A program made the translations under genes and the position numbers. This document shows positions 1 through 64,000 of a stretch of 64,000 nt of DNA, one piece after another. Source of the stretch: Microtetraspora fusca (GTDB lineage: Bacteria; Actinomycetota; Actinomycetes; Streptosporangiales; Streptosporangiaceae); the NCBI RefSeq assembly GCF_001570365.1, contig NZ_BBYK01000047.1, positions 144,900 to 208,899 on the forward strand, written 5' to 3'. The notes below the pieces were generated by a model. That model saw only the letters and a list, made by a program, of their open reading frames with translations, did no database searches and was not told the DNA's origin. Each line of letters opens with the position of its first letter. Positions within the stretch are counted from its first letter, which is position 1.

Positions 1-1098
1 CAGGCAGTAGTGGATGCCGAATCCGAACGAGAGGTGCTCGCGCGCGTTGGGCCGGTCGATGTCGAAGACCTCCGGATCGTCGAACTTGGCGGCGTCCCGG
101 TTCGCCGATCCCATGACGAGGAGGATGTCGGCTCCCTTCGGGATGTCGACGCCGCCGATCCGCGTGTCCGCCAGCGCGCGTCGCCGCCACGCCACGATCG
201 ATCCGCTGTGGCGCAACACCTCGTCGATGGCCGCCGGGATGAGCGAGGGACGGTCGACGACGCGCTGCCACTGGTCACGATGCGACAGCAGGACACGCAG
301 GGCGTTCGCGATCAGGGTGGTGGTCGTCTCATGACCGGCGAACAGCAGGCTGTAGACGACAGAGGCGATCTCATGGTCGGAGATCTCGTCTCCGGCGGCC
401 TGGGCCCGCACCAGGTCGCCGACCAGGGAGCCGCGCTCGTGCTCGTGGGCGTCGGCCACCAGGCGAAGGCATTCCTGCCAGTAGTCGACGAGGTTGTGCG
501 CGTGCGGGATCTGCTCCTGATCGCTCAGGTCGCCCCAGGTCATCGCGGCCCGCGAGTCCGACCAGCGTTTGAAGGTGTCCACCTTGCCGGTGTCCGCCCC
601 GATCAGCGTGAGGATGGTGACCGTCGGGACGTCGTAGGCGAGGTCGCGGACGAAGTCCCCGGCGGCCTCGGGCCGAGCCAGCATCCGCTCCAGCAGGGTG
701 ACGACGTGCTGCCGGATGCTCGGCTCAAGTGCCTTGTAACGGCGAGGCGTGAAGGCCTTGGCGGCCACCTTGCGGATGCGGGTGTGCTCCGGAGGAACAC
801 GCGCCGACAGGCCCGAGTAGGCCGTGAACCCGCCGTCGAGCATGATCCGCGTGGCTTCCGGCCCACGCTCGCGGACCGGTGCCTGGGCGTTCTCGCTGCT
901 GAAGGTCTTCCAGTCCTCGAAGACCGCCTTGACGTCGTCGTACCGCGTGACCACCCAGCATCCGATGCGCTCGTCGAACATGACGGGCTCTTCGGAACGC
1001 AGCGCCGCGTACGCCGGGAAGGGGTCGTTCTGGTCGAACGGCTCATATCCGTGGTGGACGGGACACGATCGCGGGGCGGCGGTGAGGTTTGCGGTCAC
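1..1098 (-). CDS. Cytochrome P450, 3' end outside the window
   Basis: A heme monooxygenase that inserts one oxygen atom from O2 into a substrate using electrons from a ferredoxin. The frame is open for 366 codons from a GTG at 1098 (GGAG about 10 nt upstream) to the window edge. The I-helix motif AGHETT lies near residue 260, the K-helix ExxR is present as EVLR, and the heme loop reads HLSFGFGIHYC with the cysteine ligand at residue 365. The C-terminal strands, probably 35-40 residues, are missing. The substrate cannot be told from sequence. No ferredoxin gene is adjacent on this side; an IclR regulator lies 190 bp upstream on the same strand and may control it. Confidence 0.95.
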   Translation of the reverse strand, partial: MTANLTAAPRSCPVHHGYEPFDQNDPFPAYAALRSEEPVMFDERIGCWVVTRYDDVKAVFEDWKTFSSENAQAPVRERGPEATRIMLDGGFTAYSGLSARVPPEHTRIRKVAAKAFTPRRYKALEPSIRQHVVTLLERMLARPEAAGDFVRDLAYDVPTVTILTLIGADTGKVDTFKRWSDSRAAMTWGDLSDQEQIPHAHNLVDYWQECLRLVADAHEHERGSLVGDLVRAQAAGDEISDHEIASVVYSLLFAGHETTTTLIANALRVLLSHRDQWQRVVDRPSLIPAAIDEVLRHSGSIVAWRRRALADTRIGGVDIPKGADILLVMGSANRDAAKFDDPEVFDIDRPNAREHLSFGFGIHYCL

Positions 1099-1288
1099 GC
1101 TCAACTCCACTTCATTTCGGGCATTTCCGAAGTTTCATCAGTGTGAGGCCGGAACGTGACTGGTCACAATGCGCGGTTTCCATTCAGCGGAAGCGAGCGT
1201 GCGTGAAGGTTCCGTGGAGAGTCGCTGATGTGAGCGGACGTCACGTGTTCCAGGGACGGAGCGGGCGTGGCCGCGGCCCGGAACGGGG

Positions 1289-2065
1289 TCAGCCGCGCTG
1301 CCGCAGATAGCCGGACGGATAGCGGGCGATGGCCGCCTCGATGCGGGAGGCCACCCCGCGCAGGACCGGCAGGTGTCGCGTCAGCGTCTTGCGCTGCGTC
1401 GACAGCAGGACCAGGCCCACCGCCGCCTCGACCTGGTCAGACCGGCCCGCGACCGGCACGGCGATGGAGCAGGCGCCGGCACGAGCCTCCTCCAGCGTGA
1501 TGGCGTGCCCCTGCTCGGCGATCTGCTCCAGCTCATCGGCCAGGGCCGCCGGATCGATGTGCGTCCGCGTCGTACGGGCCTCCAGATCGCCCTGGAGGTA
1601 AGCCTCGCGAAACCACGGCTCCTCGTAGGCCAGCAGCACCTTGCCGACGGCCGTCGCATGGAGCGGCAGCCGCCCGCCGATGCGGGACGCGCGCGGCACC
1701 CGCTTGGAGCTGTAGACCCGGTCGACGTACAACGCCTCGTTGCCCTCACGGATCGCGATGTGTGACGTCTCCTGGGTGAGCGAGAACAGGTCCTGCAAAT
1801 AGGGCCGCGCGGTGTCGCGCAACCGTCTACCGGCGCTCTGCGAGAGCTCCCACAGGCGCAGGCCGACCTGGTAACGCCCTTGGTCGTCCCGCGCGAGGGC
1901 TCCCCATGCGTGCAACTCGCCCAGGAGACGGTGCGCCGTGGAGAGCGGCAGGCCGGTCAGCTCCGCGAGCTGCGACAGCGACAGACTCGGCCCGTGGGTT
2001 TCGAAGGCTTCGAGGATCGACAGGACCCGTGACGTGACCGTTCGTCCTGTCTCGTTCGCTCGCAC
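1289..2065 (-). CDS. IclR family transcriptional regulator
   Basis: A DNA-binding regulator of about 258 residues. The N-terminal winged helix-turn-helix (about residues 10-65, containing LSQLAELTGLPLSTAHRLL) is followed by the IclR effector domain (about 80-250), with the family-typical ATAVGKVLLA and GACSIAVPV segments. The GTG at 2065 has GGAGG at a good distance; a longer reading from 2125 lacks such a site. IclR proteins usually respond to small aromatic or carboxylic ligands and control neighbouring catabolic genes, so the P450 downstream is the most natural target. That link is inference from position. Confidence 0.93.
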   Translation of the reverse strand: MRANETGRTVTSRVLSILEAFETHGPSLSLSQLAELTGLPLSTAHRLLGELHAWGALARDDQGRYQVGLRLWELSQSAGRRLRDTARPYLQDLFSLTQETSHIAIREGNEALYVDRVYSSKRVPRASRIGGRLPLHATAVGKVLLAYEEPWFREAYLQGDLEARTTRTHIDPAALADELEQIAEQGHAITLEEARAGACSIAVPVAGRSDQVEAAVGLVLLSTQRKTLTRHLPVLRGVASRIEAAIARYPSGYLRQRG

Positions 2066-2182
2066 GCGGCCTCCGTCCCGTCCTCGGCGCCAGCCGGATG
2101 TGACGCGCTGCGCCGCATGTCCCATGTTTACCAGCCAAATCGTCCGATAGCCCCGGGTGGTAAACGGGCTCGGCGGGCTGTC

Positions 2183-3595
2183 CTAGAGGAGCCGCCTGAT
2201 CTCGCCGTATGTGCGGTAGAAGCCGCCCCGGCCGGAGGGGCGTACGCCCTCCACGATGTAGCGGGCGCCGGCCTCGCGGATCTCCTTGGGGAACTGCACG
2301 TTCCACGTCTCGTAGCCGGGGCTGGCCACGCGGACGCGCAACCGCTCGCCCTCGCGTACGCACTCCACGACCACGCCGTCGCCGGCGTGCGTGACGGTCT
2401 CCAGCACGACCGACGGCTCCACCACCGGAAGCGACGCGGCGGCCTTGACGTCGACGGGCTCGGGCACCGTGCCCTGGCGCGCGGCGGCGATCGCCGCTTC
2501 GCTCGCGTCGACGCAGGCCAGGGTGCCGTCGGTGGTGACGATGTAGAGGCGGTCGTCGAGGAACTGCATGGAGAAGGCCGATCCGCACCCGGTGCCGAGC
2601 TTCCACAACCGCTCCCCCGACGCGGCGAAGCAGTACACCGAGGAGTGGCTGTCGCCGGCGAAGACGTAGCGCCCGCCGGGCGAGGTCGCGCAGGAGTAGA
2701 CGGGTCCGTCGCACCGGTACACGGCCTCGACGCGGCCGTCGTTCTTGGCCAGGCGGTGGACGGTACGGCGGGCGGTCGCGGCGTAGACCGCGTCCTCCTC
2801 CTGCCACCCGAACAGCACGTTGTCAGCCGACGGGGTGTGCCAGACGAGGGCGCCGTCGGAGGCGTCGTAGCGCGCCACGCCGCCGGAGTGGCCGTGGTAG
2901 ACCGCGTCCTCGTCGCACCGGACCATCCAGGCGTAGTCGCCCTGGCCCGTACGCGCCCACTGGAACTCGTCCTCGTAGTCGATCGTGGTGATCCGTCCGG
3001 CGCGGTCGGAGACGCCGAGGATGCCGTCGTGGATGTCGAGCCAGTAGATGTCCACGTCGGCGGCGATCTCGTAGGCCGCCCTCGGCACCTTGCCGCTCAG
3101 GTCGTACACCTTGCCGTCGTCGCAGCCCGCGTAAATCCAGAAGTCGTCGGCCACGATGCACTTGACGCCGTCCGGCAGGCGGAAGCGACCGGTCACGGTG
3201 CCGGAGTGGGTGACGGTGTACACGTCACCACGCTGGTTGCCGACCCAGCAGCGCTCCTCGTCCACGAAGATGCCGAAGGCGGAGGCGCCGCTGTCGAAGC
3301 GCCACAGGACCGGCGCCTGCTGGGCGGTGGAACGGGTGCTCGCGATGGTCCTACGGGTGACCGCCCTGCGCTGGCGCACGCCGCGAACCGCCGGGGCGTA
3401 GCCCTTGCGCAGCTTCTCGTTGATCTTCTTGGTCGCCGCGGCCCGCGCCTTGTCCTCGGTGGGGAAGTCGGTGACCTTGATCTGACCCGCCTCGCCGATG
3501 CGCCCGTACGTGATGGTCACCCGCGTTCCGGAGACGACGGTCTCGTAGAACTTGTGCGCTCCGCCGCCGTCCTCCGACAGCTCAAGGTAAGTCAT
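2183..3595 (-). CDS. WGR-domain protein with PQQ-like beta-propeller
   Basis: About 470 residues. Residues 1-75 form a WGR-type domain (YGRIGEAGQ core, then the DKARAAATKKINEKLRKGY helix), a module known from PARPs and bacterial MolR-like proteins that binds nucleic acid or protein partners. Residues 95-400 carry repeated short strands of the PQQ/WD-like propeller type, such as WVGNQRGDVYTV and YVFAGDSHSSVYCF. There is no signal peptide, so it is probably cytoplasmic. The ATG at 3595 has GGAGAAGG five bases upstream. Catalytic residues are not apparent, and the biological role is unknown. Confidence 0.8.
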   Translation of the reverse strand: MTYLELSEDGGGAHKFYETVVSGTRVTITYGRIGEAGQIKVTDFPTEDKARAAATKKINEKLRKGYAPAVRGVRQRRAVTRRTIASTRSTAQQAPVLWRFDSGASAFGIFVDEERCWVGNQRGDVYTVTHSGTVTGRFRLPDGVKCIVADDFWIYAGCDDGKVYDLSGKVPRAAYEIAADVDIYWLDIHDGILGVSDRAGRITTIDYEDEFQWARTGQGDYAWMVRCDEDAVYHGHSGGVARYDASDGALVWHTPSADNVLFGWQEEDAVYAATARRTVHRLAKNDGRVEAVYRCDGPVYSCATSPGGRYVFAGDSHSSVYCFAASGERLWKLGTGCGSAFSMQFLDDRLYIVTTDGTLACVDASEAAIAAARQGTVPEPVDVKAAASLPVVEPSVVLETVTHAGDGVVVECVREGERLRVRVASPGYETWNVQFPKEIREAGARYIVEGVRPSGRGGFYRTYGEIRRLL

Positions 3596-3721
3596 GTCCG
3601 CCTTCTCCAGGTAAGACCGGCTTGATCGATTAACCGGGAGGCTAGAGGACAGCGGTGACAATCTCCGGCCGAGCGATCGGCCCTCGGCCTGACATGCCCG
3701 AGTGCCGGGTCAACCGGTCCA

Positions 3722-3973
3722 GGTGATGTCGTACACGGTGACCACCTCGCCGGTCTCCGCACCCAGACCCTCTCGGTCCAGACCAGCACCGACGGCACCA
3801 CCTACGACACGGTCGTGGACAGCCGTGACTACACCTTCGATCCGGCGTCGGGCAACCAGGTGACGATCACGCTGCCGACCATGGCGGCGGCCAGGCACCT
3901 GCGCCTGGTGTTCACCGGCAACACCCGTTGGGCGGCCGCGTTGCTCTCCGAGTTGGAGGCGTACAGCTCCTGA
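3722..3973 (+). pseudogene. Remnant of an F5/8 type C (discoidin, CBM32-like) domain
   Basis: The frame ending at the TGA at 3971-3973 reads like the last 70 residues of a galactose-binding-like domain: QTLSVQTSTDGTTYDTVV early, RHLRLVFTGNT in the middle, and LLSELEAYSS at the end. This is typical of the C-terminus of secreted glycoside hydrolases. No start codon, signal peptide or upstream catalytic domain exists; the preceding sequence is the promoter side of the WGR gene. I read it as a 3' fragment left by a deletion or rearrangement. Confidence 0.7.
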
Positions 3974-4087
3974 ACGATGGCGGCTGGAGACGGCGCCGGC
4001 GCGGAGCCGGTGCCGTCTCCCGCCCAGACCGGCGGCCGGCCAGGGCAACCGCCCTGGCCGGCCCGCCCCACGGCACGGAAGCAGTGC

Positions 4088-4750
4088 TCAATGAAAGACG
4101 ACGGCATGTCCGCTGAGAACGCTGACTCTGCACGCCTCGAACAGCGTCAACCACACCATCGTCTCGGTGGCGAAGTCCTCGGGCGGCAGGGCGAACAGGC
4201 GGGCCGCCTCCGCGTCCGCAAGCACACCACCGATGTCCGCTCCCGCCGCTGAGGCGGACGGGTCGAGGCGGATGCCGAGCGCCGGGGCGCACCGGCACAG
4301 CTCACGCAGCAGCCGCAGGCTCGACCCGACCATCCCACCGCCGTCGACGCCCGAGGACTCGGGCAGGAACACGACGTCCTCGAAGTCGACCGGCACGTAG
4401 TAGCCCGCGCAGTCCGAATGGCACAGCAGATGCGAATCGAACAGCACGGAACTCGACTCGACCCATCGCTGGTCACGGTCGATGTCGTCCGCACTGCGAG
4501 CCGGGGTGACCGGCTGGTCGTTGTCGACCAGCGCGAACACCCGCCGCAGGTAGTGCAGGAAGGAATAGGGGAAGCCGCCGATGTGCGGGCGCATCTCCAC
4601 CCCCGGGGGACCGTCGGGCTCACGCCACACGATGCCCTCCTCGGCCAACGCCGCGCTCAACCCGTCCAGCCTCGACTGGAACCCCACCACGCCCTCATCA
4701 TCGAGGCCGACGAGCCCCGCGATGATCCCCACCGATACCGCCAATCCCAT
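4088..4750 (-). CDS. Hypothetical protein of 220 residues
   Basis: The reading frame from ATG 4750 gives a plausible soluble protein: an N-terminal MGLAVSVGIIAGLVGLDDEG segment, a central PHIGGFPYSFLHYLRRVFALV stretch (about residues 55-75), an acidic middle (FEDVVFLPESSG) and a hydrophobic C-terminus. I do not recognise the family. It is flanked on both sides by gene remnants (discoidin fragment, monooxygenase fragment), so it may be an isolated survivor. No clear ribosome-binding site precedes the ATG; an upstream in-frame ATG would add about 13 residues. Confidence 0.6.
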   Translation of the reverse strand: MGLAVSVGIIAGLVGLDDEGVVGFQSRLDGLSAALAEEGIVWREPDGPPGVEMRPHIGGFPYSFLHYLRRVFALVDNDQPVTPARSADDIDRDQRWVESSSVLFDSHLLCHSDCAGYYVPVDFEDVVFLPESSGVDGGGMVGSSLRLLRELCRCAPALGIRLDPSASAAGADIGGVLADAEAARLFALPPEDFATETMVWLTLFEACRVSVLSGHAVVFH

Positions 4751-4839
4751 GCGGGCCAACGTATCGGCCCGCCATGCCACAGCGAGCATCGGAAGCAACG
4801 TGATCAAGGACGGCCCCTGAGGCCCCTTGTGACCAAGCC

Positions 4840-5240
4840 TCAGCCGGGGGGCACGGTGGGCGGATCCGCCGGGCAGGCCGGGAGCGGGTCCTGTCCGAGG
4901 ATCCGGGCACCGTTGGCGGCGGAGGCACGCACCGCGGTGAAGCCGGAGCCGACCATCCCGCGTTCGTAGGAACGCAGCTCCGGGATCAACGGGCCGCCCA
5001 GATCCTCCGCCGACCTGCGCGGGATCTTGCCGTAGAGCTGGGTGAGGCCGGTGCCGACGACGCGGGCGTGCGGCAGGTACTGCCGGCGGACCGCGGAGTT
5101 GACGCCGTCGGCGCCCACCAGCACCTCGCCGGTCGCCGTCGTGCCGTCCTCGAAATGTGCGGTCACGTGCTCGGCCGCCGTCCGAAAGGCGGTGAGGCGC
5201 TTGCCGTAGGTGATCACCCCGTCCAGGTGGGCCACGCCCG
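4840..5240 (-). pseudogene. Fragment of an FAD-dependent monooxygenase
   Basis: The frame encodes the middle of a PHBH-type flavoprotein: GVITYGKRL, then VTAHFEDGTTATGEVLVGADG with the conserved GADG(V/L)NS motif, then LPHARVVGTG. The N-terminal GxGxxG nucleotide-binding region and the C-terminal GD motif are both absent. Homology stops abruptly near 5240, where a fragment of an unrelated Lrp-type regulator begins on the other strand, so a recombination junction is likely here. Confidence 0.75.
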
Positions 5241-5249
5241 GCTCCCACG

Positions 5250-5708
5250 TACGAGCACGAGATCGATCTGAGCGGCGAGGACCGCACCCTGCTGCGCGTA
5301 CTCGCTCAGGACGGCCGGGCCGGTTTCGGCGAGCTGGCGGCGGCCACCGGGTGCTCGCAGACCACCGCCCGCCGACGGCTGGAGCAGTTGCGCGCCGGCG
5401 GCGCGTTGCGCTTCGACGTCGAGATCCCCGCCCAGGCGCTCGGCTACCACGCCGAGGCCTGGTTGTGAATGAAGGTGGAGCCACGGGCCCTGAGCGCGGT
5501 AGGAGCGGCACTGGCCGGGCACGCAGAGGCCGACGTGGTCGCCGCCACCACCGGCCCGACCAACCTGATGGCCGGGGTGACCTGCCGTGACACGCGGGCC
5601 CTCTACCGCTACCTGACCGAACGCGTGGCACCGCTGAGCGGAGTCCGCGAGCTGGAGACCGCCCCGGTGATCCGCACGGTCAAGCGGGTCGGCACCCTGC
5701 TGCCCTGA
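5250..5708 (+). pseudogene. Broken Lrp/AsnC family regulator
   Basis: One continuous reading frame covers an Lrp-type helix-turn-helix (EDRTLLRVLAQDGRAGFGEL followed by a TARRRLEQLR recognition helix) and the C-terminal RAM domain (PTNLMAGVTCRDTRALYRYL). It is interrupted by a TGA at 5466-5468, inside AEAWL-stop-MKVEP, where a tryptophan codon would fit (TGG to TGA). The N-terminal half is missing at the junction with the monooxygenase fragment. The part after the stop could start at an ATG at 5469 but would have only the ligand domain. Two independent lesions argue for a dead gene. Confidence 0.8.
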
Positions 5709-5761
5709 ACCTTCAGACCACCTCTCACCGCTCCCCTGGCCTGGCCGCACTCGCGGGACGG

Positions 5762-6292
5762 CTACAGGTGCGCCTGGCTTGGCGGAACCCGCAGGTGCAT
5801 GCCCTCCTGCCGCATGAGCTGAAGGATCTTGTAGCCGTCGTTCCGCGAGCAGTGCCCCTCGTTCACGCCCTCGCTGATCAAATCCGCGGTATCTCGCGTC
5901 GTGATTCCCACGTTTTTGGCGTATTCCTGGGCGTCATAGTCGTCAGTGATCCAGTACGAGCCGGCGAACTCGGGCCAATGCCGGATGACATGGCACGTTT
6001 GCGCCTCACCAAGATGCTTCAACGGCTCCTGCTGTGTGCCGCCGAAGACCGCGCGTCGCACACGTTCAACCACATGCGCTTCCTCGATGTCGATCTCGAT
6101 CGGTTCTCCGAGCCACCCCTCCACTGCGACCGTCCGCAGGTCGGGGTGGTAACGCGCGGATCTGTCCGCCTCGAAGGCGATCGCTTCGGTCCAACGCCCA
6201 CGCTCGCGCAAGATCTGTCGCAGGAGCGGCAACTTCCTGACGACGGCGAAGTTGCAGAGCACTGTGTTGTCGGGAAACCAGTACCAGGTCAT
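5762..6292 (-). CDS. PIN-domain protein, putative toxin partner of the upstream Xre-ImmA gene
   Basis: 176 residues with the layout of a PIN-type ribonuclease: an N-terminal WYWFPDNTVL strand placing the first acidic residue near position 7, a helix with acidic residues around EADRSARY, and the late WITDDYDAQEYAK motif near residue 120. PIN proteins cleave RNA and are often toxins. Its ATG overlaps the stop of the upstream gene (ATGA at 6289-6292), so the pair is translationally coupled. The assignment is from motif pattern, not alignment. The order regulator-first, toxin-second fits Xre-type toxin-antitoxin pairs. Confidence 0.7.
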   Translation of the reverse strand: MTWYWFPDNTVLCNFAVVRKLPLLRQILRERGRWTEAIAFEADRSARYHPDLRTVAVEGWLGEPIEIDIEEAHVVERVRRAVFGGTQQEPLKHLGEAQTCHVIRHWPEFAGSYWITDDYDAQEYAKNVGITTRDTADLISEGVNEGHCSRNDGYKILQLMRQEGMHLRVPPSQAHL

Positions 6293-7407
6293 GACGCGAG
6301 GGGAGAATCCTCTCTCGTGCCGTTGATCGCCTGTCGGAGCGTGGCGGTGTCGACGTCGAGCAGGTTCGCGAACGGGCGGAGTGTGGACTTCTTCTCGGCG
6401 TACGCCTGGAATGTGTCGCGTACCAACGGAGCGGGGATGCGAGCGCGAGACGCATGCTGGATCCACTCGCCGAAGGACTCCCACTCCCCCGCGAGAGACG
6501 CCGCCTCCCCTGCCGTCATCCCCCGGAAGGAATCGCAGAGGCCGCGGTCTATGAGGTCGAGATTGAACAATCTCCATGCGAGCGTGCTCGGGGAGACCCA
6601 CAACCGGCAGGTCAGCGCGGCGAAATCCTGTCGGCTCCAGGTCGTACGGCGGGCTTCTTCCCGGAGCATCTGTGCGGGGAGAAGAAGTTCCGCGGCGAAC
6701 GCGTTCGCGCGCTTCTCCGACGGCTTCTTCTTGTGCTCGGCGTCGTTGATGTTCACGTCCACGTTGAGCTTCTGGTCGTCTCGCGCGAGGAGATGACCCA
6801 ACTCGTGCGCGATCGTGAACCTCTGGCGGGCGGGAACCTCAGAGGTTGCCACCACGATCAGCGCGGAGTCGTCGTCGGACCAGGAAAGCCCGTCGAATCC
6901 GTCCGGCTGCTTGTGCACTCGGACGTCCACTCCGAACGCTGTCTCAACGGCTGCGGCCAGGTCTCGGCACTGCCAGAGCGTCACGTGCCTGCTGAGGGCG
7001 TGCTCGGCGGCGGTGGCGGCGAGATTCGTCCCTTGGTCCACGAAGGACCCGCCACCGAGCTTGAACCTTGGTACGTCCTGCCGGAATCCGAGGAATGCGA
7101 GGTCAGCCCGCGTCTGCGCGAGGCGTTCGGCTTCGCGGATGGCGGTGTCGGCCGAGGTCAACGGGGATGCGGCCGTTCGTGCGGCCAGGGACGGCGAGAT
7201 GGGGTCCGCACCGAGGAGCCAGTCGACGGTCACTCCGCAGAGGTCGGCGATCCGGGCGAGGTCGAGCGACGTGAATCGCCGGACACCGGAGAGCGACTTC
7301 GACATCTTGGAGGCGTCGAGGCCGGCCCTTCCGGCGAACTCAGCTTGCGTGAGGCCGCTTTCCGCGATCAGTCGCCGTACTCGCGCTGCTGTCTTCTCCC
7401 CGGCCAT
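6289..7407 (-). CDS. Xre helix-turn-helix plus ImmA/IrrE metallopeptidase
   Basis: 372 residues. Residues 8-65 form an Xre helix-turn-helix (SGLTQAEFAGRAGLDASKMS). Residues 130-270 form an ImmA/IrrE zinc peptidase with HELGH at 201-205 and the downstream helix EKRANAFAAELLLP that supplies the third zinc ligand. A helical tail follows. Proteins of this COG2856 type cleave or derepress regulators in mobile elements and stress systems, or act as antitoxins. ATG 7407 is the first start in a gene headed by a perfect palindrome at 7422-7452, which suggests autoregulation. Its stop overlaps the PIN gene. Confidence 0.88.
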   Translation of the reverse strand: MAGEKTAARVRRLIAESGLTQAEFAGRAGLDASKMSKSLSGVRRFTSLDLARIADLCGVTVDWLLGADPISPSLAARTAASPLTSADTAIREAERLAQTRADLAFLGFRQDVPRFKLGGGSFVDQGTNLAATAAEHALSRHVTLWQCRDLAAAVETAFGVDVRVHKQPDGFDGLSWSDDDSALIVVATSEVPARQRFTIAHELGHLLARDDQKLNVDVNINDAEHKKKPSEKRANAFAAELLLPAQMLREEARRTTWSRQDFAALTCRLWVSPSTLAWRLFNLDLIDRGLCDSFRGMTAGEAASLAGEWESFGEWIQHASRARIPAPLVRDTFQAYAEKKSTLRPFANLLDVDTATLRQAINGTREDSPLAS

Positions 7408-7421
7408 GACCTGCAGCCTAT

Positions 7422-7452
7422 GCTGTTGATTGCGAAAATCGCAATCAACAGC
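7422..7452. promoter_or_regulatory. Perfect 14-bp inverted repeat, probable operator
   Basis: The arms are GCTGTTGATTGCGA and TCGCAATCAACAGC separated by AAA, ending 15 bp before the Xre-ImmA start codon. It is AT-rich compared with its surroundings. Position and symmetry fit an autoregulatory Xre operator. Confidence 0.75.
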
Positions 7453-7633
7453 CCGTGAAAGAAGGCCTCCGGCACGCGCCTCCCGGTTGTATGCACCGGT
7501 CGTCGTTCGACACGGCGGGATCTGTCCCAAGACGGGCCGGTCGTCCCGCCCTGGTCCCAGGCGGAGACCTCCGATCGGTAATCCAACGGGCGATCGATTG
7601 CGTGCCCGACGCGGACGCGACCAGACTTGGGGC

Positions 7634-8341
7634 ATGAAGACGAGCGAGGAAGACGCCGGAGCGCCCCGCGCGCGCCGCCGCGGGCGGCCGCCACGTGACC
7701 TTTCCGCACCCGCCACGCCCGAGCGCATCCTCCTGAAGGCGACCGAACTCTTCGCCGTACGCGGGTTCGACGGCGTCTCCATGCGCGACATCGCCGGACA
7801 GGTCGGGATCGACGTCTCCAGCGTGCACCACCACTTCCCGTCCAAGGCGGAGCTGTGCGAGGCGTGCTTCGCCCGCGTATTCGCACTGGAGCGCGCGACC
7901 CTCGAACCCTCGGTGCGCGCCGTCGCGGAGGCGGCGCGCTCGGCGTCGCCCTCCGATCTGGTCGGCGCCATGCACGGCCTCGTGGACACGTTCGTCGACT
8001 TCCTGGACGAGCATCCGCACACCACGTTCCTGTGGCTGCGCCGCTGGCTGGACCCCACCCGTCACGCTCCACTGGACGAGGCGTACGCGCTGCCGATCTA
8101 CCACGAGATCGAGCAGGCCCTGCTGGACGCGGCCGCGCGCGGCCTCATCAGCGAGCCGACCCCCCACGTCACCGTGCGGAGCCTGGTGTGGGCGACACAC
8201 GGCCACGTGGCGGCGCTGACCGCCGCGGGAGCCGGGGCGGTCGCCGTCGCCCGCGAGAAGCGGGAGTTCCGCGCCTACGCCCACCGCCTGATCGATCTCC
8301 TCTACGCACCCCCTGGCGCGCGCGGCCCATCCCGCCAATAA
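7634..8341 (+). CDS. TetR family regulator
   Basis: 235 residues. After a basic, Arg-rich leader (RARRRGRPPRD), residues 30-75 give a TetR helix-turn-helix (LFAVRGFDGVSMRDIAGQVG and a VHHHFPSKAELC end). The C-terminal ligand domain is all-helical. A CAGACT hexamer ends about 7 bp before the ATG, so the transcript may be leaderless. The gene is followed 35 bp later by the monooxygenase-dehydrogenase fusion on the same strand, which it probably controls. The ligand is unknown. Confidence 0.92.
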   Translation: MKTSEEDAGAPRARRRGRPPRDLSAPATPERILLKATELFAVRGFDGVSMRDIAGQVGIDVSSVHHHFPSKAELCEACFARVFALERATLEPSVRAVAEAARSASPSDLVGAMHGLVDTFVDFLDEHPHTTFLWLRRWLDPTRHAPLDEAYALPIYHEIEQALLDAAARGLISEPTPHVTVRSLVWATHGHVAALTAAGAGAVAVAREKREFRAYAHRLIDLLYAPPGARGPSRQ

Positions 8342-8342
8342 T

Positions 8343-8358
8343 TCCATCAATCGATGGA
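8343..8358. promoter_or_regulatory. Short inverted repeat between tetR and the FMO gene
   Basis: TCCATC and GATGGA, separated by AATC, sit in the 35-bp gap just upstream of the FMO ribosome-binding site (GGAAGG, 8365-8370). It could be a TetR half-operator, or chance; six-base arms are weak evidence. Confidence 0.3.
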
Positions 8359-8376
8359 TTAATCGGAAGGTGCGCG

Positions 8377-10485
8377 ATGGACCCCAGAAAGCCGGGCATG
8401 ACCGCCGTCGTCGGCGGCGGAGCCGCCGGGATAGCCGCGGTCAAGGCGCTGATCGAGGCGGGCGTGCCCGTACTGGGCATCGAGCGCGCCGACGGGCTCG
8501 GCGGCCTGTGGCGGCTGGACGACACCACCGCCTCCTACGAGGGGCTCTGCCTCAACACGAGCAAGCCGCGCACGCAGTTCTCCGACTTCCCCATGCCGGA
8601 GGAGTGGCCCGACTACCCGACCCGCGCCCAGATGCTCGAATACCTGCTCGCGTACGCCGACCGTTTCGGGGTGGGCGAGCGCTTCCGGTTCGGGACGACG
8701 CTCGAGTCGGCGCGGCGCACCCCTGACGGGTCGTGGGAACTGGTCCTGGACGGCCCGGACGGGCGGAGCCGTGAAGTGGTCGAGCATCTCGTGGTCGCCA
8801 ACGGCCACAACCACGTGCCGCGCCACCCCGACCCGCCGTACCCCGGGGCGTTCACCGGCACCCGGTCCCACGCGCACGGCTACGTCACTCCGGCGGCGTT
8901 CGCGGGAAAGCGCGTACTGGTGGTCGGCACGGGCAACTCCGCGATGGACATCGCCTCGGAGCTGACCGACCATGCCTCGGCGGTGCTGCTGTCGGCCCGG
9001 CGAGGCGTCTGGGTGGTGCCGAAACGGCTGCTCGGCCGTCCTTCCGACCAGCTCAACGGCGCTCTGGCCGCCCTGCTCCCCTGGCCGGTACGGCAGGTGA
9101 TCTCGCAGACCATGCTCCGGATCCTCGCCAGGAGGCCCGCCGGACCACGCCTCCCCGCGCCCCGGCAGGGCCTGCTCCAGGACCACCCCACCCTGAGCGA
9201 CTCCGTACCCGCGCTGGTGGCCGCCGGTAAGGTGCTCGCCCGGCACGGCATCTCCCGTTTCGACGGGTCGCGGGTCCATTTCACCGACGGCGGGGTGGAC
9301 GAGGTCGACCACGTCATCTGGTGCACCGGATACCGCGCGGTGCTGCCCTTCCTCGACGCCGACACGGCGGGCGATCCGGCGAGCCTGCTGCTCTACCGCC
9401 ATGTCATCCCCATCGGCGACACGTCCATCAGCTATGTCGGGTTGATGCAGTCCACCGGATCGGCCCTGCCGGTCGTCGAGGCGCAGGGCCGGCTGGTGGC
9501 CGCCCTCCGCGCCGGAACGTACCGGCCGCCCGCTCCCGAGACGGCCGCGAAGATCGCCTCCGCCGAACTCGCCGCCGCCCGGGCCCGCTGGGGCGAGCGG
9601 CGCCCGCACATGCGGATCGACATCGACCAGTACCTCCGGATCATGAAGAAGGAGCTGCGCGCCTCATCCGGCCACGGCCTGGCCGGACGCCGGATCCTCG
9701 TCACCGGGGCGGCCGGCACCTTCGGCAGGGCCATGAGCGAGCGCTTCGTCAGGGAGGGCGCGCACGTGGTCGGGCTGGACGTCGTACGCCCCGAGGACTC
9801 CGGCATACCGATCGTCGCCTGCGACATCACGTCCCAGACGTCCGTGGACGCCGCGATCGAGGAGGCCGTGGCACTCCTCGGCGGCGTCGACGTGCTGGTC
9901 AACAACGCCGGTCGCGGCGGACCGGCCCCGGCCGAGCTCGCCCCCGACGAGGAGGTGGACGCGCAGCTCCGGCTGAACCTCGTCGGCGCCTGGCGCGTCA
10001 CGGCCGCGGTCATGCCCCATCTGGTACGCGCGAGGGGGCGGGTGGTGTTCGTCGCCTCCCGGATGGCGGTCCTGCCGCTGCCGCTCGCCGCCGCGTACGG
10101 CGTCTCGAAACGCGCGCTGGCCGCCTACGCCGACGCGCTCCGCCTCGAAGTCGGGACGCACGTCGGCGTGACGACGGTCTATCCGAGCATGGTGCGCAGC
10201 CCGATCCACGACAGCACCCGGCAGGCCGGCCTGTCCCTCGACGCGGTGTCCCGGCCGGAGCCCGTGGAGGGCGTGGTCGACGCGATCGTCCGCGCGCTGA
10301 CGGCGCGCCGCGCCCCGCGGGACGTGGCGACCACCGCCCGCGGACGCGTCGAGATGGCGGTGGCCAGGCACGCCCCACGCCTGGCCGACCGGCTCGTACG
10401 CCGGACCGTGGCGGCGCGGATCGTCGCCGGTGACTTCGCCGGGGCTCCCCTCGCCGCCGGCATGGTGCGCAGGCATCAGGAGTGA
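8377..10485 (+). CDS. Flavin-containing monooxygenase fused to a short-chain dehydrogenase
   Basis: 702 residues in two enzymes. Residues 1-425 are a class B flavoprotein: FAD site GGGAAG (about 13-18), a central LVVANGHNHVPRHPDPPY segment, NADPH site GTGNSAMD (near 190), and a VIWCTGY motif. Residues 430-702 are a classical SDR: GAAGTFG cofactor site, NNAG, a catalytic Ser in FVASRM, and YGVSK. The fusion suggests successive redox steps on one substrate, for example oxygenation and alcohol/ketone interconversion. Start ATG 8377 has GGAAGG seven bases upstream. Monooxygenase type (N-oxidation versus Baeyer-Villiger) and substrate are not readable. Confidence 0.9.
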   Translation: MDPRKPGMTAVVGGGAAGIAAVKALIEAGVPVLGIERADGLGGLWRLDDTTASYEGLCLNTSKPRTQFSDFPMPEEWPDYPTRAQMLEYLLAYADRFGVGERFRFGTTLESARRTPDGSWELVLDGPDGRSREVVEHLVVANGHNHVPRHPDPPYPGAFTGTRSHAHGYVTPAAFAGKRVLVVGTGNSAMDIASELTDHASAVLLSARRGVWVVPKRLLGRPSDQLNGALAALLPWPVRQVISQTMLRILARRPAGPRLPAPRQGLLQDHPTLSDSVPALVAAGKVLARHGISRFDGSRVHFTDGGVDEVDHVIWCTGYRAVLPFLDADTAGDPASLLLYRHVIPIGDTSISYVGLMQSTGSALPVVEAQGRLVAALRAGTYRPPAPETAAKIASAELAAARARWGERRPHMRIDIDQYLRIMKKELRASSGHGLAGRRILVTGAAGTFGRAMSERFVREGAHVVGLDVVRPEDSGIPIVACDITSQTSVDAAIEEAVALLGGVDVLVNNAGRGGPAPAELAPDEEVDAQLRLNLVGAWRVTAAVMPHLVRARGRVVFVASRMAVLPLPLAAAYGVSKRALAAYADALRLEVGTHVGVTTVYPSMVRSPIHDSTRQAGLSLDAVSRPEPVEGVVDAIVRALTARRAPRDVATTARGRVEMAVARHAPRLADRLVRRTVAARIVAGDFAGAPLAAGMVRRHQE

Positions 10486-10546
10486 ACGGCCCAGGCGGTG
10501 GTGGGCGAATCGCCGCTCTGGCGGAACGAGGCCATGGTGCGGTCGT

Positions 10547-10715
10547 GAGGAAGGCTCGGGAGCTAGAAGACCGGCAGGCCCACTGGGGCCTACCTGGATT
10601 CGAACCAGGTAAGAAGGAAGCCCTCGAATGGCCTCACGACCGGAACGCGAGGAAAGCGGGAGAACTAGAGCTTCTTAATGAGAATGCGAGAAGGAAGCTC
10701 ACCCATGGCCTCACG
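10547..10715. repeat. Imperfect direct repeat with a tRNA T-arm-like hairpin
   Basis: Two related units lie between convergent genes. The blocks AGAAGGAAGC and ATGGCCTCACG recur exactly 77 bp apart (10612/10689 and 10628/10705). The blocks GAGGAArGC and CTAGA recur 102 bp apart (10547/10649 and 10563/10665), so the first copy has about 25 extra bases. That extra part contains CCTGG-ATTCGAA-CCAGG at 10592-10608, which on the minus strand looks like a tRNA T-arm. No matching acceptor 5' half is present, so it is not a whole tRNA. It could be a decayed attachment site or a structured RNA. Confidence 0.45.
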
Positions 10716-10729
10716 GTGCCCTCACCGTA

Positions 10730-12850
10730 TCAGGCGGGGATCAGTTCGTGCAGCGTCGCGGGCGTGTACGCCCGCGACCCCGCCGGCAGGCCCTCCGGAG
10801 CCTCCAGCCCGATGTACGTGGCGTGCCCGGCCGACGACGCCTTTTTCCGCAGCAGGTCGGCCAGGTAGCGGACCCGCAGGTAGTCGCGCTCCACGATCGA
10901 GCGCACCAGCAGGGAGGCGGTGACCCGGTTGCCCTCGACCTGGTTGAAGCCGGGATGCCCCTTCAGGTAGAGGTGCAGCCATTTCACCCGCCAGTCGCCG
11001 TCGTCACCGCGGAGGAAAACGAGCGGCAGCGCGACCCGGCCGGAGCCCCGCAGGTCGGACTTCATGCGTACGGTGCGCGGCTCGAATGGCCGGCCTTTCT
11101 GTTCGGCGTCCCTGGTCATGTAGCCGAAGAACGCCTCGGCGGCCTCGTGGAACTGCTCACCCGCGTAGATGTTGACCTGGGGAATGATGATCGGCTGTGT
11201 CGCGTCGGCGAGACGGATGTCGATGAACTCCGAAGCGCCGTGCGGCGCGGGCGCCTCGGTGAGGTCGCCGGAGTACACGGCGAAGCCGTTGGCGTAGTTC
11301 GTCCACGAGATGTGCGTCGGATTGTCGTACGAGGCGTCGAGCATGAGCGCGGACAGGTCGTAGTCGGTGCGCCGCTCGGCCTGGCGCCAGTGGACGAAGA
11401 ACCTGAGCAGCTCGCCGTCCACCCGCGAGAGCGAACCGCGGGGCAGCATGCCGAGCCCGGGTGAGACGGCCTTGCCGGACAGCGGCAGGGCGACGTCGAG
11501 CACGTCGGGATCGACGATCAGCTCGCCGGGGTCGGGGAGGCGCCGGGCGATCTCCTCGTCCAGGACGGCGAGTGCCCGCGACACGAGGTCCACCTCCAGC
11601 GGCGGGCGGGAGTCGGCCGCCGCCCACGCCCTGCCGTACCGGTTGGTGAAGACGCGGCCGGCGGCGGGGGCGAGCCGGTTCTGCAGGTGCTCGCGCAGGG
11701 ACAGCAGCACGCGGCCGGAGGCGCCGGCCGCGGCTCGCTCCGCGGCGTCGAGTACGGCCGACGCGGACACGTCGCCGGTACGCAGCAGGTGGTCGAGGCG
11801 GCGCAGCAGCGCGCCGGGCGCCTTCTCCAGCAGTTCGACGGCGTCGGCGGTGCGGCCCGCCGACAGGGCGGCCTCGACGCGGCTGTCGAAGCCGGCGGCC
11901 CCGCGTACGCCCCTGGCCACCTCGAAGACGCCGGCGGCACGCGGGAACTGCGGGTACTCGTGGGGATGCAGCCGCTCGCCGAGCCGCTTCCACTGCTCCC
12001 TGTGCCGCGGCACGTCGCCGAGCTTGGCCGGGGTGGCGACGGTGTCCAGGGCCCGCAGGAGGGCACGGCGCTCGGCGCGGCGGAACGAGCGGAACCTGGT
12101 GGGCGTGGCCAGCGTGACGTCGCCCCCGGAGCAACCGCAGGCGAGCCGCAGCACGTCGGTCACCGTGTCGACAAGCAGCGGCTCGCCGGCGGCCAGCCGT
12201 ACCTCGTTGATGACGGCACGGTTCTCGCGAACGGGGATGCGCTCCGGCTGGCCGGCGCAGAACGACGCCAGGGTACGCAGGGCCGCCAGGTCCTCGGCGG
12301 CGAGCGGCGTCTCCGCGCCCGCCAGCGAGAAGTAGAGGTCGCGCGCCTCGGACTCCAGGCTCCCGCCCGGCTCCAGCACGGTCACCCGGTCCCCGGCGAG
12401 CGGGATCAGCTCGGCGTGCGCGGCCAGCAGGTCGGCGTACGCGTGCGGGTAGCGGCCGTAGCCCGGCAGCGTCAGCAGGTCGAGCGTGGACGGCTGGACG
12501 CGCGCGGCGGCGACCGGGTCGAGCAGCGCCTCGCGCAGCAGACCGGCCCAGAACTCCAGGGTGTCGGGCACATTCGCGGGAAAGTCGATGAAGTAGGCGT
12601 TGTGCTGGACGTGGTCGCCGACCAGGCGGCGCACGCCGGCCAGGACCCGTACGCCGAGATCGACCACGGTCCCGCCGGGCAGCCGCGACAGGCGTTCGAG
12701 CAGGGCCGCCGAGCAGGTGAAGCCGACGCTCAGCAGCGCGGCGTCGAGCTGGCGGGCGGCCACCTCGCCCCAGCCCGGTGTGGAGTCGACGGGGGCGTCG
12801 ATGGGAACTCGCAGCCGCCCGGTGATGACGAGGTTCTCCAGAGTGTCCAC
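10730..12850 (-). CDS. Large protein resembling the MXAN_6230/SCO0854 family, without RING cysteines
   Basis: 706 residues from a GTG at 12850. The central segment (about 190-330: ERIPVRENRAVINEV, RFRSFRRAERRALLRALDT, HREQWKRLGERLHPHEYPQF) matches what I recall of the MXAN_6230/SCO0854 family of large cytoplasmic proteins, some members of which sit near ter-type stress genes. The usual N-terminal RING-like cysteine cluster is not visible. The C-terminal 200 residues form a beta-rich part (SWTNYANGFAVYSGDLTEAP, VALPLVFLRGDDGDWRVKW). There are no membrane segments. It stands alone here with no ter gene nearby. Family call tentative; function unknown. Confidence 0.5.
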   Translation of the reverse strand: MDTLENLVITGRLRVPIDAPVDSTPGWGEVAARQLDAALLSVGFTCSAALLERLSRLPGGTVVDLGVRVLAGVRRLVGDHVQHNAYFIDFPANVPDTLEFWAGLLREALLDPVAAARVQPSTLDLLTLPGYGRYPHAYADLLAAHAELIPLAGDRVTVLEPGGSLESEARDLYFSLAGAETPLAAEDLAALRTLASFCAGQPERIPVRENRAVINEVRLAAGEPLLVDTVTDVLRLACGCSGGDVTLATPTRFRSFRRAERRALLRALDTVATPAKLGDVPRHREQWKRLGERLHPHEYPQFPRAAGVFEVARGVRGAAGFDSRVEAALSAGRTADAVELLEKAPGALLRRLDHLLRTGDVSASAVLDAAERAAAGASGRVLLSLREHLQNRLAPAAGRVFTNRYGRAWAAADSRPPLEVDLVSRALAVLDEEIARRLPDPGELIVDPDVLDVALPLSGKAVSPGLGMLPRGSLSRVDGELLRFFVHWRQAERRTDYDLSALMLDASYDNPTHISWTNYANGFAVYSGDLTEAPAPHGASEFIDIRLADATQPIIIPQVNIYAGEQFHEAAEAFFGYMTRDAEQKGRPFEPRTVRMKSDLRGSGRVALPLVFLRGDDGDWRVKWLHLYLKGHPGFNQVEGNRVTASLLVRSIVERDYLRVRYLADLLRKKASSAGHATYIGLEAPEGLPAGSRAYTPATLHELIPA

Positions 12851-12970
12851 GAACGCACCCTAATGGCCGAGACATCCCTGCCCACGGTGATTTTCCGGAA
12901 TGCGCGATCATCACCCGAGCCCGGCCACCGACCGCGCCAACCGTGTGCCACGGCATGGTTGACTACTGCG

Positions 12971-13546
12971 GTGGCTCACGACCGAGAGATCCTCTTTTTT
13001 CCGTCGGCCGAGTCGTTCGAGACGTGGCTCGCCGCCCATCACGACTCGTCGCCCGGGATCTGGCTCAAGCTCGCCAAGAAGGTGGCGGGCGTCGATTCGC
13101 TGGACTACGCGCAGGCGCTCGACGTGGCGCTGTGCTACGGCTGGATCGACGGACAGAAGGCCAAGTTCGACGATGGGCACTGGCTGCAGCGCTTCACTCC
13201 CCGCAGACCGAAGAGCAGATGGTCGAAGGTCAACCGTGACAAGTCCAACGCGCTGATCGAGCAGGGCCGGATGAAGCCGCCGGGTCTGCTCGAGATCGAA
13301 CGCGCCAAGGAAGACGGCCGCTGGGACGCCGCGTATGACGGATCGCGGAGCGCCACGGTGCCGGACGACCTGGCCCGCGCGTTGGCGGAGAATCCCACCG
13401 CGGAGGCGTTCTTCGCGACGCTGGACAGCCGCAACCGCTTCGCGGTGCTGTATCGCGTTCAGGACGCCAAGAAGCCCGAGACGCGGGCGCGCCGCATCGA
13501 GCAGTACGTCGCGATGCTGGCCGAGCACAAGAAGATCTATCCCTGA
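12971..13546 (+). CDS. YdeI/OmpD-associated family protein
   Basis: 191 residues, cytoplasmic. Family features are SFETWLAAHHDSSPGIWLKL at the N-terminus, DYAQALDVALCYGWIDGQKA (near residue 50), the WLQRFTPRRPKSRWSKVN basic stretch, and a C-terminal helical segment with RRIEQYVAMLAE. The family is widespread but lacks a settled biochemical role. The GTG at 12971 is chosen because it starts just before the conserved region; a TTG 12 bases upstream is an alternative. Confidence 0.85.
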   Translation: MAHDREILFFPSAESFETWLAAHHDSSPGIWLKLAKKVAGVDSLDYAQALDVALCYGWIDGQKAKFDDGHWLQRFTPRRPKSRWSKVNRDKSNALIEQGRMKPPGLLEIERAKEDGRWDAAYDGSRSATVPDDLARALAENPTAEAFFATLDSRNRFAVLYRVQDAKKPETRARRIEQYVAMLAEHKKIYP

Positions 13547-13573
13547 CGTCCGCGACGCCGACGTGGTCTGTCA

Positions 13574-13918
13574 GAGCGCGATCACTCGGCGCCCCCGGAG
13601 CGGGCGGCCGCCCAGGCCGCCCGCGCTGACATCGTCGTACTGGCCGTGCCCTACCCGGCGGTGCAGGGCGTCGACGACGAGGTGAAGGCGGCGCTGCGCG
13701 GGAAGGTCGTGTTCGCGGCCACCATGGCGACCCCCGTACTGGACGGCCGCCGGCTGCTGCTGCCCGTGGCGGGAGACGACTCCGAGGCGAGGAAGGTGGT
13801 CGTCGAACTGGGAACCCAGTTGGGGTTCGACGCGGTCGACGTGGGACCGATGACCAGCGCCCGGTACCTGGAGCCGGTGTGCGGGGTTGCGGTGGTCGGT
13901 GCCATTCAGCGCGTCTAG
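13574..13918 (+). pseudogene. 3' remnant of an NADPH-dependent F420 reductase-like gene
   Basis: The frame reads RAAAQAARADIVVLAVPYPA, then VKAALRGKVVFAATMATPVL and VVELGTQLGFDAVDVGPM, ending SARYLEPV. These match the second half of the Rossmann-fold F420H2:NADP oxidoreductase family. The N-terminal GxGxxG cofactor loop and a start codon are missing, because YdeI ends directly before it. The only internal start (GTG 13646) would give a domain without its nucleotide site. The organism is therefore likely to have or have had F420 metabolism. Confidence 0.75.
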
Positions 13919-14048
13919 TGCCCCTTAAGTCGTGGAACTTCCTCGGCCGGACTCTGTTATCCGGATATCGTGATATTCAGCCGACGTGATGGCGAACGCT
14001 ATTTCGGTCCGGATATGAATACGCGCCGAAGGAACGGGAGTACCAGCT

Positions 14049-14819
14049 TTGCGGCAAAACCGGTTGGAGGCCAGGGAAACGGCCACTTATTCAGTCGGGA
14101 CCACTCTCGACGTGATCCGGCGTTCGGTCGGAACGCTCCCCCGGAAGTGGCTGGCCGCGATCACCCTGCTGGCGGGCCTGTCCGCCGCGTTGGCGGTGGC
14201 CGTGGCGGCGCCGTCCCCCGACTGGACGTTCGCCGCGCTCGCCGGTCCGGTGCAGAGCGCGATGTCGGTGGCGGTGCCGTTCTTCGGCGTCCTGATGGTC
14301 GGCGATCTGCGCCGGGCGCCGCGCCCCGTCCGCGCCGTCCCGACCCTGCTGGGCGCGCTGTCGGTGGCCGCCGTCGTCGGCGTCTTCGGGGCGCTGATCT
14401 GCGCGGCCATGCTCGCGGTCAGCGCGACCGACACCGCCCACGCCCCGTGGAGTCACATCGGGGCCATCGCGGCGGGCGGCGTGCTGGTGCAGATGACGGC
14501 CCAACTGGTCGGCACCGGACTGGGCCTCCTGCTACGGCCGCCCGTCGTCGCGTTCCTCGCCACCGTCGTTCTGCCGATGGGCCTTTGGGCCGTGCTCGGC
14601 GCCGTCGAGGTTCTCCGGCCCGCGCGGGGCTGGCTCACGCCGTACCCGTCGGTTCAGAACCTGCTTTCCGGCCCCATGGCTCCTCTCATGTGGGCGCAGT
14701 GGTTCGCCGTCCTCCTGATATGGGGTGCCGGCCTGAATTCCCTCGGCGTCGCGCTGCTGAAACGCCGGAATTCGGATGACAATTCACCACAAATACCCGC
14801 AAACAATTCCGCGCACTGA
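14049..14819 (+). CDS. Integral membrane protein, ABC-2-permease-like
   Basis: 256 residues from a TTG at 14049 with GGGAG eight bases upstream. About six hydrophobic segments are visible, starting with WLAAITLLAGLSAALAVAVA (near 35-55) and SVAVPFFGVLMVG, and ending with a WFAVLLIWGAGLNSLGVALL helix. The layout resembles the permease half of ABC-2 exporters, but no ATPase gene is adjacent. The upstream 130 bp is relatively AT-rich and probably holds the promoter. Substrate unknown. Confidence 0.7.
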   Translation: MRQNRLEARETATYSVGTTLDVIRRSVGTLPRKWLAAITLLAGLSAALAVAVAAPSPDWTFAALAGPVQSAMSVAVPFFGVLMVGDLRRAPRPVRAVPTLLGALSVAAVVGVFGALICAAMLAVSATDTAHAPWSHIGAIAAGGVLVQMTAQLVGTGLGLLLRPPVVAFLATVVLPMGLWAVLGAVEVLRPARGWLTPYPSVQNLLSGPMAPLMWAQWFAVLLIWGAGLNSLGVALLKRRNSDDNSPQIPANNSAH

Positions 14820-14860
14820 GCCTTTCCGCGTAACGGATCATTGCCGAGTGTGATCTACGG

Positions 14861-15001
14861 TCAGGTGTGCCTGCCGTGCTCGAGGCGGAGGATGACGAGC
14901 GCGGTGCCATCCAGGTTGAGGTGTCCCGATTCGGCGGCTTTGGCCTCCGCCAGTGCTGCGGCCAGGTCGGGCGCCTGAGCTGCGAGGACCTCGATGAGGA
15001 C
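14861..15001 (-). pseudogene. Fragment of an IS5-type DDE transposase
   Basis: On the minus strand 46 codons are open and read VLIEVLAAQAPDLAAALAEA, then SGHLNLDGTALVILRLEHG. This resembles the stretch just before and including the first catalytic Asp (HLNLDGT) of IS5-family transposases of actinomycetes. No intact transposase or terminal inverted repeats were seen around it. It indicates an old insertion-sequence remnant upstream of the MarR gene. Confidence 0.6.
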
Positions 15002-15215
15002 TGGTTTCGCACCTCAGGCCGCACCTATGGCTTTCCCAGGGCCTCGGCATAGTGGCTTGATGTCCAGCCCGGTGACACGGGTGTCCGCCCGGCCGCGGTG
15101 CATCCCTCCCCTCACCACACCCGTGAGAGGCAGGATGGCCTGCCTCACGCGCCATTCCGGGAATCGTGCCGGGCGTGGAATAGTTCAGGGGGTGGAGCAA
15201 GCGGGGTGGGGAGTC

Positions 15216-15668
15216 GTGGCGGATATACGAATCGAGTGGCCGGACCCAGAGGGCCAGGAGATCGTGGAGCGTCTGTTCGCCGTGTCGATGGCCCTACGCG
15301 CGCACTTCGAGGAGACCGCGACCGACGTGGGGCTCACCGTCCCACAGGCTCACACGCTGATCCATCTCCAGGAGCCTCAGCGCATGGGGGAGGTGGCCGC
15401 GCATCTGCGCTGCGAGCCGTCCCATGTGACCGCGATCGCCGACTCCCTCGAACGGTGTGGCTTCCTGCGGCGGGAACCAGACCCGGAGGATCGTAGGGCC
15501 AAGCGGCTTCTCCTCACGCATCGCGGACAGCAGCTCAGGGATCGCCTCTTGGCCCGCCTGTTCGAAAGGGCGCCGATCATCTCGGTGCTCGATGCCAGCC
15601 AGCGGACCGAGTTGCTGTCGCTCCTGCGTACGGCTCAGTCAGTGGCCGGCGCCGACATCCGGCGCTGA
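15216..15668 (+). CDS. MarR family regulator
   Basis: 150 residues. The winged helix-turn-helix spans about residues 35-100: LTVPQAHTLIHLQEPQRMGE, the recognition helix EPSHVTAIADSLERCGFL, and the wing DPEDRRAKRLLLT. The GTG at 15216 follows GGGGAG by a few bases; a GTG at 15192 would add eight residues but has a poor site. No obvious operon partner exists, so the target and ligand are unknown. Confidence 0.88.
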   Translation: MADIRIEWPDPEGQEIVERLFAVSMALRAHFEETATDVGLTVPQAHTLIHLQEPQRMGEVAAHLRCEPSHVTAIADSLERCGFLRREPDPEDRRAKRLLLTHRGQQLRDRLLARLFERAPIISVLDASQRTELLSLLRTAQSVAGADIRR

Positions 15669-16108
15669 ACCTCCGCGGGCGGCCGAGAGGGTTCGCCCTC
15701 TCCCCGTCCCGCTTCTGCCCGGCTCGATGCCGTCGGCGAAACCAAGGCGGCCGACGCCGCATCGGCGGGTGTCGTCGGCGACCGAGACCCACCCGGAACA
15801 GGCGCTCGCCATGGCTGCCGTAAACCGCCCGGCTCACCGTTCGGCTCGACGGCGGGCCTCGGCGTGCGTCCGCGTCACTCGCCCACGCTGTTCGCCGCCA
15901 GCACGGCGAACGCGATGGAGATTCCCCTGGCAGCGCCACCGGCGGCAGAACACTGCTTGATAGCGGTCGGCCTCACCGGCCCGCGCGCCGTGCTCGTATC
16001 GCTGCTGATCGTCCCCGGTGGGGCCACCCTTGTTGGCGCGCCCGAAATAACTTCTGATAGAAAACAGTTCAGCCACTGAAGTAAATGCCCGTGAGGAGAC
16101 CCGCGACC
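15669..16108. other. Gap without a recognisable gene
   Basis: About 440 bp between marR and the DoxX gene. Open frames exist on both strands but none resembles a known protein. The last 60 bp are AT-richer, contain TTCAG-CCA-CTGAA (a short inverted repeat near 16069) and probably carry the DoxX promoter. Confidence 0.5.
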
Positions 16109-16462
16109 ATGTTCATCGCCACCGCCGTCCTGTCCGTCCTGCTGGCCCTCGCCTTTACCGGAGCCGGCTTCCCGAAGGTCTCCGGCAAGGACGAAATGGC
16201 GGCTCAGCTCGCCAGACTCGGCGTGCCTACCGGGCTCATGCGCGTCATCGGCGGGCTGGAGATCGTCGGAGCCGTCGGCCTGGTCGTCGGGCTGTGGGTC
16301 GGAGTGCTCGGCGTCGCGGCCGCGCTCGGCCTGGCGCTCCTCATGGCCGGCGCCGTCGCGACTCACATCAAAGCTCGCGACACGGCCAAGGGCACCTTGC
16401 CGTCGCTGGTTCTGCTGGTGCTCAGCGCGGTCACGGCCAGCCTTGCCCTGGTCGCCCTTTAA
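16109..16462 (+). CDS. DoxX family membrane protein
   Basis: 117 residues with four membrane helices: FIATAVLSVLLALAFTGAGF at the N-terminus, then two central helices around VIGGLEIVGAVGLVVGLWVG and ALGLALLMAGAVATHI, and a last one at LVLLVLSAVTASLALVAL. The PKVSG and GGLEI motifs are typical of the DoxX/DoxX-like group, whose members are linked to quinone or redox stress. ATG 16109 has GAGGAG 11 bases upstream. The LUD remnant follows 56 bp later. Confidence 0.88.
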   Translation: MFIATAVLSVLLALAFTGAGFPKVSGKDEMAAQLARLGVPTGLMRVIGGLEIVGAVGLVVGLWVGVLGVAAALGLALLMAGAVATHIKARDTAKGTLPSLVLLVLSAVTASLALVAL

Positions 16463-16518
16463 AGCGCGAAGTCGCCGGGCCTGTCGCGCAAGCCACAAGA
16501 TCAATGAGAGGTTCCCTG

Positions 16519-16794
16519 ATGACCCCCACTCACACGACCGATACTGGTCTCCCGATCGACATCCGATTCGCACGATCCGCAACCGAAGAGCAGCTCCACC
16601 GAACCGCAGCAGCCCTACGGGAGAAGGGCTACGCCGTCGAGATCGTCGACACCGCGGCCGAGGCTCGCGCCGTCGTCACGCGGCTGCTGCCCACCGACAA
16701 GAGCATCTTCACCGTCTCCAGCGAAACGCTTCGAGTGTCCGGGCTGGACGATGACATCAACGCATCGGAACGCTTCGACGCCGTACGCATGTAA
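16519..16794 (+). pseudogene. Truncated LUD-domain (lactate utilisation LutC-like) gene
   Basis: 91 residues matching only the N-terminal third of a LUD-domain protein: an AAALREKGYAVEIVDTAAEA segment, IFTVSSETLRVSGLDDDINA (about 65-85), then ERFDAVRM and a stop. In full-length relatives the DINxSxRxDAVRP motif continues for another 100 or more residues. The start has GAGAGG eight bases upstream, so a short product could still be made. The 219 bp after it hold no recognisable continuation. Confidence 0.65.
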
Positions 16795-17013
16795 TCAGGA
16801 AAGATGACTTTTCGCGTGCAATGCGATTTCCTGGAGATGAATCAGGTATGGTCTACCACCCGGTACAGACTCGAAGATCGGTCGGCTCCTGGGCGGGCGC
16901 GCGCCGGGGCAGGACCTGTCCACCAAACCGGGCCAACTTCACTTGAGCCGTAGGAGCTGGTCTGCTGGGCTTGCCTGCGTCGTGGCGGGTGGCACGGACG
17001 GCCGCGCCGGGCG

Positions 17014-17673
17014 TCAACCGCGTAGGTAGGTCACGACCGCGAGGACCCGGCGGTGGTCGTCCTCGGCCGGGGGCAGGTCGAGCTTGGTCAGGATGTTGCC
17101 GATGTGCTTGCCCACGGCGGCCTCGGATATCACCAGACCCCTGGCGATGGCCGCGTTGGACCGGCCCTCGGCCATCAGCGCGAGGACCTCCCGCTCGCGT
17201 GGCGAGAGCCGTTCGAGCGGGTCGCGCCGGCGGCGCAGCAACTGCCTCACCACCTCGGGGTCCACCACCGTTCCGCCCGCGGCGACGCTGAGCAGCGCGT
17301 CCACGAACTCCTCCACGTCGCCGACCCGGTCCTTGAGCAGGTAGCCCACCCCGGTGCCGTCCCCGGAGTCCAGCAACTCACTCGCGTAGGTCTGCTCGAC
17401 GTACTGGCTCAGCACGAGAACCGGCAGCCGCGGGTCCGCCGAACGGAGCGCCACCGCGGCCCGCAGGCCCTCGTCGGTGAAGCCCGGCGGCATCCGCACG
17501 TCGGTGACCACGATGTCGGGGGCGTGCGCGCGCACCGCCTCGACGAGCCCGTCGGCGTCGCCCACGGTGGCCGCCACATGGTGCCCGAAGCGGTTGAGCA
17601 ACCCGGCCAGCCCCTCGCGGAGCAGCACGCCGTCCTCGGCGAGGACTATCGAGAGGGGGCGATCGAGGCGCAC
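17014..17673 (-). CDS. NarL/LuxR-type response regulator
   Basis: 219 residues. Receiver domain 8-130 with the acidic pair LAEDG, the phosphoacceptor Asp in IVVTDVRMPP (near 57) and the conserved Lys in YLLKDRV. C-terminal LuxR helix-turn-helix 150-215 (LSPREREVLALMAEGRSNAA). The GTG at 17673 lies inside the end of the kinase gene (28-bp overlap), so the two are co-translated. It is the partner of the histidine kinase immediately upstream. Confidence 0.95.
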   Translation of the reverse strand: MRLDRPLSIVLAEDGVLLREGLAGLLNRFGHHVAATVGDADGLVEAVRAHAPDIVVTDVRMPPGFTDEGLRAAVALRSADPRLPVLVLSQYVEQTYASELLDSGDGTGVGYLLKDRVGDVEEFVDALLSVAAGGTVVDPEVVRQLLRRRRDPLERLSPREREVLALMAEGRSNAAIARGLVISEAAVGKHIGNILTKLDLPPAEDDHRRVLAVVTYLRG

Positions 17674-18923
17674 GGGATCTCCACTCGTAGCAGGGTCGGC
17701 CCGCCGGGCGGGCTGGAGAGCATCAGTCTGCCGTCCGCCACCGAGACGCGGTCGGCGAGCCCCGCCAGGCCGGTGCCCACTGAGGGGTCCGCGCCGCCCA
17801 CGCCGTCGTCGCGGATCTCCACGACCAGCCCGGCACCGTCCAGACGTCCGATGACCGACGCGGTGCGGGCGCCGCTGTGCTTGGCCACGTTCGTCAGCGC
17901 CTCGGAGATCACGAAGTAGACGGCGGACTCCACGAACTCGGGCAGCCGTCCGGGAAGTTCGATCGCGACCTCGACGGGCACCGGGGAGCGGTCGGCGACG
18001 TCGGCGACGGCCGCGGGCAGCCCCCGATCGGTGAGGATCTGCGGGTGGATCCCCCTGATCAGGTCGCGTACCTCGGCCAGCGCGAGCTTCGCCTGCTCGT
18101 GCGCCTTCGTGACGAGATCGGCCGCCTCCGCGCCCTCCGACAGCTTGGCCAGGCCGAGCGTCATGGTCAGCGCGACCAGCCGTTGCTGGGCCCCGTCGTG
18201 CAGGTCCCGCTCGATCCGCCGCCGTTCCACCTCGAACGCCTCCACCAACCGGGTCCTGGACCGGGTCAGCTCCTCGAGCCGCTGCCCGCTCTCGGTGTCC
18301 CGGGACACGAGGAGCAGCCGGGCCAGTGAGCCGTGCGCGGCGGCGAGCAACGTCAGCGGATAGAGGGCCAGGGCGAGCCAGATCACCCCCAGCGCGAGTG
18401 CCGCGAATGCGCCCAGATCCGTGTCGACCAGCCAGAACTTCAGCACCCTCACCTCACCCATCTGGGCGCGCAGGACCGGTGTGAGGATCATCGACGCCGG
18501 CCCGCCGAGGCCGAACACGACCGCCAGCAGCTCGATCGGCCAGAGCACGGTGATCATCAGGACCACGTAGGCCAGCTCCCGCCAGGTGGCGGGCTCCTGC
18601 AGGCGCAGCCCCACCCACCCGCGCAGCCCCGGACGGTCGGGCCGGCGGTGCGGCGTGTCGGCCGGCTCCGGGTCGATGATCCGCAGCCGGCGGCGTTCCA
18701 AGGCGGCCACCGGTATCCCGCTGAACCCCAGCGCCAGCAGCAGCGGGATGCCCACCACCAGCAACGCCAGGATCGTGCTCACGAACAGCGCGAAGAGGAA
18801 CGCCACCAGGACGACCTCGCCGAGGAGCACGCCGGTGACCAGGTAGGCCACCGAGCGCCACGGCCAGGCGGTACGCAACAGGTCCCACCGAACGAGGGCC
18901 CGCCAGGCCGCCGATGACTGCAT
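17646..18923 (-). CDS. Sensor histidine kinase, NarX/DesK type
   Basis: 425 residues. The N-terminal half is membrane-embedded, with helix pairs around GVLLGEVVLVAFLFALFV and LVVGIPLLLALGF, and a second pair around AYVVLMITVLWPIELLAVVF. It is followed by a HisKA_3 dimerisation helix with the phosphorylated His in ERDLHDGAQQRLVAL and a HATPase with SEALTNVAKHSGA and DDGVGG. The start ATG 18923 is preceded within 6 bp by a TACTGT hexamer, suggesting a leaderless transcript. It is divergent from the methyltransferase/DedA pair, a possible target. Signal unknown. Confidence 0.93.
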   Translation of the reverse strand: MQSSAAWRALVRWDLLRTAWPWRSVAYLVTGVLLGEVVLVAFLFALFVSTILALLVVGIPLLLALGFSGIPVAALERRRLRIIDPEPADTPHRRPDRPGLRGWVGLRLQEPATWRELAYVVLMITVLWPIELLAVVFGLGGPASMILTPVLRAQMGEVRVLKFWLVDTDLGAFAALALGVIWLALALYPLTLLAAAHGSLARLLLVSRDTESGQRLEELTRSRTRLVEAFEVERRRIERDLHDGAQQRLVALTMTLGLAKLSEGAEAADLVTKAHEQAKLALAEVRDLIRGIHPQILTDRGLPAAVADVADRSPVPVEVAIELPGRLPEFVESAVYFVISEALTNVAKHSGARTASVIGRLDGAGLVVEIRDDGVGGADPSVGTGLAGLADRVSVADGRLMLSSPPGGPTLLRVEIPCASIAPSR

Positions 18924-19057
18924 CCCCAGACAGTACGGCCCGTGCCGTCCGACCGGCCAGCGGCCTGGATCCACCCGGCAGGTATGGCCAGCCCTACCCC
19001 GAGGACTAGGTTCTGGCGTCCTGCGGACGGCGTCCCCGCGACGATCTCATTGGGTCC

Positions 19058-19666
19058 ATGAAGACAGCCTTGGCCCCGGACCTGCGGGCGTTCATGTCGG
19101 TCGCGCTGCGCAGGCAGGGGGTCGTGGGCGCGATCGCGCCGAGTTCTCCCTCGCTGGCCAGAGCCCTGACCGCGGTGGTGCCCACGAGCGGCACACCGGT
19201 GGTGGTCGAGCTCGGCCCGGGAACCGGATCGATCAGCGAGGCCATCCGGGAGCGGCTCTCCCCCGGCGCACGGCACCTCGCCGTCGAGATCGAGCCGGAC
19301 CTCGTCACGCACCTGCGCCGGACCAAGCCGTGGATGGAGACCATCCACGGCGACGCCGCCGACCTCGGCGCGCTCCTGGCACGCGCGGGCGTGGACCGGG
19401 TGGACGCGGTCGTCAGCACGCTGCCCTGGTCGCTGTTCCCCGGCCGGCGTCAGGAGCGGATCCTCGGCGAGGTGGGCCGGGTGCTCGCGCCGACCGGGGC
19501 CTTCACCACCGTGACCTACCTGCACGCCGTACCGCTCGCCGGGGCCAGGGCCCTGCGGCGGCGGCTGCGGTCGGCCTTCGACGAGGTGCTGACCACCGGG
19601 CCCGTCTGGCGGAACCTGCCGCCGGGGATGGCGTACGTCTGCCGCAGGCCGGTCGCCGGTGTCTGA
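19058..19666 (+). CDS. SAM-dependent methyltransferase, phospholipid N-methyltransferase-like
   Basis: 202 residues. SAM-binding motif I is VVVELGPGTGSISEAI (about 50-65), motif II AVEIEPDL, and VSTLPWSLFP occupies the NPPY/LPW-like position found in PmtA- and KsgA-like enzymes. The N-terminus MKTALAPDLRAFMSVALRRQ resembles PmtA-type proteins, which methylate phosphatidylethanolamine. The downstream DedA membrane gene overlaps it by 8 bp, which supports a lipid-related role. Substrate assignment is inference. Confidence 0.8.
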   Translation: MKTALAPDLRAFMSVALRRQGVVGAIAPSSPSLARALTAVVPTSGTPVVVELGPGTGSISEAIRERLSPGARHLAVEIEPDLVTHLRRTKPWMETIHGDAADLGALLARAGVDRVDAVVSTLPWSLFPGRRQERILGEVGRVLAPTGAFTTVTYLHAVPLAGARALRRRLRSAFDEVLTTGPVWRNLPPGMAYVCRRPVAGV

Positions 19667-20255
19667 TCTGCTCGGCCGGTTCTCCCCGCCGCTGCTGCTC
19701 GCGGTCGCGTGGATGCTGCTGACTGCCGAGGCCGGACTGCTGATCGGCGTCGCCCTGCCCGGGACGAGCGTGCTCGTCGCGCTCGGCTACTTCGCCCATC
19801 TGGGCGTGGTGCCGCTGGGCGGCGCGATCGGGGTCGCGGCCTGCGCGGCGGTGACCGGCACCCAGATCTCCTATCTGTGGGGACGGCGCCGGGAGGGCGC
19901 CCCGTCGTTCCACCGGTTCGCGCCCGGCCGCTGGGACCGGCCGCGCGAGCTGCTCGGACGGCACGGCCGCTGGGCCGTGGTCGCGGCCCAGTGGTTCGGC
20001 AGCGCGCGCACGCTCACCCCCCGGCTCGCGGGCTGGGCCGGCATGCCGTACCGCACCTTCGTCACCGCGAGCCTGCCCACGGCCTGCGCGTGGGCGGCGA
20101 CCCTGGTCACCGTCAGCTACCACGTCGCACCGGAGATCGTTCAGCGGTTCACCGCCCATCTCGCCGTGGCGGGACCGGTGACGGTCGCGATCGCGCTCGT
20201 CCTGCTCTGGGTGACCCGGAGCCGGGCGAAGGTGCTGGGGAGGCGCCGACGCTGA
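19659..20255 (+). CDS. DedA/VTT-domain family membrane protein
   Basis: 198 residues. Hydrophobic segments near residues 10-45 and 55-75 flank the reentrant GVALPGTSVLVALGYFA motif. The second half carries RHGRWAVVAAQWFGSARTL, the DedA-type R-x3-G motif region, and two final helices. The family includes undecaprenyl-phosphate and phospholipid flippases. It starts at GTG 19659 inside the methyltransferase stop region, so the two are translated together. Confidence 0.87.
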   Translation: MSDLLGRFSPPLLLAVAWMLLTAEAGLLIGVALPGTSVLVALGYFAHLGVVPLGGAIGVAACAAVTGTQISYLWGRRREGAPSFHRFAPGRWDRPRELLGRHGRWAVVAAQWFGSARTLTPRLAGWAGMPYRTFVTASLPTACAWAATLVTVSYHVAPEIVQRFTAHLAVAGPVTVAIALVLLWVTRSRAKVLGRRRR

Positions 20256-20392
20256 GCGCGGCCGGGTACGCGGGCGGATCTACGCTCTGCGGAAAGCGCG
20301 CTTCAGCCGCGAGGGGCGCGGCGGTGTCTGGACTGAGGAACGAGTGGGGAGCGAGGGACGAGCGACTCCGAGCGACGAGGGAAGACATCGCC

Positions 20393-21547
20393 TCAAGGCG
20401 CCCCGAGCCGCCGAGCGAAGCGAGGCAAGTAGACGAAGGCGGCGGCCGCGACGGGCCACAGGTGGGCGGCCAGGTTCCGCGCCAGGATGCCGCCCCGCGT
20501 CGCGGGCACCAGCAGCGCCGACGCCTGTCCCATGTTCCGCTGCTTGGGATCGACCAGGCGCCGATGCGCGGCCTCGTACCGGCGGAAGGCCGCCTCGGGG
20601 TCGTCCGGACCGGCGGCCAGTTCCTCGGCGAGGGTGAACGCGCCGGCCATGGCCATGGTGGAGCCGTCTCCGAACAGCGACACGCAGGACGCGGCGTCAC
20701 CGAGGAGCACGACCCGGCCGTTCCACCAGCGCGGCAGGCGCACCTGACTCACCGAGTCGAAGTAGAGGTCGTCGGCGGCGCGCACCTGCTCCAGCAACTC
20801 GGGCGCGCGCCAGGACACGTCCGCGTAGGCTCCGGTCAGCATTCGCTTGTGCTGCTCGACGTCGCGGTGGTCGAAGCCGGGCTCCGCCGGGCTCCGGTAG
20901 AGGAAGAACGCGCCGCTGGACGTGGGGCTGACGGCGACCGCCTTGCCGGGCGTGTTGTGCATGACGACGTCCCTGCCTGATCCGGCCCCGCCGCCGAGCG
21001 GCGACGTCGCGACGTACAGGCCCATGTGGCGCACGAACCCGCTCTCTTTCCCGAACGTCAGCCGACGGGTCGTCGAATGCAGGCCGTCGGCGCCGATCAC
21101 CAGGTCGAAGCGGCGGGGCCCGGCGCGGTCGAAGGTGACCTCGACCCCGTGCTCATCCTGGTCGAGGGTCGCGATGGAGTCGTCGAAGAGGAACTCGGCG
21201 TGGTCGCGGCTCGCCTCGTACAGGATCGACGCGAGATCGCCGCGCGGTAACTCGACCTCGTCCGGCTGCTGAAAGGCGCGCATGTCCATCCGGCCGACGC
21301 GCCTGCCCGCCGCGTCGACGAAGGTGAGGCCCGTCGTGCCGGTGGCCGCGGCGCGCAGCCGGGGCATGACGCCCATCCGTTCGGCGACGCGTACGGCGGG
21401 GCCTCTGACGTCCACCGGGTTCCCACTGGAGCGCAGCGTTCCGGCCCGTTCGACGACGGTGACACGGAAGCCGTGCCTGGCCAGCCAGTAGGCCGCCGTC
21501 GGCCCGCCGACGCCGGCTCCGGAGATCAGCACTGTCCGCTCGGTCAT
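20393..21547 (-). CDS. FAD-dependent monooxygenase, PHBH family
   Basis: 384 residues. The three family motifs are intact: GAGVGG at 10-15, DLVIGADGLHS near 150, and GRVVLLGDAASCVSLFGDGS near 285. Such enzymes hydroxylate aromatic compounds or inactivate antibiotics such as tetracycline and rifamycin. The start ATG has GGAGGAG eight bases upstream. It is divergent from a TetR gene with a shared 86-bp control region, the usual arrangement for TetR repression. Substrate unknown. Confidence 0.93.
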   Translation of the reverse strand: MTERTVLISGAGVGGPTAAYWLARHGFRVTVVERAGTLRSSGNPVDVRGPAVRVAERMGVMPRLRAAATGTTGLTFVDAAGRRVGRMDMRAFQQPDEVELPRGDLASILYEASRDHAEFLFDDSIATLDQDEHGVEVTFDRAGPRRFDLVIGADGLHSTTRRLTFGKESGFVRHMGLYVATSPLGGGAGSGRDVVMHNTPGKAVAVSPTSSGAFFLYRSPAEPGFDHRDVEQHKRMLTGAYADVSWRAPELLEQVRAADDLYFDSVSQVRLPRWWNGRVVLLGDAASCVSLFGDGSTMAMAGAFTLAEELAAGPDDPEAAFRRYEAAHRRLVDPKQRNMGQASALLVPATRGGILARNLAAHLWPVAAAAFVYLPRFARRLGAP

Positions 21548-21557
21548 GACTCCTCCA

Positions 21558-21605
21558 CTAACCGGATGAATTTCCTCCGCTTATTTTCACGGTAACCTAA
21601 CCGGA
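21558..21605. promoter_or_regulatory. Direct repeats in the FAD-monooxygenase/tetR divergent promoter
   Basis: CTAACCGGA occurs at 21558-21566 and again at 21597-21605, 39 bp apart, in an AT-rich intergenic patch. They are good candidates for TetR binding sites controlling both genes. Confidence 0.45.
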
Positions 21606-21633
21606 GGAGAATCGTCCAGTTCCTGGTTCGGGG

Positions 21634-22308
21634 GTGGCAGTGGAGACGGAGAAGCCGCAGGGCACGGCAGGGCTGCGCGCCGACGCGCGCCGCAATCGCG
21701 ACCTGATCGTCGCGGCCGCCCAGAACCTGTTCCTGGAGCAGGGCGTCGACGTGCCGCTGGAGGAGGTGGCGCGCCGGGCGGGCGTCGGCATCGGCACGCT
21801 GTACCGCCGTTTCCCGGACCGGGACGCGTTGCTCGGCGCCGTCTGCGAGGAGGGCCTGCGCCGCATGGCGGAGCTGGCGGAGACCGCCTGGCGCGAGGAG
21901 CCCGACGCCTGGCACGCGCTGTGCCGTTTCCTGCGCGACAGCATCGAGCTGCGGGTGGGCGTGCTCTCGGCGAAGATCGAGCCGCACCTGCACCAGCGGC
22001 TCCGCGCCGGCCGCGAACTGCACGAGATACGGCAGCGGGTGATCGCCCTCGTCGTCCGGATGACCGAGCAGGCGCAGGCGAGCGGCGCGCTGCGCCACGA
22101 CATCGGCCCCGGAGACGTCGCCCTGCTGCTGACCCTGCACGTCTACACGCCGCCGAGCATGCCCGACGAGCCGGCCATGGCCCGCGTGGTGGAGATCATG
22201 CTGAACGGCCTGCGCGCCGTTCCGGGCTCCTCCCTTCCCGGGGTCGCCCTCGACCGCGACGACCTGCGCCGCTACACCGCGGTGGAGCACCCTCCCGCCG
22301 CCGGGTGA
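21634..22308 (+). CDS. TetR family regulator
   Basis: 224 residues from GTG 21634 (a second GTG two codons on is equally possible). The helix-turn-helix lies at about 15-65: LRADARRNRDLIVAAAQNLF, then EEVARRAGVGIGTLYRRFPD. The C-terminal domain resembles that of TetR proteins controlling flavin monooxygenases. It is divergent from such a gene and probably represses it. Confidence 0.93.
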   Translation: MAVETEKPQGTAGLRADARRNRDLIVAAAQNLFLEQGVDVPLEEVARRAGVGIGTLYRRFPDRDALLGAVCEEGLRRMAELAETAWREEPDAWHALCRFLRDSIELRVGVLSAKIEPHLHQRLRAGRELHEIRQRVIALVVRMTEQAQASGALRHDIGPGDVALLLTLHVYTPPSMPDEPAMARVVEIMLNGLRAVPGSSLPGVALDRDDLRRYTAVEHPPAAG

Positions 22309-22658
22309 CGCCGATCCGCCTCGGCGGCGAAGCGGCTTTCCCCTGCCGCGAAAAACCGTTCGCGGGCCGGCGCGGGCCGTTGTTATGCTCCCCGGGCACT
22401 CTGTCAGTGAACTCCGGGCCGTCGCGCCCTAGAAAGCAGTTGATGTATGCCCCGGTCAGCGCCGAGCGCGCCTTTCTGTGCCCTGGGTGGGTCCTGCCAC
22501 TGACGTGTCACCTGTCGGTTCGGCCGGGCCCCGGTGCACCGACGTTTCCGTGTGTTCGCGTACCCGCGTGAACACCGTCGGCGGATGAACGCCTCCCAAG
22601 GCCCGCTCGGCGCTTCCTTGCTGCCCTCGTCAAGACATTCAGCAAGGAGTTTCTCCCG
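22309..22658. other. Long 5' leader of the RNHCP genes with a possible upstream ORF
   Basis: 350 bp without a recognised gene. An ATG at 22443 opens 42 codons (to 22571) beginning MYAPVSAERAFLCPGW with three cysteines in all. It lacks a strong ribosome-binding site, so translation is doubtful. The RNHCP start is preceded by AAGGAG at a good distance. The length of the leader suggests post-transcriptional control. Confidence 0.35.
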
Positions 22659-23024
22659 ATGTCGAACGACATCCCGAGTTCCGTTCTCAGGACCACGACC
22701 TTCCAGTGCGTGCGCTGCGGCCTCACCGTGACCGCGTTCGCCCCGGACGGCCGCCGGCGCAACCACTGCCCGAGGTGCCTGTACTCCCAGCACGTCCGGG
22801 ACCAGGTCGAAGGCGGGCCGTCGGAGTGCCGCTCCGGCATGTCCCCGATCGCCATCGCGGTGCTCCGCACCGGCGACTGGGAACTCATCCACAACTGCAC
22901 CCGTTGCGGCGAGCTGACGTCCAACCCCATCTGCGGAGACGACAACCAGTTCATCCTCATGCGGATGGCGGTCCGTCCGCTCGCCCAGCCACCGTTCCCG
23001 CTCGAAACCTTCGGCGATCTGTGA
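22659..23024 (+). CDS. RNHCP-domain protein 1
   Basis: 121 residues. The domain-naming motif appears as RRRNHCPRCLYSQHV (about 34-48). Four CxxC-like pairs are present (CVRCG, CPRC, and CTRCG later, plus two single Cys), so it is a small zinc-binding protein. The GDDNQFILMRMAVRPLA tail is typical of the family. Biological role unknown. It is followed 34 bp later by a second family member. Confidence 0.88.
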   Translation: MSNDIPSSVLRTTTFQCVRCGLTVTAFAPDGRRRNHCPRCLYSQHVRDQVEGGPSECRSGMSPIAIAVLRTGDWELIHNCTRCGELTSNPICGDDNQFILMRMAVRPLAQPPFPLETFGDL

Positions 23025-23058
23025 CGCGCCCCCGGTGACGAGAGGACGGAAGACGGCA

Positions 23059-23466
23059 ATGCCACGACGGAAACCGCAGCAGCGGAGGCCGCAACGGCGC
23101 AAGGACGTGCTGCACGGGCCGGGCGGTGAGCGGGGCGACGCGTTCCGGTGCACCAACTGCCGGCTCGATGTGCCGCTGACGGCGCCCGGCACGGCGCACC
23201 GCAACCACTGTCCGCACTGCCTGACGAGTCTGCACGTCGACGGCCGGATCCCCGGCGATCGACGTGAGACGTGTCGCGGGCGCATGGCGGCGGTGGGTGT
23301 GACGGCCCGGCGCGACGGGGAATGGCTGCTCATTCACCACTGCCTGGCCTGCGGGAAGCTGAGCGTCAACCGGATCGCCGGAGACGACAACGCGCTCACC
23401 CTCCTGCGCCTGGCCATGCGACCGCTGGCCGCCGGTCCGCCCTTCAGCGCGCAACTCGCGCTCTGA
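23059..23466 (+). CDS. RNHCP-domain protein 2
   Basis: 135 residues with a very basic N-terminal tail (PRRKPQQRRPQRRKD), then CTNC, the motif HRNHCPHCLTSLHV, a CLACG pair and the tail GDDNALTLLRLAMRPLA. The basic tail suggests RNA or ribosome contact, which is inference. It shares the family fold with the preceding gene and is clearly a duplicate within one transcription unit, ended by a strong hairpin. Confidence 0.88.
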   Translation: MPRRKPQQRRPQRRKDVLHGPGGERGDAFRCTNCRLDVPLTAPGTAHRNHCPHCLTSLHVDGRIPGDRRETCRGRMAAVGVTARRDGEWLLIHHCLACGKLSVNRIAGDDNALTLLRLAMRPLAAGPPFSAQLAL

Positions 23467-23481
23467 GTCCGGCGGACACCT

Positions 23482-23521
23482 GGAGCCCCGCCGCCGTCCG
23501 TCACGACGGCGGCGGGGCTCC
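23482..23521 (+). terminator. Strong terminator after the RNHCP genes
   Basis: Perfect 17-bp arms (GGAGCCCCGCCGCCGTC and its complement) with a six-base loop, followed by CGCTCTTTTCC. Confidence 0.9.
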
Positions 23522-23531
23522 GCTCTTTTCC

Positions 23532-23726
23532 CTACGGCGCGTCAGGCAGGGCGAGACAGCGCATACGGCGCAGCTGACGGTCGTAGCCGCCGCAGCTGAT
23601 GAAGTCGGCCAGCGTGAGCTGGTCCGTGACGCCCGACCAGAGCTCGCGCGGCCCCTTGGCGGCGACGATGTCGTCCACCAGCCGGCCGGGCAAAACCAGT
23701 GGCCGCCTCGCGGGACCGTCGGTCAC
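23532..23726 (-). pseudogene. C-terminal remnant of a MocR/PdxR-type regulator
   Basis: 64 codons reading LPGRLVDDIVAAKGPRELWS, then TDQLTLADFISCGGYDRQLR. This is the characteristic region of GntR-type PLP-aminotransferase regulators (LADDVAAAK, QLALADFL, GxYDRHLRRMR). The helix-turn-helix, PLP lysine and most of the aminotransferase fold are absent. An ATG near 23726 opens the frame but cannot give a functional protein. Confidence 0.6.
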
Positions 23727-23761
23727 GCATCGCCGTACTCGCCTCGGGGTACCCGTGAAGC

Positions 23762-24853
23762 ATGACTAAGTGGGACAAAAGGGATGACATGCTCGTCCAC
23801 ACGGACGAGCCGTTCAACGCCGAGCCGCCCACGCCCGCCCTGGCGGAGCGGCTGACCACGCCGCTCGACGCCTTCTACAGCCGCAACCACGGGCCCGTCC
23901 CCCGCGTCGACCCGGCCGCCTGGCGACTGGAGGTGGACGGGCTGGTCGAGCGGCCGGCGCGACTCTCGCTGGAGGAGCTGCGCTCCCGCTTCCTCGCGCA
24001 CGAGGTGATCGCGACGCTGCAGTGCGCGGGCAACCGCCGTGCCGAGCTGATCGAGGTCCGCGACATCCCCGGCGAGGACCCCTGGCGGTCCGGCGCCGTT
24101 TCCACGGCGTCCTGGACCGGTGCGCGCCTCTCCGACGTGCTCTCCGAGGCGGGCCTGCGCCCCGAGGCCGCGCACGTCGCCTTCGGGGCGCCGGACATGG
24201 TGCGGGAGGCGGACCCGCCCCAGCCCTACGGCGGCTCCATCCCCGTGGCCAAGGCCACCGCGGACGAGGTGCTGCTGGCGTGGGCGATGAACGGCCATCC
24301 CCTGCCCGCCGTCCACGGCGCCCCGCTGCGCGCGATCGTGCCGGGCTGGATCGGCGCCCGCAGCGTGAAATGGCTCGACCGCGTCACCGCCCAGGCGGAA
24401 CCTTCCGGCGGCTACTTCCAGGCCGTCGCGTACCGGATGCTGCCGCCCGACGCCGACCCGTCCCGGTGCGGGCCGGGGTCCGGAATCCCGCTCGGGCCGG
24501 TCGCCCTCACCTGCGACATCCTGCGTCCCGAGCACGGCTCCCGGGTGCCGCCCGGACCGACCGAGATCACCGGGTACGCGTTCGCGGGCGACGGTCGCGG
24601 CGTCGCCCGCGTGGACGTCTCCCCGGACGCCGGGCGTACCTGGACCCAGGCGAAGCTGGACGCGCCGGCGAGCCCCTGGGCCTGGCAGCACTGGCGCACC
24701 ACCCTCGTCCTGCCCGAGGGCGAGGCGGAGATCGTCGCCCGCGCCTGGGACGGCGCGGGCGCCACGCACCCCGAGTCACCGGCGGCGCTGTGGAACCCCA
24801 GGGGCTACGCCAACACCTCCTGGGGGCGGCTGCGCCTCACCTGCCGCCGCTGA
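23762..24853 (+). CDS. Molybdopterin-dependent oxidoreductase, sulfite oxidase family
   Basis: 363 residues. Residues 40-240 form the molybdenum-cofactor domain, with the molybdenum-ligating cysteine at 88 in LQCAGNRR and the conserved PGWIGARSVKWL segment near 205. Residues 250-360 form the Mo-co dimerisation (Ig-like) domain. There is no heme domain and no Tat signal, so it is cytoplasmic and needs an external electron acceptor. Likely reaction is oxidation of sulfite or reduction of an S- or N-oxide; the substrate is not readable. Confidence 0.92.
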   Translation: MTKWDKRDDMLVHTDEPFNAEPPTPALAERLTTPLDAFYSRNHGPVPRVDPAAWRLEVDGLVERPARLSLEELRSRFLAHEVIATLQCAGNRRAELIEVRDIPGEDPWRSGAVSTASWTGARLSDVLSEAGLRPEAAHVAFGAPDMVREADPPQPYGGSIPVAKATADEVLLAWAMNGHPLPAVHGAPLRAIVPGWIGARSVKWLDRVTAQAEPSGGYFQAVAYRMLPPDADPSRCGPGSGIPLGPVALTCDILRPEHGSRVPPGPTEITGYAFAGDGRGVARVDVSPDAGRTWTQAKLDAPASPWAWQHWRTTLVLPEGEAEIVARAWDGAGATHPESPAALWNPRGYANTSWGRLRLTCRR

Positions 24854-24856
24854 CCG

Positions 24857-26281
24857 TCACAGGCCGTACTCCTCCAGCAGATGGAGCCAGATCTCACTCA
24901 CGGTCGGGAACGACGGGACGGCGTGCCACAACCGGTCGAGGGTGACCTCGCCGATCACCGCGACGGTGGCCGAGTGGAGAAGGTCGACCACGGCCGGACC
25001 GACGAACGTGACACCGAGAAGCACGCGACGGTCCTCGTCCACGACCAGCTTCGCCCGGCCGGTGTAGCCCTCGGCCTGCAGGTACGCGCCGGAGACCGCG
25101 CCGATGTCGTACTCCACGGCGCGTACGGCGAAGCCGTCGGCGCGGGCCCGCGCCTCCGTGCGGCCGACCGCGCAGACCTGCGGATCGGTGAAGACGACCT
25201 GGGGCGCGCCCCGGTCGTCGGCGATGTCGCGCGTCGCCCGCAGGTTGTCGGGCCGCCCCTGGGCGCGGGCGGCGATCACGTCGCCGCATATCCGGCCCTG
25301 GTATTTGCCCATGTGGGTGAGCAGGTTGCGCCCGTTGACGTCGCCCACGGCGTAGAGCCAGCCGTCGGAGACGCCCGTCGCCCGCATGCTCGCGTCCACC
25401 TCGATCGGGCCGACCGCAGGCAGGCCGATCGTGTCCAGGCCGATGTCGCCGACGGCGGCCCGCCGTCCGGTGCCGACGAGGATCTCATCGGCCTCGATCA
25501 CCGAGCCGTCGTCGGTGTGGACGGTCACCGGGCCACCCGGGACAGGCCGCTCCACGCGCACGCACGAGCGGCCGAAGCGCACGTCGATCCCCGAGTCCCG
25601 GAACGACTTGGCCACCAGCTCGCCGGCGAACGGCTCGGTCCGGGCGAGCAGGCGGTCGCCGCGTACGAACATGATCGTCTCCTGGGCGCCGAGGGAGTGC
25701 AGCGCCTGGGACATCTCGCAGGCGACGGCCCCGCCGCCGATCACGGCCAGCCGCTTGGGCACCTGCTGGACGCTGGTCGCCTCCCGGTTCGTCCACGGAC
25801 GTGCCTCGCGCAATCCGGGCGTGTCGGGGATCCACGGGTCGCTGCCGGTGGCGATGACGACGGCGTGCCGGGCCCGCAGCGGCCGGACGCCGCCGTCCGG
25901 TGCCGTCACCTCGACCCGCAACGGCCCGGCCAGGCGTCCCCGGCCCCGGACGAACGTCGCCGGGACGTTCTCGATCCAGCTCACCTGGCCGCCGTCGTCG
26001 AGGTGGGACACGGTCTCGTCGCGGCGGGCCAGCACCGCGGGGGCGTCGATCGGGCCGCGCAGCTCCAGCCCGGGGACCCGGCTCACCTCGGCCGCGAGAC
26101 CCATCGGCCGCAGCAGCGCCTTGCTCGGGATGCACGCGTAGTAGGCGCACTCCCCGCCCGCCAGACGCTCCTCGACGACCGCGGCCGTCAGACCGCCCCG
26201 TACGGCACGCTTCGCGACGTTCTCCCCGACGGGTCCCGCGCCTATCACGATCACATCGAAAACGTCGGCCTCGTTCGCCAT
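24857..26281 (-). CDS. Pyridine nucleotide-disulfide oxidoreductase, LPD-like
   Basis: 474 residues. FAD motif GAGPVG (about 14-19), redox-active CX4C pair in GGECAYYACIPSK (near 45), NAD(P) motif GGGAVACEM near 180, a second FAD motif LYAVGDVNG near 305, and the C-terminal dimer domain with HAVPSFPTVSE supplying the active-site His and Glu. It belongs to the LpdA-like group rather than E3 of a dehydrogenase complex, because no lipoyl enzymes are nearby. ATG 26281 has GGAGG at ideal spacing, better than the GTG at 26287. Confidence 0.92.
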   Translation of the reverse strand: MANEADVFDVIVIGAGPVGENVAKRAVRGGLTAAVVEERLAGGECAYYACIPSKALLRPMGLAAEVSRVPGLELRGPIDAPAVLARRDETVSHLDDGGQVSWIENVPATFVRGRGRLAGPLRVEVTAPDGGVRPLRARHAVVIATGSDPWIPDTPGLREARPWTNREATSVQQVPKRLAVIGGGAVACEMSQALHSLGAQETIMFVRGDRLLARTEPFAGELVAKSFRDSGIDVRFGRSCVRVERPVPGGPVTVHTDDGSVIEADEILVGTGRRAAVGDIGLDTIGLPAVGPIEVDASMRATGVSDGWLYAVGDVNGRNLLTHMGKYQGRICGDVIAARAQGRPDNLRATRDIADDRGAPQVVFTDPQVCAVGRTEARARADGFAVRAVEYDIGAVSGAYLQAEGYTGRAKLVVDEDRRVLLGVTFVGPAVVDLLHSATVAVIGEVTLDRLWHAVPSFPTVSEIWLHLLEEYGL

Positions 26282-26435
26282 CGGCACCTCCGTCGCCGCA
26301 GGTCAGAGCAGGTCGGACCGCTGTGTGGACAGCGCTCGGACCAGTCTGTCACCGCCTCGGACGGCGGCGCGGAAAGCCAGGGAAAAGGGCGAATGCCGCG
26401 ATCGCCCAGGTTGTTCCACATGGGGACGCGGCGGG

Positions 26436-27932
26436 TCAGCGGGAGCCGCCTGTGGCGTCCCCGGCTCCGGCCTCGGCGACTCCGGGGCGGGTGAGGTTCT
26501 CCGGGACGACGACGCGTTCGTACAGTTCGCGGCTGACCCCGGACTTCAGCGCGGCTTCCTCCAGGGTCAGGTCCTCGTCGAGGGCGCGGTGGGCGATCCG
26601 GGCGGCCTTGTCGTAGCCGATGACCGGGCTGAGCGCGGTGACCATCATGATGGAGCGTCGCAGGTTGTCGGCAAGTCTGCCGTGGTTCAGGCGGGCACCT
26701 TCGACGAGGTAGCGGCGGAAGTGCTCGATCATGTCCGCGAGGATCCGCGCCGAACGCAGAACGTTGTCGATGATGACCGGGCGGAACGCGTTGAGTTCGA
26801 AGTTGCCCTCCCCACCGGCGATCGAGACAGCAGTGTCGTTGCCGATCACCTGGACGGCCACCATCAGCATCGCTTCGGCCTGGGTCGGGTTGACCTTGCC
26901 CGGCATGATCGACGAGCCCGGCTCGTTCGAGGGGAGGACGAGCTCCTGGAGGCCGGTTCGCGGCCCGGACGCCAGCCAGCGCAGGTCGTTGGCGAACTTG
27001 AACAGCGGCGCGACCAGGGCGCGCATCGCCGCGGACACGCGTACGAGCGCGTCGCAGGAGGCCTGGGCGGCGAACTTGTTGGGCGCGCCGGTGAAGGGGC
27101 GACCGGTCAGCTCGGCCAGCCGCGCGGCCACCTCGTCGCCGAAGCCGGGCGGCGCGTTCAGGCCGGTGCCGACCGCGGTCCCCCCGATCGCCAGCCGGTA
27201 CAGCTCGCGCGTCACATGGCGCAGATGGTCGGTGGCGTCGGCGAGCTGTGCGGCGTATCCGGACCACTCCTGGCCGACGGTGAGCGGGGTGGCGTCCTCC
27301 AGGTGGGTTCGGCCGATCTTGACCACGTGTTCCCATTCGCGGCTCTTCGCCTCCGCGGCGTGCCGCAACCGGTCCAGGGCGGGCAGCAGCCTGGCCTCGA
27401 TCATCTGGACGGCGGCCATGTGCATGGCGGTGACGAAGGTGTCGTTGGAGGACTGGCACATGTTCACGTGGTCGTTCGGGTGCACGGGGTGCTTGCTGCC
27501 GAGCTCGCCTCCGACAAGCTGGATCGCCCGGTTGGAGATGACCTCGTTGACGTTCATGTTCGACTGGGTGCCCGAGCCGGTCTGCCAGACGTACAGGGGG
27601 AACTCCGTGTCGAGGTCGCCGCGGACCACCTCGTCGGCGACGCGCGCGATGAGGTCGGCCTTCCAGTGGGGCAGCCGCCCGGCCGCGCCGTTGACGATCG
27701 CCGCGGCCTTCTTGATGTAGCCGTACGCGTGGTAGACCTCCTTCGGCATGCGGTCGTCGCCGATGTCGAAGTGGATCAGCGACCGTTGGGTCTGCGCTCC
27801 CCAGTAGTGGTCGGCCGGCACCTCGATCTCGCCGATGGAGTCCGTCTCGGTGCGGGTGCCGGAGCCCGTGAGCCCGATGGGCACGTCCCGTACGGGCGGC
27901 CCGGAGCCGGCGCGTCGATCGTCCGCGGTCAC
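26436..27932 (-). CDS. fumC: Fumarate hydratase, class II
   Basis: Reversible hydration of fumarate to L-malate. 498 residues. The family signature GSSIMPGKVNP (near 345) and the conserved TGSGTQSNMNVNEV and GRTHLEDATP segments identify an iron-independent fumarase. It begins with a GTG two bases after the stop of malic enzyme, so the two are coupled: fumarate becomes malate, then pyruvate. A roughly 30-residue N-terminal extension precedes the usual start of the fold. Confidence 0.96.
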   Translation of the reverse strand: MTADDRRAGSGPPVRDVPIGLTGSGTRTETDSIGEIEVPADHYWGAQTQRSLIHFDIGDDRMPKEVYHAYGYIKKAAAIVNGAAGRLPHWKADLIARVADEVVRGDLDTEFPLYVWQTGSGTQSNMNVNEVISNRAIQLVGGELGSKHPVHPNDHVNMCQSSNDTFVTAMHMAAVQMIEARLLPALDRLRHAAEAKSREWEHVVKIGRTHLEDATPLTVGQEWSGYAAQLADATDHLRHVTRELYRLAIGGTAVGTGLNAPPGFGDEVAARLAELTGRPFTGAPNKFAAQASCDALVRVSAAMRALVAPLFKFANDLRWLASGPRTGLQELVLPSNEPGSSIMPGKVNPTQAEAMLMVAVQVIGNDTAVSIAGGEGNFELNAFRPVIIDNVLRSARILADMIEHFRRYLVEGARLNHGRLADNLRRSIMMVTALSPVIGYDKAARIAHRALDEDLTLEEAALKSGVSRELYERVVVPENLTRPGVAEAGAGDATGGSR

Positions 27933-27934
27933 GG

Positions 27935-29662
27935 CTACCGCCCCCTGACCCGCCGGTACACCGGCTGCCACATCGCGTCCTGAACCTGCTGGACAGGGTC
28001 CTTGAGGTCGACGCGGGCCAGGTTCTCCCGCGCGGCCTGCTCGGCCACCGCGACCGCGACGGTCGCCGACACCTCCCGCAGGTTCTCCACCTGGGGCAGC
28101 AGCGACGCGCCCGGAGCCGTCACGTCCACCATGCCGCCCACGGCCTCGGCCGCGGCCTGCAGCATGCCGTCGCTGACCCGCCGCGCGCGGGACACGATCG
28201 TGCCCAGTCCCAGTCCCGGGTACAGCAGCGCGTTATTGGCCTGCGCGATCGTGTAGGTCACCCGGCCGTACGTGATCGGGTTGACCGGGATGCCGGTGGC
28301 GATCAGGGCCCGGCCGTCGGTCCAGCGCAGCAGGTCGGCGGGCATCGCCTCGATCCGCTCGGTGGGATTGGAGATCGGGAAGATGACGGGCCGGTCGACG
28401 CCGGCCGCCATCGCGCGGACCACCTGCTCGGTGAAGGCCCCGTGCGCGGTCGAGGTGCCGAGCAGCATCGTCGGCTTGACCCGCTCGACCACCTCCGGCA
28501 GGCCGATGCCGCCGTCCCGCTTCCAGTCGCGCACCTCCTCGGCGGGCCTGGCGTACGGAGTCTGGAAGTCCCGCAGGTCGGTCATGTCGTCGAGGAGCAG
28601 GCCCTGCTTGTCGACGGGCCAGATCCGCCGGGTCGCGGCGTCCGGATCCAGGCCGTCCCGCACCATCGCCGACCGCAGTTGGTCGGCGATCCCGATGCCC
28701 GCGGTGCCGGCGCCGAAGACGACGATCCGCTGGTCGCGCATCGGCGTCCCGGACGCCCGGACGGCGCCCAGCATGGCGGCCAGCACGATGGCGCCGGTCC
28801 CCTGCATGTCGTCGTTGAAGGTGGGGATGGCGCCGGTGTACTTCTCCAGGATCCGCCGCCCGTTGGAGGGTCCGAAGTCCTCCCAGTGCAGCAGCGCGCC
28901 GGGGAACATCCGGGTGGCGGTGGTGACGTACGCGTCGATGAAGTCGTCGTAGCGTCGCCCGCGCACCCGCGCGTGCCGGTTGCCGACGTAGCCGGGATCG
29001 TTCAGCAGGCCCTCGTTGTCGGTGCCGACGTCGAGCGCCACCGGCACGGCGCGTGCCGGGTCGATCCCGGCTGCGGCGGTGTAGACGGCGAGCTTGCCGG
29101 CCGCGATCCCGGCGCCGCCGCCGACGCCCCAGTCGCCGATGCCGAGGATCTCCTCGGCATCGGAGGCCACCACCAGATCCACGTCGTCCGGGCCCAGCCC
29201 CAGGTCGGCGAAGGCGCGCTCGATGCCGTCCACGTCGTCGACGGACAGGTAGACGCCCCGAGGCCGACGGTATTCGTGGCTGTAGTTCTCGATGGCCTGC
29301 GCGACCGTGGGGTCGTAGACGATCGGGAGCATCTCCCGCAGGTGGTCGGACAGCAGGCGGTAATACAACACCTCGTCGCGGTCGCGCAGGGCCTCCAGGT
29401 AGATGTTCTTCAGCAGGTCGGTCGCCTGCGCCCGGTACTGGGCGTACCCCCGGCGCGCCTGCTGGTCGAGCGTCTCCACCGCCGTCGGCAGCAGACCGTG
29501 CAGGTCGAGTTCGTCGCGTTCCTCGACGGTGAACGCGGTCCCCTTGTTCAGCAGCGGCTCGCGCAGCACCTCCAGCCCGCGTGCGGAGGTGAGGTACCCC
29601 TCGTCCGTCTCTTCGAACACCCGGTTGGCACCGGCCGGCCGCCGATTCTCCTCGCCCGCCAT
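27935..29662 (-). CDS. NAD-dependent malic enzyme
   Basis: Oxidative decarboxylation of malate to pyruvate. 575 residues, the size of the large NAD-type enzyme. The conserved YTGAIPTFNDDMQGTGAIVL segment carries the metal-binding Asp pair, VVFGAGTAGIGIAD the dinucleotide site, and FPISNPTERIEA a late signature. ATG 29662 has GGTGAAGG seven bases upstream. It is the first gene of the malic enzyme-fumarase operon. Confidence 0.95.
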   Translation of the reverse strand: MAGEENRRPAGANRVFEETDEGYLTSARGLEVLREPLLNKGTAFTVEERDELDLHGLLPTAVETLDQQARRGYAQYRAQATDLLKNIYLEALRDRDEVLYYRLLSDHLREMLPIVYDPTVAQAIENYSHEYRRPRGVYLSVDDVDGIERAFADLGLGPDDVDLVVASDAEEILGIGDWGVGGGAGIAAGKLAVYTAAAGIDPARAVPVALDVGTDNEGLLNDPGYVGNRHARVRGRRYDDFIDAYVTTATRMFPGALLHWEDFGPSNGRRILEKYTGAIPTFNDDMQGTGAIVLAAMLGAVRASGTPMRDQRIVVFGAGTAGIGIADQLRSAMVRDGLDPDAATRRIWPVDKQGLLLDDMTDLRDFQTPYARPAEEVRDWKRDGGIGLPEVVERVKPTMLLGTSTAHGAFTEQVVRAMAAGVDRPVIFPISNPTERIEAMPADLLRWTDGRALIATGIPVNPITYGRVTYTIAQANNALLYPGLGLGTIVSRARRVSDGMLQAAAEAVGGMVDVTAPGASLLPQVENLREVSATVAVAVAEQAARENLARVDLKDPVQQVQDAMWQPVYRRVRGR

Positions 29663-29937
29663 CGCGCCTTCACCCTTTCCCAACAAGGAGCCCACAAGGA
29701 GCACGGTCCGTCTGCCCCTGCCCGCGAGGAGTTCCGGCCGCACCAAGCCGCCCTCAAACCTGCCTATGTCTTGATTTGAGGCCAGCCGCCCGGAGCATGC
29801 GGACTGACCACGTTTGGCGGGAGGATGGCGCGTTCGTTGCCGACGGCTCCGCGTGGTGGCTCAGGGTCGGGGCATTGCTCGCTAGGTGACCCGAGCTCGC
29901 ACCACGACGCACCCATCGCGTACCGAGAGGTGACGCG

Positions 29938-30996
29938 ATGGCGGAACCGATCCCGCAGGAGGTGCTGAGCCCGCTGACCAGGTCGGCGCTCTTCCTCGTC
30001 GTGACGATCGATCCGGGAGCCGAGTCCCGCGTCCGGGACCTGCTGCCCGAGCTGTCGGGCCTGCAGAAGGCGGTGGGTTTCCGGGCGCAGGAAGGCCGGT
30101 TGAGCTGCGTCACCGGGATCGGGTCGCAGGCCTGGGGCCGGTTGTTCGCCGGACCACGTCCCGCCGAGCTGCACCCGTTCCGCGAGCTGGCCGGGCCCGT
30201 CCACCGCGCCGTCGCGACACCGGGCGACCTGCTGTTCCACGTCCGGGCGCAGCGGCCGGACCTGTGCTTCGCGCTGGCTTCGGAGATCATGGATCGGATA
30301 CGCGACGCGGTGACGGTCCGCGACGAGGTGCACGGATTCAAGTACTTCGACGTACGCGACCTGCTGGGCTTCGTCGACGGGACGGAGAACCCGGTCGGCC
30401 CGGCGGCCGGCGCGGCCGTCCTGGTCGGCGCGGAGGACCCGCGATTCGCCGGCGGAAGTTACGTGATCGTGCAGAAGTACCTGCACGACCTGCGGGCGTG
30501 GAACGCCCTGCCGGTCGAGGCGCAGGAGATGGTGATCGGCCGCAAGAAGCTGTCCGACATCGAGCTGGACGACGCCGTCAAGCCGCCCGACTCGCATGTC
30601 GCGCTCACCACGATCGTCGACCCCGACGGCACCAAGCACGAGATCCTGCGTGACAACATGCCCTTCGGCACGGTCGGACGCGGCGAGTTCGGCACGTACT
30701 TCATCGGCTACGCCCGCACCCCGGCGGTGACCGAACGCATGCTGGAGCGGATGTTCCTCGGCGATCCGCCGGCGCGGCACGACCGGATCCTGGACTTCTC
30801 CACCCCCGTCACCGGCACCCTCTTCTTCGTCCCCGGCGTCGACTTCCTCGACGATCCGCCCGATGCGCCCGCCGTCGCGGCCGCGCCCCGGGCCGAGGAC
30901 CGGGTACGCGGCGACGCGGGCACGCCGGTCGACGGGGAAAGGCCGCTCCAGCAGTCCCTGGGGATCGGCGACCTCAAAGGGAGCGACCTTCGATGA
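29938..30996 (+). CDS. DyP-type peroxidase with an encapsulin-targeting tail
   Basis: A heme peroxidase of 352 residues. The catalytic Asp is at 147 in GFVDGTENP, and the fold is the dimeric ferredoxin-like DyP type. The C-terminus after about residue 310 is a flexible Ala/Asp-rich linker ending in SLGIGDLKG (340-348), close to the known cargo-loading peptide of encapsulin systems. The shell gene overlaps by ATGA, so cargo and shell are made together. GAGAGGTG precedes the ATG. Confidence 0.95.
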   Translation: MAEPIPQEVLSPLTRSALFLVVTIDPGAESRVRDLLPELSGLQKAVGFRAQEGRLSCVTGIGSQAWGRLFAGPRPAELHPFRELAGPVHRAVATPGDLLFHVRAQRPDLCFALASEIMDRIRDAVTVRDEVHGFKYFDVRDLLGFVDGTENPVGPAAGAAVLVGAEDPRFAGGSYVIVQKYLHDLRAWNALPVEAQEMVIGRKKLSDIELDDAVKPPDSHVALTTIVDPDGTKHEILRDNMPFGTVGRGEFGTYFIGYARTPAVTERMLERMFLGDPPARHDRILDFSTPVTGTLFFVPGVDFLDDPPDAPAVAAAPRAEDRVRGDAGTPVDGERPLQQSLGIGDLKGSDLR

Positions 30997-31808
30997 ACAA
31001 CCTGCATCGGGAACTCGCGCCGATCTCCGACGCAGCGTGGGCGGACCTGGAGGAGGAGGCGCGGCGCACGTTCCGGCGGCACGTGGCCGGCCGTCGCGTC
31101 GTGGACGTCGTGGGGCCGGAAGGGGTGCGGCTGTCGGCGGTCGGCACCGGGCACCTGCAGCCCGCCGAACCTCCCGTGCACGGTGTCGTCGCCCGCACGC
31201 GGCGCGCCCAGCCGATCGTCGAACTGCGCGTGGCCTTCACCGTCGACCGGCAGCAGGTCGACGCCGTCGAACGCGGAGCCAAGGACGCCGACTGGCAGCC
31301 GGTCAAAGACGCCGCCCGCCAGCTGGCCCTCGCCGAGGACCACGTGATCTTCGACGGCTACCCGGCGGCCGGCGTCATCGGCCTCCGCGCCGTCTCCTCC
31401 CATCGCGCGATCCCGCTTCCTGCTGACGCACCCGGCTACCCCGCCGCCGTCAGCCGGGCGATGGGCGCACTGCGGCTGGCCGGCGTCGACGGCCCGTACA
31501 GCCTGGCCCTCGGCGCCGACGCCTACACCGCCGTCAGCGCGGCGACCGACCACGGCTATCCGATCCAGAAGCACATCGCCCGCATCCTCGGCGGGGAGAT
31601 CATCTGGGCGCCCGCCGTCGACGGCGCCTTCCTGCTGTCCACACGGGGCGGCGACTTCGAGCTGCACATCGGCCAGGACGTCTCGATCGGCTACCTCTCC
31701 CACGACGCCACCGCCGTCCAGCTCTACTTCCAGGAAACGCTGACCTTCCTCGCCTACACCGCCGAGGCCGCAGTGACGCTCTCGCCCGCCGCGCCCCCGC
31801 CCGCCTGA
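30993..31808 (+). CDS. Family 1 encapsulin shell protein
   Basis: 271 residues forming the HK97-fold capsid that encloses the DyP peroxidase. Diagnostic segments are MNNLHRELAPISDAAWADLE at the N-terminus, the RRVVDVVGPEG loop, and the C-terminal FELHIGQDVSIGYLSHDATA and ETLTFL segments. Its length is that of a T=1 type family 1 encapsulin. It starts inside the cargo stop codon. Confidence 0.95.
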   Translation: MNNLHRELAPISDAAWADLEEEARRTFRRHVAGRRVVDVVGPEGVRLSAVGTGHLQPAEPPVHGVVARTRRAQPIVELRVAFTVDRQQVDAVERGAKDADWQPVKDAARQLALAEDHVIFDGYPAAGVIGLRAVSSHRAIPLPADAPGYPAAVSRAMGALRLAGVDGPYSLALGADAYTAVSAATDHGYPIQKHIARILGGEIIWAPAVDGAFLLSTRGGDFELHIGQDVSIGYLSHDATAVQLYFQETLTFLAYTAEAAVTLSPAAPPPA

Positions 31809-31842
31809 GCCCGCCGCGCCCGGGCGGAGCTGTTCGACCACG

Positions 31843-32517
31843 TCAGGGCAGGCGGTCGCCGTCGGCGTGGTAGGCGACGCGGCCGTCGGCGAGCACCGCC
31901 ATCCCGCCGCAGACGCGCAGCAGGCCGTCGTCCATCCTGCGGGAGCTGACCATCACCATCCGCTCCTCGCCCAGGGCGGCGGCCAGCTCCCACAGGCTCG
32001 CCCGCTCGTCCGGAGTGAACCGGGCGGGCAGCTCGTCGATCACCAGCAGCCGGGGATCGGTGATCAGGGCCGCCGCGACGGCGACCCGCCGGAGCAGCTC
32101 GCCGCCGAACTCCGCCATGTTCCGGTGCGCCACCTCGGCCAGCCCGACGAGCTCCACCACCTCGGAGATGCGCCGCCGCCGGAGGGCCCGGTCGTGCAGC
32201 CCCCGGGACAGGCCGACGTAGTTCAGGTACTCGGGCACGGTCAGGTCGGGGTACCGCCCGGGCGCCTGCGGCACGTACCCGACCATCTGGAGCCCCACGT
32301 CCCGGCCGACCGGGCCCACGAGCTCCCTGCCGTCCAGCTCGACCTTTCCGCTGGTCGGGTGGACGAGCCCGGCGAGGATGCGCAGCAGTGTGCTCTTGCC
32401 TGCTCCGGCGGCGCCGAAGAGGCCGAACACGCCGCCGGGGACGCTGAGCGTCACTTCGGCCAGCGCCCGCACCCGTCCCTGGAACACCTTCGTCAGGCCG
32501 CGTATCTCGATGGTCAC
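31843..32517 (-). CDS. Orphan ABC transporter ATPase with degenerate motifs
   Basis: 224 residues from GTG 32517 (GGAG eight bases upstream). The Walker A loop is GAAGAGKST instead of GPNGAGKST, the signature reads EFGGELLRR where LSGGxxRR is usual, Walker B is LLVIDELP with an ELP in place of EPT, and the switch-loop His is replaced (MVSSRRMDD). Walker A Lys and Walker B Asp/Glu remain. No permease is adjacent. It diverges from the lanthipeptide synthetase and may serve immunity or be decaying. Confidence 0.75.
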   Translation of the reverse strand: MTIEIRGLTKVFQGRVRALAEVTLSVPGGVFGLFGAAGAGKSTLLRILAGLVHPTSGKVELDGRELVGPVGRDVGLQMVGYVPQAPGRYPDLTVPEYLNYVGLSRGLHDRALRRRRISEVVELVGLAEVAHRNMAEFGGELLRRVAVAAALITDPRLLVIDELPARFTPDERASLWELAAALGEERMVMVSSRRMDDGLLRVCGGMAVLADGRVAYHADGDRLP

Positions 32518-32660
32518 GCCGAAATCTCCAAGACACCGGGGGCAGGGACGTACAACGTCGTGTTTCTTGGATCCCCGGCCGGAGTCTCGGCTCCGGCCGG
32601 CTCTTGCGCCACGCGAGGCGCCCCTCTGGGCCCGAAGCCTCGCTAGAGCAAAGTAAGAGA

Positions 32661-32706
32661 CCCTCATCAGGGGATCAAATAAGGGGAATCCCTGAGGGTT
32701 TTCCCC
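32661..32706. promoter_or_regulatory. Interlocked inverted repeats upstream of lanM
   Basis: CCCTCA (32661) pairs with TGAGGG (32693-32698), and GGGGAA (32683) pairs with TTCCCC (32701-32706). The patch is AT-richer than its surroundings and lies 70-115 bp before lanM, in the divergent region with the ABC ATPase. It is a candidate binding site for the cluster regulator. Confidence 0.4.
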
Positions 32707-32774
32707 GAGGCTGCCGATCCGCCGTCTGCCCCAAGCTGACGCCATCTGTTCGACTCTGTGCTTGGGAGTAGTTC

Positions 32775-35700
32775 ATGTCGGACACCACGGTCCCGGCGAT
32801 CGATCCCATGGCGCCGGCGGGCCTTCCGTTGTGGGTCAGGGCGCTGACCCTGGCGGAGCGCGTCACGGCGGGTGCACCCGAGGCCGCGGACCCGGCCGAC
32901 GAGCGGGCCCGCAGGCGGCTGGAGCGGTGGAAGCGGGCCCACGGCCTCGGCGACGGGACGGCGTTCGCCGCGCGCCTGGCGGCGTTGCCCGCCGGCTGCG
33001 GGAGCGAGGCCGGGCTGCTGGCGCTGCTCGCCGAGCCTCCCGAGCGGTTGAGCGCCAGGGTGGACACCGTCCCGGACTGGAGCGGGACCCTCGACCGCGT
33101 CCTGGCCAGCGAGTGCCGCGACCGGACCATGCCGGAGGCCGACTGGCGGCAGGGCATGGCGGCGATCGTCGAGCCGTTCGCCGACGACGCGCTCCGACGC
33201 CTGGAGCCGGACCTCCCCCGGGAGCACTTCGACGCGCTGCGCTCCGACATCGCCCGCGCGCTGAACGTCGCGCTGCTCGGCCTGGCCACGCGGACGCTGG
33301 TGCTGGAGCTCAACGTGCTGCGCGTCGAGGGACGGCTCACCGGGGAGACGCCCGAGGAGCGGTTCGCGTCCTTCGTCGCGCACTTCACCGCTCCCGAGGG
33401 GCGGCGCGCGCTGCTGGCCGAGTACCAGGTGCTCGGACGGCTGCTCGCGCAGCGGGCCGACCAGACCGTCACCGCAGTGCGGGAGTTGCTCCGGCGCTGG
33501 GCCGCGGACCGGGAGGACGTCGTCGCCGCCCTCTTCGGCGCGGCCGACCCCGGCCCGGTCACCGGGCTCACGCTCAACGACGGCGACACCCACCAGGGCG
33601 GCCGGGCGGTGGCCATCCTCCGCTTCGCCTCGGGCGCGCGGCTGGTGTACAAGCCGCGTTCCGTCACCGTGCACGCCCGGTTCGCGACGCTGCTGGGGTG
33701 GTTCGACGAGCGGGCGGGCCGCATGGGCCTGCGCGTCCCCGAGGTGCTGGAGCGCGACGGGTACGGCTGGATCGCGTTCGTGGAGGCCGCCCCGTGCCAC
33801 TCCATGGAGGAGGTGGACGGCTACTACCGGCGGCTCGGCGCGCTACTGGCGCTGTTGCACACCATCGAGGCGGCGGACTTCCACTTCGAGAACCTCATCG
33901 CCCACGGCGACCAGCCGGTTCTCATCGACCTGGAGGCGCTGTTCCACCCGCAGCTCGCCCGTCCCGTGCTGGAGGAGGGCGAGGACCCCGCGCTGACCGT
34001 GCTGAACTCGTCGGTCACGCGGGTGGGGGTGCTTCCCATGCTCCTGTCGGGCGAGGGCGGCGAACTGGACCTCGGCGGGCTGGGCGGCGATCCGGGGGCG
34101 ATGTACCCCTTCGCCCTGCCGACGCTGGAGGACGGCGGCACCGACACGATGCGGATGGTGCGGCGCCGGACGACGCTCGGCGGCGGCAGCAACCGGCCGA
34201 CGCTCGGCGGAGCCCCCGCCGAGCCGGCGCACCACGTCGACCAGCTCGTGCTCGGCTTCCGTGCCGGCTACGACGCGATCCTGCGCCACCGCGAGGAGCT
34301 CACGGCGGAGGGCGGCCCGCTCGCGGCCTTCGCCGAGCTGGAGGTCCGCGCCGTGCTGCGCGCCACCACGGTGTACGGCACGCTCCTCGATGAGGGAACG
34401 CATCCCGACCTGATGCGCGACGCCCTGAACCGGGATCGCCACCTGGACTTCCTCTGGTCGGCGTCGACGGTCGGGGAGTCGCTGCTGCGGGTGGTGCCGT
34501 ACGAGCAGGCCGATCTGTGGGCGGGCGACATCCCGCTGTTCACCGGGCGCCCGGACTCCCGCGACCTGTGGGACAGCCGCGGCGAGCGGATCCCCGAGTT
34601 CTTCCCGGCCAGCCCCCTCGACCTGGTGCACGCCAAGCTCGCCGGCATGGGCGCGGCCGACCGGACCCGGCAGGAATGGATCATCCGCGCGACCCTGGCG
34701 ACGCGACCCGCCGTCACGGGCGCGGCTCCCCGCGAGGAACCCGACCGTCCGCTGGTCCCGCCGGAGACGGCGGCCCGCTGCCTGGAGCACGCCGTACGGA
34801 TCGGCGACCGGCTGAGCGAGCTGGCGATCCGCGACGGAGAGCGCGTCTCGTGGCTGGGGCTGCAGCCGGTCGGCGAAGCGGGCTGGCGGGTCTCGCCGCT
34901 CAAGACCGACCTCTACGGCGGACACACGGGCATCGCGGTCTTCCTCGCCAGGTTGGGCGCGGTCACCGGCGAGCGCCGCTTCGTCGATCTGGCGCGGCGG
35001 GCGCTCTGGACGATCCCTCCGCTGCTCGACCGCTACCCGCTCATGCCGGCCGAGCAGCGCGGGCGGTTGTTCGGCCTGGGCGGGTTCAGCGGGATGCCGG
35101 GGCTGGCCTACGGGCTGGTCCACGTCGCCTCCTGCGCCGGCGAGGACGGGGTCCCGTCCGTGGTGAAGGCCGTCGAGCACGTCGCCGGGCTGCTGGACGA
35201 GGACGTCCCCGACCCGCTCGACATTCTCAGCGGCAGCGCGGGCACGATCGGCGCTCTGCTCGCCGTCCACGCCCACACCGGTTCGGAGCGGGCGCTGGAC
35301 ATCGCCGTCACGTGCGGCCGGCGGCTGGTGGACCGCGCCGAACCCCGGGAGCACGGCGTGGCCTGGCCCGCCGACGGGGCGAGCCGGCCGCTGTCGGGCT
35401 TCTCGCACGGGGCCGCGGGCATCGGCTGGGCGCTGATCAGGCTGGGCGCGGTGACGGGCGAGGCCCGGTTCACCGAGACGGGCCTCGCCGCGTTCGCCGG
35501 GGAGCGCGCCGACTACAGCCCCGAACTGGGCAACTGGCCCGACCACCGCGTGGACCGGCGCGACGACGCCGAGAGGTTCGTCTCCCACATGTACGCCTGG
35601 TGCCACGGCGCGCCCGGCATCGGCCTGGCCAGGGCCGGCGTGCTGGACCTCCGCTCCGACGCCGATCCGCACGCCGACGCCGACCTGCGCGCCGACCTGG

Positions 35701-36023
35701 AGCCGGCGCTGGCCGCGACCGTACGCGGCGGGCTGTCGCTGCGCGGTCACAGCCTCTGCCACGGCGTCTTCGGCAACGCCGACCTGCTCCTGCTGGCCGA
35801 GGAGCGCGGCGCCCGCCTCGCCCCCGAGGCCCGGAGCGCGCTGGCGCGAGCGGTGGACTCCCTCGACCGCGACGGTCCGGTGTGCGGCACGCCGGGAGAG
35901 ATCGAGACGCCGTCGCTCATGACGGGCCTGGCCGGGATCGGCTACGGCCTGTTGCGGCTGGCCTCGCCCGAGAGCGTCCCCTCCGTGCTCCTCTTCGAGC
36001 CGCCGAAGCGGGTGACGGCGTGA
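32775..36023 (+). CDS. lanM: Class II lanthipeptide synthetase LanM
   Basis: A bifunctional enzyme that phosphorylates and eliminates Ser/Thr in the precursors, then forms thioether rings with Cys. 1082 residues. The N-terminal two thirds is the dehydratase domain with a kinase-like region (RLVYKPRSVTVHARF near 295, FHFENLIAHGDQPVLIDLEA near 375). The C-terminal third is a LanC cyclase with zinc ligands in WCHGAPGIG (Cys near 942) and SLCHGVFGN (Cys-His near 995). The start has GGGAG nine bases upstream. LanT begins within its stop codon. Confidence 0.96.
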   Translation: MSDTTVPAIDPMAPAGLPLWVRALTLAERVTAGAPEAADPADERARRRLERWKRAHGLGDGTAFAARLAALPAGCGSEAGLLALLAEPPERLSARVDTVPDWSGTLDRVLASECRDRTMPEADWRQGMAAIVEPFADDALRRLEPDLPREHFDALRSDIARALNVALLGLATRTLVLELNVLRVEGRLTGETPEERFASFVAHFTAPEGRRALLAEYQVLGRLLAQRADQTVTAVRELLRRWAADREDVVAALFGAADPGPVTGLTLNDGDTHQGGRAVAILRFASGARLVYKPRSVTVHARFATLLGWFDERAGRMGLRVPEVLERDGYGWIAFVEAAPCHSMEEVDGYYRRLGALLALLHTIEAADFHFENLIAHGDQPVLIDLEALFHPQLARPVLEEGEDPALTVLNSSVTRVGVLPMLLSGEGGELDLGGLGGDPGAMYPFALPTLEDGGTDTMRMVRRRTTLGGGSNRPTLGGAPAEPAHHVDQLVLGFRAGYDAILRHREELTAEGGPLAAFAELEVRAVLRATTVYGTLLDEGTHPDLMRDALNRDRHLDFLWSASTVGESLLRVVPYEQADLWAGDIPLFTGRPDSRDLWDSRGERIPEFFPASPLDLVHAKLAGMGAADRTRQEWIIRATLATRPAVTGAAPREEPDRPLVPPETAARCLEHAVRIGDRLSELAIRDGERVSWLGLQPVGEAGWRVSPLKTDLYGGHTGIAVFLARLGAVTGERRFVDLARRALWTIPPLLDRYPLMPAEQRGRLFGLGGFSGMPGLAYGLVHVASCAGEDGVPSVVKAVEHVAGLLDEDVPDPLDILSGSAGTIGALLAVHAHTGSERALDIAVTCGRRLVDRAEPREHGVAWPADGASRPLSGFSHGAAGIGWALIRLGAVTGEARFTETGLAAFAGERADYSPELGNWPDHRVDRRDDAERFVSHMYAWCHGAPGIGLARAGVLDLRSDADPHADADLRADLEPALAATVRGGLSLRGHSLCHGVFGNADLLLLAEERGARLAPEARSALARAVDSLDRDGPVCGTPGEIETPSLMTGLAGIGYGLLRLASPESVPSVLLFEPPKRVTA

Positions 36024-38257
36024 ACCGGATCCGCGCGGCCCTCATGGCGGTGCTCGCCCTGGTGCGCCGCCGCACCCGGCGCGTTCCCCTGCGCCAGCAG
36101 CTCACGGCGACGGAGTGCGGCATCGCCTGCCTGGCCATGATCGCCGGCTACTTCGGACGTCACACCATGATGGCCGAGTGCCGCGCCTTCCTCTCCGCGG
36201 GACGGGACGGCCTGTCGGTCGGCCGCCTCATGGACGCCGCGGCCCGGCTCGGCCTGGCCGCGGACGTCGAGCAGGTGGCCCCGGCGGACCTGCCCGACGG
36301 CCCGCTGATGCTGTTCTGGCGGGGCCGCCACTTCGTGGTGCTTGAGCGGCGCACCCGCCGGTGGGTCCGTATCGCCGACCCCAGCGGCGGACGCCGGCGG
36401 CTGACCCACGCCGAGTTCGCCGAGGAGTACAGCGGGATCTGCCTGACCCTCCGCCCCGAGCCGGACTTCCGGCCGCGGCTGGGCCGCGCCCGCGACTGGC
36501 CGATCCCCCGCTACCTGCGCGAGGTGCTGGCCGTACCGGGGACCCGGACGCCGATGGCCGGCATCCTGCTGGCGTCGGCCGCGCTGCAGGGCGTCGGGCT
36601 CGCCCTGCCCCTGGCCACGGCGTACGTCGTCGACACGCTGCTGCCGCAGCGCCAGGCGGGACTCGTCCCGCTGCTGGCCCTCGGGGTCGCGGTGACCGCC
36701 ATGACGCACGCCGGCGCGGCGCTCATGCGGGGCTGGGTGGCGATCACCCTGCGCACCCGGGCCAACGCCGTGCTCACCCGCGGCTTCATGGCGCATCTCC
36801 TGCGGCTGCCCCTGCTGTTCTTCCTCCAGCGGTCCCGGGGCGACCTCCTGATGCGGCTGGCCAGCGTGATGAGCGCGCGCGAGGTGCTGACCGGCCAGCT
36901 CTTCATGATCGTGCTCGACGCCTCGATGCTCAGCTTCTACCTGGTCGGCCTGGCCGTGATGGCCCCCGCGTACCTCGCGCTGACCCTCCTACTCGGCCTG
37001 GTCCAGGTCGGCCTGATCGCCGTGACGTACGGCAGGCAGGGCAGGCTGGCCAAGCGCGAGCTGTACGCCATGTCCGAGGAGCAGGGCTACCTGGTCGAGA
37101 CGCTGGACGCGGTGCTGCCGCTCAAGGCGAACGGCGCGGAAGCGCGGGCGCTGCGCCACTGGGGCGCCCTCTTCGAACGCCACCAGGACGCCAGCCTCCG
37201 GCGCGGCCGCTCGTCGGCCGTGGTCGAGGCGGCGCTGAGCACGATGCGTGTCCTGTCGCCGCTGGCCATGCTGGTGCTCGGCGTGAGCCTCGTGCTGGAC
37301 GGCACGATGACCGCCGGTGCCATGCTGGCCGCCAACGCCGTCGCGGTGTCGGTGCTGACCCCGCTCGGCTCCCTCGCCACGGCGGGCCAGTCCCTGCAGT
37401 CGGTCCGGGCGCAGGTGGAGCGCATGCACGACGTGCTCGACTCCGGGCAGGAGCGAGTCGGCCCGACCGGGCTGCCCGGCGGCGGGCCCATCGGCGTGGA
37501 GCTGTCCCGGGCCACGTTCGGGTACGACCCGGAGGCCGCGCCCGTGCTCCAGGACATCTCGCTCACGATGCGGCCGGGATGCAAGATCGGCGTGGCCGGC
37601 CGTACCGGATCGGGCAAGAGCACCCTGGCGCTGATGGTCCTGGGCCTGCTGCGCCCCGACAGCGGCGAGATCCGCCTCTCCGGTGTCCCTCTGGAGGAGC
37701 TCGACCTGCACGAACTGCGGGCGAGCTGCGGCGCGGTGCTCCAGCACCTGTCGCTCTTCGACGGAACCATCGCCGACAACATCACCATGGGCAGCCCGGA
37801 CGCCTCCCAGGCCGACGTGGAGTACGCCGCCGACGTGGCCGGACTGCACGACGACGTCCAGCGGATGCCCATGCGCTACGCGACGCGGGTCGGCGAGGGC
37901 GGCATGGCCCTGTCGGCCGGGCAGCGCCAGCGGGTGGCGCTCGCCCGGGCCCTGGTCCACCGTCCCCGGCTGCTCATCCTCGACGAGGCGACCAGCCATC
38001 TGGACCCGGCCACCGAGCGCAGGGTGGACGCGGCGCTCAACCGGCTGCGGGTCACCCGGCTGGTCATCTCCCACCGCCTGTCCGCCATCGAGAACGCCGA
38101 CGAGATCGTGGTGCTCGACGCCGGGCGCATCGCCGAGCGCGGCACCCACGCCGAGCTGCTCGAACTCGGCGGCCACTACGCCGCCATGTTCGGCCCCCTG
38201 ACCTCCGGAGAGACCGCGACCGCCGCCGAGCGGCTGCCCGGCCTCGTCCGGAAGTGA
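36020..38257 (+). CDS. lanT: C39-peptidase ABC transporter LanT
   Basis: Cleaves lanthipeptide leaders and exports the product. 745 residues. The C39 peptidase (1-150) has its catalytic Cys at 33 in TECGIAC, His near 104 in RGRHFVVL, and Asp near 120 in IADPSGG. A six-helix membrane domain (170-450) and an ABC domain follow, with Walker A GRTGSGKST near 526, a signature ALSAGQRQRVALARAL and Walker B LLILDEAT. It starts with GTG overlapping the lanM stop (GTGA). The specificity is for cleavage after double-glycine-type sites. Confidence 0.96.
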   Translation: MNRIRAALMAVLALVRRRTRRVPLRQQLTATECGIACLAMIAGYFGRHTMMAECRAFLSAGRDGLSVGRLMDAAARLGLAADVEQVAPADLPDGPLMLFWRGRHFVVLERRTRRWVRIADPSGGRRRLTHAEFAEEYSGICLTLRPEPDFRPRLGRARDWPIPRYLREVLAVPGTRTPMAGILLASAALQGVGLALPLATAYVVDTLLPQRQAGLVPLLALGVAVTAMTHAGAALMRGWVAITLRTRANAVLTRGFMAHLLRLPLLFFLQRSRGDLLMRLASVMSAREVLTGQLFMIVLDASMLSFYLVGLAVMAPAYLALTLLLGLVQVGLIAVTYGRQGRLAKRELYAMSEEQGYLVETLDAVLPLKANGAEARALRHWGALFERHQDASLRRGRSSAVVEAALSTMRVLSPLAMLVLGVSLVLDGTMTAGAMLAANAVAVSVLTPLGSLATAGQSLQSVRAQVERMHDVLDSGQERVGPTGLPGGGPIGVELSRATFGYDPEAAPVLQDISLTMRPGCKIGVAGRTGSGKSTLALMVLGLLRPDSGEIRLSGVPLEELDLHELRASCGAVLQHLSLFDGTIADNITMGSPDASQADVEYAADVAGLHDDVQRMPMRYATRVGEGGMALSAGQRQRVALARALVHRPRLLILDEATSHLDPATERRVDAALNRLRVTRLVISHRLSAIENADEIVVLDAGRIAERGTHAELLELGGHYAAMFGPLTSGETATAAERLPGLVRK

Positions 38258-38258
38258 C

Positions 38259-38276
38259 GCCGCGCCACGGCGCGGC
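38259..38276 (+). terminator. Hairpin between lanT and the first precursor gene
   Basis: GCCGCGCC-AC-GGCGCGGC gives an 8-bp stem directly after the lanT stop and no T-tract. It may partly terminate, or protect and process the mRNA so that precursor levels differ from enzyme levels. Confidence 0.5.
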
Positions 38277-38319
38277 ACTCCAAGGAACCGCACGACCCAT
38301 CGAAAGGAAGTGAAATCAC

Positions 38320-38508
38320 ATGGACCGCGACCTGATCCGCGCCTGGAAGGACGAGGACCACCGCGAGGGCCTGGCCGCGATGGCCCACCCCGCGGGCGAC
38401 ATCGACCTGAGCACGGCCGCCGGCGCGAGCAACACCTGGTGGATCACCAGCACCGCTCCCTGCACCTTCGTCACCGTCATCTTCGGCACGTTCAAGAAGG
38501 CCGAGTAA
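38320..38508 (+). CDS. lanA1: Lanthipeptide precursor A1
   Basis: 62 residues. Leader with the DLIRAWKDEDHRE and HPAGDIDL motifs of mersacidin-like class II precursors, ending in TAAGA, a GA-type C39 cleavage site near residue 36. The predicted core is about 26 residues, SNTWWITSTAPC followed by TFVTVIFGTFKKAE. It has seven Ser/Thr but a single Cys, so at most one thioether ring. AAGGAAG precedes the ATG. Confidence 0.88.
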   Translation: MDRDLIRAWKDEDHREGLAAMAHPAGDIDLSTAAGASNTWWITSTAPCTFVTVIFGTFKKAE

Positions 38509-38631
38509 CGCCTCCCCTCCCTCACTCACAGTAAGGAACCCCCTCATGAACCATGACCTGATCCGCGCCTGGAAGGACGAGGACCACCGCGAGGGCCTGG
38601 CCGCGATGGCCCACCCCGCGGGCGACATCGA
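38329..38631 (+). repeat. 77-bp identical leader DNA in precursor genes A1 and A2
   Basis: Bases 38329-38405 and 38555-38631 are identical over 77 bp, covering the leader from Asp-Leu-Ile through Asp-Ile-Asp. The flanking and core sequences differ completely. This is a recent duplication or gene conversion restricted to the leader. Confidence 0.95.
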
Positions 38632-38737
38632 TCTCACCTCCGCCACCGGCGGCGACGCGCAGGTCACGAGCTGGATGTGCGTCACGGTCGGCCTGTCGCT
38701 GCTGCTGCGCTGCTTCCCCGGTCAGCCCCAGGTGTAG
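38546..38737 (+). CDS. lanA2: Lanthipeptide precursor A2
   Basis: 63 residues. The first 30 residues match A1 at 28 positions. The leader ends in SATGG, a double-glycine site, giving a predicted core DAQVTSWMCVTVGLSL followed by LLRCFPGQPQV. The core has two Cys and four Ser/Thr, so two rings are possible. AAGGAA precedes the ATG. The core is much more hydrophobic than A1. Confidence 0.88.
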   Translation: MNHDLIRAWKDEDHREGLAAMAHPAGDIDLTSATGGDAQVTSWMCVTVGLSLLLRCFPGQPQV

Positions 38738-38739
38738 TG

Positions 38740-38937
38740 ATGCCGATGAACGAGATCCGCGCATGGAAGGATGAGGACTACCGGGAGGTCTTCCCCGGTC
38801 TGATCCACCCGTCCGGACAGATCGACCTCAAGTCGATCAGCGCCGCGGGCGGGGACTCCTTCAACCTCACCAGGATCCTCACCTGGTGGTTCTGCGGCCC
38901 GGTCGGGACCGAACACCCCAACGTCCCGGCTCAATAG
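38740..38937 (+). CDS. lanA3: Lanthipeptide precursor A3
   Basis: 65 residues, starting two bases after the A2 stop. The leader is divergent (EIRAWKDEDYREVFPGLIHP, then SGQIDL) but aligns position by position with A1/A2, which supports ATG 38740 over 38746. It ends in SAAGG. The predicted core is DSFNLTRILTWWFC followed by GPVGTEHPNVPAQ, with one Cys. The gene precedes a strong hairpin terminator. Confidence 0.88.
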   Translation: MPMNEIRAWKDEDYREVFPGLIHPSGQIDLKSISAAGGDSFNLTRILTWWFCGPVGTEHPNVPAQ

Positions 38938-38946
38938 CCGCCCCGT

Positions 38947-38980
38947 ATGGCCCGCCCGGGCGTGGTTCCGGGCGGGCCAT
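38947..38980 (+). terminator. Terminator of the lanthipeptide operon
   Basis: ATGGCCCGCCCGG and its exact complement form a 13-bp stem with an 8-base loop, 9 bp after the last precursor gene. No T-tract follows, as is common in actinomycetes. Confidence 0.8.
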
Positions 38981-39141
38981 CGCCATTCGGGCCGGCCCAG
39001 AAGGCGTTGGTCGGCGTGAAGCACAGCTCGACCTCGTTCTCCTTCAGTACCTCCCTTCACCCCCCCGTGCGATGGGGACGCGACCCCTCCGAGGGAGGGG
39101 GCATGACCCCCGACGGACCGTCATCACGTAGGAGGAACGTC

Positions 39142-39213
39142 GTGGCACCCGTTCCTAGTTTGGTCGTCATGACACGTCTAGGTCGGGACGAGATCCCGCG
39201 TCTCGGATGGTGA
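39142..39213 (+). CDS. Upstream ORF overlapping the LAL regulator start
   Basis: 23 codons from GTG 39142, preceded by GGAGG at ideal distance, the best ribosome-binding site in the region. The peptide begins MAPVPSLVVMTRLGRDEIPR and ends with a TGA inside ATGGTGA at the start of the regulator, whose own start has no good Shine-Dalgarno site. This layout suggests that the regulator is translated by coupling to this leader peptide. Confidence 0.5.
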   Translation: MAPVPSLVVMTRLGRDEIPRLGW

Positions 39214-42047
39214 CCATGCACGATCCTTTCTCGGCGTCGCCCGGGCTGATCGGACGCGCGGCCGAACTGGGTCGTGTCGACCGGGCCGTCGGCGACGTGG
39301 CCGCCGGGCGGTTCCGCACCGTCTCCATCACCGGAAGCCCCGGCATCGGCAAGACGCGGCTGCTGGCCGAGCTGGGCCGGCGCGCCGGGGAACGCGGCTT
39401 CGCCGTGATGTCCGGCAGAGCCACGGAGTTCGAGAGGTGCTTCCCGTTCGCCGTCTACGTCGAGGCGCTGACGCCGTGGTCGCCGCCCCATCCGGACGAC
39501 GCGGAGGCGCGGGCGGCGCTGGAAACGCTCGTGTCGATCTCCAGGGGAGACCGCGAGCCCGAGGCGAGCATCGACCGCTATCGGCTGTATCGCGGCATCC
39601 GGCGCCTGCTGGAGGTGGCGCCCGGCTCGATCGCCCTGCTCCTGGACGACCTGCACTGGGCCGACCAGCCCTCCCTGGAGCTCACCGAGTATCTGCTGCG
39701 CAAGCCTCCGCGCGGCGGCCTGCTCGTCGCGGTGGCGTACCGGCCCGCGCCGCTGCCCACCGGCGTCGTCGCGGCCCTGCCCCAGGCGGACGACCAGGCC
39801 GTGTTCCTGGACCTGCGTCCGCTCGAGGAGAAGGACCTCGCGGAGCTGTTCCCCGGGGCCGGCGCGCATCGGCGACGGCTGCTGCACAGAGCCAGCGCCG
39901 GCAACCCGCTCTATCTGCACGCGCTCGCGGACGCCGGCGACTCGGTCCTGGCCGGGTTGACCGGCGGCGAGTACCCCGTGGGCGGGCCGCGGGCGCTGCA
40001 GGGGCTGCTGCTGGCCGAGCTCGACGTGCTGCCCCACGACCTGCGCCGGGTCGCCCAGGCGCTGGCCGTCGCCGGCGACCAGGCCTCCCTCGATCTGGTG
40101 GCCTGGATCGCCGAGACCGGCGAGGAGGAGACCGCCGACGCGCTGGACCGGCTCTGCGCGCAGGGCGCCGTGGTGCCCACCGACGCGTTCTTCACCTTCC
40201 GGCACCCGCTGCTGCGCGCGGCCGTCTATCGGGAGGCGGGCATGGGCTGGCGCACGCGGGCGCACGAACGCGCCGCGGCCTACCTCGACGCCCATCGCGG
40301 GCCGGTCACGCTGCTCGCGCATCACGTCCAGCGGTCGGCCCGGCAGGGCGACGAAGGGGCGGCCGCCATCCTGCACGAGGCCGCGGCGGGACTGCTCGAC
40401 GTCGCGCCGGCCACCGCGTCCCGCCTGCTGCGTACCGCGCTGCGCGTCCTCCCCGCCCGAGAGGACCTGACCGCGCGGAGGATGGCCATGCTCATGGCGC
40501 TCGCCCGGGCGGTCGCCGCGGTGGGCGAGCTGGCCGAGAGCCGGGAGATCCTGAAGGCGGTGCTGCCGGGGCCGGAGCCCACGTCCCTGGAGGCCGCGGG
40601 GTTCGCGTCCGTCCTGTCCCGCCTGATGGGCGACCTGGACGCGGCCAAGCACCTGCTGGCCAGGATGCTGAACCGGGGTGCCGATTCCTGTCCCCACACC
40701 GCCAACATCCTGATCGAGCTGGCCGCGCTCGACTCGCTGCGGCTCGACAGCGACGAGGCGTGGCGGCACGCCCTGGCGGCGCTGGAACAGGCCGGTGAGC
40801 TGGGTCATGAGGCGCTCGCCGCGACGGCGCACAGTCTGCTCGCGCTCAACGCGGCGCAGCAGGCCCGTATCGGCGACGCCGAGGTCCACGTCGAACGGGC
40901 CACCCGGCTCGCGGACGGCGTCGCCGACGCGGAGCTGCGCCCGCACGCCGCGCTCTTCGCGCCCCTCGCGCTGGTCGAGGCGCAGCTCAACCTCCGGGAT
41001 CAGGCCGCCCGGCACCTCGCCAAGGGGCTGGAACTGGTCGGATACCAGGGGCTCAACCCCGGTTTCCCCTTCCTGCGCATCGTGGAGGTCGTCCTGCTCA
41101 CGCGCGAGGGACGGCTCTCCGCGGCGGTCGCCGCCGCCGAGGAGGCGGCCGAGCTGGCGGCCTTTCCCAACAGCCATGAGCTGACCGCGACCGTGTGGGC
41201 GGCGGCGCTGCCCGCGCTGCTGTGGCTGGACGGCCCGCAGGCCGCCCTCGCCGCGGCCGACCGGCTGATCGGCCCGGCGCTCCCCCGGTCGGCGTGGTGG
41301 TCGGAGCTGACCCGGCTGAACCTCGCCACCGTGGACTTCCACGCCGGCCGGGTGGCCGCCTGTCTCGCCCAGCTCACCGCCGGCCCGTGGTCGCCGCAGA
41401 CGGCGGTCGGCGCGGGCATCTACCGGCAGGCGCTGCACGCGGTCTCCGCGGCTCGCTTCAACGACCTGCACAGCGCCCTCCTCCTGTCCGACCTCGGCCT
41501 CGCCGATGCCAAGGGCCTGGGCCTGGACCACCAGCTCGGCGCCGCGCACATGGCGCGGGCCGAGGTCCTGCTCCAGTACGGCGAGCTGGAGGAGGCCCTG
41601 CCGCACGCGTCGGCGGCGGCCACCTACTTCGCCGACGCGGGCGCGCCGATCGACGAGGGCCGGGCGCGGCAGCTCCTGGCGACCCTGCACTCCCGGAACG
41701 GCGACCCGAAGGCGATGCGCGACGAGCTGGCCCGGGCCAAGGCGCGCTACGCCGAGTGCTCGGCCGCCTGGCTGGAGAAGCAGCTCGCCAAAGCGGAACT
41801 GCGCATGGCGGCGAGCCTCAGCCGGCAGGCCGAGGAGCCGGCGGGACTCAGCGAACGCGAGCGGCAGATCGCCACGTTGGCCGGTTCCGGCCTCACCAAC
41901 CGCGAGATCGCCCAGCGGCTCTACCTGAGCCCCAAGACGGTGGAGGCCCACCTGGCCCGCGTCTTCGCCAAGCTGGACGTTCGTTCACGCGTCGAGCTCA
42001 CCCGCCGGCTCGCGGAGGAGGGCATCTCTCCGGAGCGCTCGCCGTAA
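39207..42047 (+). CDS. LAL-type LuxR transcriptional regulator
   Basis: 946 residues. An N-terminal AAA ATPase with Walker A GSPGIGKT (about 44-51) and Walker B LLLDDLHWAD near 150, a long TPR-like helical middle (300-860), and a C-terminal LuxR helix-turn-helix (SERERQIATLAGSGLTNREI near 885). Large LuxR-family ATPases of this kind often activate biosynthetic clusters in actinomycetes. Its place directly after the precursor genes makes it the likely lanthipeptide pathway regulator. ATG 39216 is an alternative start. Confidence 0.92.
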   Translation: MVTMHDPFSASPGLIGRAAELGRVDRAVGDVAAGRFRTVSITGSPGIGKTRLLAELGRRAGERGFAVMSGRATEFERCFPFAVYVEALTPWSPPHPDDAEARAALETLVSISRGDREPEASIDRYRLYRGIRRLLEVAPGSIALLLDDLHWADQPSLELTEYLLRKPPRGGLLVAVAYRPAPLPTGVVAALPQADDQAVFLDLRPLEEKDLAELFPGAGAHRRRLLHRASAGNPLYLHALADAGDSVLAGLTGGEYPVGGPRALQGLLLAELDVLPHDLRRVAQALAVAGDQASLDLVAWIAETGEEETADALDRLCAQGAVVPTDAFFTFRHPLLRAAVYREAGMGWRTRAHERAAAYLDAHRGPVTLLAHHVQRSARQGDEGAAAILHEAAAGLLDVAPATASRLLRTALRVLPAREDLTARRMAMLMALARAVAAVGELAESREILKAVLPGPEPTSLEAAGFASVLSRLMGDLDAAKHLLARMLNRGADSCPHTANILIELAALDSLRLDSDEAWRHALAALEQAGELGHEALAATAHSLLALNAAQQARIGDAEVHVERATRLADGVADAELRPHAALFAPLALVEAQLNLRDQAARHLAKGLELVGYQGLNPGFPFLRIVEVVLLTREGRLSAAVAAAEEAAELAAFPNSHELTATVWAAALPALLWLDGPQAALAAADRLIGPALPRSAWWSELTRLNLATVDFHAGRVAACLAQLTAGPWSPQTAVGAGIYRQALHAVSAARFNDLHSALLLSDLGLADAKGLGLDHQLGAAHMARAEVLLQYGELEEALPHASAAATYFADAGAPIDEGRARQLLATLHSRNGDPKAMRDELARAKARYAECSAAWLEKQLAKAELRMAASLSRQAEEPAGLSERERQIATLAGSGLTNREIAQRLYLSPKTVEAHLARVFAKLDVRSRVELTRRLAEEGISPERSP

Positions 42048-42151
42048 AAGACGCGCCGGACGAGCCTGGTGGACGGCGATCTGCGGTGTACGCCCGATTC
42101 ATCGTGTAGCCGGCACCGTGGCGTGCTCCTCCTCCGCCGCAGAGCGAGGGT

Positions 42152-42889
42152 CTACCGGGCGGGCACGACCGGGCCCGGCATCGGCACGGCGCGGTCGTCG
42201 GCGGTGTGCCACTCGACGGCGTGGATGCCCGGCTCAAGGGACATCCGGGCGACCAGATGCTCCAGACGCGCCGGAGCGTCCCCGTCCAGCAGAAGGTGGG
42301 CGGTGAGCCGGGTGTCGCCGCTCCCGTCGGTTCCGATGCTGTCGATGCCGCGGAGGATCACCTCGCCGCCGCTCGTGCACTGGACGAGGAGGGCGCGGAT
42401 GTGCTGTTCGGCCTCGGCCAGGCAGGTGAGGGTCAGCAGGTACGGGTGCAGGTCCTCGTCCGCGGCAGGTGTGTCGTGGTCGATGAGCCGTCCCAGCGGC
42501 CGGCCGAGAAGGTGGACGGCCAGGACCACGACCGTGGCGATCCCGGTGAAGGCGAAGTGCCCGGAGGCGGCGAGCACCCCGACGGCGGCCGAGCACCACA
42601 GAGTGGCGGCGGTGTTGAGCCCGCGGACGGTGAATCCGTCCCGCAGGATCACGCCGGCCCCGAGGAAGCCGATCCCGGACACGACGTAGGAGGCGACCCG
42701 GGTGGGGCTTCCGCTGTCGCCCACGGCGTCGGAGTAGAGCACGAAGAGGGTGGCGCCGGCGGCGACGAGCGCGTTGGTGCGCAGACCGGCCATCCGGGCA
42801 CGCCACTGGCGCTCCAGACCGATCAGCGCTCCGCACCCCACGCCGACGGCCAGACGCAGGACGAACTCGACGGTGGTCAGAGTGTTCAT
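42152..42889 (-). CDS. mgtC: MgtC/SapB family membrane protein
   Basis: 245 residues. Four to five N-terminal membrane helices carry the family motifs GALIGLERQWRARMAGLRT (near 20-40) and YVVSGIGFLGAGVILRDG, with LNTAATLWCSAAVGVLAASG next. A cytoplasmic C-terminal domain of about 100 residues follows. MgtC proteins support growth at low magnesium and modulate the F-type ATPase. It is divergent from the mgtA unit. Confidence 0.92.
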   Translation of the reverse strand: MNTLTTVEFVLRLAVGVGCGALIGLERQWRARMAGLRTNALVAAGATLFVLYSDAVGDSGSPTRVASYVVSGIGFLGAGVILRDGFTVRGLNTAATLWCSAAVGVLAASGHFAFTGIATVVVLAVHLLGRPLGRLIDHDTPAADEDLHPYLLTLTCLAEAEQHIRALLVQCTSGGEVILRGIDSIGTDGSGDTRLTAHLLLDGDAPARLEHLVARMSLEPGIHAVEWHTADDRAVPMPGPVVPAR

Positions 42890-42992
42890 GATCGGTTACC
42901 TCCTCGCCGCCGAGGCGTTCGTGGCGTTCGAGGCGCGCATCGGGGACGCCGCGCGTCGCACGCATGTGGTCATCACCAGTGTAATTGGCTAG

Positions 42993-43008
42993 TTGCGCGA
43001 ATACGCAA
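42993..43008. promoter_or_regulatory. Inverted repeat TTGCG-N6-CGCAA in the mgtC/mgtA divergent region
   Basis: TTGCG-CGAATA-CGCAA lies in an AT-rich patch, 80 bp upstream of the mgtA leader ORF. Its form is like operators of ArsR/SmtB metal sensors, and an ArsR gene lies downstream at 49446-49859. The link is inference. Confidence 0.45.
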
Positions 43009-43071
43009 ATAGGGGTTACCGTCCTCTCGGGTGCGATCGTCACCCGTGCCTGTCGTGAGGAGGTGACCGAC

Positions 43072-43131
43072 ATGGATGGCTGTAGCAGTCCGGGCCATGA
43101 TCGGCCCTGCCTCCGTTCTTCCGCGCGATAA
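43072..43131 (+). CDS. Putative mgtA leader peptide
   Basis: 19 codons (MDGCSSPGHDRPCLRSSAR) with GAGGAGGT a few bases before the ATG, stronger than the mgtA site itself. It is followed by two hairpins before mgtA. The setting is that of a transcription-attenuation leader such as mgtL, though the sequence is unrelated to the enterobacterial peptide. Confidence 0.55.
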   Translation: MDGCSSPGHDRPCLRSSAR

Positions 43132-43155
43132 CCGATCTCCCTTGCGCGTTCCCTG

Positions 43156-43227
43156 AGCCGCCGCCGTCGGCGGGCTCCCCTTTTCCTCATCCGATGTTCC
43201 GTGCCCCGCGGCCGTCCGGCCGCGGGG
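43156..43227 (+). terminator. Attenuator-like hairpins in the mgtA leader
   Basis: The first hairpin is GAGCCGCCG-CCGT-CGGCGGGCTC (43156-43177), with a single bulge, followed by CCCCTTTTCC. The second is CCCCGCGGCC-GTCC-GGCCGCGGGG (43204-43227). Both lie between the leader peptide and mgtA, so mgtA expression probably requires readthrough. Confidence 0.6.
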
Positions 43228-43268
43228 TTCCCCTGTGCTGTGCCGGCACGAGAAGAGGTGAATCGATC

Positions 43269-45980
43269 ATGCTCGAGACCACCCGAGAGATCAGGCGCCC
43301 TGCGCCCTCCGGACGTCCCACCCGCCACGAGCGGCGAATGAACGCGATCAGCGAGGCGACCACGCGCATCGGCGCGGACCTCGCCGCGACCGCGTCCACG
43401 CCGTACCAGGAGGTGTTGCGCACCCTCGACAGCCGACGTGACGGGCTGACCGGGCGGGAGGCCGCCCGGCGACTGGAGCGGTACGGACCCAACGTCGTGG
43501 ACCACGACCGGCCGCCGCACTGGACGATCCAGCTCGCTTCGACGTTCAAGAACCCGTTCATCCTCGTGCTGGTCTGCCTGGACGTGGTGTTCCTCCTGAC
43601 CGACGACATCCAAGGCGTGCTCACGCTGACGACGATGGTCCTGGTCAGCGTGCTTCTCCGGTTCTGGCAGGAGTTCCGCTCGACCAAGGCGGCCGAGGCG
43701 CTCAAGGCCATGGTCACCACCACCGCGACCGTGCTGCGCCGCCCCGGCGCCGACGCGCGTCCTGTCGAGCACGAGGTACCGATCGAGCGGCTCGTCCCCG
43801 GCGACGTGGTACGGCTCTCCGCCGGCGACATGGTCCCGGCCGACTGCCGCCTGCTGACCGCGAAGGACCTGTCCGTCTCGCAGGCCGTGCTGTCGGGTGA
43901 GTCGCTGCCGGTGGAGAAGTACGACACGCTCGCCGAGGTGGCGGAGAAGTCCGCGGACGGGCCGGACCCTGCGGCCGGCCCCCTGGAGGCGGCTGGGCTG
44001 TGCCTGATGGGCACGTCCGTGGTGTCCGGCACTGCTACCGCCGTGGTGCTGGCGACCGGCGCGAGCACCTACTTCGGCTCGATGGCCAAGGGGCTGGTCG
44101 GCGCCCGTCCGGAGACCGGCTTCGACCGCGGGGTGCGCTCGGTGAGCTGGGTGCTGATCCGTTTCATGCTGGTGATGGTCCCGATCGTGCTGGTCGTCAA
44201 CGGGCTGACCAAGGGTGACTGGTTCGAGGCCTTCCTGTTCGCGATCTCCGTGGCGGTCGGGCTGACCCCCGAGATGCTGCCGGTGATCGTGACCGCGAAC
44301 CTGGCCCGCGGCGCGGTGGCCATGTCGAAGCGCAAGGTCATCGTCAAGCGGCTCAACGCGATCCAGAACTTCGGGGCGATGGACGTGCTGTGCACCGACA
44401 AGACCGGCACGCTCACCGTGGACCGGATCGCGCTCGAACGGCACCTGGACCCGCTCGGCGCCCCCGACGACGAGGTGCTGGAGTACGCCTACCTCAACAG
44501 CTCCTTCCAGACCGGGTTGAAGAACGTGCTCGACCGGGCGATCGTCGACCACGCCCAGGAGGCCGACCGGCTGCTCGCCGACGCCCGCTTCACCAAGATC
44601 GACGAGATCCCGTTCGACTTCGCCCGCCGCCGCATGTCGGTGGTCCTGCGGCGCGAGCCGGACCGGCACGTGATCATCACCAAGGGCGCGGTCGAGGAGG
44701 TGCTCGCCGTCTGCTCCGCCGTACGCCGAAACGGCGTGGACGAGCCGCTGACCGCTCTGCTGCGCGAGGAGGTGCTGGCGACCGCCGAGGAGCAGAACCG
44801 GGAGGGCCTGCGCGTGCTGGCCGTCGCGGCCAGGACCGTTCCGGCCGAGCGGAACGTGTACGGCGTGACGGACGAGGACGAGCTGACCCTGATCGGCTTC
44901 GTCGCCTTCCTCGACCCGGCCAAGGCGAGCGCCGCCGCCGCGATCGACGCGCTGGCCGGCAACGGCGTCACGGTCAAGGTCCTGACCGGCGACAACGACC
45001 TGGTGGCCGCGAAGGTGTGCCGCGACGTCGGCCTGGACGCCGGGCGGATCGTGCTGGGCGACGCACTGGACGGGCTGGACGACGACGAACTGCGCGAACT
45101 CGCCGAGCGGACCACGGTCTTCGCCAAGGTCAACCCGGTGCAGAAGGCCCGCGTCATCCGCGCGCTGCAGTCGGGCGGGCGCACGGTCGGTTTCATGGGC
45201 GACGGCATCAACGACGCCGCCGCGCTGCGCGACGCCGACGTGGGCATCTCCGTCGACACGGCGGTGGACATCGCCAAGGAGGCCGCCGACATCATCCTGC
45301 TGGAGAAGGACCTCACGGTTCTGGAGCAGGGCGTGATCGAGGGGCGGCGCACCTTCGGCAACATCATGAAGTACATCAAGATGACCGCCAGTTCCAATTT
45401 CGGCAACGTCTTCTCGGTCCTGGTCGCCTCGGCCTTCCTGCCGTTCCTGCCGATGCTCGCCGTCCACCTGCTGGTGCAGAACCTGTGCTACGACCTCTCC
45501 CAGCTCTCCATCCCGTGGGACCGGATGGACCGGGAGTACCTGCGCAAGCCGCGCAAGTGGGCGGCCGGTGACCTGAGCCGCTTCATGCTCTGCGTCGGCC
45601 CGATCAGCTCGATCTTCGACATCACCACGTACTGCGTCATGTGGTGGGTCTTCTCCGCCGACACGGTCGCCGAGCAGGCCCTGTTCCAGTCGGGCTGGTT
45701 CATCGAGGGCCTGCTGTCGCAGACGCTGATCGTCCACCTGATCCGCACCCGTAGGATCCCGTTCGTCCAGTCCCGGGCCGCGACCCCGGTCCTGCTCCTC
45801 ACCGGGCTGATCATGGCGATCGGTGTCTACCTCCCCTTCTCGCCGCTGGCCGCGACGCTGCAGATGCGGCCGCTGCCCCTGGCGTACTTCCCCATCCTCG
45901 TCGCGACCCTGCTCGCGTACTGCGCGCTCACCCAGTTCGTCAAGACGCGTTACATCAGGCGCTTCGGCACCTGGCTGTGA
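43269..45980 (+). CDS. mgtA: Magnesium-importing P-type ATPase MgtA
   Basis: 903 residues. P3B-type ATPase for Mg2+ uptake. The phosphorylated Asp is at 377 in CTDKTGTL; the actuator loop is SGESLPVEKYD, the nucleotide-domain end is GDGINDAAALRDADVGISVD, and the ion path includes VGLTPEMLPVIV in helix 4. Ten membrane helices are expected. AGAGGTG lies about eight bases before ATG 43269. A GC-rich hairpin follows at 45991-46014. Confidence 0.95.
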   Translation: MLETTREIRRPAPSGRPTRHERRMNAISEATTRIGADLAATASTPYQEVLRTLDSRRDGLTGREAARRLERYGPNVVDHDRPPHWTIQLASTFKNPFILVLVCLDVVFLLTDDIQGVLTLTTMVLVSVLLRFWQEFRSTKAAEALKAMVTTTATVLRRPGADARPVEHEVPIERLVPGDVVRLSAGDMVPADCRLLTAKDLSVSQAVLSGESLPVEKYDTLAEVAEKSADGPDPAAGPLEAAGLCLMGTSVVSGTATAVVLATGASTYFGSMAKGLVGARPETGFDRGVRSVSWVLIRFMLVMVPIVLVVNGLTKGDWFEAFLFAISVAVGLTPEMLPVIVTANLARGAVAMSKRKVIVKRLNAIQNFGAMDVLCTDKTGTLTVDRIALERHLDPLGAPDDEVLEYAYLNSSFQTGLKNVLDRAIVDHAQEADRLLADARFTKIDEIPFDFARRRMSVVLRREPDRHVIITKGAVEEVLAVCSAVRRNGVDEPLTALLREEVLATAEEQNREGLRVLAVAARTVPAERNVYGVTDEDELTLIGFVAFLDPAKASAAAAIDALAGNGVTVKVLTGDNDLVAAKVCRDVGLDAGRIVLGDALDGLDDDELRELAERTTVFAKVNPVQKARVIRALQSGGRTVGFMGDGINDAAALRDADVGISVDTAVDIAKEAADIILLEKDLTVLEQGVIEGRRTFGNIMKYIKMTASSNFGNVFSVLVASAFLPFLPMLAVHLLVQNLCYDLSQLSIPWDRMDREYLRKPRKWAAGDLSRFMLCVGPISSIFDITTYCVMWWVFSADTVAEQALFQSGWFIEGLLSQTLIVHLIRTRRIPFVQSRAATPVLLLTGLIMAIGVYLPFSPLAATLQMRPLPLAYFPILVATLLAYCALTQFVKTRYIRRFGTWL

Positions 45981-45990
45981 CCCACGCGCC

Positions 45991-46014
45991 GCCCGCCCGG
46001 GTCCCCGGGCGGGC
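45991..46014 (+). terminator. Terminator after mgtA
   Basis: GCCCGCCCGGG-TC-CCCGGGCGGGC, an 11-bp perfect stem 10 bp after the stop codon. Confidence 0.8.
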
Positions 46015-46044
46015 GCGTCCGTCCGGAACCTCGGAGGTGATCAC

Positions 46045-46197
46045 ATGAACGTCTTCTCCGCATGGCTCGCCCGCACGGCGCGGTGGCTTCGCCGCCTTCC
46101 GCTGGACAGTCTCACCATCCGGGCGGTGCCCGCCGCCCGCTACCACCGGAGCGCGTCCCCCCGTCGTCGCGGACGGCACGTGCCCCGCTGCCTCTGA
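46045..46197 (+). CDS. Small basic protein, unknown
   Basis: 50 codons from an ATG preceded by GGAGGTGATCAC, a strong ribosome-binding site. The N-terminus is NVFSAWLARTARWLRRLPLD, an amphipathic stretch; the C-terminus is Arg-rich. It is separated from mgtA by a terminator and lies upstream of the transporter leader peptide. No family is recognised. The strong start site is the main argument that it is real. Confidence 0.45.
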   Translation: MNVFSAWLARTARWLRRLPLDSLTIRAVPAARYHRSASPRRRGRHVPRCL

Positions 46198-46272
46198 CGC
46201 CGAACGTCCGGCCAGTTCACGGGGTGGTCCGTACGGATGTCAAGCTTGCATTGGCGAGTGAGGAGGTGGCCG

Positions 46273-46320
46273 ATGGACGACGATCCCGGCAGTCCCGACC
46301 GCCTCGCGCCCACCGGCTGA
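46273..46320 (+). CDS. Putative leader peptide of the ABC transporter operon
   Basis: 15 codons (MDDDPGSPDRLAPTG) with the same start context as the mgtA leader, GTGAGGAGGTGrCCG. It ends 7 bp before a hairpin that overlaps the ribosome-binding site of the permease gene. This is consistent with translational attenuation. Confidence 0.5.
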   Translation: MDDDPGSPDRLAPTG

Positions 46321-46326
46321 CCCGGC

Positions 46327-46363
46327 CCTGCGAGGCGGGCTTCTGGTGTCGGTCTCTCGCAGG
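46327..46363 (+). promoter_or_regulatory. Hairpin overlapping the permease ribosome-binding site
   Basis: CCTGCGAG (46327-46334) pairs exactly with CTCGCAGG (46356-46363). The last two bases of the stem are the first GG of GGAAGG, the Shine-Dalgarno site of the gene at 46377. A ribosome stalled in the leader ORF could open it. Confidence 0.45.
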
Positions 46364-46376
46364 AAGGTCTCGCGGC

Positions 46377-48131
46377 ATGGGTGTCCCACGCTCCCCGGCG
46401 AATCGCGTGGCCCCGTCGCGCCCGCGTTCTCCGCGACCGGGGTGGTTCTCCTGGGTGGACGTGGTCGTCGCCGCGGGCCTGCTGGTTCTGCTGTACGTGG
46501 TGATCCGCCTCGGCAAGGACATCACGTTGTCGTTCACGCCCACGCAGGTCAGCGGCATCGACACCGACCCGGTGCGCCTGCCGTACTACGCCGGCCGCAG
46601 CCTGCTGCGGATGTTCGCCGCGCTCGCGGTGTCGCTGGTCTTCACGCTGGTCTGGGCCTACGCGGCGGCGCACTCGCGACGGCTGGAACGCGTGCTGATC
46701 CCCGCGCTCGACATCCTCCAGTCGGTGCCGGTCCTGGCGTTCCTGACGGTGGCGGTGACCGCGTTCGTCGCGCTCTTCCCCGGATCGGTGCTGGGCCTGG
46801 AACTCGCCTCGGTGTTCGCGATCTTCACGTCCCAGGCGTGGAACATGACCTTCGCCTTCTACCACTCGCTGATCACCACACCCAGGGAGCTGGACGAGCT
46901 GTCCCGCGGCATGGGCTTCTCCCGCTGGATGCGCTTCTGGAAGGTCGAGCTCCCGTCGGGCGCGATCGGCCTGGTGTGGAACGCGATGATGAGCTTCGGC
47001 GGCGGCTGGTTCTTCCTGGTCGCCTCCGAGCTGATCAGCGTGTCCAACAGGGAGTACACGCTGCCCGGGGTCGGCTCCTACGCGGGCGCGGCCATCGTCG
47101 CCGGGAACCTCGGCCACGTCGGCTGGGCCATCCTCACCATGGCGATCCTGGTCATCGGGGTGAACTTCCTGTTCTGGCGTCCCCTGACGGCGTGGGCCGA
47201 ACGGTTCAAGGTCGAGCAGTCGGAGGCCGCGCAGGTGCAGCGGTCGCTGGTGCTGGACTTCCTGCGCCGGGCGAACTGGCCCCGCCTGCTCGGCCGGGCC
47301 CTGGCGCCGCTGCGGGAGGCCGCCGGCCGGGCGGGACGGGCGTTCGGCGTCGACGACCGGCCGCTCCTGGTGGACGTACGGCGCAGACGGGCCGGAGACG
47401 TCCTCTTCACCGTCGTGACGCTGGCGCTGATCGGCTGGGGCCTGGTCAGCCTGGTGGGCTACCTCGCCGACCAGCCCGCCGGGCTGTCCGTCTTCGCCGA
47501 GCCGCTGCTGCTGGGGCTGGCCACGCTGGCCAGGGTGGTGGTGCTGGTCGCCGTGGCCACCCTGGTCTGGGTGCCGATCGGCGTGAAGATCGGGTTCTCG
47601 CCTCGGCTGACCCGCATCGCGCAGCCGGTGGTGCAGATCCTGGCGAGCTTCCCGGCGAACTTCCTGTTCCCGCTCGCGACGTGGCTCTTCCTGCGCACGG
47701 GGCTGTCGCTCAACATCGGCGGCATCCTGCTGATGGCGCTCGGGGCCCAGTGGTACATCCTGTTCAACGCCATCGCCGGGGCCATGGCCATCCCCACCGA
47801 CCTCCGCGAGGCGATGGACGACCTCGGCGTACACGGCTGGCGGCGCTGGAAGCGCCTGATCATCCCGGGGGTCTTCCCGTCGTACGTGACCGGCGCCATC
47901 ACCGCCTCCGGCGGAGCGTGGAACGCCTCCATCGTCGCGGAGGTCGTCACCTTCGGCGGCACCACGCTGACCGCCACCGGCCTGGGCGCGTACATCGCCC
48001 ACGCGACCGCGACGGGCGACCACCCGCGGCTCCTGGCCGGAGTCGCGGTCATGAGCATGTACGTGGTGCTCATCAACCGCCTCTTCTGGCGCCGCCTGTA
48101 CCGGCTCGCCGAGCACCGCTACTCGTTGTGA
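46377..48131 (+). CDS. Fused ABC transporter permease, NitT/TauT type
   Basis: 584 residues carrying two permease domains in one chain. The first (about 60-290) has the EAA-type loop around ELDELSRGMGFSRWMRFWKV; the second (about 350-580) has LREAMDDLGVHGWRRWKRLI. Both contain the typical helix pairs of nitrate/sulfonate/taurine importers. No substrate-binding protein is encoded nearby. The ATPase gene follows 15 bp later. Placement beside mgtA suggests a metal or oxyanion substrate, unproven. Confidence 0.9.
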   Translation: MGVPRSPANRVAPSRPRSPRPGWFSWVDVVVAAGLLVLLYVVIRLGKDITLSFTPTQVSGIDTDPVRLPYYAGRSLLRMFAALAVSLVFTLVWAYAAAHSRRLERVLIPALDILQSVPVLAFLTVAVTAFVALFPGSVLGLELASVFAIFTSQAWNMTFAFYHSLITTPRELDELSRGMGFSRWMRFWKVELPSGAIGLVWNAMMSFGGGWFFLVASELISVSNREYTLPGVGSYAGAAIVAGNLGHVGWAILTMAILVIGVNFLFWRPLTAWAERFKVEQSEAAQVQRSLVLDFLRRANWPRLLGRALAPLREAAGRAGRAFGVDDRPLLVDVRRRRAGDVLFTVVTLALIGWGLVSLVGYLADQPAGLSVFAEPLLLGLATLARVVVLVAVATLVWVPIGVKIGFSPRLTRIAQPVVQILASFPANFLFPLATWLFLRTGLSLNIGGILLMALGAQWYILFNAIAGAMAIPTDLREAMDDLGVHGWRRWKRLIIPGVFPSYVTGAITASGGAWNASIVAEVVTFGGTTLTATGLGAYIAHATATGDHPRLLAGVAVMSMYVVLINRLFWRRLYRLAEHRYSL

Positions 48132-48146
48132 TCGCGGGAGAAGATC

Positions 48147-49442
48147 ATGGCCCTGCTGACCGTGACCGGTCTGACCAAGAGCTACGCGGGCGCCGACGGC
48201 GACCTGCCGGTCCTGGCCGGCATCGACCTCGACATCAACGAGGGCGAGATCGTCGCCCTGCTCGGCAAGAGCGGCTCGGGCAAGTCCACGCTGCTGCGCT
48301 GCCTGGCCGGGCTGATCCCACCCAGCTCCGGCACCATCACGTATCGGGGCCGGCCGTTGACGGGCGCCAACCCCGGCACCGCCATGGTGTTCCAGACCTT
48401 CGCGCTGCTGCCGTGGCTCACCGTGCAGCAGAACGTCGAGATCGGCTTGGAGGCGCGCGGCCTGCCCGCCCGCGAGCGCCGCGAGGCCGCGCTCAAGGCC
48501 ATCGACCTGATCGGCCTGGACGGGTTCGAGTCGGCCTATCCCAAGGAGCTGTCGGGCGGTATGCGGCAGCGTGTCGGCTTCGCCCGCGCCCTGGTCGTGG
48601 AGCCCGACGTGCTGCTGATGGACGAGCCGTTCTCCGCCCTCGACGTGCTGACCGCCGAGAACCTGCGCGGCGAGCTGCTGGAGCTGTGGGAGTCCGGGGA
48701 GTTCCCCACCAAGGCCATCGTCCTGGTCACCCACAACATCGAGGAGGCCGTCCTGCTGGCCGACAGGGTCGTGGTGCTCGCCTCACGCCCCTACGGCACG
48801 ATCCGCGCCACGTACGACATCCCGCTGCCGCGCCCCCGTGACCGCGACAGCGCCGACTTCACCAAGCTCATCGACGTCATCTACCAGACCATGACCGGCC
48901 GCGGCCACGACACTCCGCTGCCGCCGCCGGGCGTACGGGCGCCCGCCAAGCGCACCCCCGCCAACACCCCGCTTCCGGCGGCGAGCGTGGACGGCTTCTC
49001 CGGGCTGGCCGAGATCCTCCAGCGGCACGGCGGCCGCCTGGACGTCGCGGAGCTGACCGACGAGCTCAGCCTGGAGGTCGACGACCTGCTCCCGCTGATC
49101 GACGCGCTGGAACTGCTGGGCTTCGCCGCCGTCGAAGGCACCGAGGTCCGGCTCACCCCGCAGGGGTGCGCGTTCTCCGAGGCCGACGTGCAGACGTCCA
49201 AGGAGATCTTCGCTCCCGCCGCGATCGAGATCCCGCTGGTGCGCTTCATCGCCACCAGCCTGGCCAACAGCGTCGACGGCCGCCTGCGCGCCGGATTCTT
49301 CCGCGACGTCCTGGCCCACCACTACACCAGCGAGCAGGTCGCCGAGCAGCTCGACGTCGCCACCGACTGGGGCCGCTACGCGGAGCTGTACTCGTACGAC
49401 ACCCTGCACGAGGAGTACAGCCTGGAGGCGCCGCCCGACTGA
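48147..49442 (+). CDS. NitT/TauT-type ABC ATPase with AAA-associated C-terminal domain
   Basis: 431 residues. ABC domain 1-250: Walker A GKSGSGKST (about 40-48), a FQTFALLPWLTV Q-loop region, signature ELSGGMRQRVGFARAL and Walker B LLMDEPFSALD. Residues 285-430 form the AAA-associated domain of the COG4754 type (FSGLAEILQRHGGRLDVAEL, then an RLTPQGCAFSEADVQTSKEI segment). This extra domain is typical of ATPases paired with fused two-domain permeases. It completes the transporter at 46377. Confidence 0.92.
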   Translation: MALLTVTGLTKSYAGADGDLPVLAGIDLDINEGEIVALLGKSGSGKSTLLRCLAGLIPPSSGTITYRGRPLTGANPGTAMVFQTFALLPWLTVQQNVEIGLEARGLPARERREAALKAIDLIGLDGFESAYPKELSGGMRQRVGFARALVVEPDVLLMDEPFSALDVLTAENLRGELLELWESGEFPTKAIVLVTHNIEEAVLLADRVVVLASRPYGTIRATYDIPLPRPRDRDSADFTKLIDVIYQTMTGRGHDTPLPPPGVRAPAKRTPANTPLPAASVDGFSGLAEILQRHGGRLDVAELTDELSLEVDDLLPLIDALELLGFAAVEGTEVRLTPQGCAFSEADVQTSKEIFAPAAIEIPLVRFIATSLANSVDGRLRAGFFRDVLAHHYTSEQVAEQLDVATDWGRYAELYSYDTLHEEYSLEAPPD

Positions 49443-49445
49443 CGG

Positions 49446-49859
49446 TCAGGAGCTCGCCGGACGCAACCGGCCCGGCAGCAGCTGCCATCCCACGCCCGCC
49501 GCCGCCTCCCGGGGCGGCGCGGGGCCGTCGTCCGGCGGTTCGATCACGCCCGTCACATATCCGGTCAGTAGCCCGGCCTCCGCCATCAGCCCGGCGACAT
49601 GCGGGTTGGCCGCCCGGTAGAAGATCCGCGTGCCGTCCCTGCGCGAGCTCACCAACCCCGCCGCCCGCAGCTTGGCCAGATGCTGGGAGACGGAGGCCAC
49701 GTGCGCGCCGACGATCTCGGCCAGCTCTCCGACGCCCCGTTCCTGGCTGGAGACCGCGTACAGGATCTGGAACCGGGTCGGATCCGCGATCGCCTTGAGC
49801 ACCTCCACGATCGCCTCTACCGGAACGACCGGAGAACCCTTGGGAACTTGCGCGACCAT
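49446..49859 (-). CDS. ArsR/SmtB family regulator without cysteines
   Basis: 137 residues. Winged helix-turn-helix at about 15-90: LKAIADPTRFQILYAVSSQE, the recognition helix AHVASVSQHLAKLRAAGL, and the wing RRDGTRIFYRA. There is no Cys at all, so a thiol metal site of the ArsR/CadC kind is impossible; His and acidic residues (NPHVAGLMAEAG) could form an NmtR-like site. It converges on the transporter operon and is a candidate regulator of it and of mgtA. Confidence 0.9.
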   Translation of the reverse strand: MVAQVPKGSPVVPVEAIVEVLKAIADPTRFQILYAVSSQERGVGELAEIVGAHVASVSQHLAKLRAAGLVSSRRDGTRIFYRAANPHVAGLMAEAGLLTGYVTGVIEPPDDGPAPPREAAAGVGWQLLPGRLRPASS

Positions 49860-49865
49860 GCAACA

Positions 49866-49871
49866 AGTCTA
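49866..49871 (-). promoter_or_regulatory. Probable -10 hexamer of a leaderless arsR transcript
   Basis: TAGACT on the minus strand lies six bases before the arsR ATG, so transcription would start at or next to the start codon. No Shine-Dalgarno site is present. Confidence 0.5.
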
Positions 49872-50066
49872 GGTCCGCGCTCCGCGCGACTCTGCCCCTG
49901 GTGACCGGCGCGGACGCTGCCGCCCGTACGCACCGGCGCGGTCGCGGACGGCGTCCCACCGGAGTCATGACCGATGATCCGCGCGTGTCCCCCTGCCAAA
50001 CGAGCCCCTCGCGTGTTACTTATTGTGACCAAGAAATCACCCACAGCGATCTACTTGGAGATGCCC

Positions 50067-50720
50067 ATGAACGCTCCTCGATCCCGCGCCCACGTCGTCG
50101 GCGGTCTCGCCGCCGCGGCCGCGGCCGTCCTGGGCCTGGCCCTGGTGGCCGCCCCGTCGCTGGCCGAGGGGATGTCGGGCGGCGCCGCCAAGCCGGCCGC
50201 GCCGGTCGCCGCCCCCTCGCCCAGCCAGCCGGGCGGCCACACCGTGCTGACCTGCACCATGGCCACCGCCGGCGCCCAGCCGATCACGTTCGACCCCCCG
50301 GTGAGCCAGGAGGTCCGCACGGTGAACGTCAGGGGCACCCTGACGCTGACCAACTGCGCCTCCCCCGACAGCAGCTTCCCCAACCTGCACTCGGGGACGG
50401 TCACCATGCAGGGCAGTGGGCAGCTGTCCTGCGGTGGCGGCGCCCAGAACGTCACCGGCACGGGCTCCATCACCTGGAGCGACGCCCAGGGCAAGTCGCT
50501 GGGGACGTCCACGATCCGTCCCAACCTCAACGCGATCAACTCGTACAACGCCGGCGACATGCTGCTGATCGGTGAGGTCACCGACGGGAAGATGAAGGGC
50601 AAGCGGATCGCCGGGAACGCGGTGCCCACCTCGGACATCAGCCAGTGCTCCGGCAAGGGCGTGAGCAGTCTCCAGGGCAACGGCAGCGTCGCCTTCATCG
50701 CCGTCGACACGCCGAAGTAG
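50067..50720 (+). CDS. Secreted protein of unknown function
   Basis: 217 residues from ATG 50067 (GGAG six bases upstream). A Sec signal peptide is clear: Arg-rich start, then VVGGLAAAAAAVLGLALVAA and a cleavage site after SLAEG or nearby. The mature part is Pro/Ala-rich at first, then a beta-rich domain with six Cys (TCTMATAG, LTNCASPDS, LSCGGG, SQCSGKG among them) and NVTGTGSITWSD. I do not recognise the family; disulfide-stabilised extracellular domains of this kind are common in actinomycetes. An AT-rich promoter patch lies at 50015-50045. Confidence 0.75.
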   Translation: MNAPRSRAHVVGGLAAAAAAVLGLALVAAPSLAEGMSGGAAKPAAPVAAPSPSQPGGHTVLTCTMATAGAQPITFDPPVSQEVRTVNVRGTLTLTNCASPDSSFPNLHSGTVTMQGSGQLSCGGGAQNVTGTGSITWSDAQGKSLGTSTIRPNLNAINSYNAGDMLLIGEVTDGKMKGKRIAGNAVPTSDISQCSGKGVSSLQGNGSVAFIAVDTPK

Positions 50721-50894
50721 CCCGACCGGCGGTCCAGGCCGGCGTCTTCCGGCCGTACGCCATCGGAGCGGGTCCGGCGGGCGTGTGCGCGCCGGCCCGC
50801 TCCCCCGCCGGAGCGAGCGGCCGCGGAACTCGGCTCGCTCACCTGTCCGCGAACAAGCGTTCTGCCGGAGATCCGCACGTGTCAGACTCCAGGC

Positions 50895-51272
50895 ATGGCA
50901 GCCTCGGGCCGATCAGTGGTCATCGACATCCGGACGCGCCGGGCCGGCAAGGAGCGCGGCCCCGAGATTCCCGACGACCCGGACCCGTTGCTGCGCAACG
51001 TGTACGGAGAGATCCTCCGCGACGAGCGGCTGGACCAGGACCGCACGCTCGATGACGTGGCGCGTGCGGTCGGCATGTCCAAGCAGTATCTGTCGGAGGT
51101 CGAGCGCGGCCGCAAGGAGCCGTCGTCGGAGATGCTGCATTCGGTGTGCGACGCGCTCGGGTTGCCGATCGAGCACCTGCTCACCCGCGCCGTCCGGCGG
51201 ATCACGGCGTCGCGCCGGATCGCGACGCGCAGGCCGTCCGGTACGCCGCGGGTGGAGCTGCTGGCGGCGTGA
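50895..51272 (+). CDS. popR: PopR/ClgR-like Xre activator of clpP genes
   Basis: 125 residues. The helix-turn-helix spans about 40-95: LDQDRTLDDVARAVGMSKQY, then LSEVERGRKEPSSEML. It ends in ELLAA; in Streptomyces PopR two C-terminal alanines make the protein a ClpP substrate, so that it is removed when ClpP is active. The neighbouring clpP pair and the box at 52514 fit the PopR-clpP3clpP4 circuit. Genes are convergent rather than in one operon. Confidence 0.82.
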   Translation: MAASGRSVVIDIRTRRAGKERGPEIPDDPDPLLRNVYGEILRDERLDQDRTLDDVARAVGMSKQYLSEVERGRKEPSSEMLHSVCDALGLPIEHLLTRAVRRITASRRIATRRPSGTPRVELLAA

Positions 51273-51281
51273 GCGCTACGA

Positions 51282-51869
51282 CTAGCGAGTGAGGATCAGC
51301 TCGTCGACCAGGCCGTACTCGACGGCCTCGCGAGCGCTGAAGACCCGGTCCCGGTCGGTGTCCTTGCGCAGCTGGGCGGCGTCCACCCCGGTGTGGGAGC
51401 TGAGGATCTCCTCGGTCTGCGCGCGTATGCGCATCACCTCCGCCGCCTGCAGGGACAGGTCGGAGATGGTGCCCTGCCCCTGCGTGGACGGCTGGTGCAG
51501 CAGCACGCGGGAGTGGGCGAGCGCGAACCGCCGTCCGGGGGTGCCGGCGGCGAGCAGCACCGCGGCGGCGGAGGCCGCCTGGCCCATGCAGTACGTCGCG
51601 ACCTTCGCGCGGATGAACTGCATGGTGTCGTAGATCGCGAGCATCGCGGTCGTCGAGCCGCCAGGTGAGTTGATGTACAGGTTGATCTCCTGGTCCGGGC
51701 TCTCCGCCTCCAGGTGGAGCAACTGTGCCATCACGACGTTCGCGACGCCGTCGTCGATCTCGGTTCCGAGGAAGATGATCCGCTCGTTGAGCAGCCGGCT
51801 GAAGATGTCGAACGACCGCTCCCCCACCGGGGTCCGTTCGACCACGTACGGGATCGTGTACTGCGTCAT
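51282..51869 (-). CDS. clpP: ATP-dependent Clp protease proteolytic subunit (ClpP4-like)
   Basis: 195 residues of the S14 serine peptidase family. Nucleophile Ser100 in [12 protein letters not shown], catalytic His125 in VLLHQPS, and an Asp near 174 in [16 protein letters not shown] forms the oxyanion region. The ATG overlaps the stop of the upstream clpP (ATGA), so a hetero-oligomeric ClpP is likely, as in other actinomycetes. Confidence 0.93.
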
Positions 51870-52471
51870 GACGAGAACCCCATCCGGTGAGCGGCGTACG
51901 GCGCGAGGCTGTCGAAGGAGTCGACGATCTTGTCGATCATCCCGTAATCGCGGGCCTGCTCCGGCGTGAACCAGCGGTCCCTGTCGCTGTCGGCGGAGAT
52001 CTCCTCGACCGTGCGTCCCGTCTCCGCGGCGAGGATCTCCTCGGACTGCCGCTTCATGTACTGGAGGTTCTCGGACTGGATCGCGATGTCGATCGCCGTG
52101 CCGCCGATGCCGGCCGACGGCTGGTGCATCATGATCCGGCTGTGCGCGAGGCTGATCCGCTTGCCGTGCGTGCCGGACGCCAGCAGCACCTGGCCCATGC
52201 TCGCGGCGAACCCGAGCGCGACGGTGATCACGTCGTTCGGGACCAGCTTCATCGTGTCGTAGATCGCCAGCCCTGCCATCACCGACCCTCCGGGCGAATT
52301 GATGTACAGGACGATGTCGCGCTCGGAATCCGCCGAGGCGAGCAGCACCATCTCGGCGCACACCCGCTCGGCCATCTCGTCGTCGACCTCTCCGGTCAAC
52401 AGCAGGGTCCGTTGCTGGAACAGCTTCTCGTTCAGCCGATCCCGGTAACTCATGCTCGGTGAAACACGCAT
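51866..52471 (-). CDS. clpP: ATP-dependent Clp protease proteolytic subunit (ClpP3-like)
   Basis: 201 residues from ATG 52471 (AAGG four bases upstream); ATG 52453 would give 195. Nucleophile Ser in [13 protein letters not shown] (near 91), His in [11 protein letters not shown], and Asp in DSDRDRWFT. First gene of the two-gene clpP operon. A PopR-type palindrome lies 43 bp upstream of the start. Confidence 0.93.
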
Positions 52472-52513
52472 GGCGCCTTTGTATCCGCCACAACCCCGCG
52501 AGCTGTCGCTATG

Positions 52514-52528
52514 TCTGCTGAGGGCAGA
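52514..52528 (-). promoter_or_regulatory. PopR-type box upstream of the clpP operon
   Basis: In the clpP direction the site reads TCTGCC-CTC-AGCAGA. The PopR motif described in Streptomyces lividans, as I recall it, is TCTGCC-N3-GGCAGA, so 11 of 12 specified bases match. Confidence 0.7.
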
Positions 52529-52599
52529 CCGGGCGCCGCCTCGCCTACGGCGTGGGGCGAGTGGTGGATCGCTCAAGGTCCTTGATCGGTGGGATCAGA

Positions 52600-53763
52600 T
52601 CACGGTGTCGAGTGCTCCGCCTCGGCGGTGGCGCGTTCCCGCACCCGCGCGACGACCACCGACTTCGTGAACTCTCGACTCACCCGCACCAGCCAGGCGC
52701 TCTCCGAGGTGATCGACGGATCGACGTCGTGGAAGGGGTGCTCGGCGTTGTAGTTGCGCCCGGCGGCATAGCCGATCAGGGACGCCGCGATCACCGCGGC
52801 CTCCAGTGTGGCCGGATCCGCCGCTGGGCCCACCCACTGCGGCACGGACGGGTGCGCGTACGGCCGGAGCGCGAGTTGCGCGTCACGGATCTCGATGACC
52901 CGCCGATAGAGGGCGAACTCGGTGTCCCACAGCACTTTCGCGGTCTCGATCAACGCGATCTGCGGTCGGGCCAGCCGCAGTGCCCTCCACAGAGGGTCCG
53001 TCTGTCGATGACGGATGAACGCCCGCACCCAGCGCAGCGGCGCGGCCAGCCACGTTCCCCAAGCGGTGAGGGTGGCCCCGATGAGCCAGAGCAGGATGCA
53101 CGTCACGCCGATCATCGTCCCGATCGGAAGGACGGTGGCCAGCGACTGCCCGGTGAGCAGCGTGATCACCGGCCGGACTCCGGACCAACCGGCCCAGATG
53201 ATCCCGACGGCGGCTCCGGCAACGACGAAATGCAATCCGACCCGCAGAGTGGTGGTTTCAGCGTGTGGCACATAGCGGCTGATGGTCCGCATGAAGGCGA
53301 CCACGCAAACCGTGATATAGAGGAAAAACACCGCCAGGTAGCCCACCACTTGCGGGGTGTTGGAATAGACGTTGACGAAGTTGCGCGTGTAAGTGGTCTC
53401 GGCCGCGATCAACAGTACGGCCATCAGGGTTACCGCCCCGGCGAGGATGATTCCGTACCGGCGCAACCATCGCTTCGTGTGCTCGGGGATGGCGATGCTA
53501 TGCCCGAGCGCGCCGAGAAAGTAGGCCGCCGCCATCTCCAGAGAATTGCCAACGAACCGGGCCGTATTGGGCATCAGCTCATAGCGACTGACCAGGTCCA
53601 GCGTCGGGTGCGCCATGAACGCCATGGCCAGCCCGAGGCAGAGGAAGAACGCCGCCAGATAGTGCAGACCCAGAGCCCGCTGGTCTCGGCGTACGCGAAA
53701 CAGCTTGTATCCTGCGACACCGACGGCGAGCGCGCAGGCGCAGTAGTTCAGCCAGTGAAGCAT
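52600..53763 (-). CDS. MAB_1171c-like integral membrane protein
   Basis: 387 residues. About seven membrane helices fill residues 1-240 (for example YLAAFFLCLGLAMAFM, VGYLAVFFLYITVCVVAFM and a last one near 225). A cytoplasmic C-terminal region follows (ALRLARPQIALIETAKVLWD, then RRVIEIRDAQLALRPYA). This matches the MAB_1171c family of putative transporters, usually encoded after an Xre and an ImmA-like peptidase gene, as here. It starts four bases after the peptidase stop. A role in sensing or immunity for the adjacent peptide cluster is inference. Confidence 0.78.
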   Translation of the reverse strand: MLHWLNYCACALAVGVAGYKLFRVRRDQRALGLHYLAAFFLCLGLAMAFMAHPTLDLVSRYELMPNTARFVGNSLEMAAAYFLGALGHSIAIPEHTKRWLRRYGIILAGAVTLMAVLLIAAETTYTRNFVNVYSNTPQVVGYLAVFFLYITVCVVAFMRTISRYVPHAETTTLRVGLHFVVAGAAVGIIWAGWSGVRPVITLLTGQSLATVLPIGTMIGVTCILLWLIGATLTAWGTWLAAPLRWVRAFIRHRQTDPLWRALRLARPQIALIETAKVLWDTEFALYRRVIEIRDAQLALRPYAHPSVPQWVGPAADPATLEAAVIAASLIGYAAGRNYNAEHPFHDVDPSITSESAWLVRVSREFTKSVVVARVRERATAEAEHSTP

Positions 53764-53766
53764 CCA

Positions 53767-54270
53767 TCACCGCGTATCAAAGATCGAGCCGACGCGGGCC
53801 AGACCATCGGCGAGCTCGGGGGCGACCGATCCGGCCGACCGGCGACGGGCCCGCTGCGCGACCATCGAGGCCACCAGTTCGGCCTCCTGTTCTTCCGCCG
53901 CGGAGTAGTCGGTCCGGCCGAGCACTCGCCGGACCAGGTCCACGCTGAGGTTGGGTAACAGAAGTTTGGGCAGGGCCTCGAGTTTGGCATCGCCGATGTG
54001 TCCGCAAAGGAGATGTCCCACCTCGTGGAGCAGGATGTGCTCCCGGTGTAATCGGGTGGTGCTGGCGGCGTAGAAGATGTAGTCGGCCTCGTCGGTGGCG
54101 ACCAGCGCACCGCATTGCACGGCGCCACCCGGCATCGGCATCAACTCGACGATCCGACCGCGCCGCTCGGCGAGCGCGGAGATGAACACGTCGGGATCGA
54201 AAGGGGCGGGGATCGACAGCTGACCGACGACCCGCTGGCACTTGCGCCAGGTCGCCCGGTCAATCGCCAT
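53767..54270 (-). CDS. ImmA/IrrE-like zinc metallopeptidase
   Basis: 167 residues. The zinc site HEVGH is at 82-86 in REHILLHEVGHLLCGH, with a third ligand likely from EEQEAELVASMVA. A small N-terminal domain precedes. Unlike the gene at 6289 it has no helix-turn-helix of its own; that is encoded by the overlapping upstream gene (11-bp overlap). Such peptidases typically cleave the partner Xre protein or a membrane-linked signal. Confidence 0.85.
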   Translation of the reverse strand: MAIDRATWRKCQRVVGQLSIPAPFDPDVFISALAERRGRIVELMPMPGGAVQCGALVATDEADYIFYAASTTRLHREHILLHEVGHLLCGHIGDAKLEALPKLLLPNLSVDLVRRVLGRTDYSAAEEQEAELVASMVAQRARRRSAGSVAPELADGLARVGSIFDTR

Positions 54271-54700
54271 CGCGCCCCGCTAACCCCTTGCGTCGCGCTT
54301 CACGCCGCCCGATCGCCTCGATCATGTCGCTGATCGTGTCGAGCCCTTCAGGCGACAGCGTGACCGCGCGTAGGGCGATCTGGCGTACCGCGTTATCTCG
54401 TAGCGCCCCGAGTAGTTCCAGCTCTTCCACGATCCGCTCGCTCTGCTCATCGTCGAAAAAGTAGGCCGGGGGAACCTGGAAGAACTGCGCGAGCGCTTCC
54501 AGATGGCGCTTGGTCGGATTGGTTCGGCGGCCATTGCGCAGCTGCCACAGATAGGTGGCCGAGAAGCTCTCGCCGGTCGCCTCCCGGCAGGCACCGGCCA
54601 CCTCCTCGTTGCGGTACTGCTCCCGGTCTGGGCGCCGGACAACCTCGAAGAGGCGGTTGATCTTCTCGGCGAGAGTCGACCGGACGGGTGGCTCAACCAT
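54260..54700 (-). CDS. Xre family regulator
   Basis: 146 residues. The helix-turn-helix occupies about 25-80, with EEVAGACREATGESFSATYL and a WQLRNGRRTNPTKRHLEALA recognition/support helix, typical of EspR-like Xre proteins in mycobacteria and relatives. A helical C-terminal part follows. GGGGAGAG precedes the ATG. It diverges from the first precursor cassette, and the inverted repeat at 54791-54832 lies between them. Confidence 0.88.
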   Translation of the reverse strand: MVEPPVRSTLAEKINRLFEVVRRPDREQYRNEEVAGACREATGESFSATYLWQLRNGRRTNPTKRHLEALAQFFQVPPAYFFDDEQSERIVEELELLGALRDNAVRQIALRAVTLSPEGLDTISDMIEAIGRREARRKGLAGRDGD

Positions 54701-54790
54701 CGGTCACGCTCTCCCCTTCTATAACAGGCGAATCCCGCCAGGACTGTTGACGGAGCCCACAAGCTCCATCATTCTAGCGATTCCGGACCT

Positions 54791-54832
54791 TAGCTGAGAT
54801 GAAAGTTCTGCGTCATTGTTTCATCTCCGCTA
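54791..54832. promoter_or_regulatory. Inverted-repeat operator of precursor cassette 1
   Basis: TAGCTGAGATGAAA and TTTCATCTCCGCTA, 14-bp arms matching at 13 positions, spaced by 14 bp, ending 22 bp before the first precursor ATG. A second copy stands at the same place in cassette 2. Confidence 0.75.
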
Positions 54833-54854
54833 TGAGACTCCAAGGAGGTGAATC

Positions 54855-55070
54855 ATGAGCACTCTCGCCGACCACACCAACACCATCTCCCCCGGGAGGT
54901 TCGGTGACCTGACGGAGACCACCCGCGGCCGCGGCCTGACCGCGGCCACGCCCGTACTGGCCACCCCGTCGGCCGTGGCCCTCGGCGTCGCCATCGGCAT
55001 GGCCGCCTTCCACGCCGGTTACATGTACGGCATCGCCCGCAGCATGGCCGAAGGCACCGTCGCCAACTGA
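54855..55070 (+). CDS. Linaridin-type precursor peptide A1
   Basis: 71 residues after a very strong ribosome-binding site (AAGGAGGTGAATC). Leader MSTLADHTNTISPGRFGDLT and a Thr-rich junction end in PVLATP at 33-38, the PxxxTP motif of linaridin precursors. If cut as in cypemycin, the core starts at Ala36 (ATPSAVALGVAIG...) and has 36 residues, hydrophobic and Gly/Ala-rich, ending in EGTVAN. There is no Cys. Few Thr are available for dehydration. Confidence 0.78.
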   Translation: MSTLADHTNTISPGRFGDLTETTRGRGLTAATPVLATPSAVALGVAIGMAAFHAGYMYGIARSMAEGTVAN

Positions 55071-55095
55071 CCCCTAGACGCGAGGGACATGATCC

Positions 55096-55311
55096 ATGCC
55101 ATTACTGGCTGAGAAGGCGAACGCCGACCCGGCGCTCGCCGCGATCTCGATCTACAGCACTGAGCCCTGCCACGAAATCGGCGGGGCGCCGGTGCTCGCC
55201 ACACCCGCGACAATCGTGGGCGTGGCCGCCGGCGTGGGCCTGGTCGGCTCAGTGGTCGGCCTGTTCGCAGCCGGCTACGCGATCGGCCACAGCGGCACCT
55301 TGCCGAAATAG
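55096..55311 (+). CDS. Linaridin-type precursor peptide B1
   Basis: 71 residues. A different leader, MPLLAEKANADPALAAISIY, again leads to PVLATP (32-37). The predicted core begins ATPATIVGVAAGVG, close to the ATPATP start of cypemycin, and ends in FAAGYAIGHSGTLPK. It contains GxxxG-like spacing. The only Cys (25) is in the leader. It is 25 bp downstream of A1, so both are on one transcript. Confidence 0.78.
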   Translation: MPLLAEKANADPALAAISIYSTEPCHEIGGAPVLATPATIVGVAAGVGLVGSVVGLFAAGYAIGHSGTLPK

Positions 55312-55322
55312 CTCCGGACGAA

Positions 55323-55365
55323 CCCGTTGCCGGGGCACCGCCGACCCTGGCATCCCGGCAACGGG
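55323..55365 (+). terminator. Hairpin ending precursor cassette 1
   Basis: CCCGTTGCCGGG pairs exactly with CCCGGCAACGGG over a 19-base loop. Identical arms recur after cassette 2. Confidence 0.75.
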
Positions 55366-55526
55366 CCGATGCCCCAGCCATCTCGACCAGCCGCTCACCC
55401 CACACCCTCGGCTTCACGTCCGCGGAAAGAAGCCGTCCGTCCAGCCGCCTCAGTGCGAGCTTGATCGGCGTGCTGCTCTGCAAACGGGTCAAGCCCAGCC
55501 GATACGGCCCTGGCGGACCCTTGCTT

Positions 55527-55569
55527 TAGCTGATATGAAAGGCACGGCTATCTAGCTTCATTTGAGCTA
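55527..55569. promoter_or_regulatory. Inverted-repeat operator of precursor cassette 2
   Basis: TAGCTGATATGAAA and CTTCATTTGAGCTA, 11 of 14 positions symmetric, spaced by 15 bp, ending 20 bp before the A2 ATG. The left arm differs from that of cassette 1 at one base. Confidence 0.72.
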
Positions 55570-55589
55570 CAACTCCAAGGAGGTGAATC

Positions 55590-55778
55590 ATGAGCACTCT
55601 CGCCGACTACACCAACGCCGTCTCCCCCGAGACGTTCGGTGACCTGACGGAGACCACCGCTGGTCGCGGCCTGACTGCGGGGACCCCCGTACTGGCCACG
55701 CCCGCCGTGGTCGTGACCATGGTCGCGGCGTTCGCGGCCGGCTATGCGATGGGCCGCAGCGGCACCGTGCCGAAGTAG
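55590..55778 (+). CDS. Linaridin-type precursor peptide A2
   Basis: 62 residues. The leader is nearly that of A1 (MSTLADYTNAVSPETFGDLT) with PVLATP at 33-38, and the same ribosome-binding site. The core, from Ala36, is 27 residues: ATPAVVVTMVAA, then FAAGYAMGRSGTVPK. The last 15 residues match the end of B1 at 12 positions, although the leader is of the A type. No Cys. Confidence 0.78.
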   Translation: MSTLADYTNAVSPETFGDLTETTAGRGLTAGTPVLATPAVVVTMVAAFAAGYAMGRSGTVPK

Positions 55779-55863
55779 CCCCGGACAACCCGTTACCGGT
55801 GCCACGCAGCTGCCCAACTGACAGCCCGATACGAACGGCGGCTCACCACAATGGAGATCATCC

Positions 55864-56055
55864 ATGACACTGCTCGCTGAGAAGGTGAACGCCGACCCCG
55901 CGTTCGACGCGATCTCGATCCACAGCACTTACCCCGTCCACACGAGCGTCGAGGTGCCGGTGCTGTGCGTCACGGCGACCATGGGGGCCGCAAGCGGGCT
56001 CAGCACGGCGAACGTCGGAGCCGTGAACGGCGGAACCGTGCTCACCATCGCCTAG
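55864..56055 (+). CDS. Linaridin-type precursor peptide B2
   Basis: 63 residues. B-type leader (MTLLAEKVNADPAFDAISIH). The motif is altered to PVLCVT (32-37), so the proline is lost and a Cys appears at 35. The tail ATMGAASGLSTANVGAVNGG, then TVLTIA, differs from the other three. It may be a specialised partner peptide or a degenerating copy. Confidence 0.68.
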   Translation: MTLLAEKVNADPAFDAISIHSTYPVHTSVEVPVLCVTATMGAASGLSTANVGAVNGGTVLTIA

Positions 56056-56115
56056 TGCGATAAGCCGCGACTTCGGCGGCCCCAAACCCCCAGCGGCCGC
56101 GAAAGCCCTGGATAA

Positions 56116-56155
56116 CCCGTTGCCGGGGCGGCGCTGACTCTGACCCGGCAACGGG
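56116..56155 (+). terminator. Hairpin ending precursor cassette 2
   Basis: Same 12-bp arms as at 55323 (CCCGTTGCCGGG and complement) with a 16-base loop. It separates the precursors from the enzyme genes. Confidence 0.75.
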
Positions 56156-56187
56156 CCCGATCCAGGAACGAGCCAGGAAACAACCCC

Positions 56188-58137
56188 ATGAAAACACCAG
56201 CCAAGCGCCGCCCCCGACTGCTGGCCGCCCTGTCAGCCCTGTCCGGACGCGGCACCCGAGCCTCCATCGAGTCGCTGTCCACACTGTCCAGATCGCAGGT
56301 GCTGACCTGGACCGAGCGGTTGAATTCGGTGACCCACCTTCTCGCCAGCCTGGAATACCTCGCCCGTCCCAAGGACCGGGAGTGGGGTGGTGCCAACAAC
56401 TGGGACGTCACCCGCCGCATGTTCCACGACCGGGCACCCCGCTTCGCCAAGGCCCTGGACCTGGTCGCCGATCCTCGGGTCAGCACCGCCCTGCACGCCG
56501 GCCGCGCCGTCGCCGCGGCCGCGCTCTGGCTTCCGCTGTCCCCTCGGCAACGAGTCGCCGTCAACACGGTGCTCACCGGCAGCCAGGCCGCCCTGCACGC
56601 GCAGAACCTCTACGGAAGCGACGGGGCCGACCAGATCTCCTTCCTCGTGCAGGCGCTGACCACCGTCGCCCGGACCGGTCACCGCCGGCCCGCCGTCGCC
56701 GACGCCGCCCTCTGGTTCGTCTCGCTGCAGTCGGTGCTGTCCTACACGGTCTCCGGATGGGCCAAGCTCCCCAGCGATACCTGGCGCAGTGGGCGCGCCC
56801 TGCCCAACATCATCCGCACCCACACCTACGGCGACCCGGACATCTGGAAGCTGATGCGCCGCTTCCCCCGGCTGACCCGGCTCGCCGCGCATGGCGTCCT
56901 CACCTTCGAGTGCTCGTTCCCCCTGGTCTTCGCCTTCCGTGGCCGGCCCGCGCCGTACTTCCTCGGTATCGCCGGGATCTTCCACATCGTCAACGCGCGA
57001 ATGATGGGACTCGGCCGGTTCTTCTGGGCCTTCGCCGCCACCTATCCGGCGGTGCTTTACACGACCGGACCACGCGAACGCACCGAACCACATGACGTGG
57101 TCAGCCGTCGCCACGATGCCCTGCCGGCCACCGTGGCCGCCGCCGCGCTCACCCTGTTCGCCACCGGCCAGGTGATCCGTGCCCGCCGGCGCCGGATCGT
57201 CACCCGAGGACGCGGCGACGAGCGTACGCTGACCACCTCAGCGGGCAACACCCTGGCCTACCGCGTTCTCGGCGAGGACGCGGCGGAGACCGGTCCGGTG
57301 GTCATCCTGGAAAGCGGCCTCGCCTCCACGAGCGAACACTGGGAACGGATCGCCACTCAGCTGGCGCGACACTTCACCACAGTCACCTACCAGCGGGCCG
57401 GCTACGGCGGCAGCCGATACCAGGCCGACGGCGAATATCACTTCGACGCCATAGTGGACGACCTGACCGAGGTGGCCAAGCACGTCGCAGGTGATCGTCC
57501 CATCGTGCTGGTCGGCCACTCCCTCGGCGGCTACCTCTCGCTGCTGGCCGCCGAACGACTCGGCGCCCAGGTGCGGGGCATCGCGCTCATCGACTCCAGC
57601 CATCCGGCCGAGCTGCAGCGTTCCATCCGGCAAGCCGAAGGCGGCCAGGTGCTGACCAACTCGCTGGCGCTCATGGCCCCGTCGATGGAGCTCGGGCTCG
57701 GCTCGCTGCTACGGCGTCCCGAATGGCTGAAGCGGATCCCGCCCGAGGCGCGAGCCACCGCCCTGGCCCAGTACCGCGACGCCAAAATGTGGGCCGCCGC
57801 CCGCCGGGAGTGGAAGGTCGTCAAGGAGAAGTTCGAGGAGTTCGACGGCGTCCTGCCCAGGATCACCGCCCCCCTCGTGGTCATCACCGCGAGCCAGACC
57901 GCCGCTACTGACGCCGTGCAGGTGGATCTGCACGATGAGTTCGCAGCCGCCGCCCCACAGGCGCAGCAGCATCTCATCGAGGGCGCCGACCACGACGAGA
58001 TCCTCACCGACGCCGACCGGGCCGCCGAAGTGAGCAAGATCCTCACCGCGTTCCTTGACGACCTGCACGACACACCCTCCGACGACGGCGGGCGGGAACG
58101 ATCCGCCCGGCGGCAGCGCGATGGGGGCGAGAAGTGA
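56188..58137 (+). CDS. CypH-like protein: HTTM membrane domain fused to alpha/beta hydrolase
   Basis: 649 residues. Residues 40-320 form an HTTM (gamma-carboxylase-like) membrane region, with helices such as VFAFRGRPAPYFLGIAGIFH. Residues 345-630 form an alpha/beta hydrolase with nucleophile Ser445 in VGHSLGGYL and the catalytic His in GADHDEI. This domain pair is that of CypH/LinH proteins, required together with CypL for linaridin modification, probably Thr dehydration or isomerisation at the membrane. The next gene starts in its stop codon. Confidence 0.82.
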   Translation: MKTPAKRRPRLLAALSALSGRGTRASIESLSTLSRSQVLTWTERLNSVTHLLASLEYLARPKDREWGGANNWDVTRRMFHDRAPRFAKALDLVADPRVSTALHAGRAVAAAALWLPLSPRQRVAVNTVLTGSQAALHAQNLYGSDGADQISFLVQALTTVARTGHRRPAVADAALWFVSLQSVLSYTVSGWAKLPSDTWRSGRALPNIIRTHTYGDPDIWKLMRRFPRLTRLAAHGVLTFECSFPLVFAFRGRPAPYFLGIAGIFHIVNARMMGLGRFFWAFAATYPAVLYTTGPRERTEPHDVVSRRHDALPATVAAAALTLFATGQVIRARRRRIVTRGRGDERTLTTSAGNTLAYRVLGEDAAETGPVVILESGLASTSEHWERIATQLARHFTTVTYQRAGYGGSRYQADGEYHFDAIVDDLTEVAKHVAGDRPIVLVGHSLGGYLSLLAAERLGAQVRGIALIDSSHPAELQRSIRQAEGGQVLTNSLALMAPSMELGLGSLLRRPEWLKRIPPEARATALAQYRDAKMWAAARREWKVVKEKFEEFDGVLPRITAPLVVITASQTAATDAVQVDLHDEFAAAAPQAQQHLIEGADHDEILTDADRAAEVSKILTAFLDDLHDTPSDDGGRERSARRQRDGGEK

Positions 58138-58721
58138 TGGGGCCACGAACCGCTCCGCCGTCACCCCGGGCCGACCGCGGGCCGGCGGCCGCACTGGTGA
58201 TCGGGGGCCTGGCCGCCTGGTTCGGCGTGACCGTCATCAGCCAGCATCCCCAGCAGATCTTCGACCGGTTCCGGCGCTACGACTACACCGGCCTGCTCAT
58301 CGGCAACTGGCGGTTCTTCGCCCCGGAGCCGGCGCAGCACGACTTCCACATCCTGCACCGGGTGCTCACCGCGGACGACGTCCAGACCCCCTGGGCCGAG
58401 ACCACCCACATTCCCAAGCGCACCTGGCGGCAGATGGTCTGGTTCCCGGAACGGCGGCAGGACAAGGCGGTCTTCGACGTCTGCGCCGAACTGATCGTCT
58501 CGTTCGCGCAGCCCAAACTCGACATCACCAAGCTCCCGGCCTACCAGGTGCTCTGCGACCGCGTCGAGCTCGTCGTACGGGAGGAACACCGGGCGAACCC
58601 GACCCCCAAGGGATTCCAGTTCGTGATCGCCCGCAGTGCCGGATACGACGAGTCCGAGAATCCGGACTATCTGCTGATCTCCCAGTTCATTCCACTTCAG
58701 GAAGACCATCGCCATGAGTGA
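58134..58721 (+). CDS. CypL-like membrane-anchored protein
   Basis: 195 residues with one N-terminal membrane helix (ALVIGGLAAWFGVTVISQ, about 20-37) and a conserved NWRFFAPEPAQHDFHI segment, typical of the small partner of HTTM proteins (DUF5819-like; CypL/LinL in linaridin clusters). The rest is soluble. ATGA overlap with the CypH-like gene indicates a stoichiometric complex. Confidence 0.78.
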   Translation: MMGPRTAPPSPRADRGPAAALVIGGLAAWFGVTVISQHPQQIFDRFRRYDYTGLLIGNWRFFAPEPAQHDFHILHRVLTADDVQTPWAETTHIPKRTWRQMVWFPERRQDKAVFDVCAELIVSFAQPKLDITKLPAYQVLCDRVELVVREEHRANPTPKGFQFVIARSAGYDESENPDYLLISQFIPLQEDHRHE

Positions 58722-59478
58722 GATCGCCGACATCGGCTACGGCGCCCAGTTCGCCGACTTCTACGACCGCCTCTTTCCCGGTGGACCGGCCGTGGCGGCG
58801 ACCGCGACCTTCCTCGCCGAACTGCACCCCGGCGGAGACCTGCCGACCCTGGAACTCGGCGTGGGCACCGGGCGGATCGCGCTGCCCCTGGCCGACCTGG
58901 TCGGCCCGATCGTCGGCGTCGACTCCTCGCCGGAGATGCTCGACGTCCTGCGCGCCTCCCTCGCCGAACAGCCCCGCCCGGTCACCCCCGTGCACGGCGA
59001 CATCCGCGACTACGCCGACGATCGGCGCCACGGGCTCATCTACTGCGTCTGCGGCACCCTTTCGATGCTGCTGGACCCCGCCGAGCAGCAGCAGGTACTC
59101 AAGGTCGCGGCGGCCCACCTCGCCCCCGGCGGCACTGTGGTCATCGAAACCCACAACCCGAACTTCGCCCAGATGATCAACCAGGGCAGGGCACGTGACT
59201 CGTTCTTCGTCCCCTACCCGGCACCGGACACCGGGCTGCTCTCCTACTCCACCATCGACATCGACAACCGCATCTGGCACCTCGCGCACATCTGGATCGA
59301 CAACGGCCGTTCCCGGATCGCCCAGGAACTGAGCCGCCTGACCATGCCCGAAGAGGTCGACGGCTACGCCGAGCAGGCCGGGCTGACGCCGGCGGGCCGC
59401 TACAGCAACTGGGCCGGCGCCGAGTTCAGCGGCCAGGAGCCGATGTACATCTCGGTTTACCGCAAGGGCCCCGCGTGA
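58714..59478 (+). CDS. SAM-dependent methyltransferase, CypM-like
   Basis: 254 residues. Motif I is LELGVGTGRIALPLA (near 48-62), post-I VGVDSSPEML, motif II GLIYCVCGTLSMLL. CypM methylates the N-terminal Ala of cypemycin twice; three precursors here would expose N-terminal Ala after PVL, so the same role is probable. It overlaps the upstream gene by 8 bp and the transporter by one base. Confidence 0.85.
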   Translation: MSEIADIGYGAQFADFYDRLFPGGPAVAATATFLAELHPGGDLPTLELGVGTGRIALPLADLVGPIVGVDSSPEMLDVLRASLAEQPRPVTPVHGDIRDYADDRRHGLIYCVCGTLSMLLDPAEQQQVLKVAAAHLAPGGTVVIETHNPNFAQMINQGRARDSFFVPYPAPDTGLLSYSTIDIDNRIWHLAHIWIDNGRSRIAQELSRLTMPEEVDGYAEQAGLTPAGRYSNWAGAEFSGQEPMYISVYRKGPA

Positions 59479-61340
59479 TGGCACAGACGATGGAAGCGCA
59501 GCCGGACACGCCACAGGCGAGCGAGGCCGCGCAGACGACCGCATCCGCCGATCGGCCGGCTCCTCCGCCGCAGGACGGGTCACGCCACTGGATGAGGATG
59601 CTGGCCGGCTATATCCGGCCACACCGGGCCACCTTCATCACGGCCGCCGTCCTGCTCCTCGCCTCCAGCGTGCTCGGCCTGCTGCAGCCGCTCGCCGTAA
59701 GAACCCTCATCGACGAGTTGACCACCGGAACCGAGATCGGCCAAGCCCTGGCCATCGTGACGGTGCTCGTCTCGGTGGCCGCCGTCCTGCTCGGAATCGG
59801 CAACTATCTCACCCTGCGGACCGCCGAAGCGGTCGTCCTCGACGGACGACGTGGACTGATCCGCCACATGCTCCGTCTCTCCGTGCCGAGCATGCACAGC
59901 CAGGCGCCCGGCGACCTGATGGCCCGGGTCACCACGGACACCATGCTGCTGCGCCAGATCGCCAGCCAGGCGTTGATCGACCTGCTGACCGGCGGTCTGA
60001 TGCTTGCCGGGGCAGTGGTCCTGATGGGGGTGGTCGACGTGGTGCTGCTCGGCGTCACCGTCGTCGTCATCCTGCTGCTCGTCGTCACCATGGCGGTGAT
60101 CATGCCGCGGATCCGGATCGCCGCCCTACGCGCGCAGCAGTCGGTCGGGCAGATGGGCGCCGTCCTGGAGCGGGTCTTCGGGGCCTTCACCACCGTCAAG
60201 GCCTCCGGCATGGAGGCCGCGGAACTGGCCCGCGTCGACGCCCAGGCCCGTGCCGCCTATCAGCAAGGCGTGTCACTCGCCCGCTGGGGATCGGTGGGAG
60301 GCACCGCCGCCGGGCTGGCGATCCAGGTCGCCTTCCTGGTCGTCCTCGGGGTCGGCGGTGCCCGGGTGGCCGGCGGCGCCATGACCGTGTCGGCGTTGGT
60401 GGCCTTCCTTCTCTACGTGGCCTACCTGACACACCCGGTGATCCAACTGATGGGCGCGACCACCTATCTCCAGGCGGGCAGGGCGGCGCTGAGCAGGATA
60501 GCCCAGGTGAACACGCTGCCGGCCGAACCGCTCGACCTGCCGCTCCCCTCGCAGAACCCCCCGGCCAAGGTGGCAAGAGCGGAGCCGGACGGCGGAATCT
60601 CGTCCACACCGGCCTCCGTGACCTTCGATCAGGTCACCTTCACCTATCCCGGCCGCGCCGAACCGGCTCTGGGTGACTTCACCTTGACCGTGCCCTCCGG
60701 CGGCCTCACCGCGCTCGTCGGGCCATCCGGCTCGGGCAAGACCACCGTGCTCAAACTTCTGGAGCGGTTCTACGACCCGCAGCAGGGCCGAGTGCTCGTC
60801 GACGAGCAGAGCCTTGCCGACTGGCCTCTCAACAGCCTCCGGGCGAACATCGGCTACGTCGAGCAGGATGTCCCCGTGTTGGCCGGAACCCTCCGCGAGA
60901 ACGTCGCGTACGCGGCACCGGACGCCAGTGAGGACGACATCCGGGCCGTGCTGCGCCTTACCCGCCTCGATCCCCTGTTGCAGCGTCTCGGCGGGGACCT
61001 CGATGCGGAGATCCAGCACCGGGGCGTGTCGCTGTCCGGCGGCGAACGGCAGCGCGTCGCCATTGCCCGGGCTCTGCTGCGCAAACCCCGCCTGCTCCTG
61101 CTCGACGAGGCGACCTCGCAGCTCGACGCGGCCAACGAGGCCGCGTTGCGGGAGGTAATCCGGGAAATCTCCGGCGACACCACGGTCATCGTGGTCGCTC
61201 ACCGGCTGTCCACCGTGGTCCACGCGGCGCAAATCGTGGTGATGGTGGACGGCACAGCACAGTCCGCCGGAACGCATGCCGAACTCCTTCAGAATGACCC
61301 GCTCTACGCCCAGTTGGCGGCAGAACAGGCGCTGGCGTGA
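59478..61340 (+). CDS. ABC exporter (CypT-like), no peptidase domain
   Basis: 620 residues: an N-terminal Ala/Pro/Gln-rich tail, six membrane helices (about 45-330), and an ABC domain with Walker A GPSGSGKTT, signature SLSGGERQRVAIARALL and Walker B LLLLDEATSQLD. There is no C39 domain, so leader removal needs another protease; none is encoded beside it. The ATG forms TGATG with the methyltransferase stop; a GTG at 59475 is also possible. Confidence 0.88.
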   Translation: MAQTMEAQPDTPQASEAAQTTASADRPAPPPQDGSRHWMRMLAGYIRPHRATFITAAVLLLASSVLGLLQPLAVRTLIDELTTGTEIGQALAIVTVLVSVAAVLLGIGNYLTLRTAEAVVLDGRRGLIRHMLRLSVPSMHSQAPGDLMARVTTDTMLLRQIASQALIDLLTGGLMLAGAVVLMGVVDVVLLGVTVVVILLLVVTMAVIMPRIRIAALRAQQSVGQMGAVLERVFGAFTTVKASGMEAAELARVDAQARAAYQQGVSLARWGSVGGTAAGLAIQVAFLVVLGVGGARVAGGAMTVSALVAFLLYVAYLTHPVIQLMGATTYLQAGRAALSRIAQVNTLPAEPLDLPLPSQNPPAKVARAEPDGGISSTPASVTFDQVTFTYPGRAEPALGDFTLTVPSGGLTALVGPSGSGKTTVLKLLERFYDPQQGRVLVDEQSLADWPLNSLRANIGYVEQDVPVLAGTLRENVAYAAPDASEDDIRAVLRLTRLDPLLQRLGGDLDAEIQHRGVSLSGGERQRVAIARALLRKPRLLLLDEATSQLDAANEAALREVIREISGDTTVIVVAHRLSTVVHAAQIVVMVDGTAQSAGTHAELLQNDPLYAQLAAEQALA

Positions 61341-61371
61341 TCTGGAAGCCGGGCCGGGAAGGGCGGCCGGA

Positions 61372-62892
61372 GTGAATCACGCACAGTCCTTCGGCTCCGG
61401 CCGGGGCCGCGTCGACGCCGTGGTCGTCGGCTCCGGCCCCAACGGCCTGGCCGGGGCGCTCGTCCTCGCTGCGGCCGGCCTCGAAGTGCAGGTTTATGAG
61501 GCCGCCGACACCATCGGGGGCGGCACCCGCACCGAGCAGCTGACCCTGCCTGATTTCTGGCACGACGTCTGCTCCGCGGTCCATCCGATGGCGCTGGCGT
61601 CCCCGTTCTTCCGGGCGTTCGACCTGTCCCGGCACAATGTGCGGCTCCTGCAACCGGAGATCCCGTACGCCCATCCGCTCGACGGCGGTCGTGCCGGGCT
61701 GGCCTGGCGCGACCTGGACCGTACGGCACATGGGCTGGGTGCGGACGGTCCGGCGTGGCGGTCGCTGCTCGGCCCCCTGGTAGCCGGGTGGCAGCCCCTC
61801 GTCGACACGGCCATGTCCGACTTTCGCAGCCTCCCACGCAATCCCGGCATGGCGCTGCGGCTGGCGCTACGGATACTGGAACAAGGCTCGGCGCTATCGA
61901 GGGCCCGGTTCCGAAATGACGAGGCCCCCGCGCTACTCGCGGGTGTCGGCGGGCACGCCATCGCACCGCCCCAGGCGCTCGCCCCCGCCGGAGTGGGTCT
62001 CGTGCTGGCCGCCCTCGCACACGCGGTCGGTTGGCCGGTGCCGCAGGGCGGCAGCCACACCATCACCCGGGCGATGGCCGATGAATTGACCCGCCTCGGC
62101 GGGCGGATCACCACGGGCCAGCGGATCGACACCTTGGCGCAGCTGCCGCCCGCCCGCGTTGTCCTGCTCGACGTGGCGCCGGCCGGGCTGCTGCGCATCG
62201 CCGGTGATCTACTGCCAGACCGATACAGCCGCCAGCTGCGCGCCTTCCGGCCCGGTGGCGCCGCTTGCAAAGTCGACCTCGCGCTCGCCGGCCCAGTGCC
62301 ATGGGCGGCTGCTGGCTGCTCCCGGGCCGGCACACTGCATCTGGTCGGTTCGCGGGCTGAGGCGCTGGCCGCGGAACAGGCGGTCGCCGCCGGCCGGCAC
62401 GCGCAGCGGCCGTACGTCCTGGCGGTGCAGCCCGGCGTCGTGGACGCCGGCCGCGCGCCCGCCGGTCGCCACGTGCTGTGGACGTACGCGCATGTGCCGA
62501 ACGGCTCCCCCAGGGATGTCAGCGACCAGGTCATCGCGCAGGTAGAACGGTTCGCACCCGGATTCCGTGACCTGATCCTCGCCACGCATGTCGTCCCCGC
62601 CTCGGAGGCGCAGCAGCACAATCCCAACTATGTCGGCGGGGACATCTCCGGCGGCGCCACCACCCTGTGGCAGTTGATGATGCGCCCGGCTCCCCGCTGG
62701 GACCCGTACCGCACGCCGTTGCCCGGGGTCTACCTCTGCTCCGCCTCCACCCCGCCGGGCCAGGCGGTGCACGGCATGTCCGGGGTGCACGCCGCCGGCC
62801 GAGCTCTGCGCCACCGGTTCGGCATCCACACTGATCCACTTGATCTTGTCGCGTCCGCCGCATCGGGGAACGGAGCTGCGGCCCGACCCTAG
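61372..62892 (+). CDS. CrtI-like FAD/NAD(P) oxidoreductase
   Basis: 506 residues of the phytoene desaturase-like group. The dinucleotide site is VVVGSGPNGLAGAL (about 18-31), followed by GGGTRTEQLTLPDF and late signatures VYLCSASTPPGQAVHGMSG. It sits 31 bp after the transporter on the same strand, so it is very likely part of the peptide cluster as an oxidative tailoring enzyme. No CypD-type flavoprotein decarboxylase is present, consistent with cores that lack a C-terminal Cys. Confidence 0.85.
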   Translation: MNHAQSFGSGRGRVDAVVVGSGPNGLAGALVLAAAGLEVQVYEAADTIGGGTRTEQLTLPDFWHDVCSAVHPMALASPFFRAFDLSRHNVRLLQPEIPYAHPLDGGRAGLAWRDLDRTAHGLGADGPAWRSLLGPLVAGWQPLVDTAMSDFRSLPRNPGMALRLALRILEQGSALSRARFRNDEAPALLAGVGGHAIAPPQALAPAGVGLVLAALAHAVGWPVPQGGSHTITRAMADELTRLGGRITTGQRIDTLAQLPPARVVLLDVAPAGLLRIAGDLLPDRYSRQLRAFRPGGAACKVDLALAGPVPWAAAGCSRAGTLHLVGSRAEALAAEQAVAAGRHAQRPYVLAVQPGVVDAGRAPAGRHVLWTYAHVPNGSPRDVSDQVIAQVERFAPGFRDLILATHVVPASEAQQHNPNYVGGDISGGATTLWQLMMRPAPRWDPYRTPLPGVYLCSASTPPGQAVHGMSGVHAAGRALRHRFGIHTDPLDLVASAASGNGAAARP

Positions 62893-63039
62893 CGGCCCGG
62901 CTCGATATCCACGCTGCCCGGCGATCAACCCGGGGACTCCGTTCGACGCGGGGCGGAGTCCTCGGAGCGGCTGGGGCTGACCCGTGGCGCGTTCACGCTG
63001 GTCAAGGGCTCCTGAGCGATCGGCCTTCCCCGACGAGGG

Positions 63040-63639
63040 TCAGGACGCCGCCTTCTCGCGGGAGCGGGGCTTCGCGCGGATGTGCATCCGCTCCCCCTGG
63101 CGGCCGAACAGGTTGAGGATCTCCACAGGAGAGTCGCCCGCGGGGCCGAACCAGTGCGGCAGGCGGGTGTCGAACTCCGCGACCTCACCGGGGCCCAAGA
63201 TCAGATCATGGTCGGCCACGATGAGCCGCAGGTGTCCGGACAGGACGTACAGCCACTCGTAGCCCTCGTGCGTGCACAGGTCCGGCCGGCTCTGCTCCGC
63301 CGGGATGATCGACTTCCAGGCCTGCAGCGGCCCGGGCTGGACGGTCAGCGGGATCACCGTACGGCCGTTGCGGACGCGGGGCGTGCAGCGGACCCGGGGG
63401 TCGCCCACCTCGGGCGCCCCGACCAGCTCGTCCAGCGGCACCTGGTGAGCCTGCGCGATGGGCAGCAGGAGCTCCAGACTCGGACGGCGCTGCCCCGACT
63501 CCAGCCGGGACAGCGTGCTCTTGGAGATGCCGGTGGCCTCGGCCAGCGCCGTCAGGGTCACGCCGCGCTGGGTGCGGATGCGCCGGAGCCGGGAGCCGAC
63601 CTGGGCCAGCGTGGCGGCGATCGGGGATTGCTGTTCCAC
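63040..63639 (-). CDS. Xre regulator with C-terminal cupin domain
   Basis: 199 residues. Helix-turn-helix at about 15-70: RRIRTQRGVTLTALAEATGI, then SKSTLSRLESGQRRPSLELL. Cupin at 110-185, including HEGYEWLYVLSGHLRLIVAD and EFDTRLPHWFG. These regulators sense small metabolites and control metabolic or redox genes. The GTG at 63639 is chosen because it begins just before the conserved region. Transcribed towards the linaridin cluster, but probably independent of it. Confidence 0.92.
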   Translation of the reverse strand: MEQQSPIAATLAQVGSRLRRIRTQRGVTLTALAEATGISKSTLSRLESGQRRPSLELLLPIAQAHQVPLDELVGAPEVGDPRVRCTPRVRNGRTVIPLTVQPGPLQAWKSIIPAEQSRPDLCTHEGYEWLYVLSGHLRLIVADHDLILGPGEVAEFDTRLPHWFGPAGDSPVEILNLFGRQGERMHIRAKPRSREKAAS

Positions 63640-63721
63640 ACTCCCATTCCACCGCGCTCCTCCCGGAAAGCGCAATCCGCGTTGCCAGTTCGGCACCAAT
63701 CCGGCGTCGTACCGGCGCGCC

Positions 63722-63916
63722 TTACTCCTCGACGCGGATGGCCAGCGCGGGGCACACGGCCGCGGCCTGCCGGACGGCCGAGGCCAGCTCGGCCGGCGGG
63801 GTGGGGTCGAGCAGCACCACGACGCCGTCCTCGTCGCGCTGGTCGAACACCTCGCCGACGGCGGTCACGCACTGCCCGGAGGCGATGCACCTGTCCTGGT
63901 CGATGACTATCTTCAC
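63722..63916 (-). CDS. 3Fe-4S ferredoxin, P450 redox partner
   Basis: 64 residues. The cluster ligands are in DRCIASGQCV (Cys 10 and 16) and the single AAAVCP (Cys 55), the three-Cys pattern of 3Fe-4S ferredoxins that feed actinomycete P450s. It directly follows the P450 gene cut by the window edge. Confidence 0.93.
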   Translation of the reverse strand: MKIVIDQDRCIASGQCVTAVGEVFDQRDEDGVVVLLDPTPPAELASAVRQAAAVCPALAIRVEE

Positions 63917-63965
63917 GGGTTCCTCTCGCCTTCCGCCGATGGAGATGCCGGGCCGGTCACGTGGT

Positions 63966-64000
63966 TCACCAGGCCACGGGGAGCTCGTAGACGCCGTAGA
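63966..64000 (-). CDS. C-terminal end of a second cytochrome P450
   Basis: The minus strand at the window edge reads YGVYELPVAW and a stop, the usual last strand of actinomycete P450s. Only 11 codons are inside the window. It is 49 bp upstream of the ferredoxin on the same strand. Confidence 0.75.
   Translation of the reverse strand, partial: YGVYELPVAW

Follow-up and report, generated by a model that had tools for sequence, protein, structure and literature searches.

The window, by which the whole 64-kb stretch of analysed DNA is meant, contains a gene cluster that probably belongs to a multi-peptide branch of the linaridin family and would make modified helical peptides acting together. 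This reading is carried by gene content, homology, the leader motif, conservation and the helix-type spacing of the core peptides. The paired-peptide loci form a little-described branch and are not an oddity of one strain.

Enzyme operon and linaridin identity

The window lies on contig C46 of a 9.02-Mb genome, and its closest match was found in Microtetraspora malaysiensis (Streptosporangiaceae), with 95% over the linH-like gene H. The genes run from H through L, M and T to O, every one overlapping or abutting its successor (Table 1), in agreement with the tightly coupled enzyme operon described in the initial annotation. Its N-methyltransferase, exporter, oxidoreductase, PxxxTP leaders and paired precursors were likewise supported.

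Table 1. Features of the cluster and of the adjoining genes, with positions in the window.
Feature	Positions	Strand	Remarks
DUF6545 membrane protein	52600..53763	-	accompanies the regulator
HEVGH protein, weakly M78 (ImmA/IrrE)-like	53767..54270	-	E 0.021, below cut-off; no match at 0.01
XRE-type regulator	54260..54700	-	divergent; HTH matches below Pfam cut-offs
Palindrome AGCTGAGATGAA...TTCATCTCCGCTA	54792..54832		upstream of A1
Precursor A1	54855..55070	+	71 aa; PVLATP ends at residue 38
Precursor B1	55096..55311	+	71 aa; PVLATP ends at residue 37
RNA hairpin	55323..55365	+	3' of B1; z -2.77
Palindrome, second copy	55528..55569		upstream of A2
Precursor A2	55590..55778	+	62 aa; core 24 aa; also in M. 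malaysiensis
B2 ORF	55864..56055	+	63 aa; B-type leader, unrelated core, PVLCVT in place of PxxxTP
Matching RNA hairpin	56116..56155	+	B2-linH gap; z -2.58
linH-like (H)	56188..58137	+	one 649-aa ORF; HTTM (~34-300) fused to alpha/beta hydrolase (~350-620)
linL-like (L), LinH partner	58134..58721	+	homology; weak DUF5819 match below Pfam cut-off
SAM-dependent methyltransferase (M), YunM-like	58714..59478	+	structure-chain match; N-terminal dimethylation predicted
ABC exporter (T)	59475..61340	+	Pfam: membrane and ATPase domains
FAD-dependent oxidoreductase (O), CrtI/CrtO-like	61369..62892	+	likely start 61369; listed ORF from 61276

The type-B reference cluster, L031, was found with the linaridin precursor model NCBIfam NF033402, over whose cut-off only one of 394 genomes scored (108.8 bits). 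Identities between the window and L031 were 35% for HTTM, 25% for the hydrolase, 30% for L (over 176 aa, E 1e-19), 50% for M, 36% for T and 56% for O, which is an orthologue of the type-B oxidoreductase. The cypemycin cluster, L073, was reached through LinL and identified by its precursor and its methyltransferase, the latter scoring 390 bits against CypM, which the PDB lists as cypemycin N-terminal methyltransferase. With profiles derived from window and L031 sequences, HTTM, hydrolase, L and M were all found in L073. The homology to LinH and LinL, on which the initial annotation had made its reading depend, was thus found against both references.

By its predicted enzymes and leader, the window holds a real linaridin-family RiPP cluster, with a LinL homologue, HTTM and alpha/beta hydrolase domains, and PxxxTP precursors beside the enzymes in three of the four small ORFs, B2 being the exception. 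When the precursor HMM check proposed earlier was run, NF033402, which is a detection model and not a chemical definition of linaridins, accepted none of the four: A1 reached 15.1 bits against a cut-off of 35, and B1, A2 and B2 gave no match. The four small ORFs were also without match in PHROGs.

Type-A linaridins (cypemycin, grisemycin, salinipeptins; L073) share the fused LinH, LinL, a methyltransferase and PxxxTP with the window. They are characterized by a LinD Cys decarboxylase, a Cys pair and a C-terminal Cys, whereas the cores of A1, B1 and A2 are Cys-free, and matches to PF02441, with which a LinD-type flavoprotein was sought, were located on contigs C39, C47 and C58 of the genome and none on the cluster contig. 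The window also differs from type A in its several precursors and in its methyltransferase, which is of the YunM type and not of the CypM type (272 bits to YunM, 7wzf; 43 bits to CypM, 7wzg); the initial label CypM-like is therefore a loose one.

With type-B linaridins (legonaridin, mononaridin, the YunM cluster; L031) the window has in common LinL, the HTTM protein, the alpha/beta hydrolase, a YunM-type methyltransferase, the exporter, the oxidoreductase, the PxxxTP leader and the lack of a Cys decarboxylase. The type-B combination of an oxidoreductase and an alpha-N-methyltransferase without decarboxylase is therefore present; instead of separate LinE and LinG genes, however, there is a single ORF in which HTTM and hydrolase form one protein, and the branch has at least two precursors. 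As the types are described in the parts of the literature consulted, the cluster fits neither type A (no decarboxylase or Cys) nor type B (fused LinH). No description of type-C linaridins as a published category was found in the literature searched. Corynaridin (PMC9927463) also has HTTM, hydrolase, LinL, exporter and PxxxTP and no decarboxylase, its own features being split enzymes, no methyltransferase and a single precursor with seven Thr.

No leader peptidase and no immunity gene were recognised for the cluster, and a Pfam search of T detected no peptidase domain. Neighbouring clpP genes were considered as self-resistance and rejected: they are linked to the cluster in M. malaysiensis (L009) and were not found in L010, L011, L022 and L023, which points to genome context.

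Precursors and regulatory elements

The four small ORFs of the initial annotation (62-71 aa), three of them with PVLATP, were present where it had placed them. The precursors were scanned for as ORFs of 50-90 aa that carry P[VI]x[AVT]TP within residues 27-42. In the window this picked out A1, B1 and A2 only. The fetched loci, 498 kb in total, yielded 32 ORFs, 30 of them in 13 related clusters and two unrelated (L064:13371, L076:14583). Since the precursors themselves had served to write the pattern, the scan is informative through its low background.

A1 has a core of 33 aa with three Ser/Thr (one Thr), B1 a core of 34 aa with four Ser/Thr (two Thr), and the shorter core of A2 includes two Thr; the earlier description of the cores as almost Cys-free and Thr-poor agrees with these counts. 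The ribosome sites of A1, AAGGAGGTGA, and A2 are near-perfect. A1 is kept in L009, with related genes in L010 and L011, and B1 shows 94% identity in M. malaysiensis and 85-88% in Sphaerimonospora. Against M. malaysiensis, dN was below dS in all three precursors (dN/dS 0.020/0.113 for A1, 0.026/0.193 for B1 and 0.070/0.148 for A2). In comparison to Sphaerimonospora mesophila, B1 was constrained (0.065/0.493) and A1 hardly so (0.195/0.252).

Two duplicated cassettes that together hold four intact precursors were not supported, and the cassettes are no clean copies of each other. A2 is a chimera of an A-type leader and a core whose end matches B1. The leader of B2 is 80% identical to that of B1 over 101 bp, and no convincing DNA match to its core was found among the loci compared. 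M. malaysiensis has no counterpart of B2: there A2 is directly followed by the hairpin and H, and the gap from A2 to H is 129 bp against 409 bp in the window. Judged from these comparisons, B2 is a doubtful or decaying precursor. The A leader with a B core end in A2 and the B leader with a foreign core in B2 suggest that leaders and cores are swapped as modules.

In cypemycin the core is the stretch after PxxxTP. By analogy with this and with the precursor sequence of L073, the cores of A1, B1 and A2 more likely begin at Ser39, Ala38 and Ala39, respectively, with the leader cut after PVLATP and not before ATPATP, which revises the earlier proposal of cores starting at Ala36/Ala35.

Each cassette has its own palindrome and its own hairpin. 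The search pattern for the palindrome, written from the two window sites, found these two sites only in the whole genome, and similar sequences, judged by eye, are present upstream of the A genes in L009-L011. The palindrome is likely an operator. The XRE-type regulator, as a repressor, would bind the palindromes before A1 and A2 and so control two precursor transcripts, while the hairpins after each B gene may favour precursor over enzyme output. A sigma-70 promoter scan found no promoter, and a terminator scan found a single terminator-like site, on the opposite strand.

Distribution and phylogeny of the branch

At E ≤ 1e-30, H was detected in eight of the 345 genomes of the order, its own included, and in none of three congeners. 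LinL alignment at E ≤ 1e-4 gave 25 of 394 genomes of the class and 8 of 396 of the phylum; eight weak matches from the class (short, within longer ORFs; one also in the phylum list) were left out of the fetched loci. Altogether 27 stretches were fetched, of which L032, fetched as a possible precursor and showing no cluster, and L081 were without HTTM/LinL. The remaining 25 and the window, 26 loci in all, contain HTTM as well as LinL.

Fourteen of the 26 loci combine a fused or overlapping H with L, M and two to three PxxxTP precursors: the window (three precursors plus B2), L019-L024, L064-L069 and L078. Four pairs among them are close relatives (window/L019, L020/L021, L023/L024, L067/L068), and about ten clusters remain once close relatives are taken out. 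The 14 clusters hold 33 motif-bearing precursors in total. H consists of two overlapping frames in L069 and is fused in the others; the exporter T is present in all 14, and O in 11 (none seen in L022, L066 and L078). The fifteenth locus with a fused or overlapping H, L and M is the cypemycin cluster, with a single precursor. L070, L071 and L079 have a fused H without M, with zero, one and zero precursors found, respectively. In the remaining eight loci HTTM is without a fused hydrolase, and a precursor was found in L031 only.

In the tree of HTTM and LinL, a group made up of the cypemycin and type-B clusters, six distant split loci and L071 stood apart from all others with 100% ultrafast bootstrap. 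Within this group the cypemycin and type-B clusters were sisters (100%). The other side included the 14 clusters together with L025, L070 and L079, its inner nodes being partly weak (42-63%). The hosts of the branch are Streptosporangiaceae, genus g87, to which the cypemycin genome belongs, and further taxa. The cores, correctly noticed as unusual, are typical of the branch and not peculiar to the strain. Georgiou et al. in 2020 reportedly listed 561 linaridin clusters, unusual architectures included, and members of the branch may already stand in that list.

An ancient A/B pairing across distant clusters was rejected, as the pairings by leader and by core agreed in 15 of 28 cluster pairs and 104 of 256 flips were as good. 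As far as sequence comparison can trace it, the A/B pair is recognisable within close Streptosporangiaceae only.

Core peptides, LinH/LinL and alternative readings

Core statistics were based on 32 cores, the third core of L069, found later, being left out; removal of ten cores of four close relatives gave a non-redundant set of 22. These 22 cores contain 47% Gly+Ala, 7.5% Ser+Thr, 1.64 Thr per core and two Cys altogether. In contrast, Ser+Thr make up 6 of 29 residues (21%) in the type-B core of L031; in L073 they are 4 of 19. At least one Ser/Thr is present in 30 of the 32 cores. The exceptions are L078_1, which has no Ser, Thr or Cys, and L022_2, without Ser/Thr, and in L020_A and L021_A the sole Ser/Thr is the first residue.

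GxxxG was observed 31 times in the cores against 17.0±3.5 in shuffled sequences, and [GA]xxx[GA] 166 times against 128±6.3, neither reached in 5000 shuffles. GxxxxG was mildly enriched (24 vs 16.3; 106/5000), and spacing of i+3 showed no enrichment over shuffles. In a strict set of seven dissimilar cores [GA]xxx[GA] was still enriched (55 vs 42.2±3.7; 3/5000) and GxxxG more weakly so (11 vs 6.6±2.1; 208/5000). The spacing in the cores is thus helix-like, as in alpha-helices. Scattered D-residues would count against a helix, because the i,i+4 pattern implies a homochiral one.

LinH/LinL, or crdG/E/L, have been suspected of Thr dehydration (PMC9927463, PMC7794033), and grmL is indispensable for grisemycin, with an epimerase role proposed (PMC10373908), as given in the consulted parts of these papers. 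Two of the 32 cores lack Ser/Thr altogether, so that LinH/LinL must there have a task besides Thr dehydration. In the preferred multi-peptide reading, LinL and the HTTM-hydrolase LinH would recognise the leader and modify the core at the membrane, and as the cores hold few or no Ser/Thr, their main task here would likely be epimerisation or another backbone step. The FAD oxidoreductase may add further oxidation. A peptidase would then cut the leader after PVLATP, with the exporter serving for export, and the YunM-like enzyme would dimethylate the freed N-terminus. The products of A1, B1 and the shorter A2 would be hydrophobic alpha-helical peptides packing through small-xxx-small faces, and they may jointly attack the membranes of competing bacteria. 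Weighing against this reading are the rejection of the precursors by NF033402, the negative outcome for ancient A/B pairing, the weak constraint on A1 relative to S. mesophila, the failure to recognise a leader peptidase or immunity gene, and the i,i+4 pattern, with which scattered D-residues would conflict.

It is rather unlikely that the cluster makes an ordinary type-B-like linaridin, whose few Ser/Thr become Dha/Dhb, whose N-terminus is dimethylated and whose redundant precursors act singly. The YunM-like methyltransferase, the orthologous oxidoreductase and the Ser/Thr found in nearly all cores agree with such a product, as does corynaridin, a single peptide with every Ser/Thr dehydrated (PMC9927463). 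However, LinH is split in type B and fused here, the tree sets the branch apart, each of the 14 clusters has at least two precursors, and two cores offer nothing to dehydrate.

The GxxxG-type spacing would also suit class IIb two-peptide bacteriocins, in which helical pairs act and the enzymes would add little besides export and N-methylation. This is quite improbable, since the leader ends in PxxxTP and not in a double glycine, putative active-site residues are invariant, and LinH/LinL are present in all 14 clusters, although by construction, LinL or H having been the bait. A daptide-like system of several hydrophobic helices with a modified terminus is highly improbable: daptides are multi-precursor, helical, synergistic haemolysins with a related methyltransferase (PMC10036551, in the portion consulted), and M matches the daptide methyltransferase model NF041820 with 82.6 bits, but this is below the cut-off of 175, and the resemblance of M to YunM is far greater. 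Daptides further require a C-terminal Thr, an oxidative decarboxylase with an RRE partner and an aminotransferase, whereas here A1 ends in N, B1 and A2 in K and B2 in A, and no aminotransferase family is among the Pfam/NCBIfam matches of the cluster proteins. No paper mentioning both daptide and linaridin was found in the literature searched. Judged by the cores, the multi-peptide cluster is predicted to resemble daptides or two-peptide bacteriocins in its working.

In the HTTM domain Y186, K193, W199, E241 and H266 are invariant in all 26 loci, and in the hydrolase S445 is kept in 18 of 19 and H602 in 19 of 19. AlphaFold models of H and L were low (pLDDT 41.5 and 39.7; four close rows, the window and three related loci). 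Among solved structures L had no relative (best chance match E 0.04) and the HTTM profile gave one chance match, to an antibody (E 0.75). The HTTM family is linked to vitamin K carboxylase, and no such link emerged by sequence from this search.

Loci of the SdpA family (TIGR04034) were found in 6 of 61 genomes, seven loci in all, and in all seven the LinH HTTM profile matched a neighbour of SdpA (E ≤ 7e-11). Profile-profile comparison of the LinH HTTM with the SdpB-like proteins gave a probability of 98.7 (E 1.8e-16) and a score of 122 against 13.2±2.0 in 100 column shuffles. The signature YxxSGxxKL...W..G.A is present in 24 of 26 LinH and, in a looser form, in six of seven SdpB-like proteins. 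On these profile comparisons, SdpB-like proteins are homologues of the HTTM domain of LinH. LinL was rejected as a plain SdpA, its profile matching no SdpA ORF at E ≤ 10; the profile-profile score of LinL and SdpA (21.1 vs 12.6±2.6; reached by 1 of 100 shuffles) is suggestive of a kinship, as a hint. In Bacillus subtilis, SdpABC and YitPOM make hydrophobic peptide toxins (PMC6818787). In that system, which matures such a toxin, an HTTM protein homologous to the one in LinH adjoins SdpA, while neither a PxxxTP precursor nor a methyltransferase nor a fusion to a hydrolase is known from it.

Tentatively, and with low confidence, a wider proposal can be made: LinH/LinL here may mainly epimerise hydrophobic residues, or act at their C-alpha, so that the products would be helical membrane peptides, N,N-dimethylated and working as two components; the HTTM domains of LinH and SdpB may represent one ancient membrane-enzyme family, with invariant YxxSGxxKL...W...E...H, that matures hydrophobic peptide toxins across Gram-positive bacteria. 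The SdpB link points to residues worth mutating.

As key enzymes of linaridin biosynthesis, LinH/LinL may have more functions than assumed. The nearly Ser/Thr-free cores separate dehydration from other LinH/LinL reactions and offer simple substrates. A cluster of the branch seems to yield two or three greasy helical peptides together, not one threonine-rich peptide, and cooperation of the A and B peptides, if it occurs, would make this a linaridin system of several components, on a par with daptides and two-peptide bacteriocins.

Genes accompanying the cluster

The triplet of XRE-type regulator, HEVGH protein and DUF6545 membrane protein lies upstream of the window's linaridin-family cluster and is divergent from it, whereas in both Sphaerimonospora loci (L020 and L021) it is found downstream of the FAD-dependent oxidoreductase gene, so the triplet travels with the cluster. 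It was not found in the comparison loci L022–L025.

Related loci and the HTTM domain

The HTTM (SdpB-like) protein adjoining SdpA was a homologue of the LinH HTTM domain in all seven SdpA-family loci checked (L084–L090). Two overlapping frames encode the HTTM and hydrolase parts in the multi-precursor cluster L069; the gene has either been split or suffered a frameshift. The third precursor of L069 carries PIMATP. The L071 cluster includes LinL and a fused LinH without a methyltransferase, and its single PVLTTP precursor has a long, charged tail. One genome, G468, holds both the type-B linaridin cluster (L031) and the cypemycin cluster (L073).

Coordinates of the features described
Locus	Feature	Coordinates
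Window	Regulator/HEVGH protein/DUF6545 triplet	52600-54700
Window	HTTM domain of LinH	56287-57069
L069	Overlapping HTTM and hydrolase frames	9306-11446
L069	Third precursor	12094-12273
L071	Single precursor	11315-11611

Precursor C-termini

Inspected by eye, many precursors in the set comprising B1 and A2 of the window and those of L019–L021, L023 and L024 close with a short proline motif (TLPK, TVPK, TLPN, ELPQ, QLPS or HPTLPHA). This ending is perhaps a follower signal.
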